A DNA stretch of 64,000 nucleotides, from positions 310,001 to 374,000 of the forward strand of contig JAJYUT010000005.1 of assembly GCA_021792365.1 (NCBI GenBank), in the 5' to 3' direction. The position numbers and the translations under genes are program-made. The first letter of the stretch is position 1. The number at the start of each line of letters is the position of its first letter. Below the pieces are notes generated by a model. It was not told the DNA's origin. It made no database searches and was given only the letters and a program-made list of their open reading frames with translations. This document shows positions 1 through 64,000 of the stretch, one piece after another. Source of the stretch: Pseudomonadota bacterium. Lineage in GTDB: Bacteria > Pseudomonadota > Alphaproteobacteria > Dongiales > Dongiaceae.

Positions 1-262
1 GCAGCACGAACTCGCTCTCCTCGATCAGGCGTTCCTGCAGAAGGGCCTTGGGCCATTCGGCCCAGGTGACGTCCTTCGTCTGCAGGATTTCACCGGGGTT
101 GATGGTGCGGCTCGCGACCAGAACCTTCACCACGCCCTTCACCTTCTCCTCTTGAACGACGACCGGCTGTGACTGTCGTTCGAGGAACACTTTGACCATA
201 AATGCCGCGGCGCCCGCGAGTACCAGGGCGACAACGGCGAGCATGATGACGGAAGGCCTCAT
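1..262 (-). CDS. cpaB: Flp pilus assembly protein CpaB (RcpC), N-terminal part
   Basis: Only the first 87 codons are present; the gene runs off the left edge of the window. The start at 262 gives a short N-terminus followed by one hydrophobic segment (about residues 4-22), then a polar linker and a SAF-like stretch, VVKVLVASRTINPGEIL, near residue 45. This is the usual plan of CpaB, an inner-membrane-anchored periplasmic protein of the Tad/Flp secretion system that works with the CpaC secretin. It lies downstream of cpaA and two Flp pilin genes on the same strand, as in Caulobacter-type Tad loci. A 273-base stretch between it and cpaA holds no gene I can support and may carry a promoter. Confidence 0.85.
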   Translation of the reverse strand, partial: MRPSVIMLAVVALVLAGAAAFMVKVFLERQSQPVVVQEEKVKGVVKVLVASRTINPGEILQTKDVTWAEWPKALLQERLIEESEFVL

Positions 263-535
263 CGAAAACCTGCTCCTCTTCCCACGAAACGATGCAACGT
301 GCACGTGTGCGAGTATCGCAATCGTCCCGATGCTAGGGACCCATGGTGAAGGATTGGTAAATTCCAGAGGCGCTATTTGCGGTTTACTGCGCGGAGCGAA
401 GAACTTGCCGAGGTTCACCACGGCGTGTGCCCGGCCCGTGAGCCTGGCCGGCGCCACTTGGAAGATTGACGCCGGAGATGATAAAAACTCGCGCTAATTG
501 AATCCGCGAATTGGCGGCCGCGGCACGGCGACGCG

Positions 536-1105
536 CTACTGCATCCAAGGCCAGAGCGGCGCGAACGGCGAGTGCGCGCTGGTGACGAAAAAGTCGAGTC
601 CGGCGATGGCGATCGCCACGCCGTAGGGAATGCGGTTCGGCATCTGCGGAGCCTGCGCACCCTCGGCCGGCTGCGTGCCTGTGGCGGAACCCTCGGCGGA
701 TATGGCCGCATTGCCGGCCAGCGCCGCCCGATGGCGGCGGCGCCTCGCCAACCAGAGGAGGCCGAGAAGGCCGCCCGCGGCGGTCATGACGAGCAGGAAC
801 CGAGGCAGGCCGGCGAACCCGGTCCACAGCGCCATCGCCGCGATCAGCTTCACATCGCCGCCGCCGAACAGTCCTGCCGCGAACAGGCCAGCTCCCACCA
901 GAAACATGACGACGCCTGCCAGAATCGCCAATGCGGTCGTCGGCCATGCGAAGTTGAACGCCGCGCCCACCAAGAAGGTGGCGACGATCGCGTACACGAT
1001 GACGTTCGGTATGCGATAGCGCGCAACGTCGGTCGCGGCCGCAGCCAACAGGAGAAGCACGGTGCCGGCGGCGGCCAGGATCTCGATCCAATCGCTGGGA
1101 GTCAT
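536..1105 (-). CDS. cpaA: Prepilin peptidase CpaA/TadV
   Basis: A polytopic membrane protein of 189 residues with the two catalytic aspartates of type IV prepilin (A24) peptidases: Asp26 in ATDVARYRIPN and Asp84 in FGGGDVK. It should cleave the leader of the Flp prepilins encoded just upstream. The start at 1105 (MTPSDWIEIL) leads straight into the first membrane helix; an upstream ATG at 1180 would add a polar tail not expected for the family. It carries an Arg/Ala-rich insert of about 40 residues before the last helix and is slightly longer than the usual 160-175 residues. The C-terminal NRIPYGVAIAIAG is typical of TadV. Confidence 0.9.
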   Translation of the reverse strand: MTPSDWIEILAAAGTVLLLLAAAATDVARYRIPNVIVYAIVATFLVGAAFNFAWPTTALAILAGVVMFLVGAGLFAAGLFGGGDVKLIAAMALWTGFAGLPRFLLVMTAAGGLLGLLWLARRRRHRAALAGNAAISAEGSATGTQPAEGAQAPQMPNRIPYGVAIAIAGLDFFVTSAHSPFAPLWPWMQ

Positions 1106-1221
1106 GCGGCGCTGCGCCTTACTGGAGTTATCGTCTGTCGCGGGGCCGCCAGGATTGCAGAATGGGCCTCGACCATGCAAGTGGCCGAATCGGATTGACG
1201 CGATGCGCGCGCAAAACGAAA

Positions 1222-1251
1222 GCGGCGGGCCGGGAGAATCCGGCCCGCCGC
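1222..1251 (-). terminator. Rho-independent terminator after the first Flp pilin gene
   Basis: A perfect 12-base stem, GCGGCGGGCCGG paired with CCGGCCCGCCGC, has a 6-base loop. On the minus strand it is followed by TTTCGTTTT. It begins 26 bases past the stop of the pilin gene at 1277-1456. The same stem also precedes a short T-rich run on the plus strand, so it may work both ways. Confidence 0.8.
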
Positions 1252-1276
1252 AATTTTCGTCCCGTTATGGCCTAGT

Positions 1277-1456
1277 TTACTGTAGCGACCCCGAGAGCGT
1301 CGAGCTGATGTACGTGTAGGCATCGATGAGGCGAGTGTTGACCACCCTCAGCGAGCCGATGATCGCGACCGAGATAAGACCGGCGATCAGGCCGTACTCA
1401 ACGGCCGTGGCGCCATCCTCGTCGCTCCAAAGCCCTCGTAAGAACCGTGAGATCAT
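1277..1456 (-). CDS. Flp family type IVb pilin (copy 1)
   Basis: A 59-residue prepilin. A short charged leader (MISRFLRGLWSDEDG) is followed by the Flp signature ATAVEYGLIAGLISVAIIG, where cleavage after Gly15 leaves the conserved Glu at position 5 of the mature pilin. It would be matured by the CpaA peptidase encoded downstream and assembled by the Tad machinery into Flp pili. It is preceded by a similar but not identical pilin gene and is followed by its own terminator. Its hydrophobic core matches copy 2 closely, but the C-terminal tails differ (Ser/Thr-rich SSTLSGSLQ here). Confidence 0.9.
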   Translation of the reverse strand: MISRFLRGLWSDEDGATAVEYGLIAGLISVAIIGSLRVVNTRLIDAYTYISSTLSGSLQ

Positions 1457-1516
1457 CGGTTCCCTCCGAACTTATCAACCGCGGGCCAACCCCGGACGAG
1501 CGCCTGTTGGCTCCGC

Positions 1517-1559
1517 AAAAAAGGGAGAGCGGCGGGCGAGGAATACCAGCCCGCCGCTC
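1517..1559 (-). terminator. Rho-independent terminator after the second Flp pilin gene
   Basis: An 11-base perfect stem (GAGCGGCGGGC at 1527-1537 with its complement at 1549-1559) has an 11-base loop. On the minus strand it runs into CCC and then six T residues (1517-1522). It lies about 40 bases beyond the stop of the pilin gene at 1598-1774 and should make that gene largely monocistronic and highly expressed relative to what follows. Confidence 0.85.
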
Positions 1560-1597
1560 GCCACGTAACTCAGCCCACCGGCGGGTGGGCCAGCCCG

Positions 1598-1774
1598 TTA
1601 CTGGTTCACGGACTCCAGCGTCGTGCCGACGTGATTGAACACGGCCGACAGCTGAGTGCCGACCAGCATCACGGCACCGATGATGACCACCGAGATCAGA
1701 CCGGCGATCAGACCGTATTCGATGGCCGTGGCGCCGTTCTCGTCCTTGCGCAGCTTGCGGAAGAAGCGAAGCAT
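1598..1774 (-). CDS. Flp family type IVb pilin (copy 2)
   Basis: A 58-residue Flp prepilin: leader MLRFFRKLRKDENG, then ATAIEYGLIAGLISVVIIGA with the conserved Glu five residues into the mature protein. It is the first gene of the Tad cluster in the direction of transcription and has the best ribosome binding site here (AGGAGG at 1784-1789, nine bases before the ATG). A strong terminator follows. These features fit the major pilin subunit, copy 1 being a second or minor pilin; that ranking is inference. Confidence 0.9.
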   Translation of the reverse strand: MLRFFRKLRKDENGATAIEYGLIAGLISVVIIGAVMLVGTQLSAVFNHVGTTLESVNQ

Positions 1775-2244
1775 CGTTTAGTTCCTCCTAATCGACGTGG
1801 CGCCCCGACGGCGACCACTTCCCACTCCACCCATGCGGCATCGGATTCTTTTTGCCGCCGAATGTCACATGAGCAAATAAATGAACTGGCACATTAACAC
1901 AAGTAAATATCTGAACTGTTCGCAATGATTTATTTTAGATAACGTCGATAAACTTGAATTTGTTCTGTATTACGCAGAAACAAAGAAACTGTATACTTGA
2001 GCTGTTACCAGGCTCCCGCCCCCCAGCGAGCGCCCGGAACATGCTCGTTATAGGACCCAGAAATTAACGAACGGTGAAAGCAAGCCGGAAAAGCGTGTGC
2101 GGGCCTACAAGCAGGTGTGGACTATTCGACGGATTTCGCTGCTAAAATTTTAAGTAAATATCCGCCTGATACTTTGCGATGCCGAATATTCGAGGCGCGG
2201 CAAGCAGATGAGCCTCTTCGCCACGTGGCGACCAGCAGCCGCTC
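1775..2244. other. 470-base AT-rich intergenic region upstream of the pilin genes
   Basis: No gene is supported here. From about 1860 to 2160 the base composition is far more AT-rich than the rest of the window, with runs such as AAATAAATGAAC and TTTATTTTAGATAACG. It separates the start of the strong pilin gene from the end of the PAP2-like gene, so it most likely holds the pilin promoter and regulator sites. I could not assign a convincing -35/-10 pair. Confidence 0.5.
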
Positions 2245-3402
2245 TCAATCGCCGGTCATGATCGGGCCGCGGGGCTTTCGCCACAACAATGCCTGCACGG
2301 TCCGTAGATCCAGCAGCCAGCCCGTGAAACGCCACAGCACCCAGGCACCGAGGATCGACATGTAGCCATCAAGGGCGTAGTGCCAGCCGAGATGCACGGA
2401 GCCGATCAGGATGACAGAGAAGAAGCTCCAGCCAGCGACTGCCGGCCATCGGCCGTAGGTCTGCAACAGGCGCGCGATCAGCCAGGTGGAGGCCACGTGC
2501 AGACTCGGCGCAGCGGAAATCCCGCCACCGAGGTCAGGATCGCTCTGCTGGTAATAGCTCCACAACATGTCTTGGACCCGCACGGCGATCAACTCAGGCG
2601 GGGCTGCGAAGCCGAACAAGGGCGTCGCCTGCACGGTTTCGCGCAGATAGGCCATCAACGGTCCATAGACCGGCGCGCCGACCACTTGTTCGTAGTAGCA
2701 GGGGCCGGCGGAGCTCAAGAGCGTCGCCGCCCCGCTGCCGAGCAGGACCCAGGTGAGCATGCTGCTCAGCAGGAAGTGCATGCGGAGCCGTCGATTTCCG
2801 GTCGATGTGATCTGCGCCAGGAGGGCGAGGTACATGACGAACATCCAGAGGGCGTAGAGCCGATCGATGACATAGGTGAGGCCTGGATGGCCGAGCAGAG
2901 GATGGAGGAGGGTCCATGGATCCTGCCCGAAGTGAATCCATCGATCCGCCGCATGCAGGAAGGGATCCAGATGGAATGGCGCGATCGCCGGAATCAAGGT
3001 CTTCATGAGAGAGAAGGACAGCACCATGACCGGCCAGAGCGCGAGGATCGGCAAGGCCAGCAGAATGCGCTCGCGGCTCAGGAACTCCGTGAAGAGGAGC
3101 CGCCAGAACGCGCCGGTCTGCACGGAAACCTTGCGGATGAGGGTGATGTGGAGTGTCCACAATATGAAGAAGGCACAGAAACATACGAACGAGAGCGCCA
3201 GGTATCCGCCGTAGGCCGGGACCACCCTGTCCAGGGCGCGATGCGTCTCGCCGAGCAGCGCGGCCGTGCCGTCCGCCACAGCCAGGAACAGAGCAAAAAG
3301 GGCCAAAACCGGGCTGTTCTCGCGCAGGCTCGCGATGAATCCGGCGAGCCACCGGGAACCGATGGCCCTGCCTGGAGAGGCGGTGTCGATGGAGGATGGC
3401 AT
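2245..3402 (-). CDS. PAP2-superfamily membrane protein (AUR1/inositolphosphotransferase-like), copy A
   Basis: A 385-residue polytopic membrane protein. The C-terminal part carries the PAP2 motifs SAAPSLHVAS (from residue 296) and GSVHLGWHYALDGY (His337, His341, Asp345), the second matching the HxxxxxD type of the AUR1-like PAP2_3 family. Such proteins transfer or remove lipid-linked phosphate groups, for example in phosphosphingolipid or phospholipid head-group exchange. Several hydrophobic helices precede and follow the motifs. It lies three bases downstream of a paralogue of almost the same length, so the two are likely co-transcribed. The actual substrate cannot be read from the sequence. 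Confidence 0.75.
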   Translation of the reverse strand: MPSSIDTASPGRAIGSRWLAGFIASLRENSPVLALFALFLAVADGTAALLGETHRALDRVVPAYGGYLALSFVCFCAFFILWTLHITLIRKVSVQTGAFWRLLFTEFLSRERILLALPILALWPVMVLSFSLMKTLIPAIAPFHLDPFLHAADRWIHFGQDPWTLLHPLLGHPGLTYVIDRLYALWMFVMYLALLAQITSTGNRRLRMHFLLSSMLTWVLLGSGAATLLSSAGPCYYEQVVGAPVYGPLMAYLRETVQATPLFGFAAPPELIAVRVQDMLWSYYQQSDPDLGGGISAAPSLHVASTWLIARLLQTYGRWPAVAGWSFFSVILIGSVHLGWHYALDGYMSILGAWVLWRFTGWLLDLRTVQALLWRKPRGPIMTGD

Positions 3403-3405
3403 CGA

Positions 3406-4572
3406 TCAGGCCGCCGCCAGCGCTGCGGCGCGGGCACGCTCGGGCCACAGCCAGGACTGCACGGCCGGCCGGTCCAGCAGCCATCCGGTAAGACGCCACA
3501 GTACCCAGGCGCCGGCGATCCCAAGATATCCGTCGAGGGCGTAGTGCCAGCCCAGGTGGATCGATCCTACGAAGATGAAGAGCAGGAAGGCGCTGCCGAA
3601 GATGCGCGCCATGCGGCCCATGGACCAGGCGAGGCGCCAGATCAGCCAGCTCGACGCGACGTGCATGCTCGGCGCCGCGGAGATGCCCATGGCGATGGTG
3701 AAATCGCCGGCGGCGTGGCTTTGCCAGAGCAGGTCCTGGAGCATCAGCGCGGTGAAGGGAAAGCGGATCTCGTTGCCGAGCACGTCCAGGGACAGATTGG
3801 CCGCGACATCGCGCAGGTAAGCCATCAGCGGCACATAGGGATCGGCCCCTCCGGTCACGAGGCCGTAATAGCACGGCCCGGCGGAGCTCATCAGCGTGGC
3901 CGCAAGATTCCCGATCAGGACCCAGGCCAGCGCCGTCGCGAGCAGGTACCGCATCCTGAGCTTGCGGTTCCCGGCCGCGCAGGCCTGAAGGACGAGCACG
4001 GCCTGGAACACGAAGAACCACAGGGCGTAGCCCACGTTGATGACGTAGGTGATCCAGGTGTAGCCGAGGAACGGCTGCAGCAGGCGCCACGGCTCGATCC
4101 CGAGATGCAGGGCACGGTCCCACCGGTGCAGGGCCTCGTCCAGATAAAAGGGCTGGATCAGCGGGATCGCCGACTTGAAGTAGGAGAAGGCGCTCGCCGT
4201 GACCGGCCACAACGCCAGGACGGGCAAGGCCAGCATCAGTCGCTCGCGGTGCAGGAAATCGTTGCGGATCCGCCGCCACGCGGCGGATGGGAAGTCCGGC
4301 ACCTTACGGATGCGCGCATGATACAGATACCAGAGGGCAAAGGCGGCGAACACAGCCATGCCGACCGTCATCAGGAAGCCGAGATAGGCCAGCCAGAGCT
4401 GGCCGTAGGGCATCGTGCCGATCGAAAGCGTTCGCCCCAGGAGGACGGCTGCCAAACCATAGACGATGGTGAACAGGATCAGTGGGCTGTTCTCGCGCAG
4501 CGAGGCGGCAAGCTCGTGCCGCCACGACGCGGGGGTTCCCGGCGTGAATTCGGACACCGCCGACAGCGACAT
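3406..4572 (-). CDS. PAP2-superfamily membrane protein (AUR1/inositolphosphotransferase-like), copy B
   Basis: A 388-residue paralogue of the gene downstream, with the same motifs at nearly the same positions: SAAPSMHVASSWL (from residue 298) and GSIHLGWHYALDGY. The shared segment ILALWPV/VLALWPV and the phrase SSAGPCYY before the catalytic region show that the pair arose by tandem duplication. N-terminal halves have diverged more than the catalytic C-termini. It is the first gene of the two-gene unit. Function, as for copy A, is probably a lipid phosphate transferase or phosphatase in the inner membrane; the substrate is unknown. Confidence 0.75.
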   Translation of the reverse strand: MSLSAVSEFTPGTPASWRHELAASLRENSPLILFTIVYGLAAVLLGRTLSIGTMPYGQLWLAYLGFLMTVGMAVFAAFALWYLYHARIRKVPDFPSAAWRRIRNDFLHRERLMLALPVLALWPVTASAFSYFKSAIPLIQPFYLDEALHRWDRALHLGIEPWRLLQPFLGYTWITYVINVGYALWFFVFQAVLVLQACAAGNRKLRMRYLLATALAWVLIGNLAATLMSSAGPCYYGLVTGGADPYVPLMAYLRDVAANLSLDVLGNEIRFPFTALMLQDLLWQSHAAGDFTIAMGISAAPSMHVASSWLIWRLAWSMGRMARIFGSAFLLFIFVGSIHLGWHYALDGYLGIAGAWVLWRLTGWLLDRPAVQSWLWPERARAAALAAA

Positions 4573-4748
4573 GGTTCCGCGACTTCCCGAAATGGCTTTC
4601 TGTCGCGCCAGTATCGGCAGACACGGTTAATCATTCCTCAACGGCCGCGGGCAGGGGAGCCTTCTCAACGGCTTGACGCAGCGGAACCGTTCGTGATGAG
4701 TGCGGCGAAGAGCTGCCGGTCGCTGCGGCGGTCATGAGGAAGGCGGGG

Positions 4749-5678
4749 ATGGCGATTCTGTATGCGGACGATCCGGCCGATGCCGCTGCCTGGGCGGTGG
4801 CCATGGGTGCGCTGGCGCCGGGATTGGAACTGCGGTTCTGGCCGGATTGGGGCGCGGCGGGGGATATCGATTTCGCCATCGTCGGCGGGCGGGCGCCGGG
4901 CGACCTGCGGGTTTTTCCCAATCTCAAGGCGATCCAATCGACCTGGGCCGGGGTCAACCACCTGCTGGCAGACCACAATCTGCCGCTGGACCGGCCGCTG
5001 GCGCGCATGGTGGATCAGGGCCTCACCGTCAGCATGACGGAATTCGTCGTGCTCCACGTGCTGGACAGCGCACGCGAAGGGCCAAGGCTGCGCGCCGCGC
5101 AACGCTCGCGGCAGTGGCTGGATCTGGATCCGGTGCCGCCGCGCACCGTCACGGTCGCAGTTCTCGGCCTTGGCACACTGGGCGCGGATGCGGGGACGCG
5201 CCTTGCGGGGCTCGGCTTCGACGTGCGCGGCTGGAGCCGCAGCCGCAAGGACATCGCCGGCATCCGCAGCTTCACCGGGGCGGACGGATTGGGCGAATGC
5301 CTGTCGGGCGCGCGGATCCTGGTCTGCCTGCTGCCCTTGACCGAAGATACGCGCGGCATCCTCGGCGCCGCGGCCTTCGCTCCGCTGGCGGAGGGCGCGG
5401 TGCTGATTCACGCGGCGCGCGGGCTGCACCTGGTCGAGGCGGATCTGCTGGCCGCGCTCGAATCCGGCCGGATTTCCCGTGCGATCCTCGACGTCTTCGC
5501 GACGGAGCCGTTGCCGGCGGACCATCCGTTCTGGACTCATCCAGGCGTGACGGTGACGCCGCATGTCGCCGCCATCACCCGTCCCGGCACCGGCGCCGCC
5601 GATATCCTTGAGAACTATCGCCGCGCGCTAGCGGGCGAGGCGCTCATCAATCAGGTGGATCGGGCGAAGGGATATTGA
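4749..5678 (+). CDS. D-isomer 2-hydroxyacid dehydrogenase (GhrA-like glyoxylate/hydroxypyruvate reductase)
   Basis: A 309-residue NAD(P)-dependent dehydrogenase. The Rossmann signature VAVLGLGTLGADAG lies near residue 140. The catalytic residues are in IHAARGLHLVEADLL (Arg), DVFATEPLPADHPFW (Glu) and TPHVAAITRP (His). Length and the lack of the larger PGDH domains fit the GhrA subgroup, which reduces glyoxylate and hydroxypyruvate. The start at 4749 (MAILYADDP) has a purine-rich GGAAGGCGGGG before it and matches the family start; an ATG at 4734 is also in frame. It converges on a GntR-family regulator gene. A serine-cycle role (see the mtk-ppc genes) is possible but unproven. Confidence 0.85.
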   Translation: MAILYADDPADAAAWAVAMGALAPGLELRFWPDWGAAGDIDFAIVGGRAPGDLRVFPNLKAIQSTWAGVNHLLADHNLPLDRPLARMVDQGLTVSMTEFVVLHVLDSAREGPRLRAAQRSRQWLDLDPVPPRTVTVAVLGLGTLGADAGTRLAGLGFDVRGWSRSRKDIAGIRSFTGADGLGECLSGARILVCLLPLTEDTRGILGAAAFAPLAEGAVLIHAARGLHLVEADLLAALESGRISRAILDVFATEPLPADHPFWTHPGVTVTPHVAAITRPGTGAADILENYRRALAGEALINQVDRAKGY

Positions 5679-5685
5679 GCCCGCG

Positions 5686-6435
5686 CTACCGTGGCTTGCG
5701 ATAGCCTTCGGCGCGCGTGAGCATCATCGAGATGTGATTGCGCCGGATCATGCCGAGAGCGTCGAAATCGTTGACGGCCAGCGCGCGCAGCGATTCCTCG
5801 ACCTCGTAGTAGAAATACTGAACCTCCTGGCGCACGTCGGCCTTCGCGAGCCACCCGTACCAGTAGCGGTCGGTCTGGGTATAGAGCTGGTCCTGGAACT
5901 GGCGCAGGAACGAATTGCCGATGACGTTGCTGAGCCGCGCGAAGAAGCGGTCGCACAGATCGGCGTATTCCCCGATCTCCGGTTCCTGGTCGCTGGCGAG
6001 GATGTCGGCCAGCCGTTGCTTGACCTCATTGAGCTCGGCCAGATCTCCAGGGGAGAGCGGGCGCGGCGACAGGCGGCCGATCAGCATGGCAAGCGACATG
6101 CGCAGCTCATAAATATCCTGCAGCTCCGCGTCATCGACCTCGGTGACGCGGATGCCGACGCCGTTCTTCACCTCGACCAGACCTTCGACGGCAAGGCGGT
6201 GCAGGGCTTGGCGCACCGGTGTGCGCGAGACCTCGAATTCTGCGGCGATCTCCGCTTCGGTCAGGCGGCTGCCCGGCGCATATTGGCGCGTCGCAATGCG
6301 CTGGCGGAGCACGTCATAGACGCGCATCGAATTGTCGCCGTGCCGCGCCGGCGCATGGCGCTGCGGCGTCACGGTCCGGCCGGTTTCGGCGGCCGGGTCC
6401 GGCCGTTCGATCTTGCTTCGGCGCTTCGTGCTCAT
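5686..6435 (-). CDS. GntR-family transcriptional regulator, FCD subfamily
   Basis: A 249-residue regulator with an N-terminal winged helix (LTEAEIAAEFEVSRTPVRQALHRLAVEGLVE in outline, roughly residues 58-90) and an all-helical FCD ligand domain after it. The first 36 residues are a basic, disordered-looking tail; a later Met (MRVYDVLRQRI) could be the true start. FCD regulators usually respond to small carboxylic acids and sit near their target genes. The nearest metabolic gene is the 2-hydroxyacid dehydrogenase that converges on it, and a PAS protein gene diverges from it. The operator was not identified. Confidence 0.85.
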   Translation of the reverse strand: MSTKRRSKIERPDPAAETGRTVTPQRHAPARHGDNSMRVYDVLRQRIATRQYAPGSRLTEAEIAAEFEVSRTPVRQALHRLAVEGLVEVKNGVGIRVTEVDDAELQDIYELRMSLAMLIGRLSPRPLSPGDLAELNEVKQRLADILASDQEPEIGEYADLCDRFFARLSNVIGNSFLRQFQDQLYTQTDRYWYGWLAKADVRQEVQYFYYEVEESLRALAVNDFDALGMIRRNHISMMLTRAEGYRKPR

Positions 6436-6581
6436 GATGCCCCGGCTGAGCCGGCTCCCTGGCAGCCGCTCATATCAGGGCGCGGCAGCGGAAGCCAGAA
6501 ATTAACGGATTAGCCGCGACAATACGACATGTTCGCGTCTCCAACCAATCGCAGGCCGCCTGCAGATGCCCGGTTCGCTCC

Positions 6582-7034
6582 ATGAGCACCTTTGAACTGC
6601 CCGTTCGGAGCGATGTGCTGCGTCGGCTGGTTGCACATTGGCGCCGGATTCGTGGCGAGCGGCACATGCCGGCGCGCGGAGCTTTCGATCCCCTGGACGT
6701 GCCGTTCGCGCTCGGCTTCATCAGCCTGATTGACGTCCACCGTGCTCCGCTGCGCTTCTATTTCCGGCTCGACGGCAGCAAGCAGGTCGAATTGTTCGGA
6801 ATCGATTGCACCCGCCGGTACCTCGATGAAGCGATGCCGCAGGACCATGCGAGGATGGCCGCAGCCTCCTACAGCGAGGTTGTGGAGCGTCGCGAGCCGC
6901 GTTGCCACACGCGGGAAGTCCTGTTCCGCAGGCGGATGCTCGGTTACGAGATCGTGATCCTGCCCTTCTCCGAGGATGGAGAAACAGTCGATCGCTTGAT
7001 GACAGGGATTGTGCCGGACCGAGCGTTAGAGTAG
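6582..7034 (+). CDS. PAS-domain protein (PAS_5 type)
   Basis: A 150-residue single-domain protein with the layout of the PAS_5 family common in Rhodospirillales: LVAHWRRIRGERHMPARGAF, then DPLDVPFALGFISLIDV, a strand reading LRFYFRLDG, and a C-terminal RRMLGYEIVILPFSEDGETV. These are usually stand-alone cytosolic sensor-like proteins of unknown ligand. It is divergent from the GntR gene with a 146-base gap. No output domain is present. Confidence 0.7.
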   Translation: MSTFELPVRSDVLRRLVAHWRRIRGERHMPARGAFDPLDVPFALGFISLIDVHRAPLRFYFRLDGSKQVELFGIDCTRRYLDEAMPQDHARMAAASYSEVVERREPRCHTREVLFRRRMLGYEIVILPFSEDGETVDRLMTGIVPDRALE

Positions 7035-7235
7035 AGCGCCGGGGGACCGGCGGCACGTGTGCGCAGTGTCACTTTCAGGAACGCCCGCGCAAGGGCATAT
7101 TGGAGTGTGATCGCCAACCAATTGGGGCGCAATCACCGACTTGTGTCTACCATCGGTGGATCGACCCGCGATATTGCTCACGGGATTTCGGGGCGCCCCG
7201 CCGGATCGCGCCCCATCAGAAGGAGAGGGGCTCAT

Positions 7236-7616
7236 ATGAAGAAGCTTTTGACCATGGCGATGGCGACGATGACTCTCGCGGGTTGCGCGCAGAGCTATCA
7301 GCCGGTGGTCGATACCAAGGGTCAGGATTCAGCGCGCTATCAGCAGGACCTGTTCGAGTGCCGTCAATATGCGGAGCAGGTGAGCCCGGCGGGTGACGCC
7401 GCGGTCGGCGGCCTTGGCGGCGCGGCGGCCGGTGCGGCTCTGGGCGCGATCACGGGCGCCCTGGTGGGCGGAGTGAGCGCGGGCACCGGCGCGGCGGTGG
7501 GCGCGGCAACCGGGGGCGCGGTCGGGGTTGGCGCTGGCGCCGTCAGCGGCGTGGAGGAGCAGAAGCGCATCATCAACAATTGCATGCGCGGCCGCGGCTA
7601 CAACGTCCTGAATTAG
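7236..7616 (+). CDS. Glycine-zipper outer-membrane lipoprotein
   Basis: A 126-residue protein. The start at 7236 is set by AAGGAGAGGGG just upstream and by the lipoprotein signal MKKLLTMAMATMTLAGCAQS with the lipobox LAGC. Residues 60-105 form a run of Gly/Ala repeats (GAALGAITGALVGGV and similar), a glycine-zipper hairpin that inserts in membranes. Cys in FECRQYAEQ and NNCMRG may form a disulfide. The family is widespread and its precise role unknown. A strong terminator follows. Confidence 0.8.
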   Translation: MKKLLTMAMATMTLAGCAQSYQPVVDTKGQDSARYQQDLFECRQYAEQVSPAGDAAVGGLGGAAAGAALGAITGALVGGVSAGTGAAVGAATGGAVGVGAGAVSGVEEQKRIINNCMRGRGYNVLN

Positions 7617-7636
7617 GGCATTCCAAGCATCCGGCA

Positions 7637-7667
7637 ACCCCGGCCGCCTGATCGCGGCCGGGGTTTT
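7637..7667 (+). terminator. Rho-independent terminator after the glycine-zipper lipoprotein gene
   Basis: A perfect 10-base stem (CCCCGGCCGC at 7638-7647 with GCGGCCGGGG at 7654-7663) has a 6-base loop and runs into TTTT. It begins about 20 bases after the stop codon. Confidence 0.85.
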
Positions 7668-7753
7668 CCATGTCTGGGGACTCACCGGTGATCGGAGTTG
7701 CGGCGGTCGTGCGTTGTTGTATCTTCCCGCTCAATCGAGCTGGAGTGCCTGCC

Positions 7754-8284
7754 ATGGACCTTTCCAAGATCAAGACCGGAGAGAACCCACCCTATGACGT
7801 GAACGTGGTGATCGAGATTCCGCTCGGCGGAAACCCGGTTAAATACGAACTCGATAAGGCGTCCGGCGCCATGTATGTGGACCGGTTCCTCTATACGGCC
7901 ATGTTCTATCCCGGCAATTACGGCTTCATCCCGCACACGCTGGCTGCGGATGGCGACCCGATGGATGTCATCGTGCTCGGCCCGACGGCGGTCGTGCCCG
8001 GCGCGGTCGTGCGCTCGCGCCCCGTCGGCGCGCTGATCATGGAGGACGAGGCGGGCGGCGACGAGAAGATCATCGCCGTGCCGGTGGACAAGCTGCACCC
8101 CTATTTCACCAATGTCGGGTCGTACCGCGACCTGCCGGAGGTGCTGCGCGAGCAGGTGGCGCATTTCTTCACGCACTACAAGGACCTCGAGAAGGGCAAG
8201 TGGGTGAAGGTGACGCGCTGGGCCGAGCCGGAGGAGGCGTGTGACCTGATCCGGCAATCGATCGCCAGTTACGGCAAGGAGTAG
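7754..8284 (+). CDS. ppa: Inorganic pyrophosphatase, family I
   Basis: A 176-residue soluble enzyme that splits pyrophosphate to two phosphates. It shows the family I features: VVIEIPLGGNPVKYELDK, the signature YNYGFIPHT-like YPGNYGFIPHTL, and the metal-binding DGDPMDVIVL. The length is typical. The start at 7754 (MDLSKIKTG) is the family start; longer in-frame starts would run through the preceding terminator region. The next gene begins four bases past its stop. Confidence 0.95.
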   Translation: MDLSKIKTGENPPYDVNVVIEIPLGGNPVKYELDKASGAMYVDRFLYTAMFYPGNYGFIPHTLAADGDPMDVIVLGPTAVVPGAVVRSRPVGALIMEDEAGGDEKIIAVPVDKLHPYFTNVGSYRDLPEVLREQVAHFFTHYKDLEKGKWVKVTRWAEPEEACDLIRQSIASYGKE

Positions 8285-8287
8285 TCC

Positions 8288-9319
8288 TTGCTGCCGCGCG
8301 AGGCCGTGAAGGCGCTATCGGACTTCCTCCGCGACGCGGCGCAGGCGGAGCGTGCGGATGTCAACATCGATCGCGCGGTGCCCGGCGATGCGGGGCGGGT
8401 GCATCATCTGATCTCTGCCGAGATTCATGGCGGCCCGTTGACCGGCCGGCACGCGCTCGTCTTGCGGGGCCAAGGCGACGAGGGCGCTGCGGCCCTCTCC
8501 ACCGTCCAGGAATTCGCCATCCGTCAGGCCGCGTTCCACGCGGGGCTGACAACGCCCAAGCCGCTCTGGCTCGAGCCGGATGGCCATGCGTTGGGCAGCC
8601 CTTTCATGGTGCTGCCCTTCGTTCCGGGAACGACGGAGGCGGCGGCGCTGCAGCGCGATCTGTCGGCGGAGGAGGGCGACCGCCTCGCCTACCGCCTGGG
8701 CCAGGAACTGGCGCGGCTGCATCAAGTCACGCTCGACGCCGCACCGGCGGAGCTCGCCTTCCTGACGCGCCCCGGCGCGGACTGGGCGCAGCAGCGCGCG
8801 GCCGCGTGGCATGCGGCGCTGGATGACGTGGCGATCCCGCAGCCTTGCTTTGAATGGGCGATCAACTGGTTCCTCGATCATGCGCCGGCGATCGGGCAGT
8901 TCGCGCTGTGCCATCGCGGCCTGCGCCTCGGCGACATTGTCGTCGATGGCGCGCAACTGGCCGGTATTCTCGATCTGGAGCAGGCCTCCTGGAGCGACCC
9001 CATGGAGGACCTGGGCTGGCTGTGCGCGCGCGGCGGCCGTCACGGCCTGCCGGAGCGAGAGGCCGGCGGTATCGGCAGCCGCGAGGCGCTCTATGACGGT
9101 TACCGGGATGTCACGGGCGCCGAGGTGGATGACCGCCGTGTGCGCTTCTGGGAAATCGCGGCGGCGATCCGCCAAGGCATAGCGGCGCTGCAGCGCGCCG
9201 CGCATCCGGGAGGCGATGCGGAGCAAGAACTCGCAGCCATGCTGACAGGCCTGCAGTCGCTCGAGGCCGAATACGACCTGCTGCTCGAGATCGAGCAATA
9301 CCCGGCAGAGGCAGCGTGA
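8288..9319 (+). CDS. Phosphotransferase (APH/ACAD10-like) family protein with altered catalytic loop
   Basis: A 343-residue aminoglycoside-phosphotransferase-fold protein that starts with TTG right after ppa. The fold is visible in FMVLPFVPGTTE (hinge), RLGQELARLHQV and ILDLEQASWSDPMEDLGWL (metal-binding loop). The catalytic loop, usually HGDxRxGN, reads CHRGLRLGDIVVD (8910-8948), so the catalytic Asp is replaced and the metal-binding Asn is Asp. It may be a pseudokinase or use an unusual mechanism. The downstream gene overlaps its stop (GTGATG). In related genomes such kinases pair with acyl-CoA dehydrogenases; none is present here. Confidence 0.75.
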   Translation: MLPREAVKALSDFLRDAAQAERADVNIDRAVPGDAGRVHHLISAEIHGGPLTGRHALVLRGQGDEGAAALSTVQEFAIRQAAFHAGLTTPKPLWLEPDGHALGSPFMVLPFVPGTTEAAALQRDLSAEEGDRLAYRLGQELARLHQVTLDAAPAELAFLTRPGADWAQQRAAAWHAALDDVAIPQPCFEWAINWFLDHAPAIGQFALCHRGLRLGDIVVDGAQLAGILDLEQASWSDPMEDLGWLCARGGRHGLPEREAGGIGSREALYDGYRDVTGAEVDDRRVRFWEIAAAIRQGIAALQRAAHPGGDAEQELAAMLTGLQSLEAEYDLLLEIEQYPAEAA

Positions 9320-9726
9320 TGGCCGAGCCGCTCCTGCCATACAGCCCGGCCGACCTGCTCGAACGCGCGATCGAGACGTTGCGCGCACGCCTCCTGCCGC
9401 AGATGACGGAGGCGGCGGAGCATGAAGCCGCGCTGGCGGCAATGCGCGCGCTCGCCATCGCACAGGCGGAGCTTGCGAGTGATCCGGCGATCATTGGCCG
9501 CGAGTCAGCGGAGATGGAAGCGCTGCTGGGCGCGGCGTTCGGCGGCGACGCGCGCGCGGCGCGGCACGCGCTCGCGGCAGCGATCCGCGCGCGCAGCCTG
9601 CCCTCGAGCGGCCCGACGGAGGTACGTCTGCGCGATCACCTGCTGAAGGCGACGGCCAACCGCTTGCGTCTTACCAATCCCAAATACATGACGCGGCGGA
9701 AGCGGCGCGCGGAATCCTCGTACTAA
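9319..9726 (+). CDS. Small protein associated with APH-like kinases (DUF6285-like)
   Basis: A 135-residue, helix-rich, Ala- and Arg-rich soluble protein whose ATG overlaps the stop of the kinase-like gene. It has a conserved-looking N-terminus (YSPADLLERAIETLRARLLPQM) and a basic tail (TRRKRRAESSY). The position and size match a family of unknown function that is regularly encoded next to APH-like kinases; that assignment is from memory of the gene neighbourhood and not from a clear motif. The two probably act together. Its end overlaps by four bases the end of the convergent SRPBCC gene. Confidence 0.6.
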   Translation: MAEPLLPYSPADLLERAIETLRARLLPQMTEAAEHEAALAAMRALAIAQAELASDPAIIGRESAEMEALLGAAFGGDARAARHALAAAIRARSLPSSGPTEVRLRDHLLKATANRLRLTNPKYMTRRKRRAESSY

Positions 9727-10205
9727 GCTTCATCCGACGCGAACACCTGCTCCAGCCTGTCGTAGCTCGCGACGACACCCTCCTTCATGCCGCTCTGGAA
9801 CGCGCTGTCACGGGCCTCTCGTGACTCGTAGACGACGGTGGCGGCGAGAATCGTCCGGCCACTTTGCTCCGTCAGGACAGTCGTTACGAGGGCGTCGCCG
9901 GGATACCAAGCGGTGTCAAACGTCTCCGTGTGCACCAGCCGACTGGGCCGCGCGACCTCGCGGTAGACACCGCTCATGCCCATCTCACGGCGGTCCGTGT
10001 GCCGCCACACATAGCGGTATGCGCCGCCGACCCTGAGGTCGATCTCGCAAATCGGCATGGACCATCCGGGCGGGCCGAGCAACCACCGCTTCACCAGTTC
10101 CGGCTTGGTCAGGGCGTCGAACACCAAAGCGCGCGGCGCGTCGAACATGCGGCTGAAGGCGATCTCGCGGTCGGATGGCGTCGTGATGGTCAGCGGATAC
10201 GTCAT
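9723..10205 (-). CDS. SRPBCC (AHSA1-like, SMa0974-type) protein of ArsR cassette 1
   Basis: A 160-residue START/SRPBCC-fold protein: FDAPRALVFDALTKPELVKRWLLG at the start is the AHSA1 signature, followed by GGAYRYVWRH and GMKEGVVASYDRLEQV near the end. Such proteins bind hydrophobic small molecules in a deep cavity. Its ATG overlaps the stop of the upstream ArsR regulator (ATGA), so the two are translationally coupled. The ligand is unknown. Confidence 0.8.
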   Translation of the reverse strand: MTYPLTITTPSDREIAFSRMFDAPRALVFDALTKPELVKRWLLGPPGWSMPICEIDLRVGGAYRYVWRHTDRREMGMSGVYREVARPSRLVHTETFDTAWYPGDALVTTVLTEQSGRTILAATVVYESREARDSAFQSGMKEGVVASYDRLEQVFASDEA

Positions 10206-10567
10206 CAGCGTTTCCCTTTGCGCGGGCTGGCCTTCCGGTCGGGCGCCTGCAGTTCCTCGAGCACGACGTCGAGACGCTGGAAGTTCTGCTCCCAGATTTG
10301 CCGGTAGGTCTCCAGCCAGTCGCGGATGTCGGCAAGCGATCTGGCTTCGATGCGACAGGGCCGGCGCTGGGCATCGCGCCCGCGGGAGATCAGGCCGGCG
10401 CGCTCGAGCACCTTGAGGTGCTTGGAGATTGCGGGCTGGCTCATGGCGAAGGGCTTGGCCAATTCCAGCACCGAGGCCTCGCCATTGGCGAGCCGCGCCA
10501 GGATCGCCCGGCGGGTCGGGTCGGCGAGGGCGGTAAAGGTGGCGTCCAGTTGCTCGGAAGGTGTCAT
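10205..10567 (-). CDS. ArsR-family winged-helix regulator, cassette 1
   Basis: A 120-residue HTH_20/ArsR repressor: TALADPTRRAILARLANGEASV, then ELAKPFAMSQPAISKHLKVLERAGLI with the recognition helix SQPAISKHL. No metal-binding Cys pair (CxC) is present, as usual for the SRPBCC-linked subfamily. The C-terminal part (IRDWLETYRQIWEQNFQRLD) is typical of this subfamily. Two abutting operator-like sites lie just before its start (10571-10602), consistent with autoregulation. Confidence 0.85.
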   Translation of the reverse strand: MTPSEQLDATFTALADPTRRAILARLANGEASVLELAKPFAMSQPAISKHLKVLERAGLISRGRDAQRRPCRIEARSLADIRDWLETYRQIWEQNFQRLDVVLEELQAPDRKASPRKGKR

Positions 10568-10570
10568 TCC

Positions 10571-10602
10571 AAAACTAATCGTTTATATAACAATTTGGCT
10601 AT
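10571..10602 (-). promoter_or_regulatory. Two abutting ArsR operator-like sites, cassette 1
   Basis: AAAACTAATCGTTTAT (10571-10586) and ATAACAATTTGGCTAT (10587-10602) each match the site ATAACTATTCGGTTAT of cassette 2 at 13 of 16 positions. They sit 4-35 bases upstream of the ArsR start codon. The AT-rich run here probably overlaps the promoter. Confidence 0.55.
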
Positions 10603-10763
10603 GGAATACTTGTTTGCGTGAGTCAAGCGCGCCGGACGCTGAGGCCCGCCGGCCATGGCATTCTGCGACCCGCTCGGCTATTGATGGACGCAAGCGGTCG
10701 TCTCGGGAGGCGCGCCGCATCGACCTGGGCCCCGCGCCCGGAGTCCAACGAAGAGGGATTGTC

Positions 10764-11564
10764 ATGAGAGCGATGATGAAAGGCGCGTTGATCGCCCTTG
10801 GCCTTGTTATGGCCGTGGCAACCGGCCCGCAAGCCGCGATCGCCGCGGAGGATTCGCTGCTGCATAAGATTCTGAATCGCGGCACCTTGCGCGTGGGCAC
10901 CACCGGAGACTATCCGCCGTTCTCCGAGTTGGATCAGGCCACAAACACCTATCGAGGCTTTGAGATCGACATGGCGACCGCGCTGGCGGCCGATCTCGGC
11001 GTGAGGCTGGAGTTCGTGCCGACGAACTGGGACACGCTGGGCGCCGGCATTGCCGCGGACAAATACGACGTGGTGGCTTCCGGCGTCACCATGACCCTTG
11101 AGCGCCTGAAGAGCGTGGCCTTCTCCGACCCGTATCTCGACTCGCCGCTGGTGCCGCTGATCCTTGCAAAGGACGAAGGCAAATACGCGACCTGGCGCGA
11201 TATGGATCAGGAAGGTGTGAAGCTCGCCGTGATGGCGGGCACGTCGGCGGAGGAATCCGCGAAGAAGAACTTCACCAAGGCGGAGGTCATTCCGATCACC
11301 GCGCCGGCGTTGGACTACCAGGAGCTGCTCGCCGGCCGCGTGACCGCCGCGATCACCGACACGGTCTTCATCAGGAAAGCGCTGTCCCAATACCAGAAGG
11401 AATTCGCGGTCGTCGATCCGGACCATCCCATAGAGGGCCAGCCCATCAGCATGATGACCGTGCAGGGCGACCAGGTCTGGCTGAACTGGATCAACACCTG
11501 GATCAAGCTCAGGCAGCAATCCGGCTACTTCGACAGCCTGTTCCAGAAGTGGATCGCGGGCTGA
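10764..11564 (+). CDS. Polar amino-acid-type ABC transporter, periplasmic binding protein
   Basis: A 266-residue family 3 solute-binding protein. A signal peptide (about residues 1-26, ending AAIAAE) is followed by GTLRVGTTGDYPPFSELDQA and YRGFEIDMATALAADLGV, the typical ligand-binding start, and VVASGVTMTLERLKSVAFSDPY. The start at 10764 has AAGAGGG before it. It is followed after a GC-rich hairpin by a permease gene. The ligand is probably an amino acid or related compound; the specific one cannot be told. Confidence 0.9.
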   Translation: MRAMMKGALIALGLVMAVATGPQAAIAAEDSLLHKILNRGTLRVGTTGDYPPFSELDQATNTYRGFEIDMATALAADLGVRLEFVPTNWDTLGAGIAADKYDVVASGVTMTLERLKSVAFSDPYLDSPLVPLILAKDEGKYATWRDMDQEGVKLAVMAGTSAEESAKKNFTKAEVIPITAPALDYQELLAGRVTAAITDTVFIRKALSQYQKEFAVVDPDHPIEGQPISMMTVQGDQVWLNWINTWIKLRQQSGYFDSLFQKWIAG

Positions 11565-11621
11565 CGAACTCCCTGCCCCAGGGTGGGGCGGGGCGAGCGC
11601 ACATGGCCAGCCAAGCATTAA

Positions 11622-11650
11622 TCCCCCTCCCCAGGATTGGAGGAGGGGGA
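11622..11650 (+). other. GC-rich hairpin between binding protein and permease genes
   Basis: TCCCCCTCC (11622-11630) pairs with GGAGGGGGA (11642-11650), a nine-base stem with an 11-base loop and no T tract. It lies between the stop of the binding-protein gene and the ATG of the permease at 11666. Such structures often protect the upstream message from 3' decay so that the binding protein is made in excess. The 3' arm is also the nearest purine-rich run to the permease start. Confidence 0.5.
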
Positions 11651-11665
11651 CACCGTCGATCGATC

Positions 11666-12424
11666 ATGGTCCTCGTCGGCGCCGCCCTCATCCTCACGGG
11701 CTGCGGGAATTGGGCCGTGCTCATGCCGACCAATCCCAACGGGGAGAAACACCTTCTGTTCCTGCTGTCCGGCATCCCCCTGACGCTGCTGATCTCATCC
11801 TATTCGATCATTATCGGATCGATCATCGGTCTGGCCGGCGCCCTGATGCTGCGCAGCCGGCACAGGGCGCTGCGCTGGTTCGCGGCGGGATATGTCGATC
11901 TTTTCCGCAAGCTGCCGCTCTATGTGGTCCTGCTCTGGATCTATTTCGGATTTCCGACCGCCTTGCGCGACGTGCCGGACGAGATCAAGACCCTGCCGGT
12001 GATTTCGCTCTTCGCCAACATGACGGCGGTGACGGCGGCGACCATCGGCCTGTCGCTCAATGCCGGCGCCTTCCTGATCGAAGTGTTCCGCGCCGGCATC
12101 GAAAGCGTCTCGAGGGGGCAGGTCGATGCGGCTTACAGCCTCGGCATGTCGCGGGGGCTTGCGATGCGCCGCATCGTGCTGCCGCAGGCCTTGCGCCGTA
12201 TGCTGCCGCCGACCGTCAACCAGTACATCTCCGTGGTGAAGGACTCATCGCTCGCCGGCGCCATCGGCGTGCTGGAGATCACGCGTTCGGCCACGCTGCT
12301 GCAGACGCAGATCCTGCACGCGCTGGAGATCTACACCTTCCTCGGCCTGCAGTATTTCGTGATCCTGACGCTGCTGACCTGGCTGGCCCGCTATCTGGAG
12401 CGGCGCTTCCCGCAACATAACTGA
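11666..12424 (+). CDS. Polar amino-acid-type ABC transporter, permease
   Basis: A 252-residue inner-membrane permease of the HisM/GlnP class. It shows GIPLTLLISSYSIIIGSIIGL, several further helices, and the EAA loop AAYSLGMSRGLAMRRIVLPQA that docks on the ATPase. The start at 11666 (MVLVGAALILTG) is preferred because an ATG at 11549 would read through the intergenic hairpin. No matching ATPase gene lies nearby, so the transporter must share or recruit one encoded elsewhere. The gene ends nine bases before the convergent hydrolase gene. Confidence 0.88.
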   Translation: MVLVGAALILTGCGNWAVLMPTNPNGEKHLLFLLSGIPLTLLISSYSIIIGSIIGLAGALMLRSRHRALRWFAAGYVDLFRKLPLYVVLLWIYFGFPTALRDVPDEIKTLPVISLFANMTAVTAATIGLSLNAGAFLIEVFRAGIESVSRGQVDAAYSLGMSRGLAMRRIVLPQALRRMLPPTVNQYISVVKDSSLAGAIGVLEITRSATLLQTQILHALEIYTFLGLQYFVILTLLTWLARYLERRFPQHN

Positions 12425-12433
12425 TTGAGAGGG

Positions 12434-13324
12434 TCATTGCGCGAAGAAGGCCCGCAGCTCCGCCAGCGTCTCGTCCGGATTGGCTTCGGGGAAGAAATGG
12501 CCGCCAGGTAGGGCTCGGCCTCTTACGTCGACCGCCCAGTCGCGCCATATGCCGAGCGGACCGCCCGCCCCCTGATACCAGGTATCGAGCGCACCGCCCT
12601 CGCTCCACAAGGCCAGGGTCGGACATTGGATCATGCGGCCTGCCTCGCGATCCTTCCGGTCGCGCTCGACATCGACCGTCACGGAAGCCCGATACTCCTC
12701 GCAGATCGCGCGCACGGCTTCCGGATCGCGCAGGGCCGCGACATACGCTTCGCGAACCTCCGGCGGGAAACTTCCGGCTTCGGATCCCCAGCGGCTGAGC
12801 GCATCGTCGACGATCGCCTCCTCGGCGCCAGCGATCAGCAACTCGGGCAGCGGGGCCGGTTGCGACAGCACCGACCAGGGCCAGAAGCTCAGCGCGAACC
12901 GGGAATCCGCGCGCTGAACCGCTTCGCTCCCCGGAATGACGTCGAGAACCGCCAGACGATCCACGTGATCGGTGTGCTCCAGCGCCATGCGATAGGCGAC
13001 CCGCGCGCCGCGGTCGTGGCCCGCCACCGCGAAACGCGAATGGCCCAGCGCCGTCATCATGTTGATCATGTCGAGCGCCATCTCGCTCTTGGAATACGCC
13101 TCGTGATCGGGCGTGGAGGGCGGCTTGCCGCTTGCCCCATAGCCGCGCAGATCGGCGCAAATGACGGTGAACGCGTCCGCCAGTGCGGGCGCGATGCGAT
13201 GCCACATCAAGTGGGTTTCCGGAAAGCCATGCAGGAGCAGCAATGGCCTGCCCTTCCCACCGCGACGGACAAAAACTGTCGTCTGGCCGGTGTTCACGAC
13301 CGACGTATCGAACCCCGAAAACAT
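12434..13324 (-). CDS. Alpha/beta hydrolase, haloacetate (fluoroacetate) dehalogenase-like
   Basis: A 296-residue hydrolase. LLLHGFPETHLMWHRIAP holds the oxyanion-hole motif HGFPE, ICADLRGYGASGKP follows, and the nucleophile elbow is GHDRGARVAYRMALEH with Asp as nucleophile and the Arg residues that bind carboxylate in fluoroacetate dehalogenases. FWPWSVLSQPAPLPE resembles the halide-binding cap. The final His is in PGGHFFPEANPDET. Epoxide hydrolases share the Asp elbow, but the HDRGAR pattern favours haloacetate dehalogenase. It stands alone, converging on the permease gene. Confidence 0.75.
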   Translation of the reverse strand: MFSGFDTSVVNTGQTTVFVRRGGKGRPLLLLHGFPETHLMWHRIAPALADAFTVICADLRGYGASGKPPSTPDHEAYSKSEMALDMINMMTALGHSRFAVAGHDRGARVAYRMALEHTDHVDRLAVLDVIPGSEAVQRADSRFALSFWPWSVLSQPAPLPELLIAGAEEAIVDDALSRWGSEAGSFPPEVREAYVAALRDPEAVRAICEEYRASVTVDVERDRKDREAGRMIQCPTLALWSEGGALDTWYQGAGGPLGIWRDWAVDVRGRALPGGHFFPEANPDETLAELRAFFAQ

Positions 13325-13385
13325 GTCAACTCCAACGCGGTGTGACTAGCCCGTCAACCGCGCGGCAGGGCCAACGTTCCTCGCG

Positions 13386-14414
13386 CTATCGGGCGGCGAT
13401 CATCTCGTCGGCGGCCTGCGCCAGGCCCTGCAGGGCCGCCCGGATTGCGTCGCAGCGCAATCCACTCGCCTGCCGCAGAAGGCTTGCGACATTGTCGTGC
13501 ATGGCATGGAAGCGCACCAGACGGATCGCGAGATCGCTGGGCAGCAGATCCAACCGATCGGCGTTGGCGGTGTAGACTGTCGCGCGCGGTAGGCCGAGCA
13601 TTTCCTGGTGCGTCGCCGGGATTGGCTTGTCCTGCGCAAGGGCGGCGGTTCCGTCATATTGCTCCTGCGCCGAATCGCGGATGGCCGAGACCTCGGCGAG
13701 GAACACGGCCGCGAGCACGCGCACGTCGAGCGCACCGTCGGCGCTGTGGCCCGCGTCGCGCCGGCGGGCGAGCAGAGTAAGGCCGATGATCCCCAGAGCC
13801 GCGACGAGGCCGAGCAGCGGCGCCTGCTCGATCCATTTTGGAATGGCGCTCTCCAAGAGGCTCGGCTGCGGCGGGGCGGGCGGCGCGCTATCACGCGGCG
13901 CCCAGATGCCTTGCTTGCGCGCGCGGGCCTCGGCTTCCGTGGCGTCGTAGCGGGCCGCCAGTTCCCGCTCCGCGGGCGTCGGTGTCGTGCCGACCCGATA
14001 GACCGCGGCCAATCCCTGCGCCAGCATTGCTGTGGCCAGATCCGCGCTATCGACGGTGCAGGTGGCGATCGAGCGACCATTGTTGGTCCGGTCGACCTCG
14101 GTGCAGACGACGTGCCGGCCGCCGGCCAGTTCGTCGAGACCAAGCCGCGCGGCGGGACCATGATCGGCGCTGATCTCCGGCGCCGCGATGCCGAACAGGC
14201 GGACCAGGCTTTCGCCGATCCTGAGCTCGTCGCCGTCGATGATGATTGTCGTGCCTTCGATCGTCTGGCCCGCCGCGCGCGGCACGGCCTCTTCACCGAC
14301 CGCGCCGATCGGGACGGGCGGCGGGGCGGGCGCGATGTTGCCCTGCGCGAATGCAAAGCCGCCGATGACGCAGAGCGCTGCGGCGACAAGCGCCTGGATG
14401 GGAGGCCGCTTCAT
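13386..14414 (-). CDS. Secreted or anchored thermonuclease (SNase) family protein with C-terminal extension
   Basis: A 342-residue protein: signal peptide (MKRPPIQALVAAALCVIGG), an SNase-like domain (about residues 50-170), a membrane helix (LLGLVAALGIIGLTLLARRR, about 205-225) and a helical cytosolic tail of about 110 residues. In the nuclease domain TIIIDGDELRIG and VRLFGIAAPE are present; the usual RLxGIDAPE calcium-binding Asp is Ala. GRSIATC supplies the second Arg. It starts four bases after purC ends and is likely co-transcribed with it. Catalytic activity is uncertain because of the missing Asp. Confidence 0.7.
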   Translation of the reverse strand: MKRPPIQALVAAALCVIGGFAFAQGNIAPAPPPVPIGAVGEEAVPRAAGQTIEGTTIIIDGDELRIGESLVRLFGIAAPEISADHGPAARLGLDELAGGRHVVCTEVDRTNNGRSIATCTVDSADLATAMLAQGLAAVYRVGTTPTPAERELAARYDATEAEARARKQGIWAPRDSAPPAPPQPSLLESAIPKWIEQAPLLGLVAALGIIGLTLLARRRDAGHSADGALDVRVLAAVFLAEVSAIRDSAQEQYDGTAALAQDKPIPATHQEMLGLPRATVYTANADRLDLLPSDLAIRLVRFHAMHDNVASLLRQASGLRCDAIRAALQGLAQAADEMIAAR

Positions 14415-14418
14415 TTCG

Positions 14419-15315
14419 TCAATCGAGGCGGATGCCGGCCAGCTCGCGCAAGGCCTGGGCATATTTGTCGGCGGTTCCGGCGATCACGGCCTGGGGCAGG
14501 TGCGGGCCCGGCGCCTTCTTGTTCCAGTCCAGCGTCTCAAGGTAGTCGCGCACGAACTGCTTGTCGTAGCTCGGCGGGCTGATGCCGACGCGGTATTCCT
14601 CCGCCGGCCAGAAGCGGGAGGAATCCGGGGTCAGCATCTCGTCCATGACATAGAGCTTGCCGTCGGCATCGGTACCGAACTCGAACTTCGTGTCTGCGAT
14701 GATGATGCCGCGCTCGGCCGCATAGGCCGCTGCCCACTTGTAGATGGCGAGCGTTGCGGCGCGCACGCGCTCGGCGAGCTCGCCGCCGATCGCCGCGACC
14801 ACGGCGTCGAAGGTAACATTCTCGTCGTGGTCGCCGACCGCCGCCTTGGTCGATGGCGTGAAGATCGGCTCGGGCAATTGCTCGGCCTGGCGCAGGCCGG
14901 ACGACAGCTTGATGCCGCACAGCGTGCCGCTCGCCTGGTAGTCTTTCCAGCCGGATCCGATCAGGTAGCCGCGCGCGATGGCCTCGACCGGCAGGGGCTT
15001 CAGCCGCCTGGCCACCACGGCGCGTTTCGCGTAGAGCGCCGCGTCCACGCCCTTCGGCAGCACCTCAGGCACCGGCGTCGCGAGCAGATGGTTGGGCATG
15101 ATCTGCGCGGTCTTGCCGAACCAGAAGTTCGAAATCTGCGTCAGCATCTCGCCCTTGCCGGGGATCGGGTCGGGCAGCACCACGTCGAAGGCGGAAAGAC
15201 GATCGGTCGCGACGATCAGAAGCCGGTTCCCGGGCAGGGCAAAGACATCGCGCACCTTGCCGCGATGGACGAGGTCGAGCCCGTACAGGTCGGCCTGAAG
15301 AAGAGTGGTGGGCAA
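14419..15315 (-). CDS. purC: SAICAR synthase (phosphoribosylaminoimidazole-succinocarboxamide synthase)
   Basis: A 298-residue enzyme of purine synthesis that joins CAIR and aspartate using ATP. Visible motifs: [56 protein letters not shown] and [17 protein letters not shown]. It is of the longer fungal/alphaproteobacterial type. I chose a TTG start at 15315, which has GGAG six bases before it and puts the family start at the N-terminus; the upstream ATG at 15414 would extend the protein into the operator region of the divergent arsR gene. Confidence 0.92.
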
Positions 15316-15401
15316 TGGAGGCTCCGATCGGGATGACTGCGGTCTGCGCCGGTCGTAACGAACCGGAGTTGAGCCGTCAAATGCCTGCGCGCGTTCATTG
15401 C

Positions 15402-15454
15402 TTGACAGAACCATAACTATTCGGTTATCGATCGACTTATAACTAAGCGGTTAT
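15402..15454 (+). promoter_or_regulatory. Promoter and paired palindromic operators of ArsR cassette 2
   Basis: TTGACA at 15402-15407 is a perfect -35 box; a weak -10 candidate (TATCGA) follows at 15426. Two 16-base palindromes, ATAACTATTCGGTTAT (15413-15428) and ATAACTAAGCGGTTAT (15439-15454), have arms ATAAC/GTTAT and lie 26 bases apart centre to centre, on the promoter and just before the arsR start at 15463. They fit dimer binding sites for the encoded repressor. Confidence 0.65.
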
Positions 15455-15462
15455 GGATATCG

Positions 15463-15786
15463 ATGCGCACCAGCTCCGATTATGTTTTCAAAACTCTGGC
15501 CGATCCGACGCGCCGCGCGATCTTCGAACGCCTGAGCCGCGAAGGCGAGCAAACCGTGCGCAGGCTGACCGATCGATCGGGCGTCTCGCAGCCGGCCATA
15601 TCCAAGCATCTCGGCGTCCTGAAGCTCGCCGGCCTGGTACGCGACCGGCGTGCCGGACGGGAGACGCACTACAGCGCCGATCCTAGAGGCTTACGGCCGT
15701 TGATCGACTGGATGTCAGTCTATGGCGCCTTCTGGCGCGATCGCTTTGACGAACTGGAATCGCTGCTCAATCGCATGGACCAATAA
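15463..15786 (+). CDS. ArsR-family winged-helix regulator, cassette 2
   Basis: A 107-residue ArsR/HTH_20 repressor: KTLADPTRRAIFERLSREGE, then LTDRSGVSQPAISKHLGVLKLAGLV with the same recognition helix (SQPAISKHL) as the regulator at 10205-10567. The C-terminal LIDWMSVYGAFWRDRFDELE matches the SRPBCC-linked subfamily. It is followed 12 bases on by an SRPBCC gene with its own AAGGAG, and is preceded by two palindromic sites. Repression of its own operon is the likely role. Confidence 0.85.
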   Translation: MRTSSDYVFKTLADPTRRAIFERLSREGEQTVRRLTDRSGVSQPAISKHLGVLKLAGLVRDRRAGRETHYSADPRGLRPLIDWMSVYGAFWRDRFDELESLLNRMDQ

Positions 15787-15798
15787 GGAGAAGCCTCC

Positions 15799-16224
15799 AT
15801 GTCCGACATCCCCGCGTCAGGTTCGGTCCTCATGGAGCGGGTCATGCCGCATCCGCCGGAGAAAGTCTGGCGCGCATTGACACTGGGGCCGCTGCTCGAG
15901 GAATGGGTCATGAAGAATGATTTCCAGCCGGTCCTCGGGCACAGATTCACGTTCCGCGCGCCGCCGCAACCGTATTGGGACGGCATCGTCACGTGCGAGG
16001 TTCTGGCGGTCGAGCCGAACAGGCGGCTCTCCTATAGCTGGAATGCGTCGGGCGGACTGCGGACCATCGTCACCTGGACGTTGACAACTACCAATGGCGG
16101 CACGCAGGTACGCATGGAGCAGTCAGGCTTCCGCCCCGAGGAAGAAGACAACTACCGGGGCGCACAATACGGCTGGCAGCGCAACATCGAGGCGCTGGAG
16201 CGCGTGGCCTCAAAGCTGATCTGA
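15799..16224 (+). CDS. SRPBCC (AHSA1-like) protein of ArsR cassette 2
   Basis: A 141-residue START-fold protein: VMPHPPEKVWRALTLGPLLEEWVM, then HRFTFRAPP, RRLSYSWNASGG and a C-terminal QRNIEALERVASKLI. The ribosome binding site AAGGAG lies just before it. It probably binds a hydrophobic ligand that signals to, or is handled together with, the upstream ArsR regulator. It resembles the protein of cassette 1 in family but is clearly diverged in sequence. Confidence 0.8.
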   Translation: MSDIPASGSVLMERVMPHPPEKVWRALTLGPLLEEWVMKNDFQPVLGHRFTFRAPPQPYWDGIVTCEVLAVEPNRRLSYSWNASGGLRTIVTWTLTTTNGGTQVRMEQSGFRPEEEDNYRGAQYGWQRNIEALERVASKLI

Positions 16225-16256
16225 AAAGCAGCAACCCTCCCGGAGGGGAGGGTTGC
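16224..16256 (-). terminator. Terminator after the class III aminotransferase gene
   Basis: A 10-base stem (GCAACCCTCC at 16231-16240 with GGAGGGTTGC at 16247-16256) has a 6-base loop. On the minus strand it is followed by TGCTTTTC. It lies between two convergent genes and may stop both transcripts, although no T tract follows on the plus strand. Confidence 0.65.
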
Positions 16257-16281
16257 GCACTCTGAAGCCGATCTGGCGGTG

Positions 16282-17661
16282 TTAACCGCTGATGCCGGGC
16301 ATCAGCTTGTTGTCGCCTTCGTGGTCGCCGCCGTTGGAAAGCTCGTCGAGGGTCAGGTCGACGGCCTGCTCGAACTTGGTCAGCGTCTCCTTGAGGCACG
16401 CCTCGTCATGTCCGGCGGAGATGAACCAGGGTTCGCGGCTGTCGGGCTCGCACATCACGCCCATGTCGATGAGGATGCCCGCCATCGTGTCATAGAACGT
16501 GTAGTCGCTGAGCTTCCAGTTCCGGTAGGTGGTGGGCGCCTGCGCGCTGAAGAACAGGCCGGACATCGAGTAGTGGCCGGTGAAGCTGTGCGGGATGCCG
16601 CGGCGGGTCAGCACCTTGTGCATGCCCTCCTGCATCGCCCTGCCGTAGGCGGCGATGCGGTCCAGCGCGTCGGTGTCCTTGAGGATGGTCAGCGTCTTCT
16701 CGGCGGCGGCGAGGCTCATGGCCTGCGCCGTATAGGTGCCACCATGGGCGACGCCCTTGCCGTATTTGCGCATGACCTCTTCCTTGCCGCCGATCGCCGC
16801 AATCGGATAGCCGTTGGCCATCGCCTTGGCGACGGTGAAGATGTCGGCCTCGATGCCGTAGAGCGCCTGAGCGCCGCCCTTGCCGACGCGGAAGCCGGTC
16901 TTCACCTCGTCCACGATCATCAGGACGCCGTATTTGGTGCACAGCTCGCGCACCGCCTTGATGAACTCGGGCTTGGAAGGGATGCCACAGCAATTGCCGA
17001 GGATCGGCTCGATCAGGACCGCCGCGATCGAATCATGGTGCTTCTTCAGCACCTCCTCGAGGCGGTTGGCGTCGTTGTACGGCACCTGCCAGAACAGCTG
17101 GCGCACCAGCTTCGGGATGCCATCGCCGTAGGAGATCAGGACCGGATCCTTGCTCTGGTCCTTCATGCTGTCCGGATCCGCCGTCCACATGGTGGCGTCG
17201 AACAGGCCGTGATAGGAGCCTTCGAAGGTGACGTAGTTGTCCTTGCCGGTATAGCCGCGGGCGAGGCGCAGGGCGGCCATCACCGCCTCGGTGCCGGAAT
17301 TGGAGAAGCGCACCAGATCGGCGGCCGGCATCATCTCCTTGATCAGCTTGGCGACGCGAACCTCGCCCTCGGTGCCGAGGGCGTAGACGGTGCCGACCGG
17401 CTGGGCCTCGCGCGCGGCGGCATCGACCTCGTCATGGCAATGGCCGAGGATCGCTGGGCCGTAGCCCAGGCGGTAGTCGATGTACTCGTTGCCGTCGATG
17501 TCCCAGAGGCGGGCGCCCTTGCCGCGCTTCACGAACACGGTTTCCTTCTCGCCCCAGAAGCGGAAGTTGGAAGAAACCCCCAGCGGCAGATGCTTCACAG
17601 CCTCCTCGTAATGTGCGTTGGATTTCGTGAGGTTGCGCCGCTTGGTCTTGATCGTGCCCAT
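16282..17661 (-). CDS. Class III aminotransferase (glutamate-1-semialdehyde aminomutase-like)
   Basis: A 459-residue PLP enzyme. It shows GNEYIDYRLGYGPAILGHCH, the PLP phosphate-binding RFSNSGTEAVMAALRLAR, LIEPILGNCCGIP, VDEVKTGFRVGKGGAQ (PLP-ring Asp) and the Schiff-base Lys in FTVAKAMANGYPIAA. The nearest relatives by eye are GSA-like aminotransferases; heme synthesis is unlikely to be its job because the context is a divergent TetR regulator and an acyl-CoA synthetase, suggesting amino-compound catabolism. The start at 17661 is followed by the basic N-terminus MGTIKTKRRNL. Confidence 0.85.
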   Translation of the reverse strand: MGTIKTKRRNLTKSNAHYEEAVKHLPLGVSSNFRFWGEKETVFVKRGKGARLWDIDGNEYIDYRLGYGPAILGHCHDEVDAAAREAQPVGTVYALGTEGEVRVAKLIKEMMPAADLVRFSNSGTEAVMAALRLARGYTGKDNYVTFEGSYHGLFDATMWTADPDSMKDQSKDPVLISYGDGIPKLVRQLFWQVPYNDANRLEEVLKKHHDSIAAVLIEPILGNCCGIPSKPEFIKAVRELCTKYGVLMIVDEVKTGFRVGKGGAQALYGIEADIFTVAKAMANGYPIAAIGGKEEVMRKYGKGVAHGGTYTAQAMSLAAAEKTLTILKDTDALDRIAAYGRAMQEGMHKVLTRRGIPHSFTGHYSMSGLFFSAQAPTTYRNWKLSDYTFYDTMAGILIDMGVMCEPDSREPWFISAGHDEACLKETLTKFEQAVDLTLDELSNGGDHEGDNKLMPGISG

Positions 17662-17774
17662 GAATCGCTCCGTTTTTGGGCGCCGCTGAAGCCCTCCGTA
17701 GCGTCGTCTCAGCGGCGGATCATTAAATGACGATATAGAAAAGCTAGCCGCCCTCTGGCATAATGTCCAGCATG

Positions 17775-17790
17775 TTAAATGAACATTTAA
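17775..17790. promoter_or_regulatory. Palindromic operator-like site between aminotransferase and TetR-type genes
   Basis: TTAAATGAACATTTAA is a perfect palindrome (7-base arms around AA). A further half-site TTAAATG lies at 17723-17729, near the aminotransferase start. A second, imperfect palindrome, CATTTCAAC...GTTGAATG, lies at about 17815-17833. All are in the 226-base divergent intergenic region, so the regulator at 17888 may control both directions. Confidence 0.55.
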
Positions 17791-17887
17791 TTCCGCAGGT
17801 GCAGCAATCCTTTGCATTTCAACGGGTTGAATGTAGAGTATTCGCCTTAAACGCGAGCAGGGGACTCGTGTGGTAGGGGTTGTTAAG

Positions 17888-18895
17888 ATGGCCAAAGCCG
17901 AAGCCGCCAAGGAGATTCGCCGCAAGCAACTGATCGACGCGACCATGCGGGCGATCGGGCGCTACGGCTATGCCAGCCTGACCTTGACCCATGTCGCCGG
18001 CGAGGCGGGGCTCTCGCCGGGCATCGTCAATTTCTATTTCAAATCCAAGGAACAGCTCCTCATCGCGACGCTGGAGAACATCGCGGAGGAGTATTCGGCG
18101 TTCTGGCAGGCCGCGATCACCAAGGGCCGGGTGTCGCCCGCCGCCGGGCTCGAGGCGATGATCGACGCCGACTTCCACGCCTCGGTCTGCAACGCGGAAA
18201 AGGTCTCGGTCTGGTACGCCTTCTGGGCGGAGGCGCGCAACAATGCCAGATACCAGGGCTTGGTGATGCGCCTGGAGGAGGAATACCTCAAGGAAACCGA
18301 GCAGCTCTGCGCCCGCATCGTCGCGGAGGGCGCCTATGAAGGCGTCGATGCGCACCAGGCTGCCGTCGGCCTCAATGCCATGATCGATGGCCTGTGGTTC
18401 GATTGCCTGATGTCGCCCGCCAAGTTCGACCGCCAGGGCGCCAAGCGCACCTGCCTTGCCTATCTCGCCGCCGTGTTCCCGGCGCATTTCGGCAGCGGTG
18501 CGGCGACCAAGCGCGGCAAGGGAGACATCGAGCCAAGCATCGCGCTGGCGATCGACAAGGACGTGCAGGGGCGCGATGCCCACCGCGCGCGGCTGGCGGC
18601 GGCCTTGCGCAAGCGCCTGGAGCCGGTCGGCACGATGCGGCGCGAGGCGCTGGCGGCCGCCACCGGCGTCTCCGTCAAGGTGCTGGAAAGCTGGCTGGAG
18701 GGACGCGCGGAGCCGACCTCCTGGCAGATGGGGCGCCTGATCGTCGCGGTCGACGCGCAGCTCTGGATGGAGGTCTACGGACCGGTCCATGAGGAGGCAA
18801 GGCGCCTGCTCGAGGCAAAGCTGGCACAGCAGCGCGACTTCGCCGAGCGCGAGCAGGCGGCGCTCAACTCGCTCTCCGGAAAGCCGAAGGACTAG
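17888..18895 (+). CDS. TetR-family regulator (BetI-like) with an extra C-terminal helix-turn-helix-like domain
   Basis: A 335-residue protein, much longer than a normal TetR protein (about 200). Residues 1-200 follow BetI: RRKQLIDATMRAIGRYGYAS, then THVAGEAGLSPGIVNFYFKSKEQLL (HTH) and a BetI-like ligand domain (SVWYAFWAEARNN). From about residue 225 comes an added domain: RLAAALRKRLEPVGTMRREA, then AATGVSVKVLESWLEGRAEP, which looks like a Cro/XRE-type HTH. The start at 17888 is preferred; a GTG at 17870 is in frame. It lies 8 bases before the acyl-CoA synthetase gene. Confidence 0.8.
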   Translation: MAKAEAAKEIRRKQLIDATMRAIGRYGYASLTLTHVAGEAGLSPGIVNFYFKSKEQLLIATLENIAEEYSAFWQAAITKGRVSPAAGLEAMIDADFHASVCNAEKVSVWYAFWAEARNNARYQGLVMRLEEEYLKETEQLCARIVAEGAYEGVDAHQAAVGLNAMIDGLWFDCLMSPAKFDRQGAKRTCLAYLAAVFPAHFGSGAATKRGKGDIEPSIALAIDKDVQGRDAHRARLAAALRKRLEPVGTMRREALAAATGVSVKVLESWLEGRAEPTSWQMGRLIVAVDAQLWMEVYGPVHEEARRLLEAKLAQQRDFAEREQAALNSLSGKPKD

Positions 18896-18903
18896 CGACG
18901 TCC

Positions 18904-21021
18904 ATGTCCGACCTTGTCAAGCTGACTTCGGCGAACGCCGCGGCGCTGCAGGCGCATCGCCTGGCGCCGTTGCTGATGCCGAAGCGCGTCGCCCTCGTCG
19001 GCGCGTCGCCCAAGGAAGGCACGGTCGGAAGCGGCATGATCGTGGCCGCCACGATGGGCGAGCCTGCGACGGAGATCGCGCTGGTCAATCCGAATTACAA
19101 GGAGATCGGCGGGCGGCCGGTCTATCCCAGTCTTCGCGATGTGCCGCAGCCGGTCGACATGGCCGTCCTCGGCGTCTCCAACGAGCGGCTGGAGGCGGCG
19201 GTACAGGATGCGATCGCCGCGGGCGTCAAGGCGCTTACCATCTTCGCCTCCGGTTATCTCGAAATCGACCTTGAGCCGAGGCTCACCAGGCGCATCGCGG
19301 CGATGGCGCGCGAGGCGGGCATCCAGATCTGCGGCGGCAATTGCATGGGGTTCTACAATCTCAGCTATGGCCTGCGCGTCTGCGGCTTCCCGCCGCCGCC
19401 ATGGATGCGCAAGGGCGGCGCCGTCCTGCTCACCCATTCCGGCTCGGTCTATTCCGGCATCTGCCACAACGACAAGCGCATGGGCTGGGCGCTGGCGATC
19501 TCTGCGGGGCAGGAGCTGACCACCACCATCGCCGACTACCTCGACTTCGCGCTCGAGATGCCGGAAGCGCGCTGCATCGGCGTGTTCCTGGAGACCGTGC
19601 GCGACCCGGCGAATTTCGTCGCCGGGCTCGAGAAGGCGCGCGAGCGCGACATCCCGGTGATCGCGTTGAAGGTCGGCAAGACCGCCGCCTCCGCCGCCAA
19701 GGCGGTCAGCCATTCCGGCGCCATCGCCGGCAACCATGCCGCCTATGCCGCCTTGTTCGACCGGCACAACGTGATCGAGGTCGAGACGCTGGACGATTTC
19801 GCCAACGCGCTGCGCCTGTATTCGGGGCCGCGGCGCCTGGCAGCGGGCGGCATCGCGACCATGCACGATTCCGGCGGGCTGCTCGAGCTCACCATCGACC
19901 TGGCGGAGAAACGCGGCGTTTCCTTTGCTCCGATCTCGGAGGACACCAAGCGCAAGCTGGCTGCGCGGCTCGATGCCGGGCTGGAGCCGACCAATCCGCT
20001 CGATGCCTGGGGAACGGGCAAGGATTACGAAGCCGCGATGGGCGACATGATGACCGCGCTGGCCGATGACCCCGCCACCGCCTGCGGCATCTTCTGCGTC
20101 GAGACCCGCGACGGCTATTATCTGTCAGACGGCTATGCGGCGCTGATGGAGAATGCCTTCGCACGCACCGACAAGCCGCTGCTGCTCGCCACCAATCTCG
20201 GCAGCAACGGATCGGACGGCGTCGCGCAGCGCCTGACCGAGCATGGCATCCCCGTTCTCTCCGGCGTCGATTCCGCGCTCAGCGTCATGAAGCTGGCGCT
20301 GCGCCATCGCGACCGCATCGCGCAACCGCGCCTCGACGTTCCCGCCGCGCCGAAAGGGCTGCGGGAGAAATGGGCACCGCGCCTCGCGCGGGGTGAGCCG
20401 CTCGACGAGGATGCCAGCCTCGCGCTGCTGGAGGATTACGGGCTGCAGGTTCCGAAGCGCCACGTGGTCGGCAGCGCGGACCAGGCGGTTACCTGGGCGC
20501 AGCGCCTCGGCTATCCGGTCGCGCTGAAGACCGCCGAGCCGGGCGTGCACCACAAATCCGATGTCGGCGGCGTGAAGCTCGACATCCGCGATGCTGCCCA
20601 GCTCCGCGCGGCCTACGACGAGATGGCGCAGCGCCTCGGCCCGCGCATGCTGCTGACGCGGATGGTGGACAAGGGGACGGAGCTGGCGCTGGGCGGGCTG
20701 CATGACCCGCAATTCGGCATGCTGCTGATTCTGGGCGCCGGCGGCACGCTGATCGAGATGCTGGACGACCGCGCCTTCGCCCTCGCGCCGATTGACGAAC
20801 TGGACGCCGAGCGCAAGCTGGACAGCTTGAAGCTGCGCAAGCTGCTCGGCGGCGTGCGCGGGCAGAAGCCCGCGCATCTGCCCAGCATCCTCATGACGAT
20901 CGCGCGCTTCTCCGCGTTGCTTGCCGATCTGGACGGCTTGGTTGCGGAGATCGACGTGAACCCGCTGATCGCCGGCCCCGGCGCCTGCATGGCGGTGGAC
21001 GCGCTCATCGTGCCGCGCTAG
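18904..21021 (+). CDS. NDP-forming acyl-CoA synthetase (acetate-CoA ligase family)
   Basis: A 705-residue fused alpha-beta protein. The N-terminal CoA-binding domain starts at RVALVGASPKEGTVG, followed by succinyl-CoA-ligase-like domains with the phosphorylated His in SHSGAIAGN (about residue 269). The C-terminal ATP-grasp domain starts near LALLEDYGLQVPKRHVV, with VALKTAEPGVHHKSDVGGV and EIDVNPLI. It makes an acyl-CoA from an acid, CoA and ATP, giving ADP. It is co-transcribed with the TetR-type regulator, which probably senses its substrate or product. The acid is unknown. Confidence 0.88.
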   Translation: MSDLVKLTSANAAALQAHRLAPLLMPKRVALVGASPKEGTVGSGMIVAATMGEPATEIALVNPNYKEIGGRPVYPSLRDVPQPVDMAVLGVSNERLEAAVQDAIAAGVKALTIFASGYLEIDLEPRLTRRIAAMAREAGIQICGGNCMGFYNLSYGLRVCGFPPPPWMRKGGAVLLTHSGSVYSGICHNDKRMGWALAISAGQELTTTIADYLDFALEMPEARCIGVFLETVRDPANFVAGLEKARERDIPVIALKVGKTAASAAKAVSHSGAIAGNHAAYAALFDRHNVIEVETLDDFANALRLYSGPRRLAAGGIATMHDSGGLLELTIDLAEKRGVSFAPISEDTKRKLAARLDAGLEPTNPLDAWGTGKDYEAAMGDMMTALADDPATACGIFCVETRDGYYLSDGYAALMENAFARTDKPLLLATNLGSNGSDGVAQRLTEHGIPVLSGVDSALSVMKLALRHRDRIAQPRLDVPAAPKGLREKWAPRLARGEPLDEDASLALLEDYGLQVPKRHVVGSADQAVTWAQRLGYPVALKTAEPGVHHKSDVGGVKLDIRDAAQLRAAYDEMAQRLGPRMLLTRMVDKGTELALGGLHDPQFGMLLILGAGGTLIEMLDDRAFALAPIDELDAERKLDSLKLRKLLGGVRGQKPAHLPSILMTIARFSALLADLDGLVAEIDVNPLIAGPGACMAVDALIVPR

Positions 21022-21025
21022 GCGA

Positions 21026-21241
21026 TCATCCCCATCTATTCCACCACTCGTCCGGAGACGGCGGAATGTCGTGCTTTCGTGGCGCGCGCCCCAGGGTGAC
21101 GATCCAAAGCACGACGAGCAGGATGGGCGCGATGGCGGCTAGCTTCCATGTGATCTCGCCCGCAGCCAGCACGAGGATCAGCCAGAGCGGCGCGGCGACC
21201 ACTAGCGCCTTGATGCCCGTGACACCATACCAGCCTTTCAT
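21026..21241 (-). CDS. Small two-helix membrane protein of unknown function
   Basis: A 71-residue protein with a very good ribosome binding site (GGAGGTGAACG before the ATG at 21241). Two hydrophobic stretches, ALVVAAPLWLILVLAAG and LAAIAPILLVVLWIVTLG, lie at about residues 12-28 and 34-51, followed by a polar tail ending PPSPDEWWNRWG. No family is recognised. It converges on the acyl-CoA synthetase gene. Confidence 0.65.
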   Translation of the reverse strand: MKGWYGVTGIKALVVAAPLWLILVLAAGEITWKLAAIAPILLVVLWIVTLGRAPRKHDIPPSPDEWWNRWG

Positions 21242-21478
21242 CGTTCACCTCCACGATTCGCAAGTCGGCGCAGCGCACTAATCATCCCCGCCGAAATCAC
21301 CGCCGCCGCTCTCACCACCAGTCGCGGCCTCGCGCGCCATCGAGCGTGCCAGCGTCTTGGCGCGCCGATCACGCTCTGAGCGGCTCCCCTCTGAGCTTCA
21401 GACACAGCGCCGCTCGAAACCGGCCGGCAGTCCCACCAGGCGGATCGCGACGATGGCAAACGTGGAGAGCATCGCAAC

Positions 21479-21814
21479 TCAGTCGCCTCCGCCGCCTCCG
21501 CCGCCGTCGGTACCTTCGCCTCCCACACTGCCATTGCCATGGTCATGGGACTCACGCCGCCGCCGTCCACGGCTCATGAGGTGCGACGCTTCATCGAGAT
21601 ATCCGTCCTGCCGCTGGTGGTCGGGCTTTGGCACGCGGGTGCCGAACATGAAGACGAACACGATCCAGAAGATGAAGAATCCAAGAACGATTACTCCGCC
21701 GAGCGGCCGGATGTTCGGAGAATCGAATCCGCCCGCGGCATAGATCAGCATGCCGCCGAGAACGATGCTTGCCGCCAGCGCCCGAACAGCCGCGTTGACG
21801 ATGTGCGCCAGCAT
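21479..21814 (-). CDS. Small membrane protein with glycine-rich tail, unknown function
   Basis: A 111-residue protein. Two hydrophobic segments lie near residues 5-26 and 40-57 (VIVLGFFIFWIVFVFMF), then a basic, His-containing linker (SRGRRRRESHDHGNG) and a run of seven Gly before the final Asp. No known family is recognised. It starts 13 bases after the stop of the Hpt protein gene, so the two are likely co-transcribed. The low-complexity tail encoded by GGC-rich codons suggests slippage-prone DNA. The 237 bases between it and the next gene hold nothing I can support. Confidence 0.55.
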   Translation of the reverse strand: MLAHIVNAAVRALAASIVLGGMLIYAAGGFDSPNIRPLGGVIVLGFFIFWIVFVFMFGTRVPKPDHQRQDGYLDEASHLMSRGRRRRESHDHGNGSVGGEGTDGGGGGGGD

Positions 21815-21827
21815 GGGCGGCGCGGCG

Positions 21828-22619
21828 CTACCCGATCCCGAACTGCGCGACGACCTTCCCGAAATCGTCGGCGAAATGGTCGCCGGTGCGGAGGATCGCG
21901 ACGTCATCGGGGATGCCGGGGAACAGGGCGCGGTCGCTGCCCTGGCTGGTGAGGATGGCGGCGGGAATCTTCTCAATGCTGGCGATGGCGCGGACCGCGC
22001 GCACGAGGTCGAGGCCGCTCATGGTGCGCATCACCTGCGAGGTGATGATCATGTCGGGCCGGGCGCGCAGGGCCGCGTTCAGCCCTTCCATCGGGTCGTT
22101 GACGGCGTTCACGCGGAAGCCGCAGGCCATGATCTGCTGCGCGAGCAGCTTGGCGAGCGCGCGGGTCGGCGTCACCAGCAGGATCTCGACATTGTGCTTG
22201 TTGATGTCACGGACCGAGAAGTTCTGCACCAGGTGCGTCGGCAAAGCGCGCACGATCCGGGCGAGCTCCTCGTCGCTCGGCTGCTGCGGGCGCTCGAGCA
22301 TCTGGCCTAGGCGGTCGATGAAGGTCTGCAGGTCGCCCGGCGTATGCTGCGTCCAGCTCGTGAGGTCGTTGATGTAGTTCTCCAGGCGGTGTGCGATCTG
22401 CGACAAGGCGGGGTAGCCGAAGCTGCCGCCGATGCCTTTCATGTTGTGCGCCTGTCGCCGTAGCGCGGACAGCGCCGTGTCCGACGGCCCCTCCGCGATC
22501 ATGCGCTCGAGGAGGCGGCTCATCTCGGCCAGCCGGTCGGTCGCGTCGTCATGCAGCTCGACCTGCAGGACGCGCATCATCTCGTCGTAATTGCCGCCGC
22601 TTACCTTGATCGCCGTCAT
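21828..22619 (-). CDS. Hpt phosphotransfer protein with a degenerate receiver domain
   Basis: A 263-residue signalling protein. Residues about 15-110 form a histidine phosphotransfer domain with the site RRQAHNMKGIGGSFGYPAL (His58 region). Residues about 140-263 have receiver-like order: VEILLVTPTRALAKLLAQQI, then PDMIITSQVMRTMSGLDLV and KIPAAILTSQ. In true receivers the segment reads PDLILLDxxMP; here the phosphorylated Asp is replaced (TSQVM), and the acidic pair after the first strand is absent. It probably takes phosphate on His but cannot do so on the receiver part. No partner kinase is adjacent. Confidence 0.75.
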   Translation of the reverse strand: MTAIKVSGGNYDEMMRVLQVELHDDATDRLAEMSRLLERMIAEGPSDTALSALRRQAHNMKGIGGSFGYPALSQIAHRLENYINDLTSWTQHTPGDLQTFIDRLGQMLERPQQPSDEELARIVRALPTHLVQNFSVRDINKHNVEILLVTPTRALAKLLAQQIMACGFRVNAVNDPMEGLNAALRARPDMIITSQVMRTMSGLDLVRAVRAIASIEKIPAAILTSQGSDRALFPGIPDDVAILRTGDHFADDFGKVVAQFGIG

Positions 22620-22762
22620 GGTCTTTCCCCGTCCTCGGCCGAAGGGCCGCTGGCATCCAATGCCATGGGGCGCGTTGAGATATGGTAAAACGCGCCCTGC
22701 GGCATTCGCCTCAAATGCGAGGGAAACGAGCGGTCTCTCCAGTCTTCGCGCACGCCAATTCC

Positions 22763-22862
22763 GTCATGGCAAGGCTTGGCCTTGCCATCCACGAGTTTCG
22801 TTGTGCGAAACACTGTGGTTGCAAGCAAACTCGTGGATCCCAAGGCCAAGCCTTGGGATGAC
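22763..22862. repeat. GTCAT-bounded cruciform repeat element, copy 1
   Basis: A 100-base inverted repeat opens with GTCATGGCAAGG and closes with CCTTGGGATGAC. The inner arms CCACGAGTTT and AAACTCGTGG match perfectly, and each outer arm is itself a small palindrome (GGCAAGG..CCTTGCC; CCCAAGG..CCTTGGG). It lies in the 275-base gap before the amidase gene, which otherwise holds nothing I recognise. Confidence 0.7.
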
Positions 22863-22894
22863 GAAGAGGTGAGCGCACTTTGGTTGTACGCGCT

Positions 22895-24325
22895 TCACCA
22901 CACCGGATCGATCGGCGTTTCCAAACCGTGCTGCGCCTCGATAACCTCGGCGGCGTCCAGCGCGAGGTCCTCGCGGTAGCGGCCGGTAATGACCTGCACG
23001 CCGAGCGGCAGGCCGTTCGGCGCGCCGTCGGCCTCAGCCGTGCCGACCGGCACCGCGGCGGCCGGAAAGCCGAGCAGGTTGACCACGACCATCAATGCGT
23101 GGCTTTCCAGCACGTGGTGCGTGCGCTCCATGTCCGTGGTGTCGAAGCCGATCTCGAATGGCAGGTCGCCGCTATTGGGTCCGATCAGGACCGGGTATTG
23201 CTCCAGGAACAGCGACCACTCCCGGCGATGCCGGGTGACCTGGGCGAAGCCCTTGATGTATTCGGCGATGCCGATGGAGGGCAGCGCGTCGCGCCACAGC
23301 TTCACCGCCTTCATGCCCAGCGGATCCGCATTCGCCTCGATCGTCTCCCACAGCATCTCGCGGATGTCGGCGGCCACCAGCTTCAGCCAGAGCTCGCGCG
23401 CCTCCACGATCGAGGGCGGGGTGACCTCCTCCACGATATATCCGGCGTTGCTCAGCGCCGCGCCGGCCTTGCGCACCGCCTCGGCCACCTGGGGATGGGT
23501 GTAGAGTCCCGGCGCGCCGGTGATGAGGCCGGCCTTGATCGGCCGCTGACGTGCGCGGCCGTGGTGATGAGCAGGCACCCACCAGGGGTCGCGCGGATCG
23601 CGCCCGCTCATCGCGTTGAGGCCGAGGCGCACGTCCTTGACGCGCCGCGCCAGCGGCCCTTGCACCGCGAACATCGCGATGGTCGGCGGCCGCTCCGCCA
23701 TGGCGCTCGCATTGAAGGCCGGTACGCGGCCCATGGTCGGGCGGATGCCGGCCACGCCGCAGCAATAGGCGGGATAGCGGATCGAGCCGCCATAGTCGTT
23801 GCCGTGGGATATGGGGCCAATACCGGCCGCCACCGCCGCCCCGGCGCCGCCCGACGAACCGCCGGGCGTGCGAGCCTTGGCCCACGGGTTATAGGTGCGG
23901 CCGCGCAGCGCGTTGTCGGTATCCCAGCGCAGCGAATAGGCCGGCGCATTGGTGCGTCCGATGAACACCGCGCCAGCCTTGCGCCAATTGGCGACGACGG
24001 GCGAATCCGCTGGAGCGATGATGTCCTTGTAGGCGACAACGCCGTTGGGCGTCGGCAGGTCCTTCTGGTCGATGTTCTCCTTGGTGCTGACGGGAACGCC
24101 GTGCAGCGGGCCGAGGGCCTCGCCGGCCTTCACCGCGGCGTCGGCGGCGTCGGCATCGCGCAGGGCCTGCTCGCGGGTCTGGAAGGTGATCGCGTTGAGC
24201 TTCGGGTTGACGGCGTCGAGCCGTTGCAGGCACGCCTCCGTCACCTCGCGGCTGGAGACCTTGCGCAGGCGGATCGCCTTCGCCAGGTCGGTTGCGTCCC
24301 ATTGCCACAGTTGCGTGCCGCCCAT
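22895..24325 (-). CDS. Amidase signature family enzyme
   Basis: A 476-residue amidase. The Ser-cisSer-Lys triad is visible: Lys in HGVPVSTKENID (about residue 82), and the two Ser residues in TPGGSSGGAGAAVAAGIG and GNDYGGSIRYPAYCCG. It hydrolyses a carboxamide to acid and ammonia; the substrate is not evident. The ATG at 24325 starts MGGTQLWQWDATDLAKAI, normal for the family. It lies beside the D-aminopeptidase gene, divergently, and near a peptide transporter and an acetamidase, so a role in amide or peptide nitrogen scavenging is likely. Confidence 0.9.
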   Translation of the reverse strand: MGGTQLWQWDATDLAKAIRLRKVSSREVTEACLQRLDAVNPKLNAITFQTREQALRDADAADAAVKAGEALGPLHGVPVSTKENIDQKDLPTPNGVVAYKDIIAPADSPVVANWRKAGAVFIGRTNAPAYSLRWDTDNALRGRTYNPWAKARTPGGSSGGAGAAVAAGIGPISHGNDYGGSIRYPAYCCGVAGIRPTMGRVPAFNASAMAERPPTIAMFAVQGPLARRVKDVRLGLNAMSGRDPRDPWWVPAHHHGRARQRPIKAGLITGAPGLYTHPQVAEAVRKAGAALSNAGYIVEEVTPPSIVEARELWLKLVAADIREMLWETIEANADPLGMKAVKLWRDALPSIGIAEYIKGFAQVTRHRREWSLFLEQYPVLIGPNSGDLPFEIGFDTTDMERTHHVLESHALMVVVNLLGFPAAAVPVGTAEADGAPNGLPLGVQVITGRYREDLALDAAEVIEAQHGLETPIDPVW

Positions 24326-24417
24326 GATCGCTCCTTTTCGTTCGCGGCGACGTTAGCGCGGTGCTGGACGTCTGCCAATGGATTGCTAGAGTGGCGCGCG
24401 AATCTCTTGGGGGAATC

Positions 24418-25215
24418 ATGAAGATCTACATCAGCGCCGATATCGAAGGCACCGCCGGCATCACCACCTGGAACGAGGCGGAAAAGAATCATCCCGACTA
24501 TCCCGAGCATCGCGCCGAGATGACGCGCGAGGTGCTGGCCGCCTGCGAAGGCGCGATCTCTGCCGGAGCCAAGGAGATTCTGATCAAGGACGCGCATGAC
24601 AGCGGCCGCAACATCCTGCAGGCCGATCTGCCTGAATGCGCGCGGCTGGTGCGCGGCTGGAGCGGCCACCCCTTGAGCATGGTGCAGGAGCTGGACAAGA
24701 GCTTCGATGCGGCGATGTTCGTCGGTTATCATTCCAAAGCGGGCGACGAAACGAACCCGCTGGCGCACACCCTGACGCTCCGCGTCATGCGCATGCGGAT
24801 CAACGGCACCCCCGTCTCCGAGTTCGTGCTGCACGCCTATGCGGCCGCCTATGTTGGCGTGCCCGTGGTATTCGTCTCCGGCGACCGGCAGCTCTGCGCC
24901 GACATCAAGGGCTGGAATCCCAGCATCACGACCGTGGCGGTGAGCGAAGGGAAGGGGCCGTCGACCATCTCGCTCTCGCCCAAGGCCGCCTGCGCGCGCA
25001 TCCGCGCCGGCGTGGAACAGGCGCTGAACGGCAATCTCACGAGATCGATGCTGAAGCTGCCGAAGAAATTCACCCTGGAAGTCGAGTATTCCAACCCCGT
25101 CAACGCCTACAAGGCCTCCTGGTATCCCGGCTGCAAGCATATCGGCAACCGCACCCTGCGCTTCGAGACGCGGGACTATTTCGAGGTGCTGCGGGCGCTG
25201 AAGTTCATCGCCTGA
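24418..25215 (+). CDS. M55 family D-aminopeptidase (DppA-like)
   Basis: A 265-residue zinc peptidase. The metal ligands of DppA are all visible: Asp8 and Glu10 in ISADIEGTAG, His60 in IKDAHDSG and His105 in FVGYHSKAG. The start at 24418 has a G-rich TTGGGGG before it and puts the ligands at the family positions. DppA releases D-amino acids (D-Ala) from peptides and in Bacillus is encoded with a dipeptide transporter, as here. The gene is divergent from the amidase gene and overlaps the following acetyltransferase gene (TGATG). Confidence 0.9.
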   Translation: MKIYISADIEGTAGITTWNEAEKNHPDYPEHRAEMTREVLAACEGAISAGAKEILIKDAHDSGRNILQADLPECARLVRGWSGHPLSMVQELDKSFDAAMFVGYHSKAGDETNPLAHTLTLRVMRMRINGTPVSEFVLHAYAAAYVGVPVVFVSGDRQLCADIKGWNPSITTVAVSEGKGPSTISLSPKAACARIRAGVEQALNGNLTRSMLKLPKKFTLEVEYSNPVNAYKASWYPGCKHIGNRTLRFETRDYFEVLRALKFIA

Positions 25216-25667
25216 TGCATCTGCGCCCCGCCGCGCCGTCCGAGGCCGAGGTCTTGACCGATCTCTGCCTGCGCTCGAAGGCGGTGTGGGGCTATGACGC
25301 AAGCTTCATGGCGGCCTGCCGCGCCGAGTTGACGCTGACTGCGCAAGATTTCGCGCATTCGGGGATCGAGGTGGCGATCGAGGACGGCCGGATCGTCGGC
25401 ATGGCGCAACTCGCCGTGGCTGGCGCGACGGCGGAGATCGAGAAGCTGTTCGTCGAGCCGGCGCTGCTGCGCGCGGGGGCAGGGCGCAGGCTGTTCGCCT
25501 GGTGCGTCGATGCCGCGCGACGAGCGGGCGCAGCGGAGCTCATCGTCGTCGCCGATCCGGGCGCTGCCGACTTCTATCGCCGCATGGGGATGACGGACAA
25601 CGGCACCGCACCGTCAGGTTCCATCCCCGGCCGCGTGCTGCCGAAGCTGCGGATGGGGCTGAGTTAG
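25215..25667 (+). CDS. GNAT family N-acetyltransferase
   Basis: A 150-residue GNAT protein whose ATG overlaps the stop of the D-aminopeptidase gene. Motif A is seen in IEKLFVEPALLRAGAGRRLFAWCVDAAR (acetyl-CoA pyrophosphate loop RAGAGRRL) and the C-terminal part reads FYRRMGMTDNG followed by SGSIPGRVLP. Such enzymes acetylate small amines or amino acids. Coupling to the M55 peptidase suggests that the acceptor is a released (D-)amino acid, but this is inference. Confidence 0.8.
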   Translation: MHLRPAAPSEAEVLTDLCLRSKAVWGYDASFMAACRAELTLTAQDFAHSGIEVAIEDGRIVGMAQLAVAGATAEIEKLFVEPALLRAGAGRRLFAWCVDAARRAGAAELIVVADPGAADFYRRMGMTDNGTAPSGSIPGRVLPKLRMGLS

Positions 25668-25683
25668 GATCGGCCTAGGGGCA

Positions 25684-27444
25684 TTACTGAGTCGCAACCA
25701 GATGGCCGCCGCCGAGATCGCGGTAGTTCAGGTATTGGGGCACGTAGTTCGCCGGGCGGAAAGGGCTCGGCACTTCGCCCTCGAGGCGGCGGCGCGCGAG
25801 GCCGCGGCGCGCGGGGTCGGGGATCGGCACGGCCGCCAGCAGCTTCTGCGTGTAGGGATGCTGCGGGTTGCCGAGCACCTCCTTGGTCGGGCCGGTCTCG
25901 ACGATCTGGCCGAGATACATGACAGCGACGCGGTGGCTGATCTGCTCCACCACCGCCATGTCGTGGGAGATGAAGAGGTAGGAGAGCCCGAGTTCCGCGC
26001 GCAGCTTCTTCAGCAGCGCGAGGATCTGCGCCTGGATCGAAACGTCGAGCGCCGAGACGCATTCATCGGCGATGATGATCCTGGGATTGAGGCCGAGCGC
26101 GCGGGCGATGCAGATGCGCTGGCGCTGGCCGCCGGAGAATTCGTGCGGAAAGCGCGTCATGTGGTCGGGCTTGAGCCCGACACGCTCGAACAGATCCGCG
26201 ACGCGATCGGCCAGTTCCTTGCCGTTCGCGAGGCCGTGGATCACCAGGGGCTCGCCGACCAGGTCGCCGACGCTCATGCGCGGGTCGAGCGAGGCGTGCG
26301 GGTCCTGAAAGATCATCTGCACGTCGCGGCGCAGGGCGCGCAGGGCCTCGCCCGTCAGGCCGGCGGTCTCCTTGCCCGCCACCTTCACCGAGCCGGCGAA
26401 GGGCGAGAGATGCATGATGGCGCGCGCCGTGGTGGACTTGCCGCAGCCGCTCTCGCCGACGAGCGCCAAAGTCTCGCCGGGCGCGAGGTCGAAGGATATC
26501 TTCTCGACCGCATGGACGCGCTGTTTCGTGCGGTGGAAGAAGCCGCCCTTCACGTCGAACCGCACGATGAGATCGCGGACGCTGAGGATCGGCTCCGGTC
26601 TCGGCGTCTCGCCGGGCGCGTTCTTCCCGTTGGCGAATTTCGGCACGGCGGCGAGCAGGGCCCGGGTGTAATCGGCCTGCGGCGCGGTGAACAGCGACTT
26701 GACCGCCCCTTGCTCCACGACCTTGCCGTGGCGCATGACGATGACGCGGTCGGCCATCTCCGCCACCACGCCCATGTCATGGGTGATGAGGATGATAGCC
26801 ATCCCGGTCTGCTTCTGCAGATCGCTCATCAGCTCCAGGATCTGAGCCTGGATCGTCACGTCGAGGGCAGTCGTCGGCTCGTCGGCGATCAGGACCTTGG
26901 GGTCGCAGGACATTGCCATCGCGATCATCACGCGCTGGCGCATGCCCCCGGAAAGCTCGTGCGGGAACTGCTTCATGCGCCGGCGCGCCTCGGGGATGCG
27001 CACGGAGTCGAGGACGGCGATCGCGCGCGTCTCGGCCTCGCGCTCGCCGAGGCCCTTGTGCCGGCGCAGGCCCTCGGTCATCTGCGTGCCGATGGAGAGC
27101 ACGGGGTTCAGGCTTGTCATCGGCTCCTGGAAGATCATGGCGATGTCGTCGCCGCGGATCTCCTGCATTTCGCGTTCGCCGAGCTTGAACAGATCGCGGC
27201 CCAGGAACATCGCCGAGCCCGCCGTCACGCGCCCGCCGGGCTTGGGCAGCAGCCCCATCAGCGAGAGCGCCGTGACGGACTTGCCCGAGCCCGACTCACC
27301 CGCAATGCAGAGCGTCTCGCCGGCTCCGAGGATGAAGCTGAGCCCGTCGACGATCGTGGCCGGCCCCGTCGGAGTCGCAAAGGCGACGCGCAGGCCATCG
27401 AGCTTGAGGAGGGGGGTGGGGTGTGCAGATGCCGAGACTGCCAC
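25684..27444 (-). CDS. Dipeptide/oligopeptide-type ABC transporter, fused double ATPase (DppD-DppF)
   Basis: A 586-residue protein with two complete ATPase halves. Half 1: Walker A GESGSGKSVTALS, signature LSGGMRQR, Walker B VLIADEPTTALD. Half 2: GESGCGKSTTARA, FSGGQRQR, IIIADECVSALD. Each half ends in the peptide-transporter C-terminal region that includes HPYTQKLLAAVP. It powers the two permeases encoded upstream on the same strand. A cruciform repeat separates it from the acetamidase gene, so it could also have its own promoter. Confidence 0.92.
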   Translation of the reverse strand: MAVSASAHPTPLLKLDGLRVAFATPTGPATIVDGLSFILGAGETLCIAGESGSGKSVTALSLMGLLPKPGGRVTAGSAMFLGRDLFKLGEREMQEIRGDDIAMIFQEPMTSLNPVLSIGTQMTEGLRRHKGLGEREAETRAIAVLDSVRIPEARRRMKQFPHELSGGMRQRVMIAMAMSCDPKVLIADEPTTALDVTIQAQILELMSDLQKQTGMAIILITHDMGVVAEMADRVIVMRHGKVVEQGAVKSLFTAPQADYTRALLAAVPKFANGKNAPGETPRPEPILSVRDLIVRFDVKGGFFHRTKQRVHAVEKISFDLAPGETLALVGESGCGKSTTARAIMHLSPFAGSVKVAGKETAGLTGEALRALRRDVQMIFQDPHASLDPRMSVGDLVGEPLVIHGLANGKELADRVADLFERVGLKPDHMTRFPHEFSGGQRQRICIARALGLNPRIIIADECVSALDVSIQAQILALLKKLRAELGLSYLFISHDMAVVEQISHRVAVMYLGQIVETGPTKEVLGNPQHPYTQKLLAAVPIPDPARRGLARRRLEGEVPSPFRPANYVPQYLNYRDLGGGHLVATQ

Positions 27445-27475
27445 TGCCTAGTCCGCTCGTTCCGCCACTCCACAT

Positions 27476-27557
27476 GTCATCCCGGCCTTGAGCCGGGATC
27501 CATCCGTGAGCCGCTCCAGCGACTGCCCGATGGACCCCGGCTCAAGGCCGGGGTGAC
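27476..27557. repeat. GTCAT-bounded cruciform repeat element, copy 2
   Basis: An 82-base inverted repeat opens with GTCATCCCGGCCTTGAGCC and closes with GGCTCAAGGCCGGGGTGAC. The arms pair as a hairpin, and smaller pairing (CCCGGC..GCCGGG) lies inside an arm. It fills most of the gap between the ATPase and acetamidase genes. Confidence 0.75.
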
Positions 27558-27575
27558 AAAGGAGTGTACGATGTC

Positions 27576-28532
27576 TCAATCCAGCACCACCCGCGGGAAG
27601 TAGACGCTGACCACCCAGTTGGGCATGTCGACGATCTCGCTGATCCGCAAGTCGGCGCAGACCGAGCAGAGCATGTAGGCGTCCACCGCCGACATGTTGT
27701 GACGCTTGGTGAGCAGGTCGATCATGCCGCTGACCGCGTCGCGCGCGCCGGTGAAGAGGTCGGGGCCGATGCCGGTGGTCACGTCATAGCCCTTCTCGTC
27801 GAGGTGGCGCGAGACCGGCCCTGGCGTGCGGAAGCGCGGCATGTTGAGGTTCGCGCCCTTCACGATGTCGAGCTTCAGCGTCACCTTGTGCTGAGTCTCG
27901 ATCGCCGTGCCGCATACTTCGCCATCGCCTTGCGCGGCGTGCGGATCGCCGATGGAAAAGAGCGCGCCCTTCACCTCGACCGGCAGGAACAGTTCCGTGC
28001 CGATGGAAAGGTCGCGGATATCCATGTTGCCGCCGACCCGGCGCGGCGGCACCACGGAATGCAGGCCCGCTTCGGCCGGTGCGACGCCGATCGTGCCACA
28101 GAACGGCTTGAGCGGAACGGCGGCCATGCCGCCGAACATGGCAGGCTGGCCGAGGCTGGAATCGTATTTCCAGATATGCAGCGCTGGCTCCTTGAACTGG
28201 TCCGCCAGCAGGCCGAAGCCCGGGATGTTCGCGGTCCAGCCCCAGCCGTTGTTCTGGAAGCCGAGAAACGTGATGCGCAAAGCGTCGCCCGGCTCGGCGC
28301 CCTCCACCTCGATCGGGCCGAGCGTCGGATTGATGCGCCCGAAATCCAGCCGCGCGAGATCTGCCGCTTTCCAGTCCGGCGTGATCTGGCCGCAGGACGG
28401 ATCGAGGCAATCGAACTCCAGCACGTCGCCAGGGGCCGCCTTGGCGACCGGCGGGAACGCGTTGTTCCAGCCGATATGGTGCTGGTGGCTGTGGATGGTG
28501 TTGACCGGCCCGTGCGGATGATTGTGGCGCAT
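27576..28532 (-). CDS. Acetamidase/formamidase family protein
   Basis: A 318-residue FmdA/AmdA-type amidohydrolase. It shows the family phrases PGDVLEFDCLDPSCGQ, GPIEVEGAEPGDALRITFL, NNGWGWTANIPGFGLLAD and VKGALFSIGDPHAAQGDGEVCGTAIE. These enzymes release ammonia from formamide, acetamide or related short amides. It is placed inside the transporter operon, between the binding-protein and ATPase genes, suggesting that the imported compound is an amide. A terminator-like hairpin precedes it. Confidence 0.9.
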   Translation of the reverse strand: MRHNHPHGPVNTIHSHQHHIGWNNAFPPVAKAAPGDVLEFDCLDPSCGQITPDWKAADLARLDFGRINPTLGPIEVEGAEPGDALRITFLGFQNNGWGWTANIPGFGLLADQFKEPALHIWKYDSSLGQPAMFGGMAAVPLKPFCGTIGVAPAEAGLHSVVPPRRVGGNMDIRDLSIGTELFLPVEVKGALFSIGDPHAAQGDGEVCGTAIETQHKVTLKLDIVKGANLNMPRFRTPGPVSRHLDEKGYDVTTGIGPDLFTGARDAVSGMIDLLTKRHNMSAVDAYMLCSVCADLRISEIVDMPNWVVSVYFPRVVLD

Positions 28533-28550
28533 CGCGTTACCTCATGCTGG

Positions 28551-28588
28551 AAACAAAGCGGCGGATGCCGGAGGCCGGCACCCGCCGC
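28551..28588 (-). terminator. Intra-operon terminator or attenuating hairpin after the binding-protein gene
   Basis: A 14-base stem with one G-T wobble (28558-28571 with 28575-28588) and a 3-base loop is followed on the minus strand by TTTGTTT. It lies between the stop of the binding-protein gene (28595) and the acetamidase start (28532), and should lower expression of the downstream acetamidase and ATPase genes relative to the binding protein. Confidence 0.75.
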
Positions 28589-28594
28589 GACGCG

Positions 28595-30211
28595 TCACTG
28601 CGCGTCGGTTGCGTAGACCTCGTCGTAGTTGACCGGGATATGGATCGGATCGGCGAACACGCCTTCCGGTCCTTCGATCCGGGCAGAATGGATGACATAG
28701 GCCTTCTCGTTGAAGATCGGCGCCCAGGGGGCGTCCGCCATAAGGTCGGTGAAGATCTTGCCCCAGGCCGCCGCGCGCTTATCCGCATCGGCCGGATTGG
28801 TCATGGCGTTCGCCTCCTCGGCGCGCTTGTCGAGCGCCTCGTTGCAGTACCACGCCCAGTTCCAGCCGCCCTCGACCGCGCCGCCGCAGCCCAGGATCAC
28901 GGTGTAGAAGTTGCTGGGATCCGGGAAGTCGGCGATCCAGGCCATGCCGCCGGACCAGATCATCGGCGCGCCGTCCTTGCGGCCACCGGCCGCGATCACG
29001 TTGCCCTGGTCCAGGTTCTGGAGGTTGGCCTTGATGCCGATGGCGGCGAGGTCCTGCTGGATCGCCTGGGCGATGCGCGGCTGCGGGTCGGTGTTGGCGA
29101 CATAGAGCTCGGTCTCGAATCCGCCCTCGAGGCCGGCTTCCTTCAGCTTCGCCTTCGCGCCCTCGACGTCGTAGGGATAGCCCTTGAAGCTGGCGTCATA
29201 GCCCGGCATCGCGGGCGGCAAGGGCTGGTTCGCGGGGACCGCGCGGTTGTTGATGATCTGCGCAATGCGGTCCTTGTTGATCGCCATGTTGACAGCCTGG
29301 CGCACGGCGACATTGTCGAACGGCTTGATGTTGACGTTCATGGTCAGGTAGCCGGTCTGCAGCTGGTCGGCGACGATGACCTGCTCCTTCCAGGTCGGAT
29401 CGTTCATCACCTCCACGAATTTCGCGGGCGGAATGCCGTCGCCCGGGATGTCGATCTCGCCCCTCTGCAGGCGCAGGAGGTTCACGACAGGCTCCTGGCC
29501 GATCTGGAAGGTGATCTTGTCCAGCTTGGGCAGGCCCTCCTTGAAGTAGTCCGCATGGCGCTCCAGCACGATCGACTGGCCGCTGGTCCATTCCGTGACC
29601 TTGAAGGCGCCGGTCCCGACCGGCTTGTGGCCGAAATCGGGGCCCAAGGCTTCCACCTCCTCCTTCGGCACGACGAAGGCGAAGTTGAGCGCCATCAGAT
29701 GCAGCAGGGTGGAATCGGGCCGGCTCAGCTCGATCTTGACAGTGTGGTCATCGACCACCTGCACGCCGGAAAGCTCCGTCGCCTTGCCGGCCTGGAAATC
29801 GTCAAAGCCCTTGAGCGCGCCGTAGTAGCCGGCGCCCGGCGATTGCGTCGCCGGATTGCAGGTGCGCTCGAGCGAATACTTCACGTCCGCCGCTTTCATC
29901 TCGCGGCCGTTGTGAAACGTCACCCCCTGGCGCAGCTTGAAGGTATATGTGAGGCCGTCGGCGGAAACCTCGTAGCTTTCGGCGAGGTCGGGCACCAGCT
30001 CGGTCGTGCCGGGCTTGTAGTCCATCAGGCCGTCGAACACGCTCTTGATCACCGACCAGTTCTTCCAGTCGTAGCCGATGGCGGGATCCAGCGTGATGAG
30101 GTCATCCTTGAAGGTCACGGTCATCTCTCCGCCTTGCTTCACTTCGGCGAAGGCGGGTGTGGCTGCGATCATCATCGCGGCGAGCGAGACGGATGCGAGC
30201 AGGCGTTTCAT
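28595..30211 (-). CDS. Peptide-type ABC transporter, periplasmic binding protein (SBP_bac_5)
   Basis: A 538-residue family 5 solute-binding protein. A signal peptide (MKRLLASVSLAAMMIAATPAF, cut near AFA-EV) is followed by GGEMTVTFKDDLITLDPAIGYD and a standard start EVSADGLTYTFKLRQGVTFHNG. Family 5 proteins bind di- and oligopeptides, nickel or opines. The start at 30211 is fixed by the signal peptide; the frame stays open upstream but reads through the permease genes. Neighbouring amidase genes suggest an amide- or D-residue-containing peptide ligand. Confidence 0.92.
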   Translation of the reverse strand: MKRLLASVSLAAMMIAATPAFAEVKQGGEMTVTFKDDLITLDPAIGYDWKNWSVIKSVFDGLMDYKPGTTELVPDLAESYEVSADGLTYTFKLRQGVTFHNGREMKAADVKYSLERTCNPATQSPGAGYYGALKGFDDFQAGKATELSGVQVVDDHTVKIELSRPDSTLLHLMALNFAFVVPKEEVEALGPDFGHKPVGTGAFKVTEWTSGQSIVLERHADYFKEGLPKLDKITFQIGQEPVVNLLRLQRGEIDIPGDGIPPAKFVEVMNDPTWKEQVIVADQLQTGYLTMNVNIKPFDNVAVRQAVNMAINKDRIAQIINNRAVPANQPLPPAMPGYDASFKGYPYDVEGAKAKLKEAGLEGGFETELYVANTDPQPRIAQAIQQDLAAIGIKANLQNLDQGNVIAAGGRKDGAPMIWSGGMAWIADFPDPSNFYTVILGCGGAVEGGWNWAWYCNEALDKRAEEANAMTNPADADKRAAAWGKIFTDLMADAPWAPIFNEKAYVIHSARIEGPEGVFADPIHIPVNYDEVYATDAQ

Positions 30212-30246
30212 GCGTAAGTCTCCCCATTCAGAGCGTTTGCGTTGCG

Positions 30247-31167
30247 TTATCGAAGCTTGATCCTCGGATCGATCAGGGGCGCCACCAGGTCCGCCAGCAG
30301 GTTGCCCAGGACGATCGCGCAGGCTGATAGCAAGGTTACTCCCATGATGATCGGGATGTCGATTTGCTGGATGGCCTGCCAGGTCAATTGTCCGATGCCC
30401 GGCCAGCCGAACACCGATTCCACCACCACGATGCTGCCCATGAAATAGCCGATATCGATCCCAACCATTGCGATGATTGGTAACACGGCATTGGGCAGGA
30501 TATGCACCAGGACAATCCGCCAGCGGTCGAGGCCCTTGGCGCGGGCCGTGCGGATAAAATCCTGTCGCAACACCTCGATCACGCTGGAGCGCGTCACGCG
30601 CGCATACCAGCCGCCGCCCAGCAGGCCGAGGGTGAGGGACGGCAGGACCAGGTGCTGGAACTCGCCATAGCCGCCGATCGAGAACCAGCCCAGCCAGTAG
30701 GCGAAGACATAGAGCAGGCTCAGCGCGATCACGAATTGCGGGGTTGAGATGAAGACGAGGGCGACGACCATCAGGGTCTGGTCGACCGCCGTGCCCCGGC
30801 GCAGGCCGGCGATCATGCCAAGCGTGACGCCGATCACCAGCTCGCAGAAGATGGCGCCCACCATGAGCAGCAGCGACGCGGGCAGGCGCGCGCCCAGCAG
30901 CTCCGTCACCTGAACGCGCTGGAGATAGGAGCGTCCGAGGTCGCCCTGCAGCAGCTTCCACATGTAGCTGCCGAACTGCTCCCAGATCGGCCGGTCGAGG
31001 CCGAGCTGCATGCGGACCATCTCGACCTGCTCCTTGCCGGCGGAGCGGCCGGCCACCATCCGGGCTGGATCGGCGGGCAACATATAGAGCAACAGGTAGG
31101 TAATGGCGGCGACGCCCAGCAGGATCAGGGCGGCCTGCACCAGCCGGCGGGCGAGATAGGCCGGCAT
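30247..31167 (-). CDS. Peptide-type ABC transporter, permease 1 (DppB-like)
   Basis: A 306-residue inner-membrane permease. It begins MPAYLARRLVQAALILLGVA, with the DppB-type region LPADPARMVAG and GLDRPIWEQFGSYMWKLLQGDLGRSY. The ATPase-docking EAA loop is RTARAKGLDRWRIVLVHILPNA. Its start codon overlaps the stop of the DppC-like gene by one base, showing translational coupling. It forms the channel with the DppC-like protein. Confidence 0.93.
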   Translation of the reverse strand: MPAYLARRLVQAALILLGVAAITYLLLYMLPADPARMVAGRSAGKEQVEMVRMQLGLDRPIWEQFGSYMWKLLQGDLGRSYLQRVQVTELLGARLPASLLLMVGAIFCELVIGVTLGMIAGLRRGTAVDQTLMVVALVFISTPQFVIALSLLYVFAYWLGWFSIGGYGEFQHLVLPSLTLGLLGGGWYARVTRSSVIEVLRQDFIRTARAKGLDRWRIVLVHILPNAVLPIIAMVGIDIGYFMGSIVVVESVFGWPGIGQLTWQAIQQIDIPIIMGVTLLSACAIVLGNLLADLVAPLIDPRIKLR

Positions 31168-32015
31168 CAGTGGCGCCCTCGCAGCGTGGGGTCCAGCAGG
31201 TCGCGCAGGGCATCACCGACCAGATTGACCGACAGCGCCAGCAGCGCAACGGCGAAGCCCGGGAAAAACACCAGCCAGGGCGCGGTCTGGAAATAGGACT
31301 GGCCATCAAAGACGATGTTGCCCCAGCTCGGCTCCGGCGGCCGTACGCCGACACCGAGATAGGACAGGATTGCCTCGAACAGCACCGTGGTCGAAATCCC
31401 CAGCGTGCCCCAGACGATGAGGATGGGCAGCAGATGCGGCAGGATGTGCCGGAAGAGGATGCGCGCCGTGCCCGCGCCGATGGCGCGCTCGGCGGCGATG
31501 AACTCGCGCTCCGCCAGCGAGGTGGTCTCCGCATAGACCACGCGCGCAACCGGCCCGGTGTTCACCAGGGCGATGACGTAGATGACGATCTCCAGCCGCG
31601 GGCCGACCAGGGCCGCGATGGTGATGGCGAGGATCAAGGCCGGGAACGCCATCATCAGGTCCGTCGCGCGCATCAGGATGCTGCGGACGAAGCCGCGCAG
31701 GAAGCCGGCGGTCAGGCCGATCAGCGTGCCGGCCAGCAGGGCGATGCCGTTGGCGAACAGCCCAACGATTAGCGACGTGCGCGCGCCATAGATCATGCGC
31801 GACAGCAGATCGCGGCCAAGCAGGTCCGTGCCGAGGAGGAATCGTTCATTGGGCGGCAGCGGCGCGCCCTCGAGCGTCAGGCCATCGAAGAACTGCTCCT
31901 GCGGAGAATAGGGGGCGATCAGAGGGGCCGCGATCGCCACCACCACAAAGGCGAACGCAACCACCAGGCCCACCATCGCCACCGGCCGGCGCACCAACCC
32001 GCGCCAAACGCTCAT
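31167..32015 (-). CDS. Peptide-type ABC transporter, permease 2 (DppC-like)
   Basis: A 282-residue permease, the first gene of the transporter operon. It has the DppC hallmark N-terminus (one helix then IAPYSPQEQFF) and the phrase FLLGTDLLGRDLLSRMIYGARTSL. The EAA loop reads AAERAIGAGTARILFRHILPHL. Relative gene order (permease C, permease B, binding protein) is reversed from the common A-B-C-D-F order. Confidence 0.93.
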   Translation of the reverse strand: MSVWRGLVRRPVAMVGLVVAFAFVVVAIAAPLIAPYSPQEQFFDGLTLEGAPLPPNERFLLGTDLLGRDLLSRMIYGARTSLIVGLFANGIALLAGTLIGLTAGFLRGFVRSILMRATDLMMAFPALILAITIAALVGPRLEIVIYVIALVNTGPVARVVYAETTSLAEREFIAAERAIGAGTARILFRHILPHLLPILIVWGTLGISTTVLFEAILSYLGVGVRPPEPSWGNIVFDGQSYFQTAPWLVFFPGFAVALLALSVNLVGDALRDLLDPTLRGRH

Positions 32016-32138
32016 CTTGCCCGCCCCGTTTCAGCCTGCGTTCTTGCCCCGCGCAGCGGCGCGCAGTCTGCCGCACCCGCGCGGGTGCAGGCAAGGGCGA
32101 ACCATTGCGCCCGAACGCCGCCTCTAGAGGCACGGTGC

Positions 32139-32630
32139 CTAGCTGCCGGCGCAATCACGCAGCGCGGGAATATGATCGGCGATCCCGTCGAGATTGAAGG
32201 CGGTCGATCCGAAATCCGTCGCCACGGTCAGCTTCCGGGAATCCTGGAACGTCCGCAGAAGATCCTCCAGGTTGAGGCTGACCATCGGGACCAGGAGAAG
32301 CCCGCCGGCAATCTGCTCGATGCGGTGCGTCTCGGCGCTGCCGTTGCTGAATTGCAGGGTCGCGACCGCGCTGCGGCGCGCGCCCTGGATCAATCGAGGG
32401 GCGTCGAACGCCAGGCCGACGATTCCTTGATCGGCCTCATCGGGCAGGAGATCGAGCGTGACGGAGAAGGTGCGCCCCTGATCCGTCCGCGAGAGGGAGC
32501 AGCTCTTCCCCCGATCGCCAGTCTGGCTGTCGAGCATCCATGCGTCGGCAGCGGCCGCGCCGGCGCTCGCAGCGAACGTCACGATTAAGGACGCGCACAC
32601 CAGGCGCGCGGCACGCATGATTCCGTTCAT
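32139..32630 (-). CDS. Secreted protein of unknown function at the end of the trp-moa operon
   Basis: A 163-residue protein with a signal peptide (ARLVCASLIVTFAASAGAAAADA, cut near residue 28). The mature part has two Cys residues (KSCSLSR and LRDCAGS) likely to form a disulfide, and no membrane helix. The beta-rich pattern (FSVTLDLLP, SAVATLQFSNGS, KLTVATDFGS) suggests a small periplasmic beta-sandwich, possibly related to the invasion-associated locus B family; that link is weak. It starts ten bases after the moeA stop, so it is probably the last gene of the operon. Confidence 0.65.
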   Translation of the reverse strand: MNGIMRAARLVCASLIVTFAASAGAAAADAWMLDSQTGDRGKSCSLSRTDQGRTFSVTLDLLPDEADQGIVGLAFDAPRLIQGARRSAVATLQFSNGSAETHRIEQIAGGLLLVPMVSLNLEDLLRTFQDSRKLTVATDFGSTAFNLDGIADHIPALRDCAGS

Positions 32631-32640
32631 GTCCCTCCCC

Positions 32641-33858
32641 TCAGATCGAGAGGCATCCGCCGGCGAGCGGGATGATGTCGACAGCGTCGCCGGCCTTGGC
32701 TTCCGGTGCGTGGGGCTTGCGCACGATCAAGCAATCGGCGCGGGCGATCAGCGAGAGCATCGCGCTGTCCTGCGGCGAGAACGGGGTGGCCACCCTTCGG
32801 CCCTCCGCATCTGTCACGAGCCGTGCGCGGACGTAGTCCTGGCGCGTGTCGTTGGCCGGCATGTCCTTGCCTAACAGCGCGACGTTGCGCGCAGGCTCCA
32901 CGCCGCTCAGCCCGAGCATGCGCTCGATCGCGGGTCTCAGGAACAGTAGCGCCGTTACGATGGTCGAGACCGGATTGCCCGGCAGGCCGAGCACGCGCAG
33001 CGCGCCAAGCGTGCCGAACATCAGCGGCTTGCCCGGTCGCATCGCGATTTTCCAGAAGTCGAGCTGCATGCCGCGCCTGGCGAGCGCGGTTTGCACCAAA
33101 TCGTGTTCGCCGACCGAGGCGCCGCCGGAGGTCACCAGCGCGTCGAAGCCAAGCGCCGTCTCGAGCGCGCGGTCGAGATCCTCGAGCGTGTCGCGCGCGA
33201 TGCCGAGATTGACCGGCTCGCCGCCGAAGGCGCGCACCAAGGCCGCGAGTCCGATGCCGTTGCTGCCGATGATCTGTGCCGGGCCGACCGGATCGCCGGG
33301 ATTGACCAGTTCGTCGCCGGTCGAGAGCAGGGCAATGCGCGGCCGGCGCGTGACCTTGAGCCAGGGCCGGTTCATGGCGGCGGCGAGGCTGATGTCGCGC
33401 GCGGTCAGCCGGCGGCCGGAATGCAAGGCGATGTCGCCCGTCGCGAAGTCGAGGCCGGCCTTGCGGATGTGCTGTCCCGGCGCGCGCTTGCCCTCGCGCA
33501 CCGTCACGTGACCGTCGGCTTCGTCGCAATTCTCCTGGATGACGACGGTGTCGGCGCCGGGCGGTACCTGCGCGCCGGTGAAGATGCGCGCCGCCTCGCC
33601 GGCGCCGACCGGTCCGGATGGCGGCTGGCCGGCGGCAATGCGCTGCGTGATCTTCAGACGGGCGGGCAGGGATTCCACGTCGGCGGCACGCAAAGCGTAG
33701 CCGTCCATCGCGGACACGTCGGCGGGCGGCTGCGTGAGGCGCGCTTCCAGCGGCTCGGCAAGCACGCGGCCCAGCGCCTGGTCCAAGGACACCATCTCCG
33801 CGCCCAATGGGGAGAAGGCGCGCTCAATGCGCTCGATGGCCTCATCAACGGAGATCAT
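32641..33858 (-). CDS. moeA: Molybdopterin molybdotransferase MoeA
   Basis: A 405-residue enzyme that inserts molybdate into adenylylated molybdopterin. Motifs: LGRVLAEPLEARLTQPPADVSAMDGYALRA, RIFTGAQVPPGADTVVIQE, LLSTGDELVNPGDPVGPAQI, TSGGASVGEHDL and LPGNPVSTIVTALLFLRP in order. The ATG at 33858 overlaps the moaC stop (ATGA). It would serve molybdoenzymes such as the oxidoreductase at the right edge of the window. Confidence 0.95.
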   Translation of the reverse strand: MISVDEAIERIERAFSPLGAEMVSLDQALGRVLAEPLEARLTQPPADVSAMDGYALRAADVESLPARLKITQRIAAGQPPSGPVGAGEAARIFTGAQVPPGADTVVIQENCDEADGHVTVREGKRAPGQHIRKAGLDFATGDIALHSGRRLTARDISLAAAMNRPWLKVTRRPRIALLSTGDELVNPGDPVGPAQIIGSNGIGLAALVRAFGGEPVNLGIARDTLEDLDRALETALGFDALVTSGGASVGEHDLVQTALARRGMQLDFWKIAMRPGKPLMFGTLGALRVLGLPGNPVSTIVTALLFLRPAIERMLGLSGVEPARNVALLGKDMPANDTRQDYVRARLVTDAEGRRVATPFSPQDSAMLSLIARADCLIVRKPHAPEAKAGDAVDIIPLAGGCLSI

Positions 33859-34334
33859 CACGCGCCTTCGTAGGTGCCGGACTTGCCGCCGGTCTTGTGG
33901 ACCAGGCGGATGTCGGTGATCCGCATGCCTTTGTCCACCGCCTTGCACATGTCATAGACGGTGAGGGCGGCGACGGAGACGGCGGTCAGGGCCTCCATCT
34001 CCACACCGGTCTTGCCCGTGAGCTTGCAGGTCGCGGTGATGTCGATCGCGTTGCGCGCTTCGTCGAGCGTCAGGTCCACCTGGACCGAGGTGAGGGCGAG
34101 GGGATGGCAGAGCGGGATCAGGTCAGGCGTGCGCTTGGCGCCCATGATGCCGGCGAGGCGCGCGACGCTCAGCACGTCGCCCTTCTTCACGCCGCCTTCC
34201 TTGATGAGGGCGAGAGTCGCCGGCTGCATGATGACGGAACCCCTGGCGGTCGCGATCCGTTCCGTCTCCGCCTTTTCGGAGACGTCGACCATGCGGGCCT
34301 TGCCTTCCTTGTCGAAATGCGTGAACCCGGCCAT
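33858..34334 (-). CDS. moaC: Cyclic pyranopterin monophosphate synthase MoaC
   Basis: A 158-residue enzyme of the first step of molybdenum cofactor synthesis (with MoaA). It shows the family core: [40 protein letters not shown] and [15 protein letters not shown], with a C-terminal HKTGGKSG. Length and start ([20 protein letters not shown]) are normal. It lies six bases downstream of trpC, a linkage typical of alphaproteobacteria, and is coupled to moeA. Confidence 0.96.
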
Positions 34335-34340
34335 CGCGCT

Positions 34341-35165
34341 CTACTCGGCCGCCGCGGCCGGCGCGTGCCGCCCCAGCAATGTGCGGGTCGCTTCCGTCAC
34401 ATCCGGCTGGCGCATCAGGGATTCGCCCACCAGAAAGACAGACGCGCCGACGCGGTGCAGGCGCTCCAAGTCGGCGGTGGTGTAGAGCCCGCTTTCCGCC
34501 ACCAGCATCCGGTCCTTCGGCACCATCGGCGCGAGCGCTTCGGTCACCGCGAGATCGACCTGCAAGGTCTTGAGATTGCGGTTGTTGATCCCGACGAGCT
34601 TGGAGCCGAGGCGCAAGGCGCGCTCCATCTCGGGCGCATCATGCACCTCCACCAGCACATCCATGCCGAGATCGAAGGCGAGGGATTCCAGCTCCGCCGC
34701 TTCCGCGTCCTCCAGCGCCGCCATGATCAGGAGAATGCAATCGGCGCCGATCGCCCGCGCCTCGAACACCTGATAGGCATCGAGCATGAAGTCCTTGCGC
34801 AGGGCGGGCAGGCGCACGGCGCTCCGCGCCTGGTCCAGGAAAGCGTCTTCGCCCTGAAAATAGGGCATGTCGGTGAGTACCGAAAGGCAGGTCGCCCCGC
34901 CGGCCTCGTAGGCGCGCGCCAGGGACGGCGGATCGAAATCGGCGCGGATCAGGCCCTTCGACGGCGAGGCGCGCTTGATTTCGGCGATCAGGCCAAAACG
35001 GGCGGACCCGGAGACATGCTCCAGCCGGTTGCGGAAGCCGCGCGGCGGGTCGCTGCGGTTGCGCGCCTCGGCGGCGGCCCGGATGTCGGAGAGCGGGCGG
35101 GCCGATTTGCGGTCGGCGATGTGCTGGCGCTTGTCAGCGCAGATCTTGGCGAGAACGTCGGTCAA
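34341..35165 (-). CDS. trpC: Indole-3-glycerol phosphate synthase
   Basis: A 274-residue TIM-barrel enzyme of tryptophan synthesis. Visible: [36 protein letters not shown] (catalytic Lys and phosphate site), [35 protein letters not shown] and [12 protein letters not shown] chose a TTG start at 35165, one base past the trpD stop, with GGAG upstream; it yields the standard N-terminus. An in-frame ATG at 35192 inside trpD lacks a ribosome binding site and adds a basic tail (MKRRRRSND). Confidence 0.93.
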
Positions 35166-35166
35166 G

Positions 35167-36237
35167 TCATTGCTCCGGCGTCTTCGCTTCATTGGTGACG
35201 CGCATCAGGCCTTCGAGCACCTTGCGCGCCTTGGCGAAGTCGATCGCCTCCGCCGCCATCGCGATGCCCTGGCGCAGATCCTTCGCGGCGTCCGCAACGA
35301 CGAGGGCGGCCGCAGAATTCAAGAGAACGATGTCCCGATAGGGGCCCGTCTTGCCGTCCAGCAGCTCGCGGATCGCCTGGGCGTTCTGCGCGGGATCGCC
35401 GCCCTGCAGCTCGGCCGCGCTCGCAGCGCGGATGCCGTGATCGGTCGGCGAAATCTCGAAGCGGCGGATTTTGCCGTTCTTCAGCTCGCAAACATGGGTG
35501 ACCGTCGTGGTGGTGATCTCATCGAGTCCATCGCCGCCATGCACCACCCAGGCATGCTCGGTACCCAGGTTCTTGAGGACGTGCGCGATCGGCTCCATCC
35601 ATTGCTCGGCGAACACGCCCAGGAGCTGGCGCTTGACGCCTGCGGGGTTGGAGAGCGGCCCCATGATGTTGAAGATGGTGCGGGTGCCGAGCTCCACGCG
35701 GGTCGGTCCGACATGGCGCATCGCGCTGTGATGCTTTTGCGCCCACAAGAACGTGGTGCCTACCTCGACCAGAGCGCGCTGCACGGTTTCAAGGTCGGCA
35801 TCAATGTTGACGCCGAGGGCCGCCAGGACATCCGCCGCGCCGCTCTTGGAGGAGGCGGCGCGATTGCCGTGCTTGGCCACCGGTACATTGCAGGCGGCGC
35901 AGACGAAGGCGACGGCGGTGGAGATGTTCAAGGTGCCGGCCTGATCGCCGCCGGTGCCGCAGACGTCGATCGCATCCGGCAGAGCGGGGATGCGCAGCAT
36001 CTTGTCGCGCATCGCGGTGACGGCGCCGGTGATCTCGTCGATCGTCTCGCCGCGCACGCGCATCGCCATCAGCAGGCCGCCCATCTGCGATGGCGTCGCC
36101 TCGCCCGACATCATGATGTTGAAGGCCATCTCCGCCTGGGCGCGGCTGAGCGGCCGGCCTTGCGCCACGATGCCGATGAAAGCCTTGAGGTCGCTGGCCG
36201 GCGCACTCGTCATGGGCAGGGGTTGGGGCGCGCTCAT
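35167..36237 (-). CDS. trpD: Anthranilate phosphoribosyltransferase
   Basis: A 356-residue enzyme that joins anthranilate and PRPP. It shows [23 protein letters not shown] (PRPP loop), [22 protein letters not shown], and [21 protein letters not shown]. The ATG at 36237 overlaps the trpG stop (ATGA); a second Met eight residues on is also possible. The N-terminal domain reads [20 protein letters not shown]. Confidence 0.95.
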
Positions 36238-36836
36238 TGCAGGACGTGCAATCCGGAAAGGTTGCAGCCGGCCCCCTTGAGGAAGTTGGCGAGCAGCCTG
36301 TGGCCGTGCTCGGTGGCGATGCTCTCCGGGTGGAACTGCACCCCGGCCAGAGGCAGCGTCTTGTGCTGCAGGCCCATGACGATCCCGTCCTCGGTCTCGG
36401 CGGTGACATCGAGATCGGCGGGGAAGGTGTCGCGCTCGACCGTCAGCGAGTGATAGCGGGTGGCCTGGAACTCCCCGGGGAGTCCGTGGAACACGCTCTT
36501 GTTGTTGTGCCGGATGTGGCTGATCTTGCCGTGCATGGGCTTGGGGGCGCGCACCACCTTGCCACCGAAGGCTTGGCCGATCGCCTGATGGCCGAGGCAG
36601 ACGCCGAGCAAGGGGATGTTGTGCCTGGCGGCAGCTTTCACGAGGTCGAGGCAGATGCCGGCCTTGTCCGGATCGCACGGGCCGGGCGACAGGATGATTC
36701 CCTGCGGGTGTTTGGCCAGGACCTCATCCACCGTGATCTTGTCGTTCCGGTGGACTTCGATCTCGGCCCCCAACTCCCCCAAATAATGGTAGAGGTTGTA
36801 GGTGAAGGAATCGTAGTTATCGATCAGGATGAACAT
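36234..36836 (-). CDS. trpG: Anthranilate synthase component II (glutamine amidotransferase)
   Basis: A 200-residue class I glutamine amidotransferase. Starts [19 protein letters not shown]; the oxyanion loop [13 protein letters not shown] and the nucleophile elbow [15 protein letters not shown] (Cys) come next, and the His-Glu pair is in [14 protein letters not shown]. It feeds ammonia to TrpE, which is not in the window. It is the first gene of the trpGDC-moaC-moeA unit. No leader peptide or attenuator hairpin was seen in the 158 bases upstream. Confidence 0.95.
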
Positions 36837-36994
36837 GGTCGCGCAACACCGGTCCACGGAAGGCCAATTCAATCTTGGCGCAGAGTGTAGCCGCCCGGGG
36901 ATGGGGGGAGCAAGGTTGGCCACGAAGGCTTCCGCCTTCGCCAATGCGGCTTCGTTCCGGACCCTTCCCCAGCGGGGGGCAGGGGATTAGCGGC

Positions 36995-38572
36995 ATGGCC
37001 GAGGCTGCTCGACCTGCCGCATCGGCCTTCCGGATCGGCCGCTCGGTCTGGGTCTGGCCGGTGGCGGCGGCGCTGCTGGCAGCCTGGCCGGTCTGGCGCT
37101 CGTTCTTTGCAGAGATGCCGGATATCGGGCAACCGCCGCTGCGCGGGCAGGTCGCGGCTTGCCTGGGCGCGCTGGTGCTGGTCGGCGGCTGGATCGCCCG
37201 CTACCGCGGACGCATCACCAGGTTCCATCTGCCGCTGCTGGGCATGGGCGTCGCGCTCATGGTGCTGATCATCGCGAGCGTGAAGGGGGACGCGCGGGCG
37301 GCGGATCTCAGCGCGCTCGCGATCTGCTGGCTTGCCGCCGTCTTCCTGTTTGCCGGCACCATCCTGCTGGAGGGTCAGCGCGCTTTCGTCACGACGCAGG
37401 GCGGCACAGTCCCGCAGGTCGCCATGCTGCTGCGCGCGCATGAGCGCATCGGGTACGCCCTGCTCGGCATCGCGCTCGCGGCGGCGACGATACCGATGAC
37501 CCTGCAAGGTTTCCTGCTGGCAGTCCTCGCGGCGATCTCGCCGGGTGCGGTGCTGATCTGGGCTTACCTGTGCGACACCGCGCGCTCGGTGCTTGCAGGG
37601 CGTCGGGTGCAAGTCGCCGATATGGCTGCGCTCACGACGCTGGCTGGGCGAAAGGCCATCGTCCTCGGTGAACCCGGCCTGCTGATCGCGCCGCGGCCCA
37701 AGGTGATCAGCATCATGCCCGTCGGAGACGTCAAGCCCGGGGAGATCGTCGGAGCGGCATCCGCGCTGCTGGGCGATGACGACAGCGACGTGGCGCGCGG
37801 CCTGCACGAGTTCGGCGTGTCGCACCGCTTGCGCGTCCCGGCCGTCACTCCGCTGGCGACGGATACGCCTGCGCTGCATCGCGGCCGCCTGCCGGACCGC
37901 CGCGTGGTCGAGATCGGCGTTATCGCCTCCAGCGCGATCAGCGCGGATGAGCGCGCGCCGTTCGCCGATCAGCTTGCGCGCGCCGCCGAGTTGCATCGCG
38001 TCGTGCTGGCGCTGCACGAGGTCGAGCCGGCACCGCGGCTGCTGGGTTTGATCGTGCTGGCGAAGCATGCGCGTCCGGGCGCCCTAGAGACCGTGCGCAC
38101 GTTGCGCAAGGCGGATTTCACGCTCGCCTTGGCCACAGCCGAGATCGACCCCAAGGACCAGGACGCGCTCAGCGGCCTTGAGATCGCACGCGGGCAGGAT
38201 GGGCCGCCAACTGCGATCGGGATCGTCCACCCGGGCCAGGCGCCGCTCGAGGCCTGCGCGGCCACCATCCATTTCGGCGGCCGCGCGCAGGCGGATGGCG
38301 GGCAGGATCGCGAGATCGTCGTTTCTCGCGACGATCCGCGGACCCTGGTCGACCTGCTGCAATTCGCGCGCGACCTCAAGGTGCGCACGCGGATGGCCGT
38401 CATCATCGCCAACCTGCCGGGCGTCGTGTTGCTGGCCGCCGCGCTTGGCTATGTGCCGGCATCGCCGCTCTTCGTGACCCTTGTCGCACTCGCGGGCATC
38501 GCGCTGGCGGTGGTCATGCCGCAAGCCTTGCGCCTCTCCCCGACCCTGGCTAATGAGGTCGACGAGGAATAG
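36995..38572 (+). CDS. P-type-ATPase-like membrane protein lacking all catalytic motifs (pseudoenzyme)
   Basis: A 525-residue protein that aligns by eye with the core of CPx-type (copper) P-type ATPases. Order: four N-terminal helices, a pair of helices with ISPGAV at 181-186 where ATPases have CPC, then DMAALTTLAGRKAIVLGEPG, where DKTGTLT should follow but GEPGLLI stands (225-231). Then LLGLIVLAKHARPGALETVRTLR, with TAE (381-383) in place of TGD, and GIVHPGQAPLEACAATIHFGG in place of GDGINDAPAL. Two C-terminal helices complete the eight-helix plan. The phosphorylated Asp and hydrolysis residues are gone, so it cannot pump by the known mechanism. It is followed 7 bases on by a deacetylase gene. 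Confidence 0.7.
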   Translation: MAEAARPAASAFRIGRSVWVWPVAAALLAAWPVWRSFFAEMPDIGQPPLRGQVAACLGALVLVGGWIARYRGRITRFHLPLLGMGVALMVLIIASVKGDARAADLSALAICWLAAVFLFAGTILLEGQRAFVTTQGGTVPQVAMLLRAHERIGYALLGIALAAATIPMTLQGFLLAVLAAISPGAVLIWAYLCDTARSVLAGRRVQVADMAALTTLAGRKAIVLGEPGLLIAPRPKVISIMPVGDVKPGEIVGAASALLGDDDSDVARGLHEFGVSHRLRVPAVTPLATDTPALHRGRLPDRRVVEIGVIASSAISADERAPFADQLARAAELHRVVLALHEVEPAPRLLGLIVLAKHARPGALETVRTLRKADFTLALATAEIDPKDQDALSGLEIARGQDGPPTAIGIVHPGQAPLEACAATIHFGGRAQADGGQDREIVVSRDDPRTLVDLLQFARDLKVRTRMAVIIANLPGVVLLAAALGYVPASPLFVTLVALAGIALAVVMPQALRLSPTLANEVDEE

Positions 38573-38579
38573 GGGACTC

Positions 38580-39794
38580 ATGGCACGCAAAAAGGCACGA
38601 TCGCGCCGCCGTGCACGCAAGGCGCACAACGGCAGGCCTGCCGCCGCGGGCCCGACTACGCTCGGGCTGCTGATGCGCAGCGGCTGGAGCCGATTCGCGA
38701 GCGGCATCGCGATTGGCCTCGTGCTCGGAGTCGGTGCCGCGTTCTATCTGGGCGGTTTCGACCTCCTGCTGCACGACAACCGCGCCGTCAAGGTTACAAC
38801 CCTCAATGCCTCGCCGGTGGAGGAGCAGGCGGCGCTGCCACCGAAGCCCGCGCCACCGAAGCCGGTCGCGGCGCCCACCATCGTCGAGCGGGTCGTCGAA
38901 TCCGCGCCATCGCGGCCGCGCCCCCAGGGAGAGGAGGCGCGGCGCACGCCGGCGCCAACGCCCGCCGGGCTTCCGACGCCCATGAGGCCGGCAGCGGCGG
39001 CGGAAACGTCCTCCGGTCAGCAAGCCGCGGCGATTGCGCCCGCCCCGCCGGCCTATGTCGACAGCGACATGACCTGGCTGAAGAACGCGGTCGCGTTCCC
39101 GGTGCCGCGCGGCCGGCCGCTGATCGCCATCGTTCTGGACGACGTGGGGGTGGTGCGCAGCCACGCACAGATGGCGATCGATCTGCCCGGCGCCGTCACA
39201 CTCTCGTTCATGACCTATGCCGATGGCGTGGCCGAGATGGCGGCCCGCGCGCGCGCCAACGGGCATGAACTGATGCTGCACGTGCCGATGCAGCCGCTCG
39301 ATGGCGACCTAGACGCGGGACCGCAGGCGCTGACCGTCGGGTTGTCGGAGGAAGAACTGCTCAAGCGGCTTGCCTGGGGCCTCGACCGCTTTTCCGGCTA
39401 TGTCGGCATCAACAACCACATGGGCAGCCGCTTCACCCAGGATGAGCGGGGCATGCGGATTGTGCTGGACGAGCTCAAACGGCGCGGGCTGCTCTTCCTG
39501 GATTCGCGCACCATCAACACGTCGGTGGGCGACAAACTGGCCGCGCGCATGGGGGTTGCGCATGTGGTGCGCGACGTGTTTCTCGATGACGAGATGAGCG
39601 AGGCCGCGGTGATGAGTCAGCTCGCTTTCACCGAGAGGGTGGCGGCGAGCAAGGGGCACGCCATTGCGATCGGGCACCCGCATCCAGCCACCTTGGCGGC
39701 GCTGCGCGCCTGGATGCCGAAAGCCGAAGCGCGCGGCTTCGTGATCGTGCCGCTCTCCGCGATTGCCAGGCTTCGCCTCGGCGTTTCCGGCTAG
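38580..39794 (+). CDS. Divergent polysaccharide deacetylase family protein
   Basis: A 404-residue protein: a very basic cytosolic start (MARKKARSRRRARKAHNGR), one membrane helix (about residues 40-58), a Pro/Ala-rich linker (about 75-155), and a C-terminal NodB-like domain of the divergent class. Visible motifs are PLIAIVLDDVGVVRSHAQMA, LPGAVTLSFMTYAD, ELMLHVPMQP, YVGINNHMGSRFT and IAIGHPHPATLAAL. In the family these sit on the periplasmic side and probably act on envelope glycans. AGGGG lies before the ATG. It is likely co-transcribed with the pseudo-ATPase. Confidence 0.8.
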   Translation: MARKKARSRRRARKAHNGRPAAAGPTTLGLLMRSGWSRFASGIAIGLVLGVGAAFYLGGFDLLLHDNRAVKVTTLNASPVEEQAALPPKPAPPKPVAAPTIVERVVESAPSRPRPQGEEARRTPAPTPAGLPTPMRPAAAAETSSGQQAAAIAPAPPAYVDSDMTWLKNAVAFPVPRGRPLIAIVLDDVGVVRSHAQMAIDLPGAVTLSFMTYADGVAEMAARARANGHELMLHVPMQPLDGDLDAGPQALTVGLSEEELLKRLAWGLDRFSGYVGINNHMGSRFTQDERGMRIVLDELKRRGLLFLDSRTINTSVGDKLAARMGVAHVVRDVFLDDEMSEAAVMSQLAFTERVAASKGHAIAIGHPHPATLAALRAWMPKAEARGFVIVPLSAIARLRLGVSG

Positions 39795-40940
39795 CTATTC
39801 CGCCGCGGCATCGCGCCGGCGCAGGTGGCGCCCTTCGCGCTTCACGAGGTGCATCGGGAATTGCAGGTGGATCTCCGAGCCGCGGCCGCTGGTATTGACC
39901 ACCGCGAACTGGCCGCCGAGCGAATCCATCAGCGCCCTGACGATCATCAGGCTCATGCCGGCGGCCTCGTCGGCGCGCGCGATGAACAGCGATCGGCCGT
40001 CGTAGGTGCGCCGGGCGGGGCTGCCAGCGCCCAGCGTGGGGTTGGGCCCGGTATCGCGGATCGATAGGTCGAGCCGGCCGTCGCCACCGAACCCGACCGA
40101 CAGGATGATCGCCCCGCCGTCGGGCGTGCGCATCGCGGCATCCTTGATCAGCTCGCGCACGATCTGCCGCATCAGCAGCGGCTGAACCCTGAGACCGACA
40201 TCGAGCTCCGGCATGCGGATGCCGAAGGTGAGGCGCTTGGTCGCGAAGGTCGCGACCGCCCAGGTATGGGCCTCGCGCAGCACGGTCGCGACAGAGGTGG
40301 CCTGCTCCGCCGGCTTGGCGATCGAACCCTCGACGCGCGACAGCTCGATGATGTCGGTGATGCGCGCCAGCAATTGCCGGCCGGCCCGGACGACCTGTTG
40401 CGCCGCCTCGCGATAGGCCGATCGACCGATCGCGCCATACATCTCCCGCTCGATCATCTCGCCATAGCCGAGGATGGTGGTGAGCGGGGTGCGCAAATCG
40501 TGCCCCGCCTCGGCCAGGAAGCGCGACTTGTCGGCGTTGGCCTGATCGGCATCCAAGCGTGCGCGCTCGGCGCGCAGCAGCAGCGCCTGCGCTTCCTTGC
40601 GCACGGCGTCCTGCGACTGGGCATGGCGCAGCAGGCGCAACACCACTGCGACCAGGAGGATCGACGTGACGGCGGTGAGCGCCAGCACGCTCCAGTGCAG
40701 CATGTCGAGCCTGGCGACCTGCTGTGCCAGCGGCCCCGGATCGCCATTCGCCAGGGCCGCGGCAACCCTGTCGTGCTGGCGCAGCAGAAGGGGAATGCCG
40801 ACCACCAGGGCGGTGCCCAGGACGCCCGCCGCCGCCAGGCCAACCGCCTGGGTCACAGCCAAGGCGCGGCGTCCTCCCGGACCTTCCTTGGAACCGTTCG
40901 GCGGCACGCGCTCGAGCGGCGGCAGCAGTTCGCGCAACAT
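39795..40940 (-). CDS. Sensor histidine kinase with degenerate ATP-binding domain
   Basis: A 381-residue kinase. Two helices (about residues 28-52 and 80-103) flank a short periplasmic loop. The dimerisation box FLAEAGHDLRTPLTTILGYG is intact with its His. In the ATPase part the N box reads LIKDAAMRTPDGG (Asn replaced by Asp) and the G1 box IRDTGPNPT departs from DTGxGI. Autophosphorylation may be weak or absent. No response regulator is adjacent. The stop abuts that of the convergent deacetylase gene. Confidence 0.75.
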   Translation of the reverse strand: MLRELLPPLERVPPNGSKEGPGGRRALAVTQAVGLAAAGVLGTALVVGIPLLLRQHDRVAAALANGDPGPLAQQVARLDMLHWSVLALTAVTSILLVAVVLRLLRHAQSQDAVRKEAQALLLRAERARLDADQANADKSRFLAEAGHDLRTPLTTILGYGEMIEREMYGAIGRSAYREAAQQVVRAGRQLLARITDIIELSRVEGSIAKPAEQATSVATVLREAHTWAVATFATKRLTFGIRMPELDVGLRVQPLLMRQIVRELIKDAAMRTPDGGAIILSVGFGGDGRLDLSIRDTGPNPTLGAGSPARRTYDGRSLFIARADEAAGMSLMIVRALMDSLGGQFAVVNTSGRGSEIHLQFPMHLVKREGRHLRRRDAAAE

Positions 40941-41307
40941 GGCCGCAGGCTATATGGGAAGACGCGGTGAGACAATCAAAGCCGGCCGCCATCCGCGTCA
41001 GCGCGTTATTGCTTGGGCGGCGGCTCCTCGCCGGCCGGGGCGACGCTAGCGGCGAGACTCGTCCGTATGTGCTGAGACAGTGTTCGCGACCCGGATGTCA
41101 CAAATGGCAGGCGCGGCTTGAATGGTCACTGTGCCGGGTGGCCCCTTCCACAGCGGTGCAACCCAGGATTCCGGTCAATCGCGCCGGCTGGTAATAATCC
41201 GTGCGGGATCGCAGGATTGCGGAATTGGTCACGTTAACGAATTGTTGCAGAGCGGTTGAAATGCGGCACCACTTCGCGCATTCTTCGGCTCACGGTGGTA
41301 ATTTGGA
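40941..41307. other. 367-base divergent intergenic region between histidine kinase and shc
   Basis: No convincing gene. A 30-codon GTG-started frame on the minus strand (about 41006-41101), ending AGEEPPPKQ, has no ribosome binding site and is not called. The right half is less GC-rich and contains the shc promoter by position, but I could not place the boxes. Confidence 0.4.
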
Positions 41308-43278
41308 ATGGTTCTAAAAATGAGCAGCCGCGGACTGGCCGCAGCCCGTGAGCGGGGTTTTGCCGATCTACTGGGGCGCGTCGACGCCGGCATCGCCGGC
41401 GCGGCGGATGCCTTGGCGCGCCGGCAACAGCCGGACGGGCATTGGGCGTTCGAACTGGAAGCCGATGCCACCATCCCGGCGGAATACATCCTGCTGCGTC
41501 ATTTTCTGGGTGAGCCCGAGGACCCGGTCCTCGAGGCCAAGATCGTGCGCTATCTCTGGTCGATCCAGGGCGATCATGGCGGCTGGCCGCTGTTCCACGG
41601 CGGCGATTTCAACATGTCCGCCAGCGTGAAGGCCTATTACGCGCTCAAGATCTGCGGCGAGCACCCGAACGCGCCGGTGATGAAGCGTGCCCGCGAGGCG
41701 ATCCTCGCGCATGGCGGCGCGAAGGAGAGCAACGTCTTCACCCTGATCCAGCTGGCGCTTTATGGGCAGGTGCCGTGGCGCGCCGTGCCGGTGATGCCGG
41801 TGGAGATCATGGCCCTGCCGCGCTGGTTCCCCTTCCATCTGGACAAGATCAGCTACTGGTCGCGCACGGTGATCGTGCCGCTGCTGGTGCTGATGGCGAA
41901 GCGCCCGCTGGCGCGCAACCCGCGCAAGGTCGACGTGCGCGAGTTGTTCGTCACCCCCCCGGAGCAGGTGAAGGACTGGTACAACTACAACCGCAAGGGC
42001 GCTTGGGCGGCGTTCTTCCGCGCCGTGGACCGGATTCTGCAGCGCGCCCAGGTGCTGTTCCCCAAGAGGCTGCGCGAACGCTGCATCCAGGATGCGGTGA
42101 AATGGGTGGGCGAGCGCCTGAACGGTGAGGACGGCCTCGGCGCGATCTATCCGGCGATGGCCAACTCCGTGATGATGTACGACGTGCTCGGCTATCCCGA
42201 GACTCATCCGGAGCGCGCGACCGCTCGCGGCTCGGTGGAGAAGCTGATGGTGTTCAAGGAGGGCGTCGCCTATTGCCAGCCCTGCCTGTCGCCGGTGTGG
42301 GACACCGCGCTCGCGGCTCATGCGATGATGGAGGCGGGCGGCGATGCCGCGGAGCGCGTGAAGCCGGCGCTCGACTGGCTGAAGGACCGCCAGATCCTCG
42401 ACATCTATGGCGATTGGGCGGTGAATTGCCCGGGAGTGCGGCCGGGCGGCTGGGCGTTCCAGTACAACAACGCCTACTACCCCGATGTGGACGACACGGC
42501 CGTCGTGGCGCTGGTGATGGACCGCGCCGACCGGGAGCGCTATCGCGAGAGCATTGACCGCGCCACCGAGTGGGTCTTCGGCCTGCAGAGCGAGAATGGC
42601 GGCTGGGGTGCGTTCGACAAGAACAACGAGTACTACTATCTCAACTACATTCCGTTTGCCGACCACGGCGCGCTGCTCGATCCGCCGACCGCGGACGTTT
42701 CGGCACGCTGCCTCTCCATGCTGGCGCAGCTTGGCTACAAGCGGGACCATCCGAAGGTGAAGGCCGCAATCGACTACCTGCTGAAGGAGCAGGAGGCGGA
42801 TGGTTCCTGGTTCGGCCGCTGGGGCACCAATTACATCTATGGCACATGGTCGGTGCTGTGTGCGCTCAACTCAGTCGGCGTTCCGGCCGATCATCCGGCC
42901 ATGCGCAAGGCCGTGGCATGGCTCAAGTCCAGGCAGCGCGAGGACGGCGGCTGGGGCGAGGATGGGGCGTCGTATTGGGCGGACCAGCCGCGCGGCGAGG
43001 GCAAGGACGCGACCCCCTCGCAGACCGCCTGGGCGCTGCTGGGCCTGATGGCCGCTGGCGAAGTCGACGACACGGCGGTCGAGCGCGGGGTCCACTATCT
43101 GGCCGAGACTCAGACCGAAGATGGGCTTTGGAGCGAGGAACACTTCACCGCGGTGGGCTTTCCGCGCGTGTTCTACCTGCGCTATCACGGCTATCGCGCG
43201 TTCTTCCCGCTCTGGGCCATGGCGCGCTATCGCAACCTGAAGCGCGGCAACGGCACCACCGTCCTGCACGGGATGTGA
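41308..43278 (+). CDS. shc: Squalene-hopene cyclase
   Basis: A 656-residue membrane-associated cyclase that turns squalene into hopene and diplopterol. The catalytic acid motif DVDDTA (from residue 393) is intact. Several QW repeats are seen (QQPDGHWAFELE, QSENGGWGAF, QREDGGWGEDG, QTEDGLWSEEHF). The YGTWSVLCAL region and the C-terminal PRVFYLRYHGYRAFFPLWA are typical. An in-frame ATG four codons later may be the start. It is six bases upstream of hpnG and heads the hopanoid region. Confidence 0.96.
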   Translation: MVLKMSSRGLAAARERGFADLLGRVDAGIAGAADALARRQQPDGHWAFELEADATIPAEYILLRHFLGEPEDPVLEAKIVRYLWSIQGDHGGWPLFHGGDFNMSASVKAYYALKICGEHPNAPVMKRAREAILAHGGAKESNVFTLIQLALYGQVPWRAVPVMPVEIMALPRWFPFHLDKISYWSRTVIVPLLVLMAKRPLARNPRKVDVRELFVTPPEQVKDWYNYNRKGAWAAFFRAVDRILQRAQVLFPKRLRERCIQDAVKWVGERLNGEDGLGAIYPAMANSVMMYDVLGYPETHPERATARGSVEKLMVFKEGVAYCQPCLSPVWDTALAAHAMMEAGGDAAERVKPALDWLKDRQILDIYGDWAVNCPGVRPGGWAFQYNNAYYPDVDDTAVVALVMDRADRERYRESIDRATEWVFGLQSENGGWGAFDKNNEYYYLNYIPFADHGALLDPPTADVSARCLSMLAQLGYKRDHPKVKAAIDYLLKEQEADGSWFGRWGTNYIYGTWSVLCALNSVGVPADHPAMRKAVAWLKSRQREDGGWGEDGASYWADQPRGEGKDATPSQTAWALLGLMAAGEVDDTAVERGVHYLAETQTEDGLWSEEHFTAVGFPRVFYLRYHGYRAFFPLWAMARYRNLKRGNGTTVLHGM

Positions 43279-43284
43279 CAGCCC

Positions 43285-44085
43285 GTGCTGGGCGTCGTCA
43301 CCGGCCTCAAGTCCGAAGCAAAGCTCCTCCGCGGCCTCGATGTCATGTGCATCAGCACGGGCGGCCGCGCCCACATCGCACGCGCCAAGATCGACCGCCT
43401 GGTCTCCCGGGGCATGCACGGCCTGGTCAGCTTCGGCATCGCTGGCGCCCTCTTGCCAAATCTCAGGACCGGCGATCTCGTCATCGCGGACAGAGTGGTG
43501 ACCGAGCGCGGCGAGATCTGGCCCGCGCATCAGCCGTGGGTGGAGGCGCTGCTCCGCCTGACGGCGCAGGCGCGAGACAGCGGGCCCGACGACGATGTTC
43601 CCCATCACGCCGCGGCGCGGCGTTCGGAGGGGCATGCGAATGCCGGGCCGGCCTGGCCCTCCGGCCGCGACGACGCGACGGATGTCACGGCTCCCGGCAA
43701 GACGGGGAGCGAGAGAGGCGCCAAGGTCGGAGCGATCCTGGGGCTGGATCGGATGCTGTCCTCGCCGCGCGACAAGGCGGACGCGTTCGCGCGCACCGCC
43801 GCTCTCGCCGTCGACATGGAAAGCCAGCACGTCGCCCGTGCGGCGGCCTCGCGCGGCCTGCCCTTCATCGCGGTGCGCGCCGTCTCCGACCAGGCGAGCG
43901 AGGCGCTGCCGGCCGTCATGGCGGGTTTCGTGGATATGGATGGTCGGACGAAAATGAGCGCCGTTGCGGCGGCGCTCATTCTGGGTCGCGTGTCTCTGGG
44001 CGAGCTACGTCAAGCGGGGGGCGCCTCGCAATGCGCCCATCAGGCGCTACTCCGCTGCCGCGGAGCGCTTGCCGGACTTTGCTAG
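43285..44085 (+). CDS. hpnG: Hopanoid-associated phosphorylase (adenosylhopane nucleoside phosphorylase) HpnG
   Basis: A 266-residue nucleosidase/phosphorylase-fold protein with a GTG start. LGVVTGLKSEAKLLRG, GLVSFGIAGALLPNLRTGDLVIA and VDMESQHVARAAASRGLPF (ribose-binding Met-Glu) are the family marks. It removes adenine from adenosylhopane, made by HpnH, on the way to ribosylhopane. Residues about 98-145 form a charged, low-complexity insert (DDDVPHHAAARRSEGHANAG and on) between two core strands that is unusual. Its last 39 bases overlap the end of the convergent hpnH gene. Confidence 0.9.
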   Translation: MLGVVTGLKSEAKLLRGLDVMCISTGGRAHIARAKIDRLVSRGMHGLVSFGIAGALLPNLRTGDLVIADRVVTERGEIWPAHQPWVEALLRLTAQARDSGPDDDVPHHAAARRSEGHANAGPAWPSGRDDATDVTAPGKTGSERGAKVGAILGLDRMLSSPRDKADAFARTAALAVDMESQHVARAAASRGLPFIAVRAVSDQASEALPAVMAGFVDMDGRTKMSAVAAALILGRVSLGELRQAGGASQCAHQALLRCRGALAGLC

Positions 44086-45204
44086 CTCCTTCTCGCGCTT
44101 GATCTGCTCCATCGCCTGCTCGACGTGACGCGAGAACACGTATTCGGCCTTGCGCTGCTTCTCGAGCGAAATCTCCGGTGCCATCTCGCCTTCGACCGTG
44201 ACGCCCTTCAGCGAAACCTTCAGCGCCTTCAGCGGATGTGCGATGGCATCGCGCACGGCGGTGCCTTCGAAGCCGCTATGAACCATGCAATCGGCGCACT
44301 TCTCGTAATTGCCGACGCCGTAATCGTCCCAGCGCGTGTCTTCCATCAACTCCTTGAACGTCCTGGCGTAGCCTTCGCCGAGCAGATAACACGGCCGCTG
44401 CCAGCCGAACACGTTGCGCGTCGGGTTGGCCCAGGGCGTACAGGCGTAAGTCTGGTTGCCCGCCAGGAAGTCGAGGAACAGCGAGGACTGGCTGAACTCC
44501 CACTTCTTGCCATTCCGACCGCGGCGGAAGATGTCGCGGAACAACTGCTTGGTGCGCTTGCGGTTCAGGAAGTGCTGCTGGTCCGGCGCGCGTTCATAGG
44601 CGTAGCCCGGCGAGACGGTGATGCCGTCCACGCCCATCGCCATCACGTCATCGAAGAACGTCGCGGCGCGCTCGGGATCGGTGCCGTCGAAGAAGGTGCA
44701 ATTGATGTTGCAGCGGAAGCCGGCATCCTTCGCCTTCTTGATCGCCTCGATCGCCTTCTCATAGACGCCCTGCTGGCAGACCGACTTGTCGTGCTCCTCC
44801 TTGCTGCCGTCGAGATGCACCGACCAGGTGAAGTAGGGCGACGGCTTGTAGTCGCCCATCTTCTTTTCCATCAGCAGCGCATTGGTGCAGAGATAGACGA
44901 AGCGGCCCTGCTTGATCAGGCCTTCGACGATCTGCGGCAGCTCCTTGTGCAGCAGCGGCTCGCCGCCGGCGATGGAGACGACGGGCGCGCCGCATTCCTC
45001 GGCGGCCGCCAACGCGTCCGCGACCGAGATACGCTGGTTCAGGATCTCCGCCGGGTAGTCGATCTTGCCGCAGCCGGCGCAGGCCAGGTTGCAGCGGAAC
45101 AACGGCTCCAGCATCAGCACCAACGGGTAGCGCTTCCGGCCGAGCAGATGCTGCTTCACCACATAGGCGCCGACGCCGATCATCTGTCGCAATGGAATGG
45201 GCAC
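44047..45204 (-). CDS. hpnH: Adenosyl-hopene transferase HpnH (radical SAM)
   Basis: A 385-residue radical SAM enzyme that adds the 5'-deoxyadenosyl group to diploptene, opening side-chain synthesis of C35 hopanoids. Starts MPIPLRQMIGVGAYVVKQHL; the iron-sulfur site is FRCNLACAGCGKIDYP (Cx3Cx2C), followed by SIAGGEPLLHKEL. The SPASM-like tail includes CTPWANPTRNVFGWQRPCYLL and CADCMVHSGFEG. Coupled 35 bases downstream of ispH. Confidence 0.96.
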   Translation of the reverse strand: MPIPLRQMIGVGAYVVKQHLLGRKRYPLVLMLEPLFRCNLACAGCGKIDYPAEILNQRISVADALAAAEECGAPVVSIAGGEPLLHKELPQIVEGLIKQGRFVYLCTNALLMEKKMGDYKPSPYFTWSVHLDGSKEEHDKSVCQQGVYEKAIEAIKKAKDAGFRCNINCTFFDGTDPERAATFFDDVMAMGVDGITVSPGYAYERAPDQQHFLNRKRTKQLFRDIFRRGRNGKKWEFSQSSLFLDFLAGNQTYACTPWANPTRNVFGWQRPCYLLGEGYARTFKELMEDTRWDDYGVGNYEKCADCMVHSGFEGTAVRDAIAHPLKALKVSLKGVTVEGEMAPEISLEKQRKAEYVFSRHVEQAMEQIKREKELAKSGKRSAAAE

Positions 45205-45239
45205 AATCTACTCCTTTGACTCTTCTTCTTGGGCGCTGG

Positions 45240-46193
45240 CTACTTGGCGGCGACCCGGCCATTGGCTTCGAGCTGCGGCGGCAGGCGGAACTTCACGTTC
45301 TCCGCGATGCCCTCCATCACGCTCAGGCTGATCTGCTTCAGATCCTGCAGCTTGGCGACCACTTCCTGCACCAGGACATCAGGTGCGGAGGCGCCGGCCG
45401 TGATGCCCACGGAGCGGACGCCCTCAAGCCATTTCGGGTCGAGCTGGCCGGCATTCTCGATCAGGTGGCTGCGCACGCCGAGTTCCTCGGCGATCTCGCG
45501 CAGGCGATTGGAATTGGAGGAATTCGGCGCGCCGATCACCAGGATCATGTCGACCTGCTCGGACAGCTGCCGGACCGCGCGCTGGCGGTTCTGCGTGGCG
45601 TAGCAGATGTCCTTGGTGTCGGGGCCGACGATCGCGGGGAAGCGCCGCTTCAGCGCCTCGATCACGTCGCGAGTGTCGTCCACCGACAGAGTCGTCTGGG
45701 TCACATAGGCAAGCTTGGTCGAATCCTGTACCTGCAGCGTGTCGACATCGCCGGCGGTGGAGATCAGATGGACGCCGCCTGGCACCTGACCCATCGTGCC
45801 CTCGACCTCCGGATGGCCGGCATGACCGATGAGGATCACTTCACGGCCCTGGGCGGCGTAGCGGCGCCCTTCGACATGGACCTTGGAGACGAGGGGGCAG
45901 GTGGCGTCGATCACTTGCAGGTGGCGCGATTCGGCGTCCTGCTCGACCGTTTTGCTGACGCCGTGGGCGCTGAAGATAGCGATCTTGCCCTCCGGCACCT
46001 CGTCGAGCTCCTCGACAAAAACCGCGCCTTTGGCGCGGAGGGAATCGACCACGTGCCGGTTATGCACGATCTCGTGCCGGACGTAGACAGGAGGCCCATA
46101 GGTCTCCAGCGCCTTCTCGACGATATCGATTGCCCGTTCCACGCCGGCGCAGAAGCCGCGTGGCTGTGCCAGAACTACCTTCATGATCACCAT
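45240..46193 (-). CDS. ispH: 4-hydroxy-3-methylbut-2-enyl diphosphate reductase IspH
   Basis: A 317-residue iron-sulfur enzyme, the last step of the MEP pathway, giving IPP and DMAPP. The cluster Cys residues are in [25 protein letters not shown] and [10 protein letters not shown]; the catalytic Glu is in [11 protein letters not shown]. Start [15 protein letters not shown] at 46193, or three codons later at 46184. It precedes hpnH in one transcript and is divergent from dxs, the first MEP enzyme. Confidence 0.96.
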
Positions 46194-46516
46194 CTGCTTA
46201 GACCAGCGCCCGAATACCCATGGCATCCCCTAGCGCTGGACTCCGCCATGCCGTGCTGGAACCGGCAGCGCCGCTGACCGATTGATTTTCCTGTAACATA
46301 GAATGCCCGATTTGCCTACCCGACTTGCGGCGCCGCACACAAACTGCACACAGGGTTAAGTCTTTGAGGCAAAGACCATTAATGGGACTCGGCTATTGGC
46401 GCATATGCGCTATGCTAGCTTTTGCCGGCTGACTTCCCTATAAGCAGCCGATTCGCGGCCAGATGATTTCCTGCGCCGTTGGGGACAGCCACGTACAAAG
46501 AGTGAGATCCAAGCCC
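46194..46516. other. 323-base divergent intergenic region between ispH and dxs
   Basis: Holds both promoters by position. No gene, hairpin terminator or recognised riboswitch was seen. If dxs starts at the ATG at 46463 the gap is 269 bases. Confidence 0.4.
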
Positions 46517-48436
46517 GTGACCGCCGCCAGCAAGACGCCGCTCCTCGACCGCATCAAGACCCCCGCCCAACTGCGTCAACTTGACACAAGCCAGCTTCGC
46601 CAGGTTGCCGACGAATTGCGCCAGGAGACGATCGACGCGGTTTCGGTGACCGGCGGCCATCTGGGCGCCGGCCTGGGCGTGGTCGAGTTGACGGTGGCGA
46701 TCCACTATGTGTTCGACACCCCCTATGACCGGCTGATCTGGGATGTGGGCCACCAGGCCTATCCGCACAAGATCATCACCGGCCGGCGCGACCGCATCCG
46801 CACCATCCGCCAGGGCGGGGGGTTGAGCGGCTTCACCAAGCGCTCCGAATCCGAATACGACCCGTTCGGCGCGGCGCACAGTTCGACCTCCATCTCGGCC
46901 GGCCTCGGCATGGCGGTGGCGAGCGAGATGCAGGGCCGCAAGCGCAATGTGATCGCCGTGATCGGCGACGGTGCGATGAGCGCCGGCATGGCCTACGAGG
47001 CCATGAACAATGCCGGCTCGCGCGACACGCGCCTGATCGTCATCCTCAATGACAACGACATGTCGATCGCCCCGCCGGTCGGCGCGCTCAGCGCCTATCT
47101 CTCGCGGTCGCTGTCCTCCACCTCGTTCCGGTCGCTGCGCCACGTCGCCAAGGACATTTCCAAGATCCTGCCGCAGCCGTTCCAGCGTGCCGCCCAGCAG
47201 GCCGAGGAATTCGCCCGCGGCATCATCTCGGGCGGCGGCACTCTGTTCGAGGAACTTGGCTTCTACTATGTCGGCCCGATCGACGGGCACAACATGGACC
47301 ACCTGCTGCCGATCCTGCAGAATCTTGCCAAGTCCGACGAGCCCGGCCCGGTGCTGGTTCATTGCGTGACGCAGAAGGGCAAGGGTTACGGGCCGGCCGA
47401 AGCCTCGGCCGACAAGTATCACGGCGTCGTCAAGTTCGATGTGGCGACCGGCGCGCAGCAGAAATCCACGCCCAAGGCGCCGAGCTATACCGGCGTGTTC
47501 GCGAAGGCGCTGATCGCCGAAGCCAAAGCGGATGACCGCGTCGTCGCGGTCAACGCGGCGATGCCCTCGGGCACCGGACTCGACGCCTTCGGCAAGGCCT
47601 TCCCGGAGCGCTGCTTCGACGTCGGCATCGCCGAGCAGCACGCGGTCACGTTCTGCGCCGGCATGGCGACCGAAGGCATGAAGCCGTTCGCCGTCATCTA
47701 CTCGACCTTCCTGCAACGGGCCTATGACCAGATTGTTCACGACGTAGCGATTCAAAGCCTGCCTGTTCGTTTCGCGATGGATCGCGCGGGTCTGGTGGGC
47801 GCGGACGGACAAACCCATGCGGGAAGCTTCGACATTGCCTATCTGGGGTGTCTGCCGAATTTCGTGATCATGGCGCCGTCGGATGAACTGGAACTGATGC
47901 ATATCGTTGCAACCGCCGCCGAGATCGACGACCGGCCCTGCGCCTTTCGCTACCCGCGCGGAGAGGGCATCGGGGCCCAGTTGCCGGACCGCGGCACGCC
48001 GGTTCCGATCGGCAAGGGACGCATTATCAAGGAAGGCACCAAGGTTGCGATCCTGAATTTCGGCACCCGCCTTGTAGAATGCCTGAAGGCGGCGGAGGAC
48101 CTGGGCGCCAAGGGGCTCTCCACCACGGTCGCAGATGCGCGCTTCTGCAAGCCGCTGGACGAGGATTTGGTGGCGCGGCTCGCCCGTGAACACGAGGTGT
48201 TGATCACGATCGAGGAAGGCGCGATTGGCGGCTTCGGCTCGCACGTCCTACATTACCTCGCGCATGCGGACTTGCTGGACGGTGGGCTGAAGGTGCGGCC
48301 GATGGTGCTGCCCGACACCTTCATCGACCATGATTCGCCGCAGAAGCAATATGACGTGGCTCGCCTGAACGCGCCTCACATCGTCGAGCAGGCGCTGCAG
48401 GCCTTGGGCATTGCACAGAAGGTCGTTCGACTGTGA
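46517..48436 (+). CDS. dxs: 1-deoxy-D-xylulose-5-phosphate synthase
   Basis: A thiamine-diphosphate enzyme that condenses pyruvate and glyceraldehyde 3-phosphate, the first MEP step. With the GTG start at 46517 it has 639 residues and begins [19 protein letters not shown], the normal family N-terminus; an ATG at 46463 would add 18 residues. Visible: [13 protein letters not shown], the TPP site [53 protein letters not shown] and [18 protein letters not shown]. Its stop overlaps the start of hpnM (GTGA). Confidence 0.96.
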
Positions 48437-49071
48437 CATTGAACCGACGTGGCTTCATCGTCGCCGCAGCGATGCTGGCGATCGGCAGTTCCATTTCACC
48501 CAGTTTCGCCGCGGCGCAGGCCGGCGACGATCCCAAGGCGACGGTGCAGGCGTTCTATGACACGCTGCAAGACGCCATGAAGCGCGGTGACGAGCTGGGT
48601 TTCGATGGCCGCTACGAGATGCTGAAACCGGTGATCCAGCACACGTTCGACGTGCCGGTCATGGCGAAGATCGCCATCGGCAGCGAGTGGACCGTCTTCA
48701 GCGCCGACGAGAAGGAACGGATGCTGGACGCATTCAACCGCTACATGGTCACCACCTATGCGGCGCGGTTCAAGTCCTACAAGGGCCAGAGGTTCGAGGT
48801 CGGCGAGGTCAAGCAGCCGGCGGAGAACCGCTCCCTGGTTGAGACCAAAATCGTCCGCTCCAATGGCGATCCGGTCGCGCTCAACTACCTGTTCCGGCCC
48901 AGCGAGGACGGAAGCTGGAAGATCATCGACGTCTATCTGAGCGGCGCGATCTCCGAGATGGCGCGCATGCGCTCGGACTTCTCCGCGACCGTGACCGGCG
49001 GCGGCGCCAACGCTTTGATCGCGGCGCTCGAGAAGAAAATCGTCGAGATCAAGAACGAGCCCGGCCGATAG
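48433..49071 (+). CDS. hpnM: Hopanoid-associated MlaC/Ttg2D-like periplasmic protein HpnM
   Basis: A 212-residue secreted protein with a GTG start overlapping the dxs stop. A twin-arginine-like signal ([19 protein letters not shown]) is cut near AAA-QA. The MlaC-type fold shows as [52 protein letters not shown] and [13 protein letters not shown]. MlaC proteins carry lipids across the periplasm; HpnM is thought to do so for hopanoids with HpnN. A second MlaC-like protein is encoded at 54060-54680. Confidence 0.88.
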
Positions 49072-49119
49072 GCTCCGGCAGGGTGGCCGCTGACCGGCCC
49101 TTCGCCTTACGTAGCATGC

Positions 49120-49402
49120 CAGGTTCCGCGGAAGCCCGAGAGCGCGCACCGCGGGGCGGAAGCCGGCCTGATCGATCCGGTGCTGGTGGGGCCGCGCGCA
49201 ACGATCGCATTTGCGCTCGCTGGACCTAGGGGCCGGCAACATCCTTCCCAAGCTATTTCGCCGGCGCCGACAGCGCCGGCATCGTCATGGGCGCGCGCTG
49301 CCTTCTTGCGCTCACCAGCCGCGCCGACCCCCGTGGAGAGCCGGCTGGCCTCGGCGGCCCTGCTGGCGCTGGTCTCGGCACGCCGGCAGGAAAGCACTGC
49401 GG
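49120..49402 (+). pseudogene. Decayed phosphate acetyl/butyryltransferase (PTA_PTB family) remnant
   Basis: The region reads in pieces as a transacetylase. Frame one from 49156: AEAGLIDPVLVGPRATIAF, like the family's GLIxPILVGPxxxI. Then a jump, with most of the protein missing, to LDLGAGNILPKL (from 49220, another frame), FAGADSAGIVMGARCLLALT (from 49257, third frame) and VESRLASAALLALVSARRQ (from 49333, shifted again). The family C-terminus is LEAGNMLAKxLxxLAGADAAGIVLGARVPIxLTSRAD. At least three frameshifts and a large internal deletion mean it cannot work. It lies between hpnM and hpnN. Confidence 0.65.
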
Positions 49403-51976
49403 TCACCGTCCAGCTGCGGGCGGAGGCCCCAGCAGGGCGGGCATCAGCGTGAAGATGCTGATGAGGGTCATTGCCATGCCGCTCAAGAGGACGATGCCCA
49501 TGCTCGCGGTGCCGAGATGGCCAGAGACCGCCAGGCTGGCGAAGGAAGAGCCGGTGGTCAGGCCGCTGAACAGCACGCCGCGGGCGGTGCTGGTCTGCAA
49601 CGGGCCAGCGACGCCGTTGCGCCAATTGATCACGAAATAGATGTTGAACGCGACACCGATGCCGAGCAGCAGCGGCAGGGCGATGATGTTGGCGAAATTG
49701 AGCTGCACCCCGGCGAGCCAGCAGAAGATCGCGGTGGCAAGGGCCGCGGCCGCGAGCGGCACCAGGACCATGGCAACGTCGATTGCGCGGCGCAGAATGA
49801 CGCCGAGCAGGACAGCCATGCTCACCAGGGCCAACAGAGTCGCGATCTCGAAGGCATGGGAGACCGCGCGGCCGGCCTCGTAGATCTGAACGGCGGAGCC
49901 GTTGGCCTGCGGCGCGACCATGCGCACCGCCGAAATGAAGCGCTCCAGCACCGCGTTGTCGTTGCTGTCGCCGGCCGGGATGACCAGCACGCGCGCTTGG
50001 CCGTCGGCGGCGATCCAGTCGCTGCGAATCTCGGGCGGCAGGGTATCGACCGTCAGCGGCACGGCGGTGAGCGCCGCCTTGAGCGCGTCCAGCCGCGGCA
50101 TCAGCGTCGAGAGCAGCGCGTGATCAAGGCGCTCCAGGAAATCCTCGTCGGAGCCCGCGGCCTGGTCGAGCAGCCGCGCCAGTTGCTGCGCAATATCGGA
50201 GGACGGGACCGCCTCGCGCAGCATGGCCGCGCATTTCCGCAGCGAGGCGCGCACCTCGTCGGGGCTGGGCGGCGCGGCGACCTCCATGGGATCGAGGCTC
50301 AGCCCCATCAAGTCGTCGAGATCCTGGATAATGGCGAGCTTCGCCTCCTGGTCCTTCGGTACGAAGCTGCTGGCGGTCAGCACCATGCTGACTTCTGGCA
50401 GCGCGCGGATCTTCTCAGCTAAATCCTCGGCGGCCTCGATGCCCGGCGTCAGGATCTCGGCGGTGTAGGGCGTGCGCAACGGATCCTGCATCAGGTCCAG
50501 GATGCTGGAGACGGACTCGGCATCCGGGTCTTTGAGATGCAGGGGATTGAAATCGAAACGCAGGTTGAGGGTGGCGGCAACGCCGGCGACCGCGATGCCG
50601 GCCCAGACGGCGAGCACCAGCCAGCGCCTCCGCAGCAGGAAGTCGTCGACTGGCCTGGCCCAGTCAAAGCCCATGTCGACCGGCTGGCTTGCCGGCGGGA
50701 ACGCCTTGAGCAGGGCCGGCAGCAGGGTGAGGTTGAGCACGAGCGTGATCGCCATGCCGGCACCCGCGATCAGCCCCAGTTCCGACACGCCCTTGTAGTC
50801 GGTCGGCATGAAGGAGAGAAAGCCGGCGGCGATCGCGATCGCCGCCAGCGTCAGGGGCCGCGCCATGAAGCGGCCGGTGCGAGGCAGCGCCGTCATGTCA
50901 TCGGCGATGTAGCGCTCCTGCCCGTAGCGCACGCCGAACTGGATGCCGAAATCGATCGACAGGCCAATGAACATTACCGCGAAGGCGATCGACACCAGGT
51001 TGAGCGAGCCCACCGTGAGCGCCGCGAACCCGAAGGTCAGGACGAGACCCATGATGAGCGTGACGAAGCACGCAGCGATCAGCTTGACCGAGCGCAGCGC
51101 GGCGAACAGGCAGGCAAGCACCAGCACGATCGAAAGGAACAGAGCCCAGGTCATGCCTTCGGCGACGGTGCCGAACTCCTCGTCGTTCAGCGGTACCTGG
51201 CCGGTCAGGCGCACCGTGACGCCGCGATCGGGCGAGAGGTTCAGCTCGGTCGCCATTTGACGCACCGCGGCAGTCGCCTTGGCGCCCGGCTGCAGCGCCT
51301 GGAAGTCCCGCTTTGGCTGGGACAGGATCAGCTTGCGCAGCTCGCGCTCGTCGACCGGCCGGTCGATCATCAGCGTCCGCCAGGACAGCGGCATCTCGCT
51401 GGCGGTCAGCGCCCCGCCGACGGCATTCGAGATCGCCGAGAGCGGCCGCTCCAGCGACGCGAAGTCCGTTGCATTGCGCGCTACTCCCTCCATCGCGAGG
51501 GACAGCACGTCGAACAGGCCGCGCAGGCTGGGATCGGCGGCGAGGCTGGCGATGAAGGGCTGCGCGCGGATGACCGAGCGCGCGATCTGCTGCAACTCCG
51601 CCGTGTCCAGCAGCATCAGGCCGTATTGGTCGTAGAACGGCCCGCCATCGGCGCGCCGCACGGTTTCGAACAGGTCGGTCCGCTGCTTCATCCGCTCAAA
51701 CAAGGCGGCCGCGGCGTCCTCGGCCGCGTCTGGCGTGCGGCCGTCGATCATCACCACCAGGAGCCCGACATTCTGCGGGAACGCGGCGTTGATGCGTAAC
51801 ATCTCCTGCTTCCACGGCAGATCCGGCGCGATCATGCGCGCCGTGTCGGTGTCCATGGTTAGCGTGCGCGCGGCATAGAATCCCGCGGCGACGGTCAGCG
51901 CCAGGCAGAGCAGGAGGACGAGCCTGGCGTGAGCGATGGCCCAGGCCACCGAACGTTCGACGATGCGCTCGATCAT
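49403..51976 (-). CDS. hpnN: Hopanoid transporter HpnN (MMPL/RND family)
   Basis: An 857-residue RND-type transporter with twelve helices in two halves, each with a large periplasmic loop. The first half has VSIAFAVMFIGLSIDFGIQFGVRYG in the sterol-sensing-like block; the second has NFANIIALPLLLGIGVAFNIYFVI. HpnN moves hopanoids from the inner to the outer membrane. It is the last gene of a minus-strand unit with copD (7 bases upstream), copC and an MlaC-like gene, an unusual arrangement. Confidence 0.93.
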   Translation of the reverse strand: MIERIVERSVAWAIAHARLVLLLCLALTVAAGFYAARTLTMDTDTARMIAPDLPWKQEMLRINAAFPQNVGLLVVMIDGRTPDAAEDAAAALFERMKQRTDLFETVRRADGGPFYDQYGLMLLDTAELQQIARSVIRAQPFIASLAADPSLRGLFDVLSLAMEGVARNATDFASLERPLSAISNAVGGALTASEMPLSWRTLMIDRPVDERELRKLILSQPKRDFQALQPGAKATAAVRQMATELNLSPDRGVTVRLTGQVPLNDEEFGTVAEGMTWALFLSIVLVLACLFAALRSVKLIAACFVTLIMGLVLTFGFAALTVGSLNLVSIAFAVMFIGLSIDFGIQFGVRYGQERYIADDMTALPRTGRFMARPLTLAAIAIAAGFLSFMPTDYKGVSELGLIAGAGMAITLVLNLTLLPALLKAFPPASQPVDMGFDWARPVDDFLLRRRWLVLAVWAGIAVAGVAATLNLRFDFNPLHLKDPDAESVSSILDLMQDPLRTPYTAEILTPGIEAAEDLAEKIRALPEVSMVLTASSFVPKDQEAKLAIIQDLDDLMGLSLDPMEVAAPPSPDEVRASLRKCAAMLREAVPSSDIAQQLARLLDQAAGSDEDFLERLDHALLSTLMPRLDALKAALTAVPLTVDTLPPEIRSDWIAADGQARVLVIPAGDSNDNAVLERFISAVRMVAPQANGSAVQIYEAGRAVSHAFEIATLLALVSMAVLLGVILRRAIDVAMVLVPLAAAALATAIFCWLAGVQLNFANIIALPLLLGIGVAFNIYFVINWRNGVAGPLQTSTARGVLFSGLTTGSSFASLAVSGHLGTASMGIVLLSGMAMTLISIFTLMPALLGPPPAAGR

Positions 51977-51983
51977 GCGGGTC

Positions 51984-53627
51984 TCAGACTTCCCGATAGA
52001 GCAAAAGAGTGACTGCGGTCAGGCAGAAAAAGGTCGGCCACAGCCAGCCGGCGATGGCCTGCGCGCGGCCATCCAGGCGCAATTCCAACCAGCGGGTCCA
52101 GCCCGACCAGATGGCGAAGACGGCGAGCGGCATATGGGTCATCTCGATCAGCAACAATTCCTTCACGTTGGCGATGGAGTGCGAGTGGGTCAGCAGCATC
52201 ATGCCGCCAAGCGCGCAAAGCAGCGGAAATACATACTTGGCCCAGCCGTTCCGCACCACCCGGTTGCGCACGCTCCACTCGAACACGGCGAAGCCGGTCA
52301 TCAGGACCATGAATGCCTTGTGCTGGATGAATTCCGGGTCGCGCAGCGATTCCGCCAGGGTCAGGCTTCCGGTCGGCCAGCCCTCCGCCTCGGAGCGCAG
52401 GAACAGGAAGCCTGCCAACACGATGAGCAGCAACGGCCAGTGCCGCGCCCACGGCGCCTTTCCGGTCTTTTCCAGCAGGACCAGGATGCCCATGGCGAGG
52501 ACGATCAATCCAGCCCAATGATGGTTGTATTCGGACCAAGCGATGTCCTGGGCATTGCGCGGCAGCGGCACGCCGGCGCCGGGCACATAGGCGTGCAGGG
52601 CGGCCGCCCCGGGCGCGGCCCTCCCTTGGGCAAGACTCCTTTGCTCCTCGTAGAAGGCGAGGCTCTCGCGGCTGGGGCTGGTAAGCGTCGGCCATTTCGG
52701 CACCAGCCGCTCCCCGATCTCGGCAAGGCTGACGCGGCCCTCGATCAGGTCCGCCGCCGGCGGCAGCGAGGTCATCGAGGCTGCCACGAAGAAGATCGTG
52801 ATGCCGACGCCAAGCTCCACCTCCGCGAAGCGGCGCAGTCGCAGGATCTGTCCCGACGAGTCCGCCATCGCCCGCACCACGCGGAAGTTGCCGTAGCCGA
52901 GAGCGAGCAGCCCGAAGAACAAGGCCGTCTTGGTCGCCAGCATCATGCCGTAGGCGGTGCCGTAGAGCGCCTCGACGCTGCCGACATAGTCGATCAGCAT
53001 GCCGACGCCCGAGATGGCGATGGCGGCGACCGCGATCATCGATAGGGTGGAGTATCGCGCGCCGACGCGGCTGCGCATCGCGCCGCCCCGCAACCGGCGC
53101 ATGGCCGAAAGGAAGCAGGGCAACCCGCCGATCCAGGCCGCGGCGCCGGCATGATGCAGCGCCGTGATGCCGAGCAACAGCCCGCGATCCTCCATCCGCG
53201 CCGCGGCGTGGCTGGTGGCGACGCCCGCGCCCAGGTCGACGAGCGCGAGGGCGAGCAGCAGCGGCACGCTCGGTTTCTCTCCGTAGAGCAGCGCCAGCAA
53301 GAGCATCGTGCCGAACATGCGCACAAGCTGAGCGCGCGCAAAATCGCCGCCCAGCGCTTCGGAGAGGGTGATCTCCGCCGTGCCCGCGAGGATGGTGGCT
53401 TGCATCGCGACCAGAACGCTTATGGAGACCAGCAGCATCCAGGCGAACCGGCGGGTCCATTGGATGCTCCGCGGCGCCAGCCGCAACGCCTCCGGCACGC
53501 CGTGCCCCAGCGGCACAGCGATGAAGGCGAGAAAGACGATGCTGCCCAAGGTCAGGCATTGCGCGGTGCGCACCACGCCGGACAGCAGGACGCTGGCAAA
53601 GCCGAAAATATCGAGCAGCAGATCCAT
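51984..53627 (-). CDS. copD: CopD-family copper resistance membrane protein with extra C-terminal membrane domain
   Basis: A 547-residue protein; CopD alone is about 300. The first 300 residues are CopD-like, with ITALHHAGAAAWIGGLPCFL, GVGMLIDYVGSVEAL and TKTALFFGLLALGYGNFRVVRA. After a soluble loop comes a second helical domain (about 370-547) with clustered His residues: SEYNHHWAGLIVLAMG, FIQHKAFMVL, MLLTHSHSIANVKE and IEMTHMPLAVF. Known CopD proteins take copper from CopC into the cytosol. It starts 11 bases after copC and ends 7 bases before hpnN. Confidence 0.8.
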   Translation of the reverse strand: MDLLLDIFGFASVLLSGVVRTAQCLTLGSIVFLAFIAVPLGHGVPEALRLAPRSIQWTRRFAWMLLVSISVLVAMQATILAGTAEITLSEALGGDFARAQLVRMFGTMLLLALLYGEKPSVPLLLALALVDLGAGVATSHAAARMEDRGLLLGITALHHAGAAAWIGGLPCFLSAMRRLRGGAMRSRVGARYSTLSMIAVAAIAISGVGMLIDYVGSVEALYGTAYGMMLATKTALFFGLLALGYGNFRVVRAMADSSGQILRLRRFAEVELGVGITIFFVAASMTSLPPAADLIEGRVSLAEIGERLVPKWPTLTSPSRESLAFYEEQRSLAQGRAAPGAAALHAYVPGAGVPLPRNAQDIAWSEYNHHWAGLIVLAMGILVLLEKTGKAPWARHWPLLLIVLAGFLFLRSEAEGWPTGSLTLAESLRDPEFIQHKAFMVLMTGFAVFEWSVRNRVVRNGWAKYVFPLLCALGGMMLLTHSHSIANVKELLLIEMTHMPLAVFAIWSGWTRWLELRLDGRAQAIAGWLWPTFFCLTAVTLLLYREV

Positions 53628-53638
53628 GGCCCGAAGAA

Positions 53639-54004
53639 TCAGCTCCCGACGACGAAGGGGATGTCGCCGCGCGTGATGTGGCCGTCGATCGCCAGCACCT
53701 GCCAGCGCAGCACATAGGCGCCGGGGGCAAGCGCGGCCGTCGTTCCGGTCACGACATTGGGCGCGCCGCCCTGGTCGATCGGCACGTCGGTCCGATTGCC
53801 GGCCGGTGCCATCACTTGCAGGCGCGAGCGCACCTTGTCGATGCGGGAGTTGAACTCGATCCGAACCTGCAGCTTGCCGGCAGCCACGTGCTGGTCGGCG
53901 GTGGGATTGGCTGACACGATGACCGCGTGCGCCCAGGCCGGGGCGCTGCCGGCAATCGCCAACGCCGCCGCGGCGGCAGCGAAATTCCGCAGGTATTTCC
54001 GCAT
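53639..54004 (-). CDS. copC: CopC-family periplasmic copper-binding protein
   Basis: A 121-residue secreted protein. Signal peptide (MRKYLRNFAAAAAALAIAGS...AWA) is cut so that His26 becomes residue 1 of the mature chain, the Cu(II) ligand of CopC. The other ligands, Asp and His, are in VLAIDGHITRGDIPF. The beta-sandwich shows as ADQHVAAGKLQVRIEFNSRID. No Met-rich Cu(I) loop is present, so it is of the Cu(II)-only class. The start at 54004 has GGGGAAG six bases before it. Confidence 0.88.
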   Translation of the reverse strand: MRKYLRNFAAAAAALAIAGSAPAWAHAVIVSANPTADQHVAAGKLQVRIEFNSRIDKVRSRLQVMAPAGNRTDVPIDQGGAPNVVTGTTAALAPGAYVLRWQVLAIDGHITRGDIPFVVGS

Positions 54005-54059
54005 GTTGCACTTCCCCACAGGCGATCGGCAGGGTTCTTACCAGAGCTTGCGCGGATTG

Positions 54060-54680
54060 TCATCGCGGCGATGTGGCGGGGTTTCCGAAGGTCGCGGCGG
54101 CATCGCCGCCCTGCGCGGCCACCAGGCTGGCGACCCAGCTCCGCAGAAATTGGCTGAGCGTCATGCCCAGCGCCTTGACATCCGCGATACGATACCCGGA
54201 CTGGCCGGGGACGAGCGTCCATTGCACCTCGACCACGCCGAAGCGGGGCACGGTCGCCGTGCTCAGGATGCGCCGGCTGCCGTCGGGGTCGAGCCGCAGA
54301 TCGTGGATGGCCACCGTCAGGGTAGGAAACTCGGCGCCGGCCCGCCGCGCCAGCGTCGTCACATGCCGTTCAAGCCGTTCGGTCACGCGGCCCATCCCGT
54401 CCGCATCCAAGCGCGCGCCGTAGTGGCCGCTGGCGAAGCGGGACAAGGCGGGCCAATCCATCGCGCGTCCAATCAGGTTGGCGAGGTCGGAGGCAGCTTG
54501 CTCCGAGACCGGCGGCCGGGCCAGGTCGAAGGCGCGGTCAAGGGTATCCTGCAGGAAGCGCGCCGCCGGCGTGGTCACCGGCCGCTCGCGTGCCAACGCC
54601 GTGCCGCAGCCGAAGGCGGCAAGGACCAAGACGGCGAGCAACAGCCGAAATCGACCGAGGCGAATTTGACTTGAGCGCAT
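54060..54680 (-). CDS. MlaC/Ttg2D-like periplasmic protein (second copy)
   Basis: A 206-residue protein with a signal peptide (RFRLLLAVLVLAAFGCGTALA; the Cys is not in a good lipobox). The mature part shows the MlaC layout: LIGRAMDWPALSRFASGHYG, TERLERHVTTLARRAG, VVEVQWTLVP and YRIADVKALGMTLSQFLRSW. It resembles HpnM in plan. It heads the unit with copC, copD and hpnN and is divergent from hpnA with 49 bases between starts. A hopanoid-carrier role is inferred from place only. Confidence 0.7.
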   Translation of the reverse strand: MRSSQIRLGRFRLLLAVLVLAAFGCGTALARERPVTTPAARFLQDTLDRAFDLARPPVSEQAASDLANLIGRAMDWPALSRFASGHYGARLDADGMGRVTERLERHVTTLARRAGAEFPTLTVAIHDLRLDPDGSRRILSTATVPRFGVVEVQWTLVPGQSGYRIADVKALGMTLSQFLRSWVASLVAAQGGDAAATFGNPATSPR

Positions 54681-54729
54681 GCTTCCGGCACATCGTGCCG
54701 CAGCTTCGCGACACGCAAAAGGGGGCTTG

Positions 54730-55746
54730 GTGCGACTCAATCTGGTGACGGGCGGGTGCGGCTTCATCGGCCGTCATCTGGTGGAGCAGCTTGTGGCGCG
54801 CGGCGAAGGCGTGCGGGTGCTCGACCTTCGGCCTATGGCCGCGCCGCTCCGGGGCGTGGAGCAGGTCGTGGGTTCCATCACCGATCCATCAGCGGTCGCG
54901 CGCGCGGCGGATGGCTGTGACCGGGTGTTCCATCTTGCTGCTAATCCCAACCTGTGGGCGCCCGATCCAAAGAGCTTCGATGCTATCAACCACCAGGGCA
55001 CGCGCCGCGTGCTGGAGGCCGCTCAGAAGGTGGGCGTGCAGCGATTTGTCTACACCTCCACGGAATCCATCCTGAAGAGCTGTCGCGCGTCCAGGCAATC
55101 CGCGCGGGCGCTGATCGACGAGACCGTCGTGCTGACGCTGGATGATATGCCCGGCCCCTATTGCCGCTCCAAGTTCCTGGCGGAGGAGGCGGCGCGCGAA
55201 GCGGCGCGCGGCGGGCTCCCGGTCGTCATCGTCAACCCGACCATGCCGATCGGGCCGGGCGATGACCTGCTGACGCCGCCGAGCAAGATGATCCTCGGCT
55301 TCCTGAATGGGGAGACGCCAGCTTATCTGGATTGCGAGTTCAACCTGGTCGATGCGCGCGATGTCGCCGCGGGCCATATCCTGGCCGCGGAAAGCGGCCG
55401 GGTGGGGGAGCGCTACATCCTCGGCAACGTCAATCTCAGCCTCGGCGATCTGCTGGCGGAACTGCAGCGCCTGACCGGCCTTTCCATGCCGCGTACACGC
55501 ATTCCCTACGCCCTCGCGCTGGTCTCCGCGCTGGTGAGCGAGGGCATCTCCAACGTGACGAAGACGCCGCCTGTGGCGCCCCTGACCGGGGTGCGCCTGG
55601 CCCGCACGTCGATGGCCTTCGATTGCAGCAAGGCACGCAGCGAGCTTGGCTGGTCCTGCCGGACGCTCGAGCAATCCTTGCGCGATGCCGTCCGCTGGAT
55701 GTCAGAACGCCGACTGCTGCTGCGGCCCGTGGCTGGCGTTCTCTGA
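54730..55746 (+). CDS. hpnA: Hopanoid-associated sugar epimerase HpnA
   Basis: A 338-residue extended SDR enzyme. The nucleotide site is NLVTGGCGFIGRHLVEQLVA and the catalytic pair is in GPYCRSKFLAEEAA (YxxxK). DRVFHLAANPNLWAPDP and IVNPTMPIGPGDDLLTPPS match HpnA. The GTG at 54730 with AGGGGGC upstream gives the family N-terminus; an ATG at 54679 lies inside the divergent gene. Its 3' end overlaps by 45 bases the end of the convergent CHAP-type gene. Confidence 0.88.
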   Translation: MRLNLVTGGCGFIGRHLVEQLVARGEGVRVLDLRPMAAPLRGVEQVVGSITDPSAVARAADGCDRVFHLAANPNLWAPDPKSFDAINHQGTRRVLEAAQKVGVQRFVYTSTESILKSCRASRQSARALIDETVVLTLDDMPGPYCRSKFLAEEAAREAARGGLPVVIVNPTMPIGPGDDLLTPPSKMILGFLNGETPAYLDCEFNLVDARDVAAGHILAAESGRVGERYILGNVNLSLGDLLAELQRLTGLSMPRTRIPYALALVSALVSEGISNVTKTPPVAPLTGVRLARTSMAFDCSKARSELGWSCRTLEQSLRDAVRWMSERRLLLRPVAGVL

Positions 55747-56382
55747 GACCAGCGGCACGCCATTCGGCGCGTTGTAGACGAAGCCGGAAGCGGGATAGAT
55801 GCGCCCCCATATCCGCGCGTCCTTGTTCCAAAAGCGCACCTGCGTCCAGTCATTGGCCGGCGAAACGTCGATCGCCGCCATGTTGGTGATGATGGCGTTC
55901 CGCTGCCAATTCGCATGATCGACGCGAATCTCGCGCGGGCCGATCATGGCCGAGACGAAGGCGACATGGCCGTAACGCAGCCGGCTGGTCTTGCGCAGCA
56001 CCAGCACCGAACCCACGCGCGGCTGGCTGCCGCGCGAATACTGGCGGTCCGCCGAGGCCCACCAGGTATGAGCATCCCCGAAGATCTTGATGCCGGAGCG
56101 GCTGCGGGCATAGGGCACGCATTGGCTGCCGATCCCCGGTGTCACGGTGTAGGACTGCAAGGCCGCGAGATCCCGTCCGATATCCGGCGGAACACCCTGG
56201 CCGATGGCCTCGCCAAGCTCCTTGTCGGTGTCATGACCAGGAGGCGCAGGGAGCCTCGCGGGGTCTGACTGCATGCTCTTGGGCGGTTCGGTCGTGGCGC
56301 AGCCGGCAAGCAGCAGTACTGCGGCCAAACGCCCCAGCCGAGCCATGTGGCGCGGCCGCACGAACACAGGGCCTTCTCTCAT
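55702..56382 (-). CDS. CHAP-domain lipoprotein (putative murein amidase/peptidase)
   Basis: A protein of about 226 residues with a lipoprotein signal (LGRLAAVLLLAGCATTEPP). The CHAP-type fold carries the nucleophile Cys in GSQCVPYARSRSGIKIFGDA and the His in RLRYGHVAFVSAM, with HANWQRN after it. Such domains cut amide bonds in peptidoglycan. The start may be 56382 or 56346 (MARLGRLAAV); no clear ribosome binding site settles it. Confidence 0.8.
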   Translation of the reverse strand: MREGPVFVRPRHMARLGRLAAVLLLAGCATTEPPKSMQSDPARLPAPPGHDTDKELGEAIGQGVPPDIGRDLAALQSYTVTPGIGSQCVPYARSRSGIKIFGDAHTWWASADRQYSRGSQPRVGSVLVLRKTSRLRYGHVAFVSAMIGPREIRVDHANWQRNAIITNMAAIDVSPANDWTQVRFWNKDARIWGRIYPASGFVYNAPNGVPLVSENASHGPQQQSAF

Positions 56383-56824
56383 GGCATTGAAATCCCTGAT
56401 CGTTTTCGAACGCGTCCGCGCGGCGGCCCTGTCTCCCCCAGACTCCACAGGACGCAAACTTGGCGATCCTAGTCGAATTTTGAATAGTCAAAAAGGGCTG
56501 TGGACATAGGATGAAAACCAGCGGGAGACGTCCGGATCAGATTGGAGTGGTCCGCTTGATCGTCTCATCAGCGTCATTCATCGTGCGACCAGAGTGCTCG
56601 CGCGCCGAGTGAATTAGCGAAAGCTGGAGTCGGCGCCACTGGCGCTGGACTCGTACCACACTTCATCCGAGTGAATTGACGGCGGCCGATGCGCAATCGG
56701 TCCGTGCCCAGTGGGTCCGTACCCAGGCCTTTCCATTCGGATGGGATGGTGCAGCGCCAATGGCGCTGCGCCCCAGGTGAATGCACGCAAGTGATGCAAC
56801 GACAGAAGCCTGCGGAGGAAGCCC
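56383..56824. other. 442-base intergenic region with hairpins upstream of the mtk-ppc genes
   Basis: No gene is supported. Two hairpins are seen: GAGTC (56627-56631) with GACTC (56648-56652) enclosing GGCGCC/GGCGC, and GCAGCGCC (56751-56758) with GGCGCTGC (56762-56769). The 10-base word CGAGTGAATT occurs at 56606 and again at 56668. The region must hold the promoter of the downstream operon and may be a structured leader. Confidence 0.45.
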
Positions 56825-58009
56825 ATGAACATTCACGAATATCAGGCCAAGCAACTGCTCCGGCGCTATGGCGTGCCGGTGCCGCGTGGCGACGTCGCCC
56901 ACAATCCGGCCGAGGCCGAGACCATCGCTGAAGAACTCGACGGTCCGGTCTGGGTGGTGAAAGCGCAGATCCATGCGGGCGGCCGCGGCAAGGCAGGCGG
57001 CGTGAAGATCTGCCGCTCGGTGAAGGAGGTCCTCGCGAGCGCCGACAAGCTGCTCGGCAGCCGGCTGGTGACGCACCAGACCAGTCCGCAGGGCAAAGAG
57101 GTCAAGAAGGTCTATATCGAGCAGGGCAGCGACATCGCCCGCGAGCTTTATGTCGCGCAACTCATTGACCGGAAGACCGGCGGCGTCGCCGTCATCGCCT
57201 CGACCGAGGGCGGCATGGATATCGAGGAGGTCGCCGCCAAGCACCCGGACAAGATCATCCGCCTGTCTCTCCCTCCGGCGACGCCCATGCGTGCGTTCCA
57301 GGCGCGCAGCATTGCCTTCCAGCTCGATCTGAAGGAGCGCGAAGTTCACAAGTTCGTGCGCCTGCTGATGGCGATGAACAAGGCTTTCCGCGAGCTGGAC
57401 GCAACCCTGGTCGAGATCAATCCCCTAGTCGTCACCAAGTCGAACCGGCTGATCGCGCTCGATTGCAAGATGACGTTCGATGAGAACGCGCTGTTCCGCC
57501 ATCACGACATCCACGACATGCGCGATGAGAACGAGATGGATCCGCTGGAGCTGGAGGCTTCGCGTCACGATCTCAACTACGTGAAGCTGGAGGGCGACAT
57601 CGGCTGCATGGTGAACGGCGCGGGCCTCGCCATGGCGACCATGGACATCATCCAGCACTACGGCGGCCAGCCAGCCAACTTCATGGACATCGCCGGTGCC
57701 GCGACCAAGGAACGCGTCGCCTGCGCCTTCAAGCTGATCTTCAACGATCCGGGCGTGAAGGGAATCCTGGTCAACGTCTTCGGCGGGATGATGCGCTGCA
57801 ACTCCATCGCGGAAGGCATCGTCGGCGCGGCGCGCGAGGTCGGGCTGGACCGTCCGCTCGTGGTGCGTCTCGAAGGCACCAACGTGGAGCTGGGTCGCAA
57901 GATATTGCAGGAATCCGGCCTGCCGATCGTCACCGCGACCACTTTGTCGGATGCGGCCGGCAAGATCGTCAACGCCGTGCAGTCTGAGGGTATCGGGGGG
58001 AGGGCATAG
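56825..58009 (+). CDS. mtkA: Malate-CoA ligase (or succinyl-CoA ligase) beta subunit
   Basis: A 394-residue ATP-grasp subunit. [20 protein letters not shown], then [58 protein letters not shown] and [17 protein letters not shown] are shared by SucC and MtkA. It works with the alpha subunit encoded two bases downstream to make malyl-CoA or succinyl-CoA with ATP. I favour malate-CoA ligase because PEP carboxylase follows directly, as in serine-cycle clusters; sequence alone does not exclude SucC. Confidence 0.75.
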
Positions 58010-58011
58010 CC

Positions 58012-58896
58012 ATGAGCATCCTCGTCAACAAGGCGACCAAGGTCATCTGCCAGGGCTTCACCGGAACCCAGGGCACCTTCCACTGCCAGCAGGCGATCGA
58101 ATACGGCACCAACATGGTGGGCGGCGTGACGCCGGGCAAAGGCGGCTCCACCCATCTCGGCCTGCCTGTCTTCAACACCGTGCTCGACGCCAAGGCGAAG
58201 ACCGGCTGTAACGCCAGCGTCATCTACGTGCCGCCGACCTATGCGATGGATTCCATCCTGGAGGCGATCGACGCCGAGATCGAGGTGATCGTCGCGATCA
58301 CCGACGGCGTGCCAGTGCAGGACATGGCGCGCGTGAAGAAGGAGCTGAAATACTCCAGGTCCCGGGTGATCGGCCCGAACTGCCCCGGCATCATCACGCC
58401 CAGCGAATGCAAGATGGGCATCATGCCGGGCTATGTGCACAAGCCTGGGCGCATCGGCATCGTCTCGCGCTCCGGCACCCTCAGCTACGAGGCGGCTACC
58501 CAGACCACGGCCGCCGGCCTCGGCCAGTCCACGGTGGTCGGCGTCGGCGGCGATCCCGTCAACGGGTCGAGCTTCGTCGACATCCTCGAGCTGTTCCTCA
58601 CCGACGACAACACCGACGCCATCATCATGATCGGCGAGATCGGCGGCACGCCGGAGATCGACGCGGCGGAGTTCCTGAAGCGCGCCAAGCGCAAGAAGCC
58701 TGTCGTCGGCTTCATCGCGGGGCGCGCCGCGCCTCCCGGCCGGCGCATGGGCCATGCGGGCGCTATCGTCTCCGGCGGCGGCGAAAGTGCCGCGGAAAAG
58801 ATCGAAGCCTTGCGTTCGGCCGGCATCATCATTACGCCTTCGCCGGCGGAGCTTGGCTCCACCATGCTGCAGGCCTTGGGGAAGGCGGCTGCCTAG
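58012..58896 (+). CDS. mtkB: Malate-CoA ligase (or succinyl-CoA ligase) alpha subunit
   Basis: A 294-residue CoA-binding subunit. [59 protein letters not shown], and the phosphorylated His in [17 protein letters not shown] are intact. By eye the N-terminal half is close to SucD, so the call as MtkB rests on the ppc neighbour. It starts two bases after its partner ends. Confidence 0.75.
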
Positions 58897-58914
58897 GTGC
58901 GGAAAGGGGGCGGA

Positions 58915-61900
58915 ATGGCAAAGGGAGCGCAAAAGCGTTCGAGCGGCAAGGCCGGCCGTATTGCTCTGCGAGCGACCGAGCAGGCGGCCTTGCCGCGCAA
59001 TGGTCGCAAGACGTTGCGCGACGATCTGCCTCCTGAGCTTCGGACCTTCCCGGACTCGGCGCTGTTCGATCCAACGGCGTTGGAGCGCGACCTTGGCCAC
59101 CTGTTCGGCACCCTTGGCGATCTGCGCGAGCGCAATCCTTTCGGGAATTCGGTCAAGCTGCTGGCGCTGGAGCTCGGCAAGCGGCTGGACTCGGGCGCGC
59201 TCTCCTATGGCGATCTGGAACGGCTGATCCAACAGCTGACCGCCGAAGCCTATGCGCATCGCGCCGAACGCCTGGCCGCGTATATCGGGGAACGCGACGA
59301 GGCGAAGAACGAGGCCCTGGTCCGCGCTGCCGTGCGGCGCGTCGCCGTTCCCGATGGGGCGAAGGGCAGGAAGCCGGCGGCCCGGCCGTTCGCGGAGTTC
59401 CAGGCGCTTCTGGAGCGCGAGCTGTTCGGCATCGTGATCACCGCCCATCCGACCTTCAGCCAATCGACGGCGATGCTGCGCAACCTCGCCGAGCTGGCGA
59501 TGGAGCGCGACAGCGCGGGCAACAAGCTGAACGCCAGGGAGCGGGCGCGTCGCCTCGCGGCCGCCCGCACGGTGGAGCATCGTCCGCCGGTTGAGCTGAC
59601 CTTGGCCTATGAGCATCGCCTGTCGATCGAGGCGATCACGAATATCCAGCGCGCGCTTCGCCGGGTCTACGAGATCGTGTTCGAGGTGGCCGCGGAGGTC
59701 TATCCCAAGGAATGGGAGCAGCTCCGCCCCAAGCTGCTGACCATCGCGAGCTGGGTTGGCTATGACCTCGATGGCCGCTCCGACATCAAGTGGAGCGACA
59801 CCCTGTTCAAGCGCCTGCGGGTGCAGACCGCGCAGTTGCAGCAATATCTCGCCGTCGTCGAGGAATTGCGCGCGCAGAAGCCGCGCGGGGAGAACGGCGT
59901 CGACCTCGCGCACCTGATGGAGCTGCTGGAAAGCCGCCTCGCCCTCGCCATCAAGGAGGCCGATGACGAGATCGAGGTTTTCCAGCAGAGCGACGCGGAT
60001 CCCAAGGCCTGGACCGAGCAGGTCCGGCGCCTTGCCAAGCGCATGCACGAGAGCCGCCATCTGCGCCTCATCGAATCCGGCCAGTTGCTGGAGCTGATCG
60101 AGCGGGCGCTGGAGCTTTCGACGCGGTCAGTCGAGCGGCGCAAGCTGCTGATCCTGCGTGCGGAGCTTACCAATCACGGGCTCGGCATGGCCCACACGCA
60201 TGTGCGCCTGAACGCGGTGCAGATCCACAATGCCGTGCGCAAGCTGATCGACATGGAGACCGAGCCGGACGACCCGGCGCGCAAGCGCTCCTACGTCGCC
60301 GCGATCGCAAGGCTGCTGCGCGAGGTGAAGCCGATCCGCATCAATTTCGCCTCGATCCTGGCGGAGCGCACCTCGGCCAAGCGCCTGTTCATGATCGTCG
60401 CGCAGATGGTGAAATACATCGACGCGACGACGCCGGTGCGCTTCTTGATCGCGGAGACGGAATCGCCGCTCACCCTGCTGGCCGCGCTCTATTTCGCCAA
60501 GCTGTTCGGCGTCGAGGGCAAGGTCGACATCTCACCCTTGTTCGAGACCACCAGGGCGTTCGAGCGCGGCTTGCGCGTCATCGACGAATGTCTGCAGAAT
60601 CCCGACTTCGCCGCCTATGTGCGCCAGCGCGGGCGGTTATGCATCCAGACCGGGTTTTCCGATGCCGGCCGCCATCTCGGCCAGACGGTTGCCGCGATCT
60701 CGGTCGAGTGGCTTCGCCTCAAGCTTGCCGACGTGCTGCGCGACCGCGGCTTTGCGGACATCGAGCTGGTGGTGTTCGACACTCACGGCGAATCCATCGG
60801 CCGCGGCGGCCATCCGGAAGGCTTCGAGGCGCGGCTGGAATACGCGGCCTCGCCCGCCAGCCGGCGCAAGTTCATGAACAGCGGCATCCGCGCCAAGGAG
60901 GAGATCAGCTTCCAGGGCGGCGATGGCTACGCGCTCTTCATCACGCCCCAGATCGCCTTCGCCTCGGTCACGCGCATCGTCGAGTATATCCTCGCGACGC
61001 CCAGCGAAGAGGTATTGGCCGACCCGGTCTACTCGGTCGAGGAGGACTACATCAAGGAGTTCTTCATCACCATCCGCAAGTTCAACGAGCAGGTGATGGA
61101 TGACCCGAACTACGCCGCGCTTCTGGATGCGTTCGGCGCGAATTTCCTCTATCCGAGCGGTTCGCGCGCGCTGAAGCGGCAGCACGACGACCTGACTCTC
61201 CGCATCAACCTGACGCACCCGACGCAACTGCGCGCCATCCCGCACAACGGCATCCTGCAGCAGCTCGGATTCCTCGCCAACACGGTCGGCGGCGTGGGCC
61301 AGGCGATCGTCAAGGATCCCGAGCGCTTCCAGAAGGTCTACAAGGCCTCGCCGCGCATGCGCCGCCTGCTGGGCATGGTGGAATGGGCGCTGGAATTCTC
61401 CGAGCTCGACGCGCTCAAGTCCTATGTCGACCTGTTCGACCCCGGTCAGTGGCTGAGCCGCGCCTACCAGGCGAGCGATCCGCACAAAGCGTGGGAGCTG
61501 CGGCGCGTCGCCGAGCACCTGGAGGGCGAGGCAGTCTATGAGAAGCTCGCCAAGATCTATCGCGTGTTCCAGCGCGACATGCTGGATCTGCGTGATGGCC
61601 TGTCCGCGATCGACGGGCCGAAGCCCAAGCTGCCGCCGCAGGCACGGCTGAATCTCCGGCTGATGCACGGCGTCCGCATCGGCCTGTTGATGCGGCTCTT
61701 TGCGCTCGCGACCCACATCCCAGATTTCTCGGTGCAGCACAACATCTCGCGCGAGCAGCTCGTCTCAAAGGTGGTGCATCTGGAGATCGAGGACGCGGTG
61801 CGCAAGCTCACCACCATCTTTCCGAAGGTGGAGCAGGAAAAGTTCGAAGGCGATTTCGGCGAGGTCGCGACCTATGTCGGCGACTGGCACCAGACCTACG

Positions 61901-62001
61901 AACGCGAGCACCAGCTCATCTTCCAGCCGATCGCCGGCCTTTATGCTCTGACCCGCCGCATCAGTTCCGGCATCATCCACATCATCGGCGCGATCGGGTA
62001 G
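58915..62001 (+). CDS. ppc: Phosphoenolpyruvate carboxylase, divergent (methylotroph-like) type
   Basis: A 1028-residue enzyme, longer than the usual 880-930, that carboxylates PEP to oxaloacetate. The catalytic His is in VITAHPTFSQSTA (about residue 177). The bicarbonate/PEP loop, FHGRGGTVGRGGGP in most enzymes, is here VFDTHGESIGRGGHPEG (about 620-636), and GYSDSxKDxG is CIQTGFSDAGRHLG. The C-terminal half has an unusual run of charged helices. The ATG at 58915 has AAAGGGGGCGGA before it. It is co-transcribed with mtkAB, which suggests a role in C1 assimilation by the serine cycle. Confidence 0.88.
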   Translation: MAKGAQKRSSGKAGRIALRATEQAALPRNGRKTLRDDLPPELRTFPDSALFDPTALERDLGHLFGTLGDLRERNPFGNSVKLLALELGKRLDSGALSYGDLERLIQQLTAEAYAHRAERLAAYIGERDEAKNEALVRAAVRRVAVPDGAKGRKPAARPFAEFQALLERELFGIVITAHPTFSQSTAMLRNLAELAMERDSAGNKLNARERARRLAAARTVEHRPPVELTLAYEHRLSIEAITNIQRALRRVYEIVFEVAAEVYPKEWEQLRPKLLTIASWVGYDLDGRSDIKWSDTLFKRLRVQTAQLQQYLAVVEELRAQKPRGENGVDLAHLMELLESRLALAIKEADDEIEVFQQSDADPKAWTEQVRRLAKRMHESRHLRLIESGQLLELIERALELSTRSVERRKLLILRAELTNHGLGMAHTHVRLNAVQIHNAVRKLIDMETEPDDPARKRSYVAAIARLLREVKPIRINFASILAERTSAKRLFMIVAQMVKYIDATTPVRFLIAETESPLTLLAALYFAKLFGVEGKVDISPLFETTRAFERGLRVIDECLQNPDFAAYVRQRGRLCIQTGFSDAGRHLGQTVAAISVEWLRLKLADVLRDRGFADIELVVFDTHGESIGRGGHPEGFEARLEYAASPASRRKFMNSGIRAKEEISFQGGDGYALFITPQIAFASVTRIVEYILATPSEEVLADPVYSVEEDYIKEFFITIRKFNEQVMDDPNYAALLDAFGANFLYPSGSRALKRQHDDLTLRINLTHPTQLRAIPHNGILQQLGFLANTVGGVGQAIVKDPERFQKVYKASPRMRRLLGMVEWALEFSELDALKSYVDLFDPGQWLSRAYQASDPHKAWELRRVAEHLEGEAVYEKLAKIYRVFQRDMLDLRDGLSAIDGPKPKLPPQARLNLRLMHGVRIGLLMRLFALATHIPDFSVQHNISREQLVSKVVHLEIEDAVRKLTTIFPKVEQEKFEGDFGEVATYVGDWHQTYEREHQLIFQPIAGLYALTRRISSGIIHIIGAIG

Positions 62002-62038
62002 AAAGCGCGCAGCGCACAAGCGGGCAAGGGGAAGTTCG

Positions 62039-62070
62039 CTACACCTTCTTCGTTCTACACCTTCTTCGTT
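62039..62070. repeat. 16-base tandem duplication over the end of the oxidoreductase gene
   Basis: CTACACCTTCTTCGTT occurs twice in direct succession (62039-62054 and 62055-62070). The right copy encodes the last codons and stop of the minus-strand oxidoreductase gene; the left copy repeats them past the stop. Confidence 0.85.
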
Positions 62071-64000
62071 AGCGTCACCTCCACGCTATGCACCGCCGAG
62101 CTTTCCGCCATGTCGGCCTTACGGCCGGGATTAAGCGCGTTGATGTTGGCGCGCTGTGGCGAGAGCTTGGGCCAGCGGCTCTTGTGCGAGAGGGCGACGC
62201 CGGCGGGCACGATGTCCGCGATGGATGCGCGCAGGGTGAGGCGGCCGGTCTCGTTGGCGGCAAGGACGGTATCGCCCTCCGCGATGCCTAGGCGCGCGGC
62301 GTCGGCCGCGCTGAGCGTGATCGTCTCAGCGCCCAGCTTCTTTGTGACCTTCGGATCGCAATTGTAGGTGCTGTTCATCAGCCATGGGGATGCCGGCGAG
62401 AGCAGGCGCAGTGACCCGTCCTTCGGCCGGGGATCGGCGTTCGGCTGCGGCAGGCGCGGATGGCCATCCGCTTCGGCGACCGCGCTCGCGATCTCAATCT
62501 TGCCGCTCGGCGTGGGGAAGCGAAGGCCAGCGAATTGCAGCTCCGGCTCCGGCCACAGATCGATCGTGCCCTTGGCAGCGAGGCTGGCGAAGTCCTCGAG
62601 GCCGACCTGACGGCACAGCGTGTCGAGCGTCGAACGGTCGTCCTCGAACAACGCCGGCTCGGTATAGCCCATCGCCTTGGCGAGCCGGCGGAAGATCTCC
62701 TGGTTCGGCAGCGCTTCGCCCATCAGTTCGAGCGCCTTCACCTGCGCCGACATGGAGAGATGGAAGTAAGGCGAGACCAGATCGTCGAACTCCAGGAAGG
62801 TAGCCGCGGGCAGAACGTAATCCGCGAAGTCGGTGGTATCGGTTGGGAAGGGATCGATCGCGACATGAAACAGCCGTTCGTCGCGCAGGGTGCGATGCAG
62901 CCGCGCCTGGTCCGGATTGGAAGCCGCGATGTTGATGTTCCAGGTAACGAGCGCCTGCGCCTTCCCCGGATCGCCGAGCGTCGCGACCAGGTCCATGTGA
63001 CTCACCTTGCGGGGCTCGTCCTGGCGCAGATGCGGCGCCTCAAGATAGTCGCCATCGATGCCGCGCCGTGATCCGCCGTTCAGGTAGAGAAAGCCGGCGC
63101 CGGGCCTGGCGAAGTTGCCGGTGGCGGCCGGCAGCACTGCGATCGCGCGGAACACGTTGCCGCCGGTCGGCTGGCGCTGAAGGCCCTGGCCGAGCCAGAG
63201 CAATGACGGGCCGCGGCCATACAGGCGGGCCGCCTGTTTGATCTGCTGAATGCTCAGCCCCGTGATGGCAGCGGCCCAGTCGGGCGCGCAGCGATCGACG
63301 ATCGGCTCAAGCTCGTCCCAACCGATCGTATGCTGCGCGAGGAACGTGCGGTCGATCATCCCCTCGCGTTTCAGAACATGCAGCATGGCGAAGGCCAGCG
63401 CGGCATCGCTGCCGGGGAACACCTGCAGATGCAGACTGGCCTCGGCGGCCGTCGCGTGGCGCACCGGGTCGACGACGATCGTTGTCGCGCCCGTTTCCTT
63501 CAGCCAGTGCTTGTGCTGATGCGGCGCGGAGGCGGAGGGATTGGCACCCCAGACGAGGATGCACTTGGCGTCCTTGGCCGTGCGCGGATCGAAACCGACA
63601 CCGCTCGCGCCGTACATGTATTGCAGCGCCGCGTGGCCGGCCGCGTTGCAGATCGAATCCGGGTCGACCTCGCTGGCGCCCAGCCGGTTGAAGAAACGCT
63701 GCGGAAAGCTGCCGGCGAGCAGTGAGCACGTGCCGGTATAGTGCGCGTGCCAGATGGTGTCTGCGCCGTGTTCCGAGACGATCCGCTGGAGCCGCGCCGC
63801 GATGGCCTCGATCGCCTCGTTCCAGGAGACCGGCGTGAAGCGTCCTTCGCCCTTCGGGCCGATGCGCTTTAAGGGCTGCGTGAGGCGGGCCTTCGGGTCG
63901 AGCCACGCGCCGTTATAGGCGATCGCGCATTTGCCGCAGAGCGCGCCGCGCGCAACCGGATGCTCCGGATCTCCCAGCACCCTCACCAGCCCGTCCGCGC
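62055..64000 (-). CDS. Molybdopterin-dependent oxidoreductase, catalytic subunit (N-terminus outside window)
   Basis: The window holds about 648 residues of a Mo-bisMGD enzyme; the start lies to the right. The visible N-terminal part, ADGLVRVLGDPEHPVARGALCGKC, is the end of the iron-sulfur domain with its last Cys. It goes on with RLTQPLKRIGPKGEGRFTPVSWNEAI, then ILVWGANPSASAPHQHKHW (MGD site), FDDLVSPYFHLSMSAQVKAL and a C-terminal MGD-binding domain from SPASPWLMNSTYNCDP. Subtype (thiosulfate/polysulfide reductase, formate dehydrogenase-like or other) cannot be told. It faces the end of ppc. Confidence 0.85.
   Translation of the reverse strand, partial: ADGLVRVLGDPEHPVARGALCGKCAIAYNGAWLDPKARLTQPLKRIGPKGEGRFTPVSWNEAIEAIAARLQRIVSEHGADTIWHAHYTGTCSLLAGSFPQRFFNRLGASEVDPDSICNAAGHAALQYMYGASGVGFDPRTAKDAKCILVWGANPSASAPHQHKHWLKETGATTIVVDPVRHATAAEASLHLQVFPGSDAALAFAMLHVLKREGMIDRTFLAQHTIGWDELEPIVDRCAPDWAAAITGLSIQQIKQAARLYGRGPSLLWLGQGLQRQPTGGNVFRAIAVLPAATGNFARPGAGFLYLNGGSRRGIDGDYLEAPHLRQDEPRKVSHMDLVATLGDPGKAQALVTWNINIAASNPDQARLHRTLRDERLFHVAIDPFPTDTTDFADYVLPAATFLEFDDLVSPYFHLSMSAQVKALELMGEALPNQEIFRRLAKAMGYTEPALFEDDRSTLDTLCRQVGLEDFASLAAKGTIDLWPEPELQFAGLRFPTPSGKIEIASAVAEADGHPRLPQPNADPRPKDGSLRLLSPASPWLMNSTYNCDPKVTKKLGAETITLSAADAARLGIAEGDTVLAANETGRLTLRASIADIVPAGVALSHKSRWPKLSPQRANINALNPGRKADMAESSAVHSVEVTLTKKV

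Follow-up and report, generated by a model that had tools for sequence, protein, structure and literature searches.

A conserved family of dead CopA proteins stands in a fixed pair with a gene for a cell-wall deacetylase, and one of its members is encoded in the window, by which we mean the whole 64,000-nucleotide stretch of DNA analyzed here (contig JAJYUT010000005.1, positions 310,001 to 374,000). The 525-codon reading frame is uninterrupted, with no internal stop, and no second match to its product was found within its own genome (Table 1). The deacetylase gene starts 7 nt past its stop codon, and the deacetylase itself matched PF04748 with 258 bits against a curated cut-off of 27.5. As all 12 orthologues are in frame, a sequencing error or frameshift was ruled out. 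The original prediction, made from the window sequence alone, had described an intact gene closely followed by a deacetylase gene, and both points hold; it had noted neither the 7-nt distance nor the absence of the actuator domain in this genus. Its observations stood throughout; its interpretation stood for the fold, the loss of the catalytic motifs, the maintenance of the gene and the deacetylase link, while the passive channel that it also envisaged is disfavored. We give about even chances to the reading that a CopA was inactivated where it stood and that the membrane protein has since been retained in association with the peptidoglycan-type deacetylase encoded downstream. Further along the window, a gene that reads as histidine-kinase-like (39795-40940, minus strand) lies between the deacetylase gene and a squalene-hopene-cyclase-like gene (41308-43278, plus strand), and in genomes G001 and G002 the histidine-kinase-like gene is accompanied by another, related one.

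Table 1. Features of the pseudo-ATPase and deacetylase locus, in window coordinates.
Feature	Positions	Strand	Basis
Pseudo-P1B ATPase (dead CopA derivative), 525 aa	36995..38572	+	ORF, profile, alignment, structure comparison
trpG (trpD and trpC beyond), divergent neighbor marking the shared locus	36234..36836	-	Gene order
Divergent polysaccharide deacetylase, PF04748, SddA/YibQ family, 404 aa	38580..39794	+	Pfam E 4.9e-77
Short loop (about residues 126-150) at the actuator/TGE position	37370..37444	+	Alignment gap; limits approximate
SPG replacing the CPC metal site, residues 182-184	37538..37546	+	Pro in 12/12, Cys in 0/12 at both positions
GEPGLLI replacing DKTGTLT, residues 225-231	37667..37687	+	Asp, Lys and first Thr in 0/12
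Last codons GCTAATGAGGTCGACGAGGA, probable region of translation initiation for the deacetylase gene	38549..38568	+	DNA conservation
Deacetylase membrane helix with GxxxGxxxG zipper, residues about 39-58	38694..38753	+	Sequence comparison

On its own, the window protein matches P-type ATPases weakly. The P1B ATPase model TIGR01525 gave E 1.3e-4 and 21 bits (curated cut-off 346), Pfam returned nothing beyond a HAD match at E 0.12, a phmmer search against the PDB gave no match up to E 1, and the protein stayed below the curated cut-offs of NCBIfam and Pfam. Its orthologues settle the kinship. A profile built from seven long orthologues matched solved CopA structures with E 1.2e-36, in an alignment that spans the actuator domain, M4, and the P and N domains. 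The AlphaFold model of a long orthologue (mean pLDDT 75.2, pTM 0.62) matched P1B structures in Foldseek with E 1.6e-24, its closest structures being P1B pumps for copper, zinc and cadmium. For the window protein, the model was poor overall (mean pLDDT 52.8, residues 1-185 unreliable) and matched P1B structures with E 7.2e-16, with isolated P/N domains among the matches; the P/N region was also its best-modeled part, with ten-residue means of 69-86 over residues 241-360. Orthologues within the order reach 654 aa and include an actuator domain, most of them retaining a form of the VxPGxxIPxDG signature, and G009 alone among four orthologues scanned passed the cut-off of PF00122 (E1-E2 model). 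The family profile gave 444-695 bits for the 12 full-length orthologues vs. 98-149 bits for the 21 active ATPases read from the same order. These results confirm that the family descends from copper-type (P1B) ATPases and bear out the P-type ATPase fold that had been proposed; the comparison with P1B pump structures, chosen beforehand as the check on that fold, returned a match and not the blank that would have spoken against it. An unrelated membrane protein with chance motifs is ruled out by the family profile, the CopA-profile match and the Foldseek matches.

Motif loss was counted on an alignment of the 12 orthologues with 46 active ATPases, at columns with little or no variation among the active proteins. 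Besides the two replacements listed in Table 1, TGD reads TAE at residues 381-383 of the window protein, and GDGxND is a G-I-V-H-P-G stretch at about residues 409-414. The Gly of DKTGT is retained in 11 of the 12 orthologues, whereas that of TGD is found in none and its Asp in one. For GDGxND, the first Asp is aligned in five orthologues, the Asn in one and the last Asp in three; the five with the first Asp are, by alignment, all Dongia genus forms, and in four of them the preceding Gly is changed. The TGE Glu, the HP-motif His of the nucleotide domain, the P-domain Lys, and the Met and first Ser of M6 are absent from all 12. None of the features that we took to mark an active P1B ATPase (the DKTGT Asp, CPC, TGE, TGD/GDGxND and the HP His) is present in the window protein. 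Set against 46 active ATPases, the readings of CPC, DKTGTLT, TGD and GDGxND in the original prediction are thus correct, and the motif loss is common to all 12 orthologues.

The architecture has also been reduced, in different ways. Four carriers, all of the window's genus, lack the actuator domain and have a loop of about 25 aa instead; the other eight retain the domain. G009 (loci L005/L072) has no N-terminal helices and begins directly with an almost canonical actuator domain, with TGS for TGE, a loss that is the reverse of the one in the window's genus. The core common to the family comprises M3-M4, P/N and M5-M6. One residue occupies a column in at least 11 of the 12 orthologues at 35 positions, part of them structural and common to active pumps, others new to the family: V275, F427, L454 and G501 (each in 11/12 orthologues and 0/46 active ATPases) and R280 (12/12 and 1/46). 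A sensor in which the N and P domains still bind a nucleotide or another ligand and signal to the deacetylase would fit the comparatively well-modeled P/N region and the nucleotide-domain GxG, which eight of the 12 orthologues retain. Yet the HP-motif His is gone throughout and the GxG is missing from the four genomes of the window's genus, and we consider such a sensor very unlikely.

Of the 17 genomes in the order (Dongia and relatives), 12 encode the pseudo-ATPase, in every case with trpG on one side and the PF04748 deacetylase gene on the other. We take the order to be Dongiales, and genus g4 is presumably Hypericibacter. In G004, G005, G006 and G010, which are without the gene, the trp genes adjoin the deacetylase gene directly; in G007, whose trp locus was left out of the reading, the sole deacetylase match lies elsewhere in the genome. 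One apparent match, L011 in G005, covers query residues 216-324 with three stops and was rejected as spurious. Carriers include Dongia mobilis CGMCC 1.7660 (locus L111). A scan of the named genomes with the long-form alignment gave six loci and identified the carriers as the Dongia group, and a scan of that collection with the window protein gave no relative. Among 385 genomes of the class, a profile search recovered the family in five alone, those sampled from the Dongia group (443-693 bits). Another 25 matches exceeded the threshold, with at most 204 bits, and every one of them has CPC and DKTGT; as the threshold was 1e-42 and at most three candidates were scored per genome, diverged or weaker members could be missed. 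In an IQ-TREE tree of the trp and deacetylase proteins from 16 genomes, the four non-carriers separate with a support of 100, so that under midpoint rooting the carriers form one clade, with no gene loss within the sampled carriers' branch.

The dead protein is under purifying selection. Its frame is open in 12/12 orthologues at 21-76% identity, and dN/dS was 0.16-0.31 for six pairs by NG86 and 0.10-0.18 by YN00, remaining below 1 in every domain (0.05-0.55), ratios that are rough because dS was often near or above 1. The corresponding values were 0.12-0.32 for the deacetylase gene and 0.05-0.19 for trpG and trpD, and the pseudo-ATPase evolves faster than these two trp proteins. At least one intact P1B ATPase is encoded elsewhere in the genome of all 12 carriers, so copper export does not explain the retention of the gene. 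A superfluous remnant of copA, gradually being lost with its frame still open, would agree with these intact ATPases, with the faster change than in the trp genes and with the loss of different parts in two lineages. Slow decay of this kind is nevertheless hard to reconcile with open frames in all carriers at such divergence, with dN/dS well below 1, with the newly fixed family-specific residues and with the absence of loss on the sampled carriers' branch (midpoint rooting); simple decay is therefore disfavored, and we hold it to be distinctly unlikely. The gene is maintained, as had been supposed, and in place of scattered, decaying orthologues, which would have told against the original prediction, we found 12 of 12 sharing both the slot and the motif loss.

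The pairing with the deacetylase gene recurs in all 12 carriers, and coupling is tight. In 11 of them, an in-frame deacetylase start lies no more than 7 nt from the pseudo-ATPase stop: the gap to the called start is 1-7 nt in eight, and in G001, G011 and G016 an in-frame start upstream of the automatic call falls within 7 nt. G009, where the deacetylase starts 86 nt away, is the exception. Compared with the 20-nt GCTAATGAGGTCGACGAGGA at the end of the gene, eight of the 12 carriers show 0-1 mismatch, three others show 3-4, and G009 shows 7. With up to 2 mismatches allowed, the window's genome contains this element a single time, and it is missing upstream of the deacetylase gene in G004, G005, G006 and G010. 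Between G000 and G015, each of the last seven codons is either unchanged or replaced by a synonym, although the proteins of these two main genera are about 23% identical. Given this conservation at the DNA level, the ANEVDEE tail makes more sense as a DNA element than as a protein feature, and it may serve only the translation of the next gene.

The whole reading frame could be kept on similar grounds, for the leader and ribosome-binding region of the deacetylase gene, with a protein that does little. The close spacing of the deacetylase start, the near-invariant last codons and the uniqueness of the 20-nt element all accord with a role in cis only. However, a leader needs the 3' end alone, yet each domain shows a deficit of nonsynonymous change, and of the 35 conserved columns 31 precede the ANEVDEE tail. 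In addition, the four relatives mentioned above keep the deacetylase with neither the gene nor the 20-nt element. We regard a role in cis only as rather unlikely, and favor a protein that is itself retained.

In the Dongia group, an ordinary CopA apparently lost its function in place, a history that could not be read from the window alone and that is well supported by live loci of the same layout in other Alphaproteobacteria. We read 60 deacetylase regions outside the order, a non-random sample in which L152 and L162 have less than 500 bases upstream. trpG or trpD lies divergently upstream of the deacetylase gene in 40 of these regions. In 11 of the 60, a live ATPase gene (CPC and DKTGT present) is directly upstream on the same strand; nine of these positives (G017, G043, G044, G045, G058, G075, G128, G150 and G175) were known before the regions were read, so that only G049 and G059 were added by the reading. 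Selection was weaker for the 30 best-scoring deacetylase loci, of which 28 are outside the order: within a short flank, at least 6/28 have an ATPase upstream, a lower bound because G049 was missed within that flank. A CueR-like gene stands between the live ATPase and the deacetylase in nine of the 11 positives, and trp genes lie beyond in 10. At L084/L154 (one locus), the ATPase scores above the curated cut-off of the copper-ATPase model TIGR01511; that of the CueR model TIGR02044 is exceeded by the regulators of both L084 and L105.

The control region also differs between live and dead genes. The CueR-type box, for which we assumed the consensus CCTTCC-N7-GGAAGG, was found with 7-base spacing at nine of the 11 live loci, exactly those with a CueR-like gene. 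It lies 24-90 nt ahead of the assumed start, has 0-3 mismatches and is preceded by TTGA in each case. At seven of the nine, no more than 7 of 300 shuffles were as good, compared with 47/300 for L154 and 54/300 for L175. Before the dead genes, such a box was found in 0/12: the best matches at 7-base spacing had 3-5 mismatches and were equaled by many shuffles, the best of all being in G002 (3 mismatches, 59/300 shuffles as good). Box arms with one and two mismatches that a variable-spacing scan detected in G000 and G002 were set aside, as their spacing is 9 bases and they are inside a GC-rich inverted repeat. An inverted repeat of this type occupies window positions 36920-36990, just 5' of the pseudo-ATPase gene, and a similar one lies at about the same place in G002; it may be a dispersed intergenic repeat. 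No carrier has a CueR gene between the dead pump and the deacetylase gene. These observations also bear on the passive channel, or uncoupled metal transporter, raised in the original prediction. Helices M3-M6 and the M4 proline (12/12) are retained and could in principle form such a path; the membrane metal ligands, by contrast, are gone (both CPC cysteines, the M6 Met and the first Ser, each 0/12), the CueR-type box is missing from every carrier and G009 does without the N-terminal helices. The loss of the ligands disfavors a metal channel, which we judge most improbable.

Similarity searches were compared with this picture of inactivation in place. Among 51 active ATPases, of which those from outside the order had been chosen by high score, the L084 CopA was the best match for 8/8 orthologues from genera other than that of the window. 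The four proteins of the window's own genus had a different best match, which for three of them was not a linked CopA. Overall, linked CopAs outscored the other active ATPases only modestly (p 0.011). In a wide FastTree tree, the pseudo-ATPases did not come out adjacent to the linked CopAs; as the dead branch cannot be positioned because of its length, this tree neither supports nor excludes death in place. In the simplest history, trpG and the deacetylase gene would ancestrally have flanked copA-cueR. In the ancestor of the Dongia-group carriers, copA would then have lost its activity where it stood and cueR would have been lost, and in the other branch of the order both copA and cueR would have disappeared.

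Outside the order, live copA-like genes and cueR-like genes are directly upstream of a PF04748 deacetylase gene at L154, L165, L174, L175, L176, L183, L184, L185 and L201. The presence of copA-cueR-deacetylase loci in several alphaproteobacterial families is a hint that copper stress and the deacetylation of peptidoglycan may be connected. At L188 (G143) and L195 (G141), a CueR-like gene is directly upstream of the deacetylase gene and no copA was found before the trp genes; these loci are possible further remnants of the copA-cueR cassette. On reading L188, no diverged ATPase was seen between cueR and trp.

A point of contact between the two proteins may be the deacetylase membrane helix. Its glycine zipper is present in 12/12 carriers vs. 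0/4 non-carriers of the order, as well as in 8/45 other genomes without the ATPase and 4/16 with a live CopA-like pump. For these counts, G007, L156, L166, L175 and L176 were dropped because no domain start was recognizable, L152 and L162 were not included, and some of the loci share a genus (e.g., L087, L091 and L184). The sequence of the zipper suggests a helix contact; that it is made with the pseudo-pump is something we only infer, since the helix could pair with itself and the carriers are related. The zipper may also represent one event among related carriers. Single-span subunits are known to pair with live P-type ATPases, which offers a parallel. The pseudo-pump helices and the zipper helix would touch in the membrane, and the pseudo-pump would thereby determine how much of the deacetylase is present, where it sits or how active it is. 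We infer that the pseudo-pump is a membrane partner or regulator of the deacetylase. A more specific version, in which the pump turned into a non-catalytic subunit that binds and controls the anchor helix of a division-related peptidoglycan deacetylase, as a regulator or receptor, is put forward tentatively, and we would sooner expect it to be wrong than right. The loss of different parts in two lineages (actuator domain or N-terminal helices), together with the faster change than in trpG and trpD, fits a loose constraint and speaks against a partner role, and the four relatives that keep the deacetylase without the gene are another point against such a role.

Pseudokinases and other dead enzymes turned regulators are well known. 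Searches of the open-licence literature gave no account of P-type ATPases that are fully dead and form a conserved family in bacteria, nor, in the parts of it available to us, of a copA-cueR-deacetylase link. The family described here suggests that a dead transporter was given a new job. If this is true, it would represent a transporter pseudoenzyme acting as a regulator or receptor in cell-wall remodeling. Because the locus of the live ancestor and that of the dead descendant can both be read, it can be asked which parts of a pump stay useful without pumping. More broadly, copper export genes are tied to a cell-wall deacetylase in several alphaproteobacterial families.

Compared with CopA (TIGR01511; PDB 3j08, 4bbj), the pseudo-ATPase has the same fold, helix order, and P and N domain layout, but it is without the metal ligands, the phosphorylation site and TGE, and no N-terminal metal-binding domain was seen. 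The locus likewise corresponds to that of other Alphaproteobacteria, in which a live CopA and CueR are encoded between the trp genes and the deacetylase gene, and differs from it in having neither a CueR gene nor a CueR-type box. A P-type ATPase fold with lost signatures is also attached to another enzyme in a guanylate cyclase; that case is eukaryotic, of the P4 class, fused to the cyclase and without an operon link, and it is independent of the present one. The closest counterpart on the deacetylase side may be SddA (YibQ) of Escherichia coli. SddA deacetylates denuded peptidoglycan strands, sits at division sites and is co-expressed with envC, whose presence in the same operon reduced the amount of SddA, perhaps through translational coupling (PMC12440217). 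Both systems would thus combine a PF04748 gene with an upstream operon partner that affects the amount of its product, a place that the dead pump would occupy in the carriers and in which its role might be comparable to that of EnvC for SddA. EnvC differs in being an amidase activator with no relation to ATPases, and SddA has a predicted signal peptide (PMC12440217) where the Dongia-group enzyme has a hydrophobic helix, a putative anchor.
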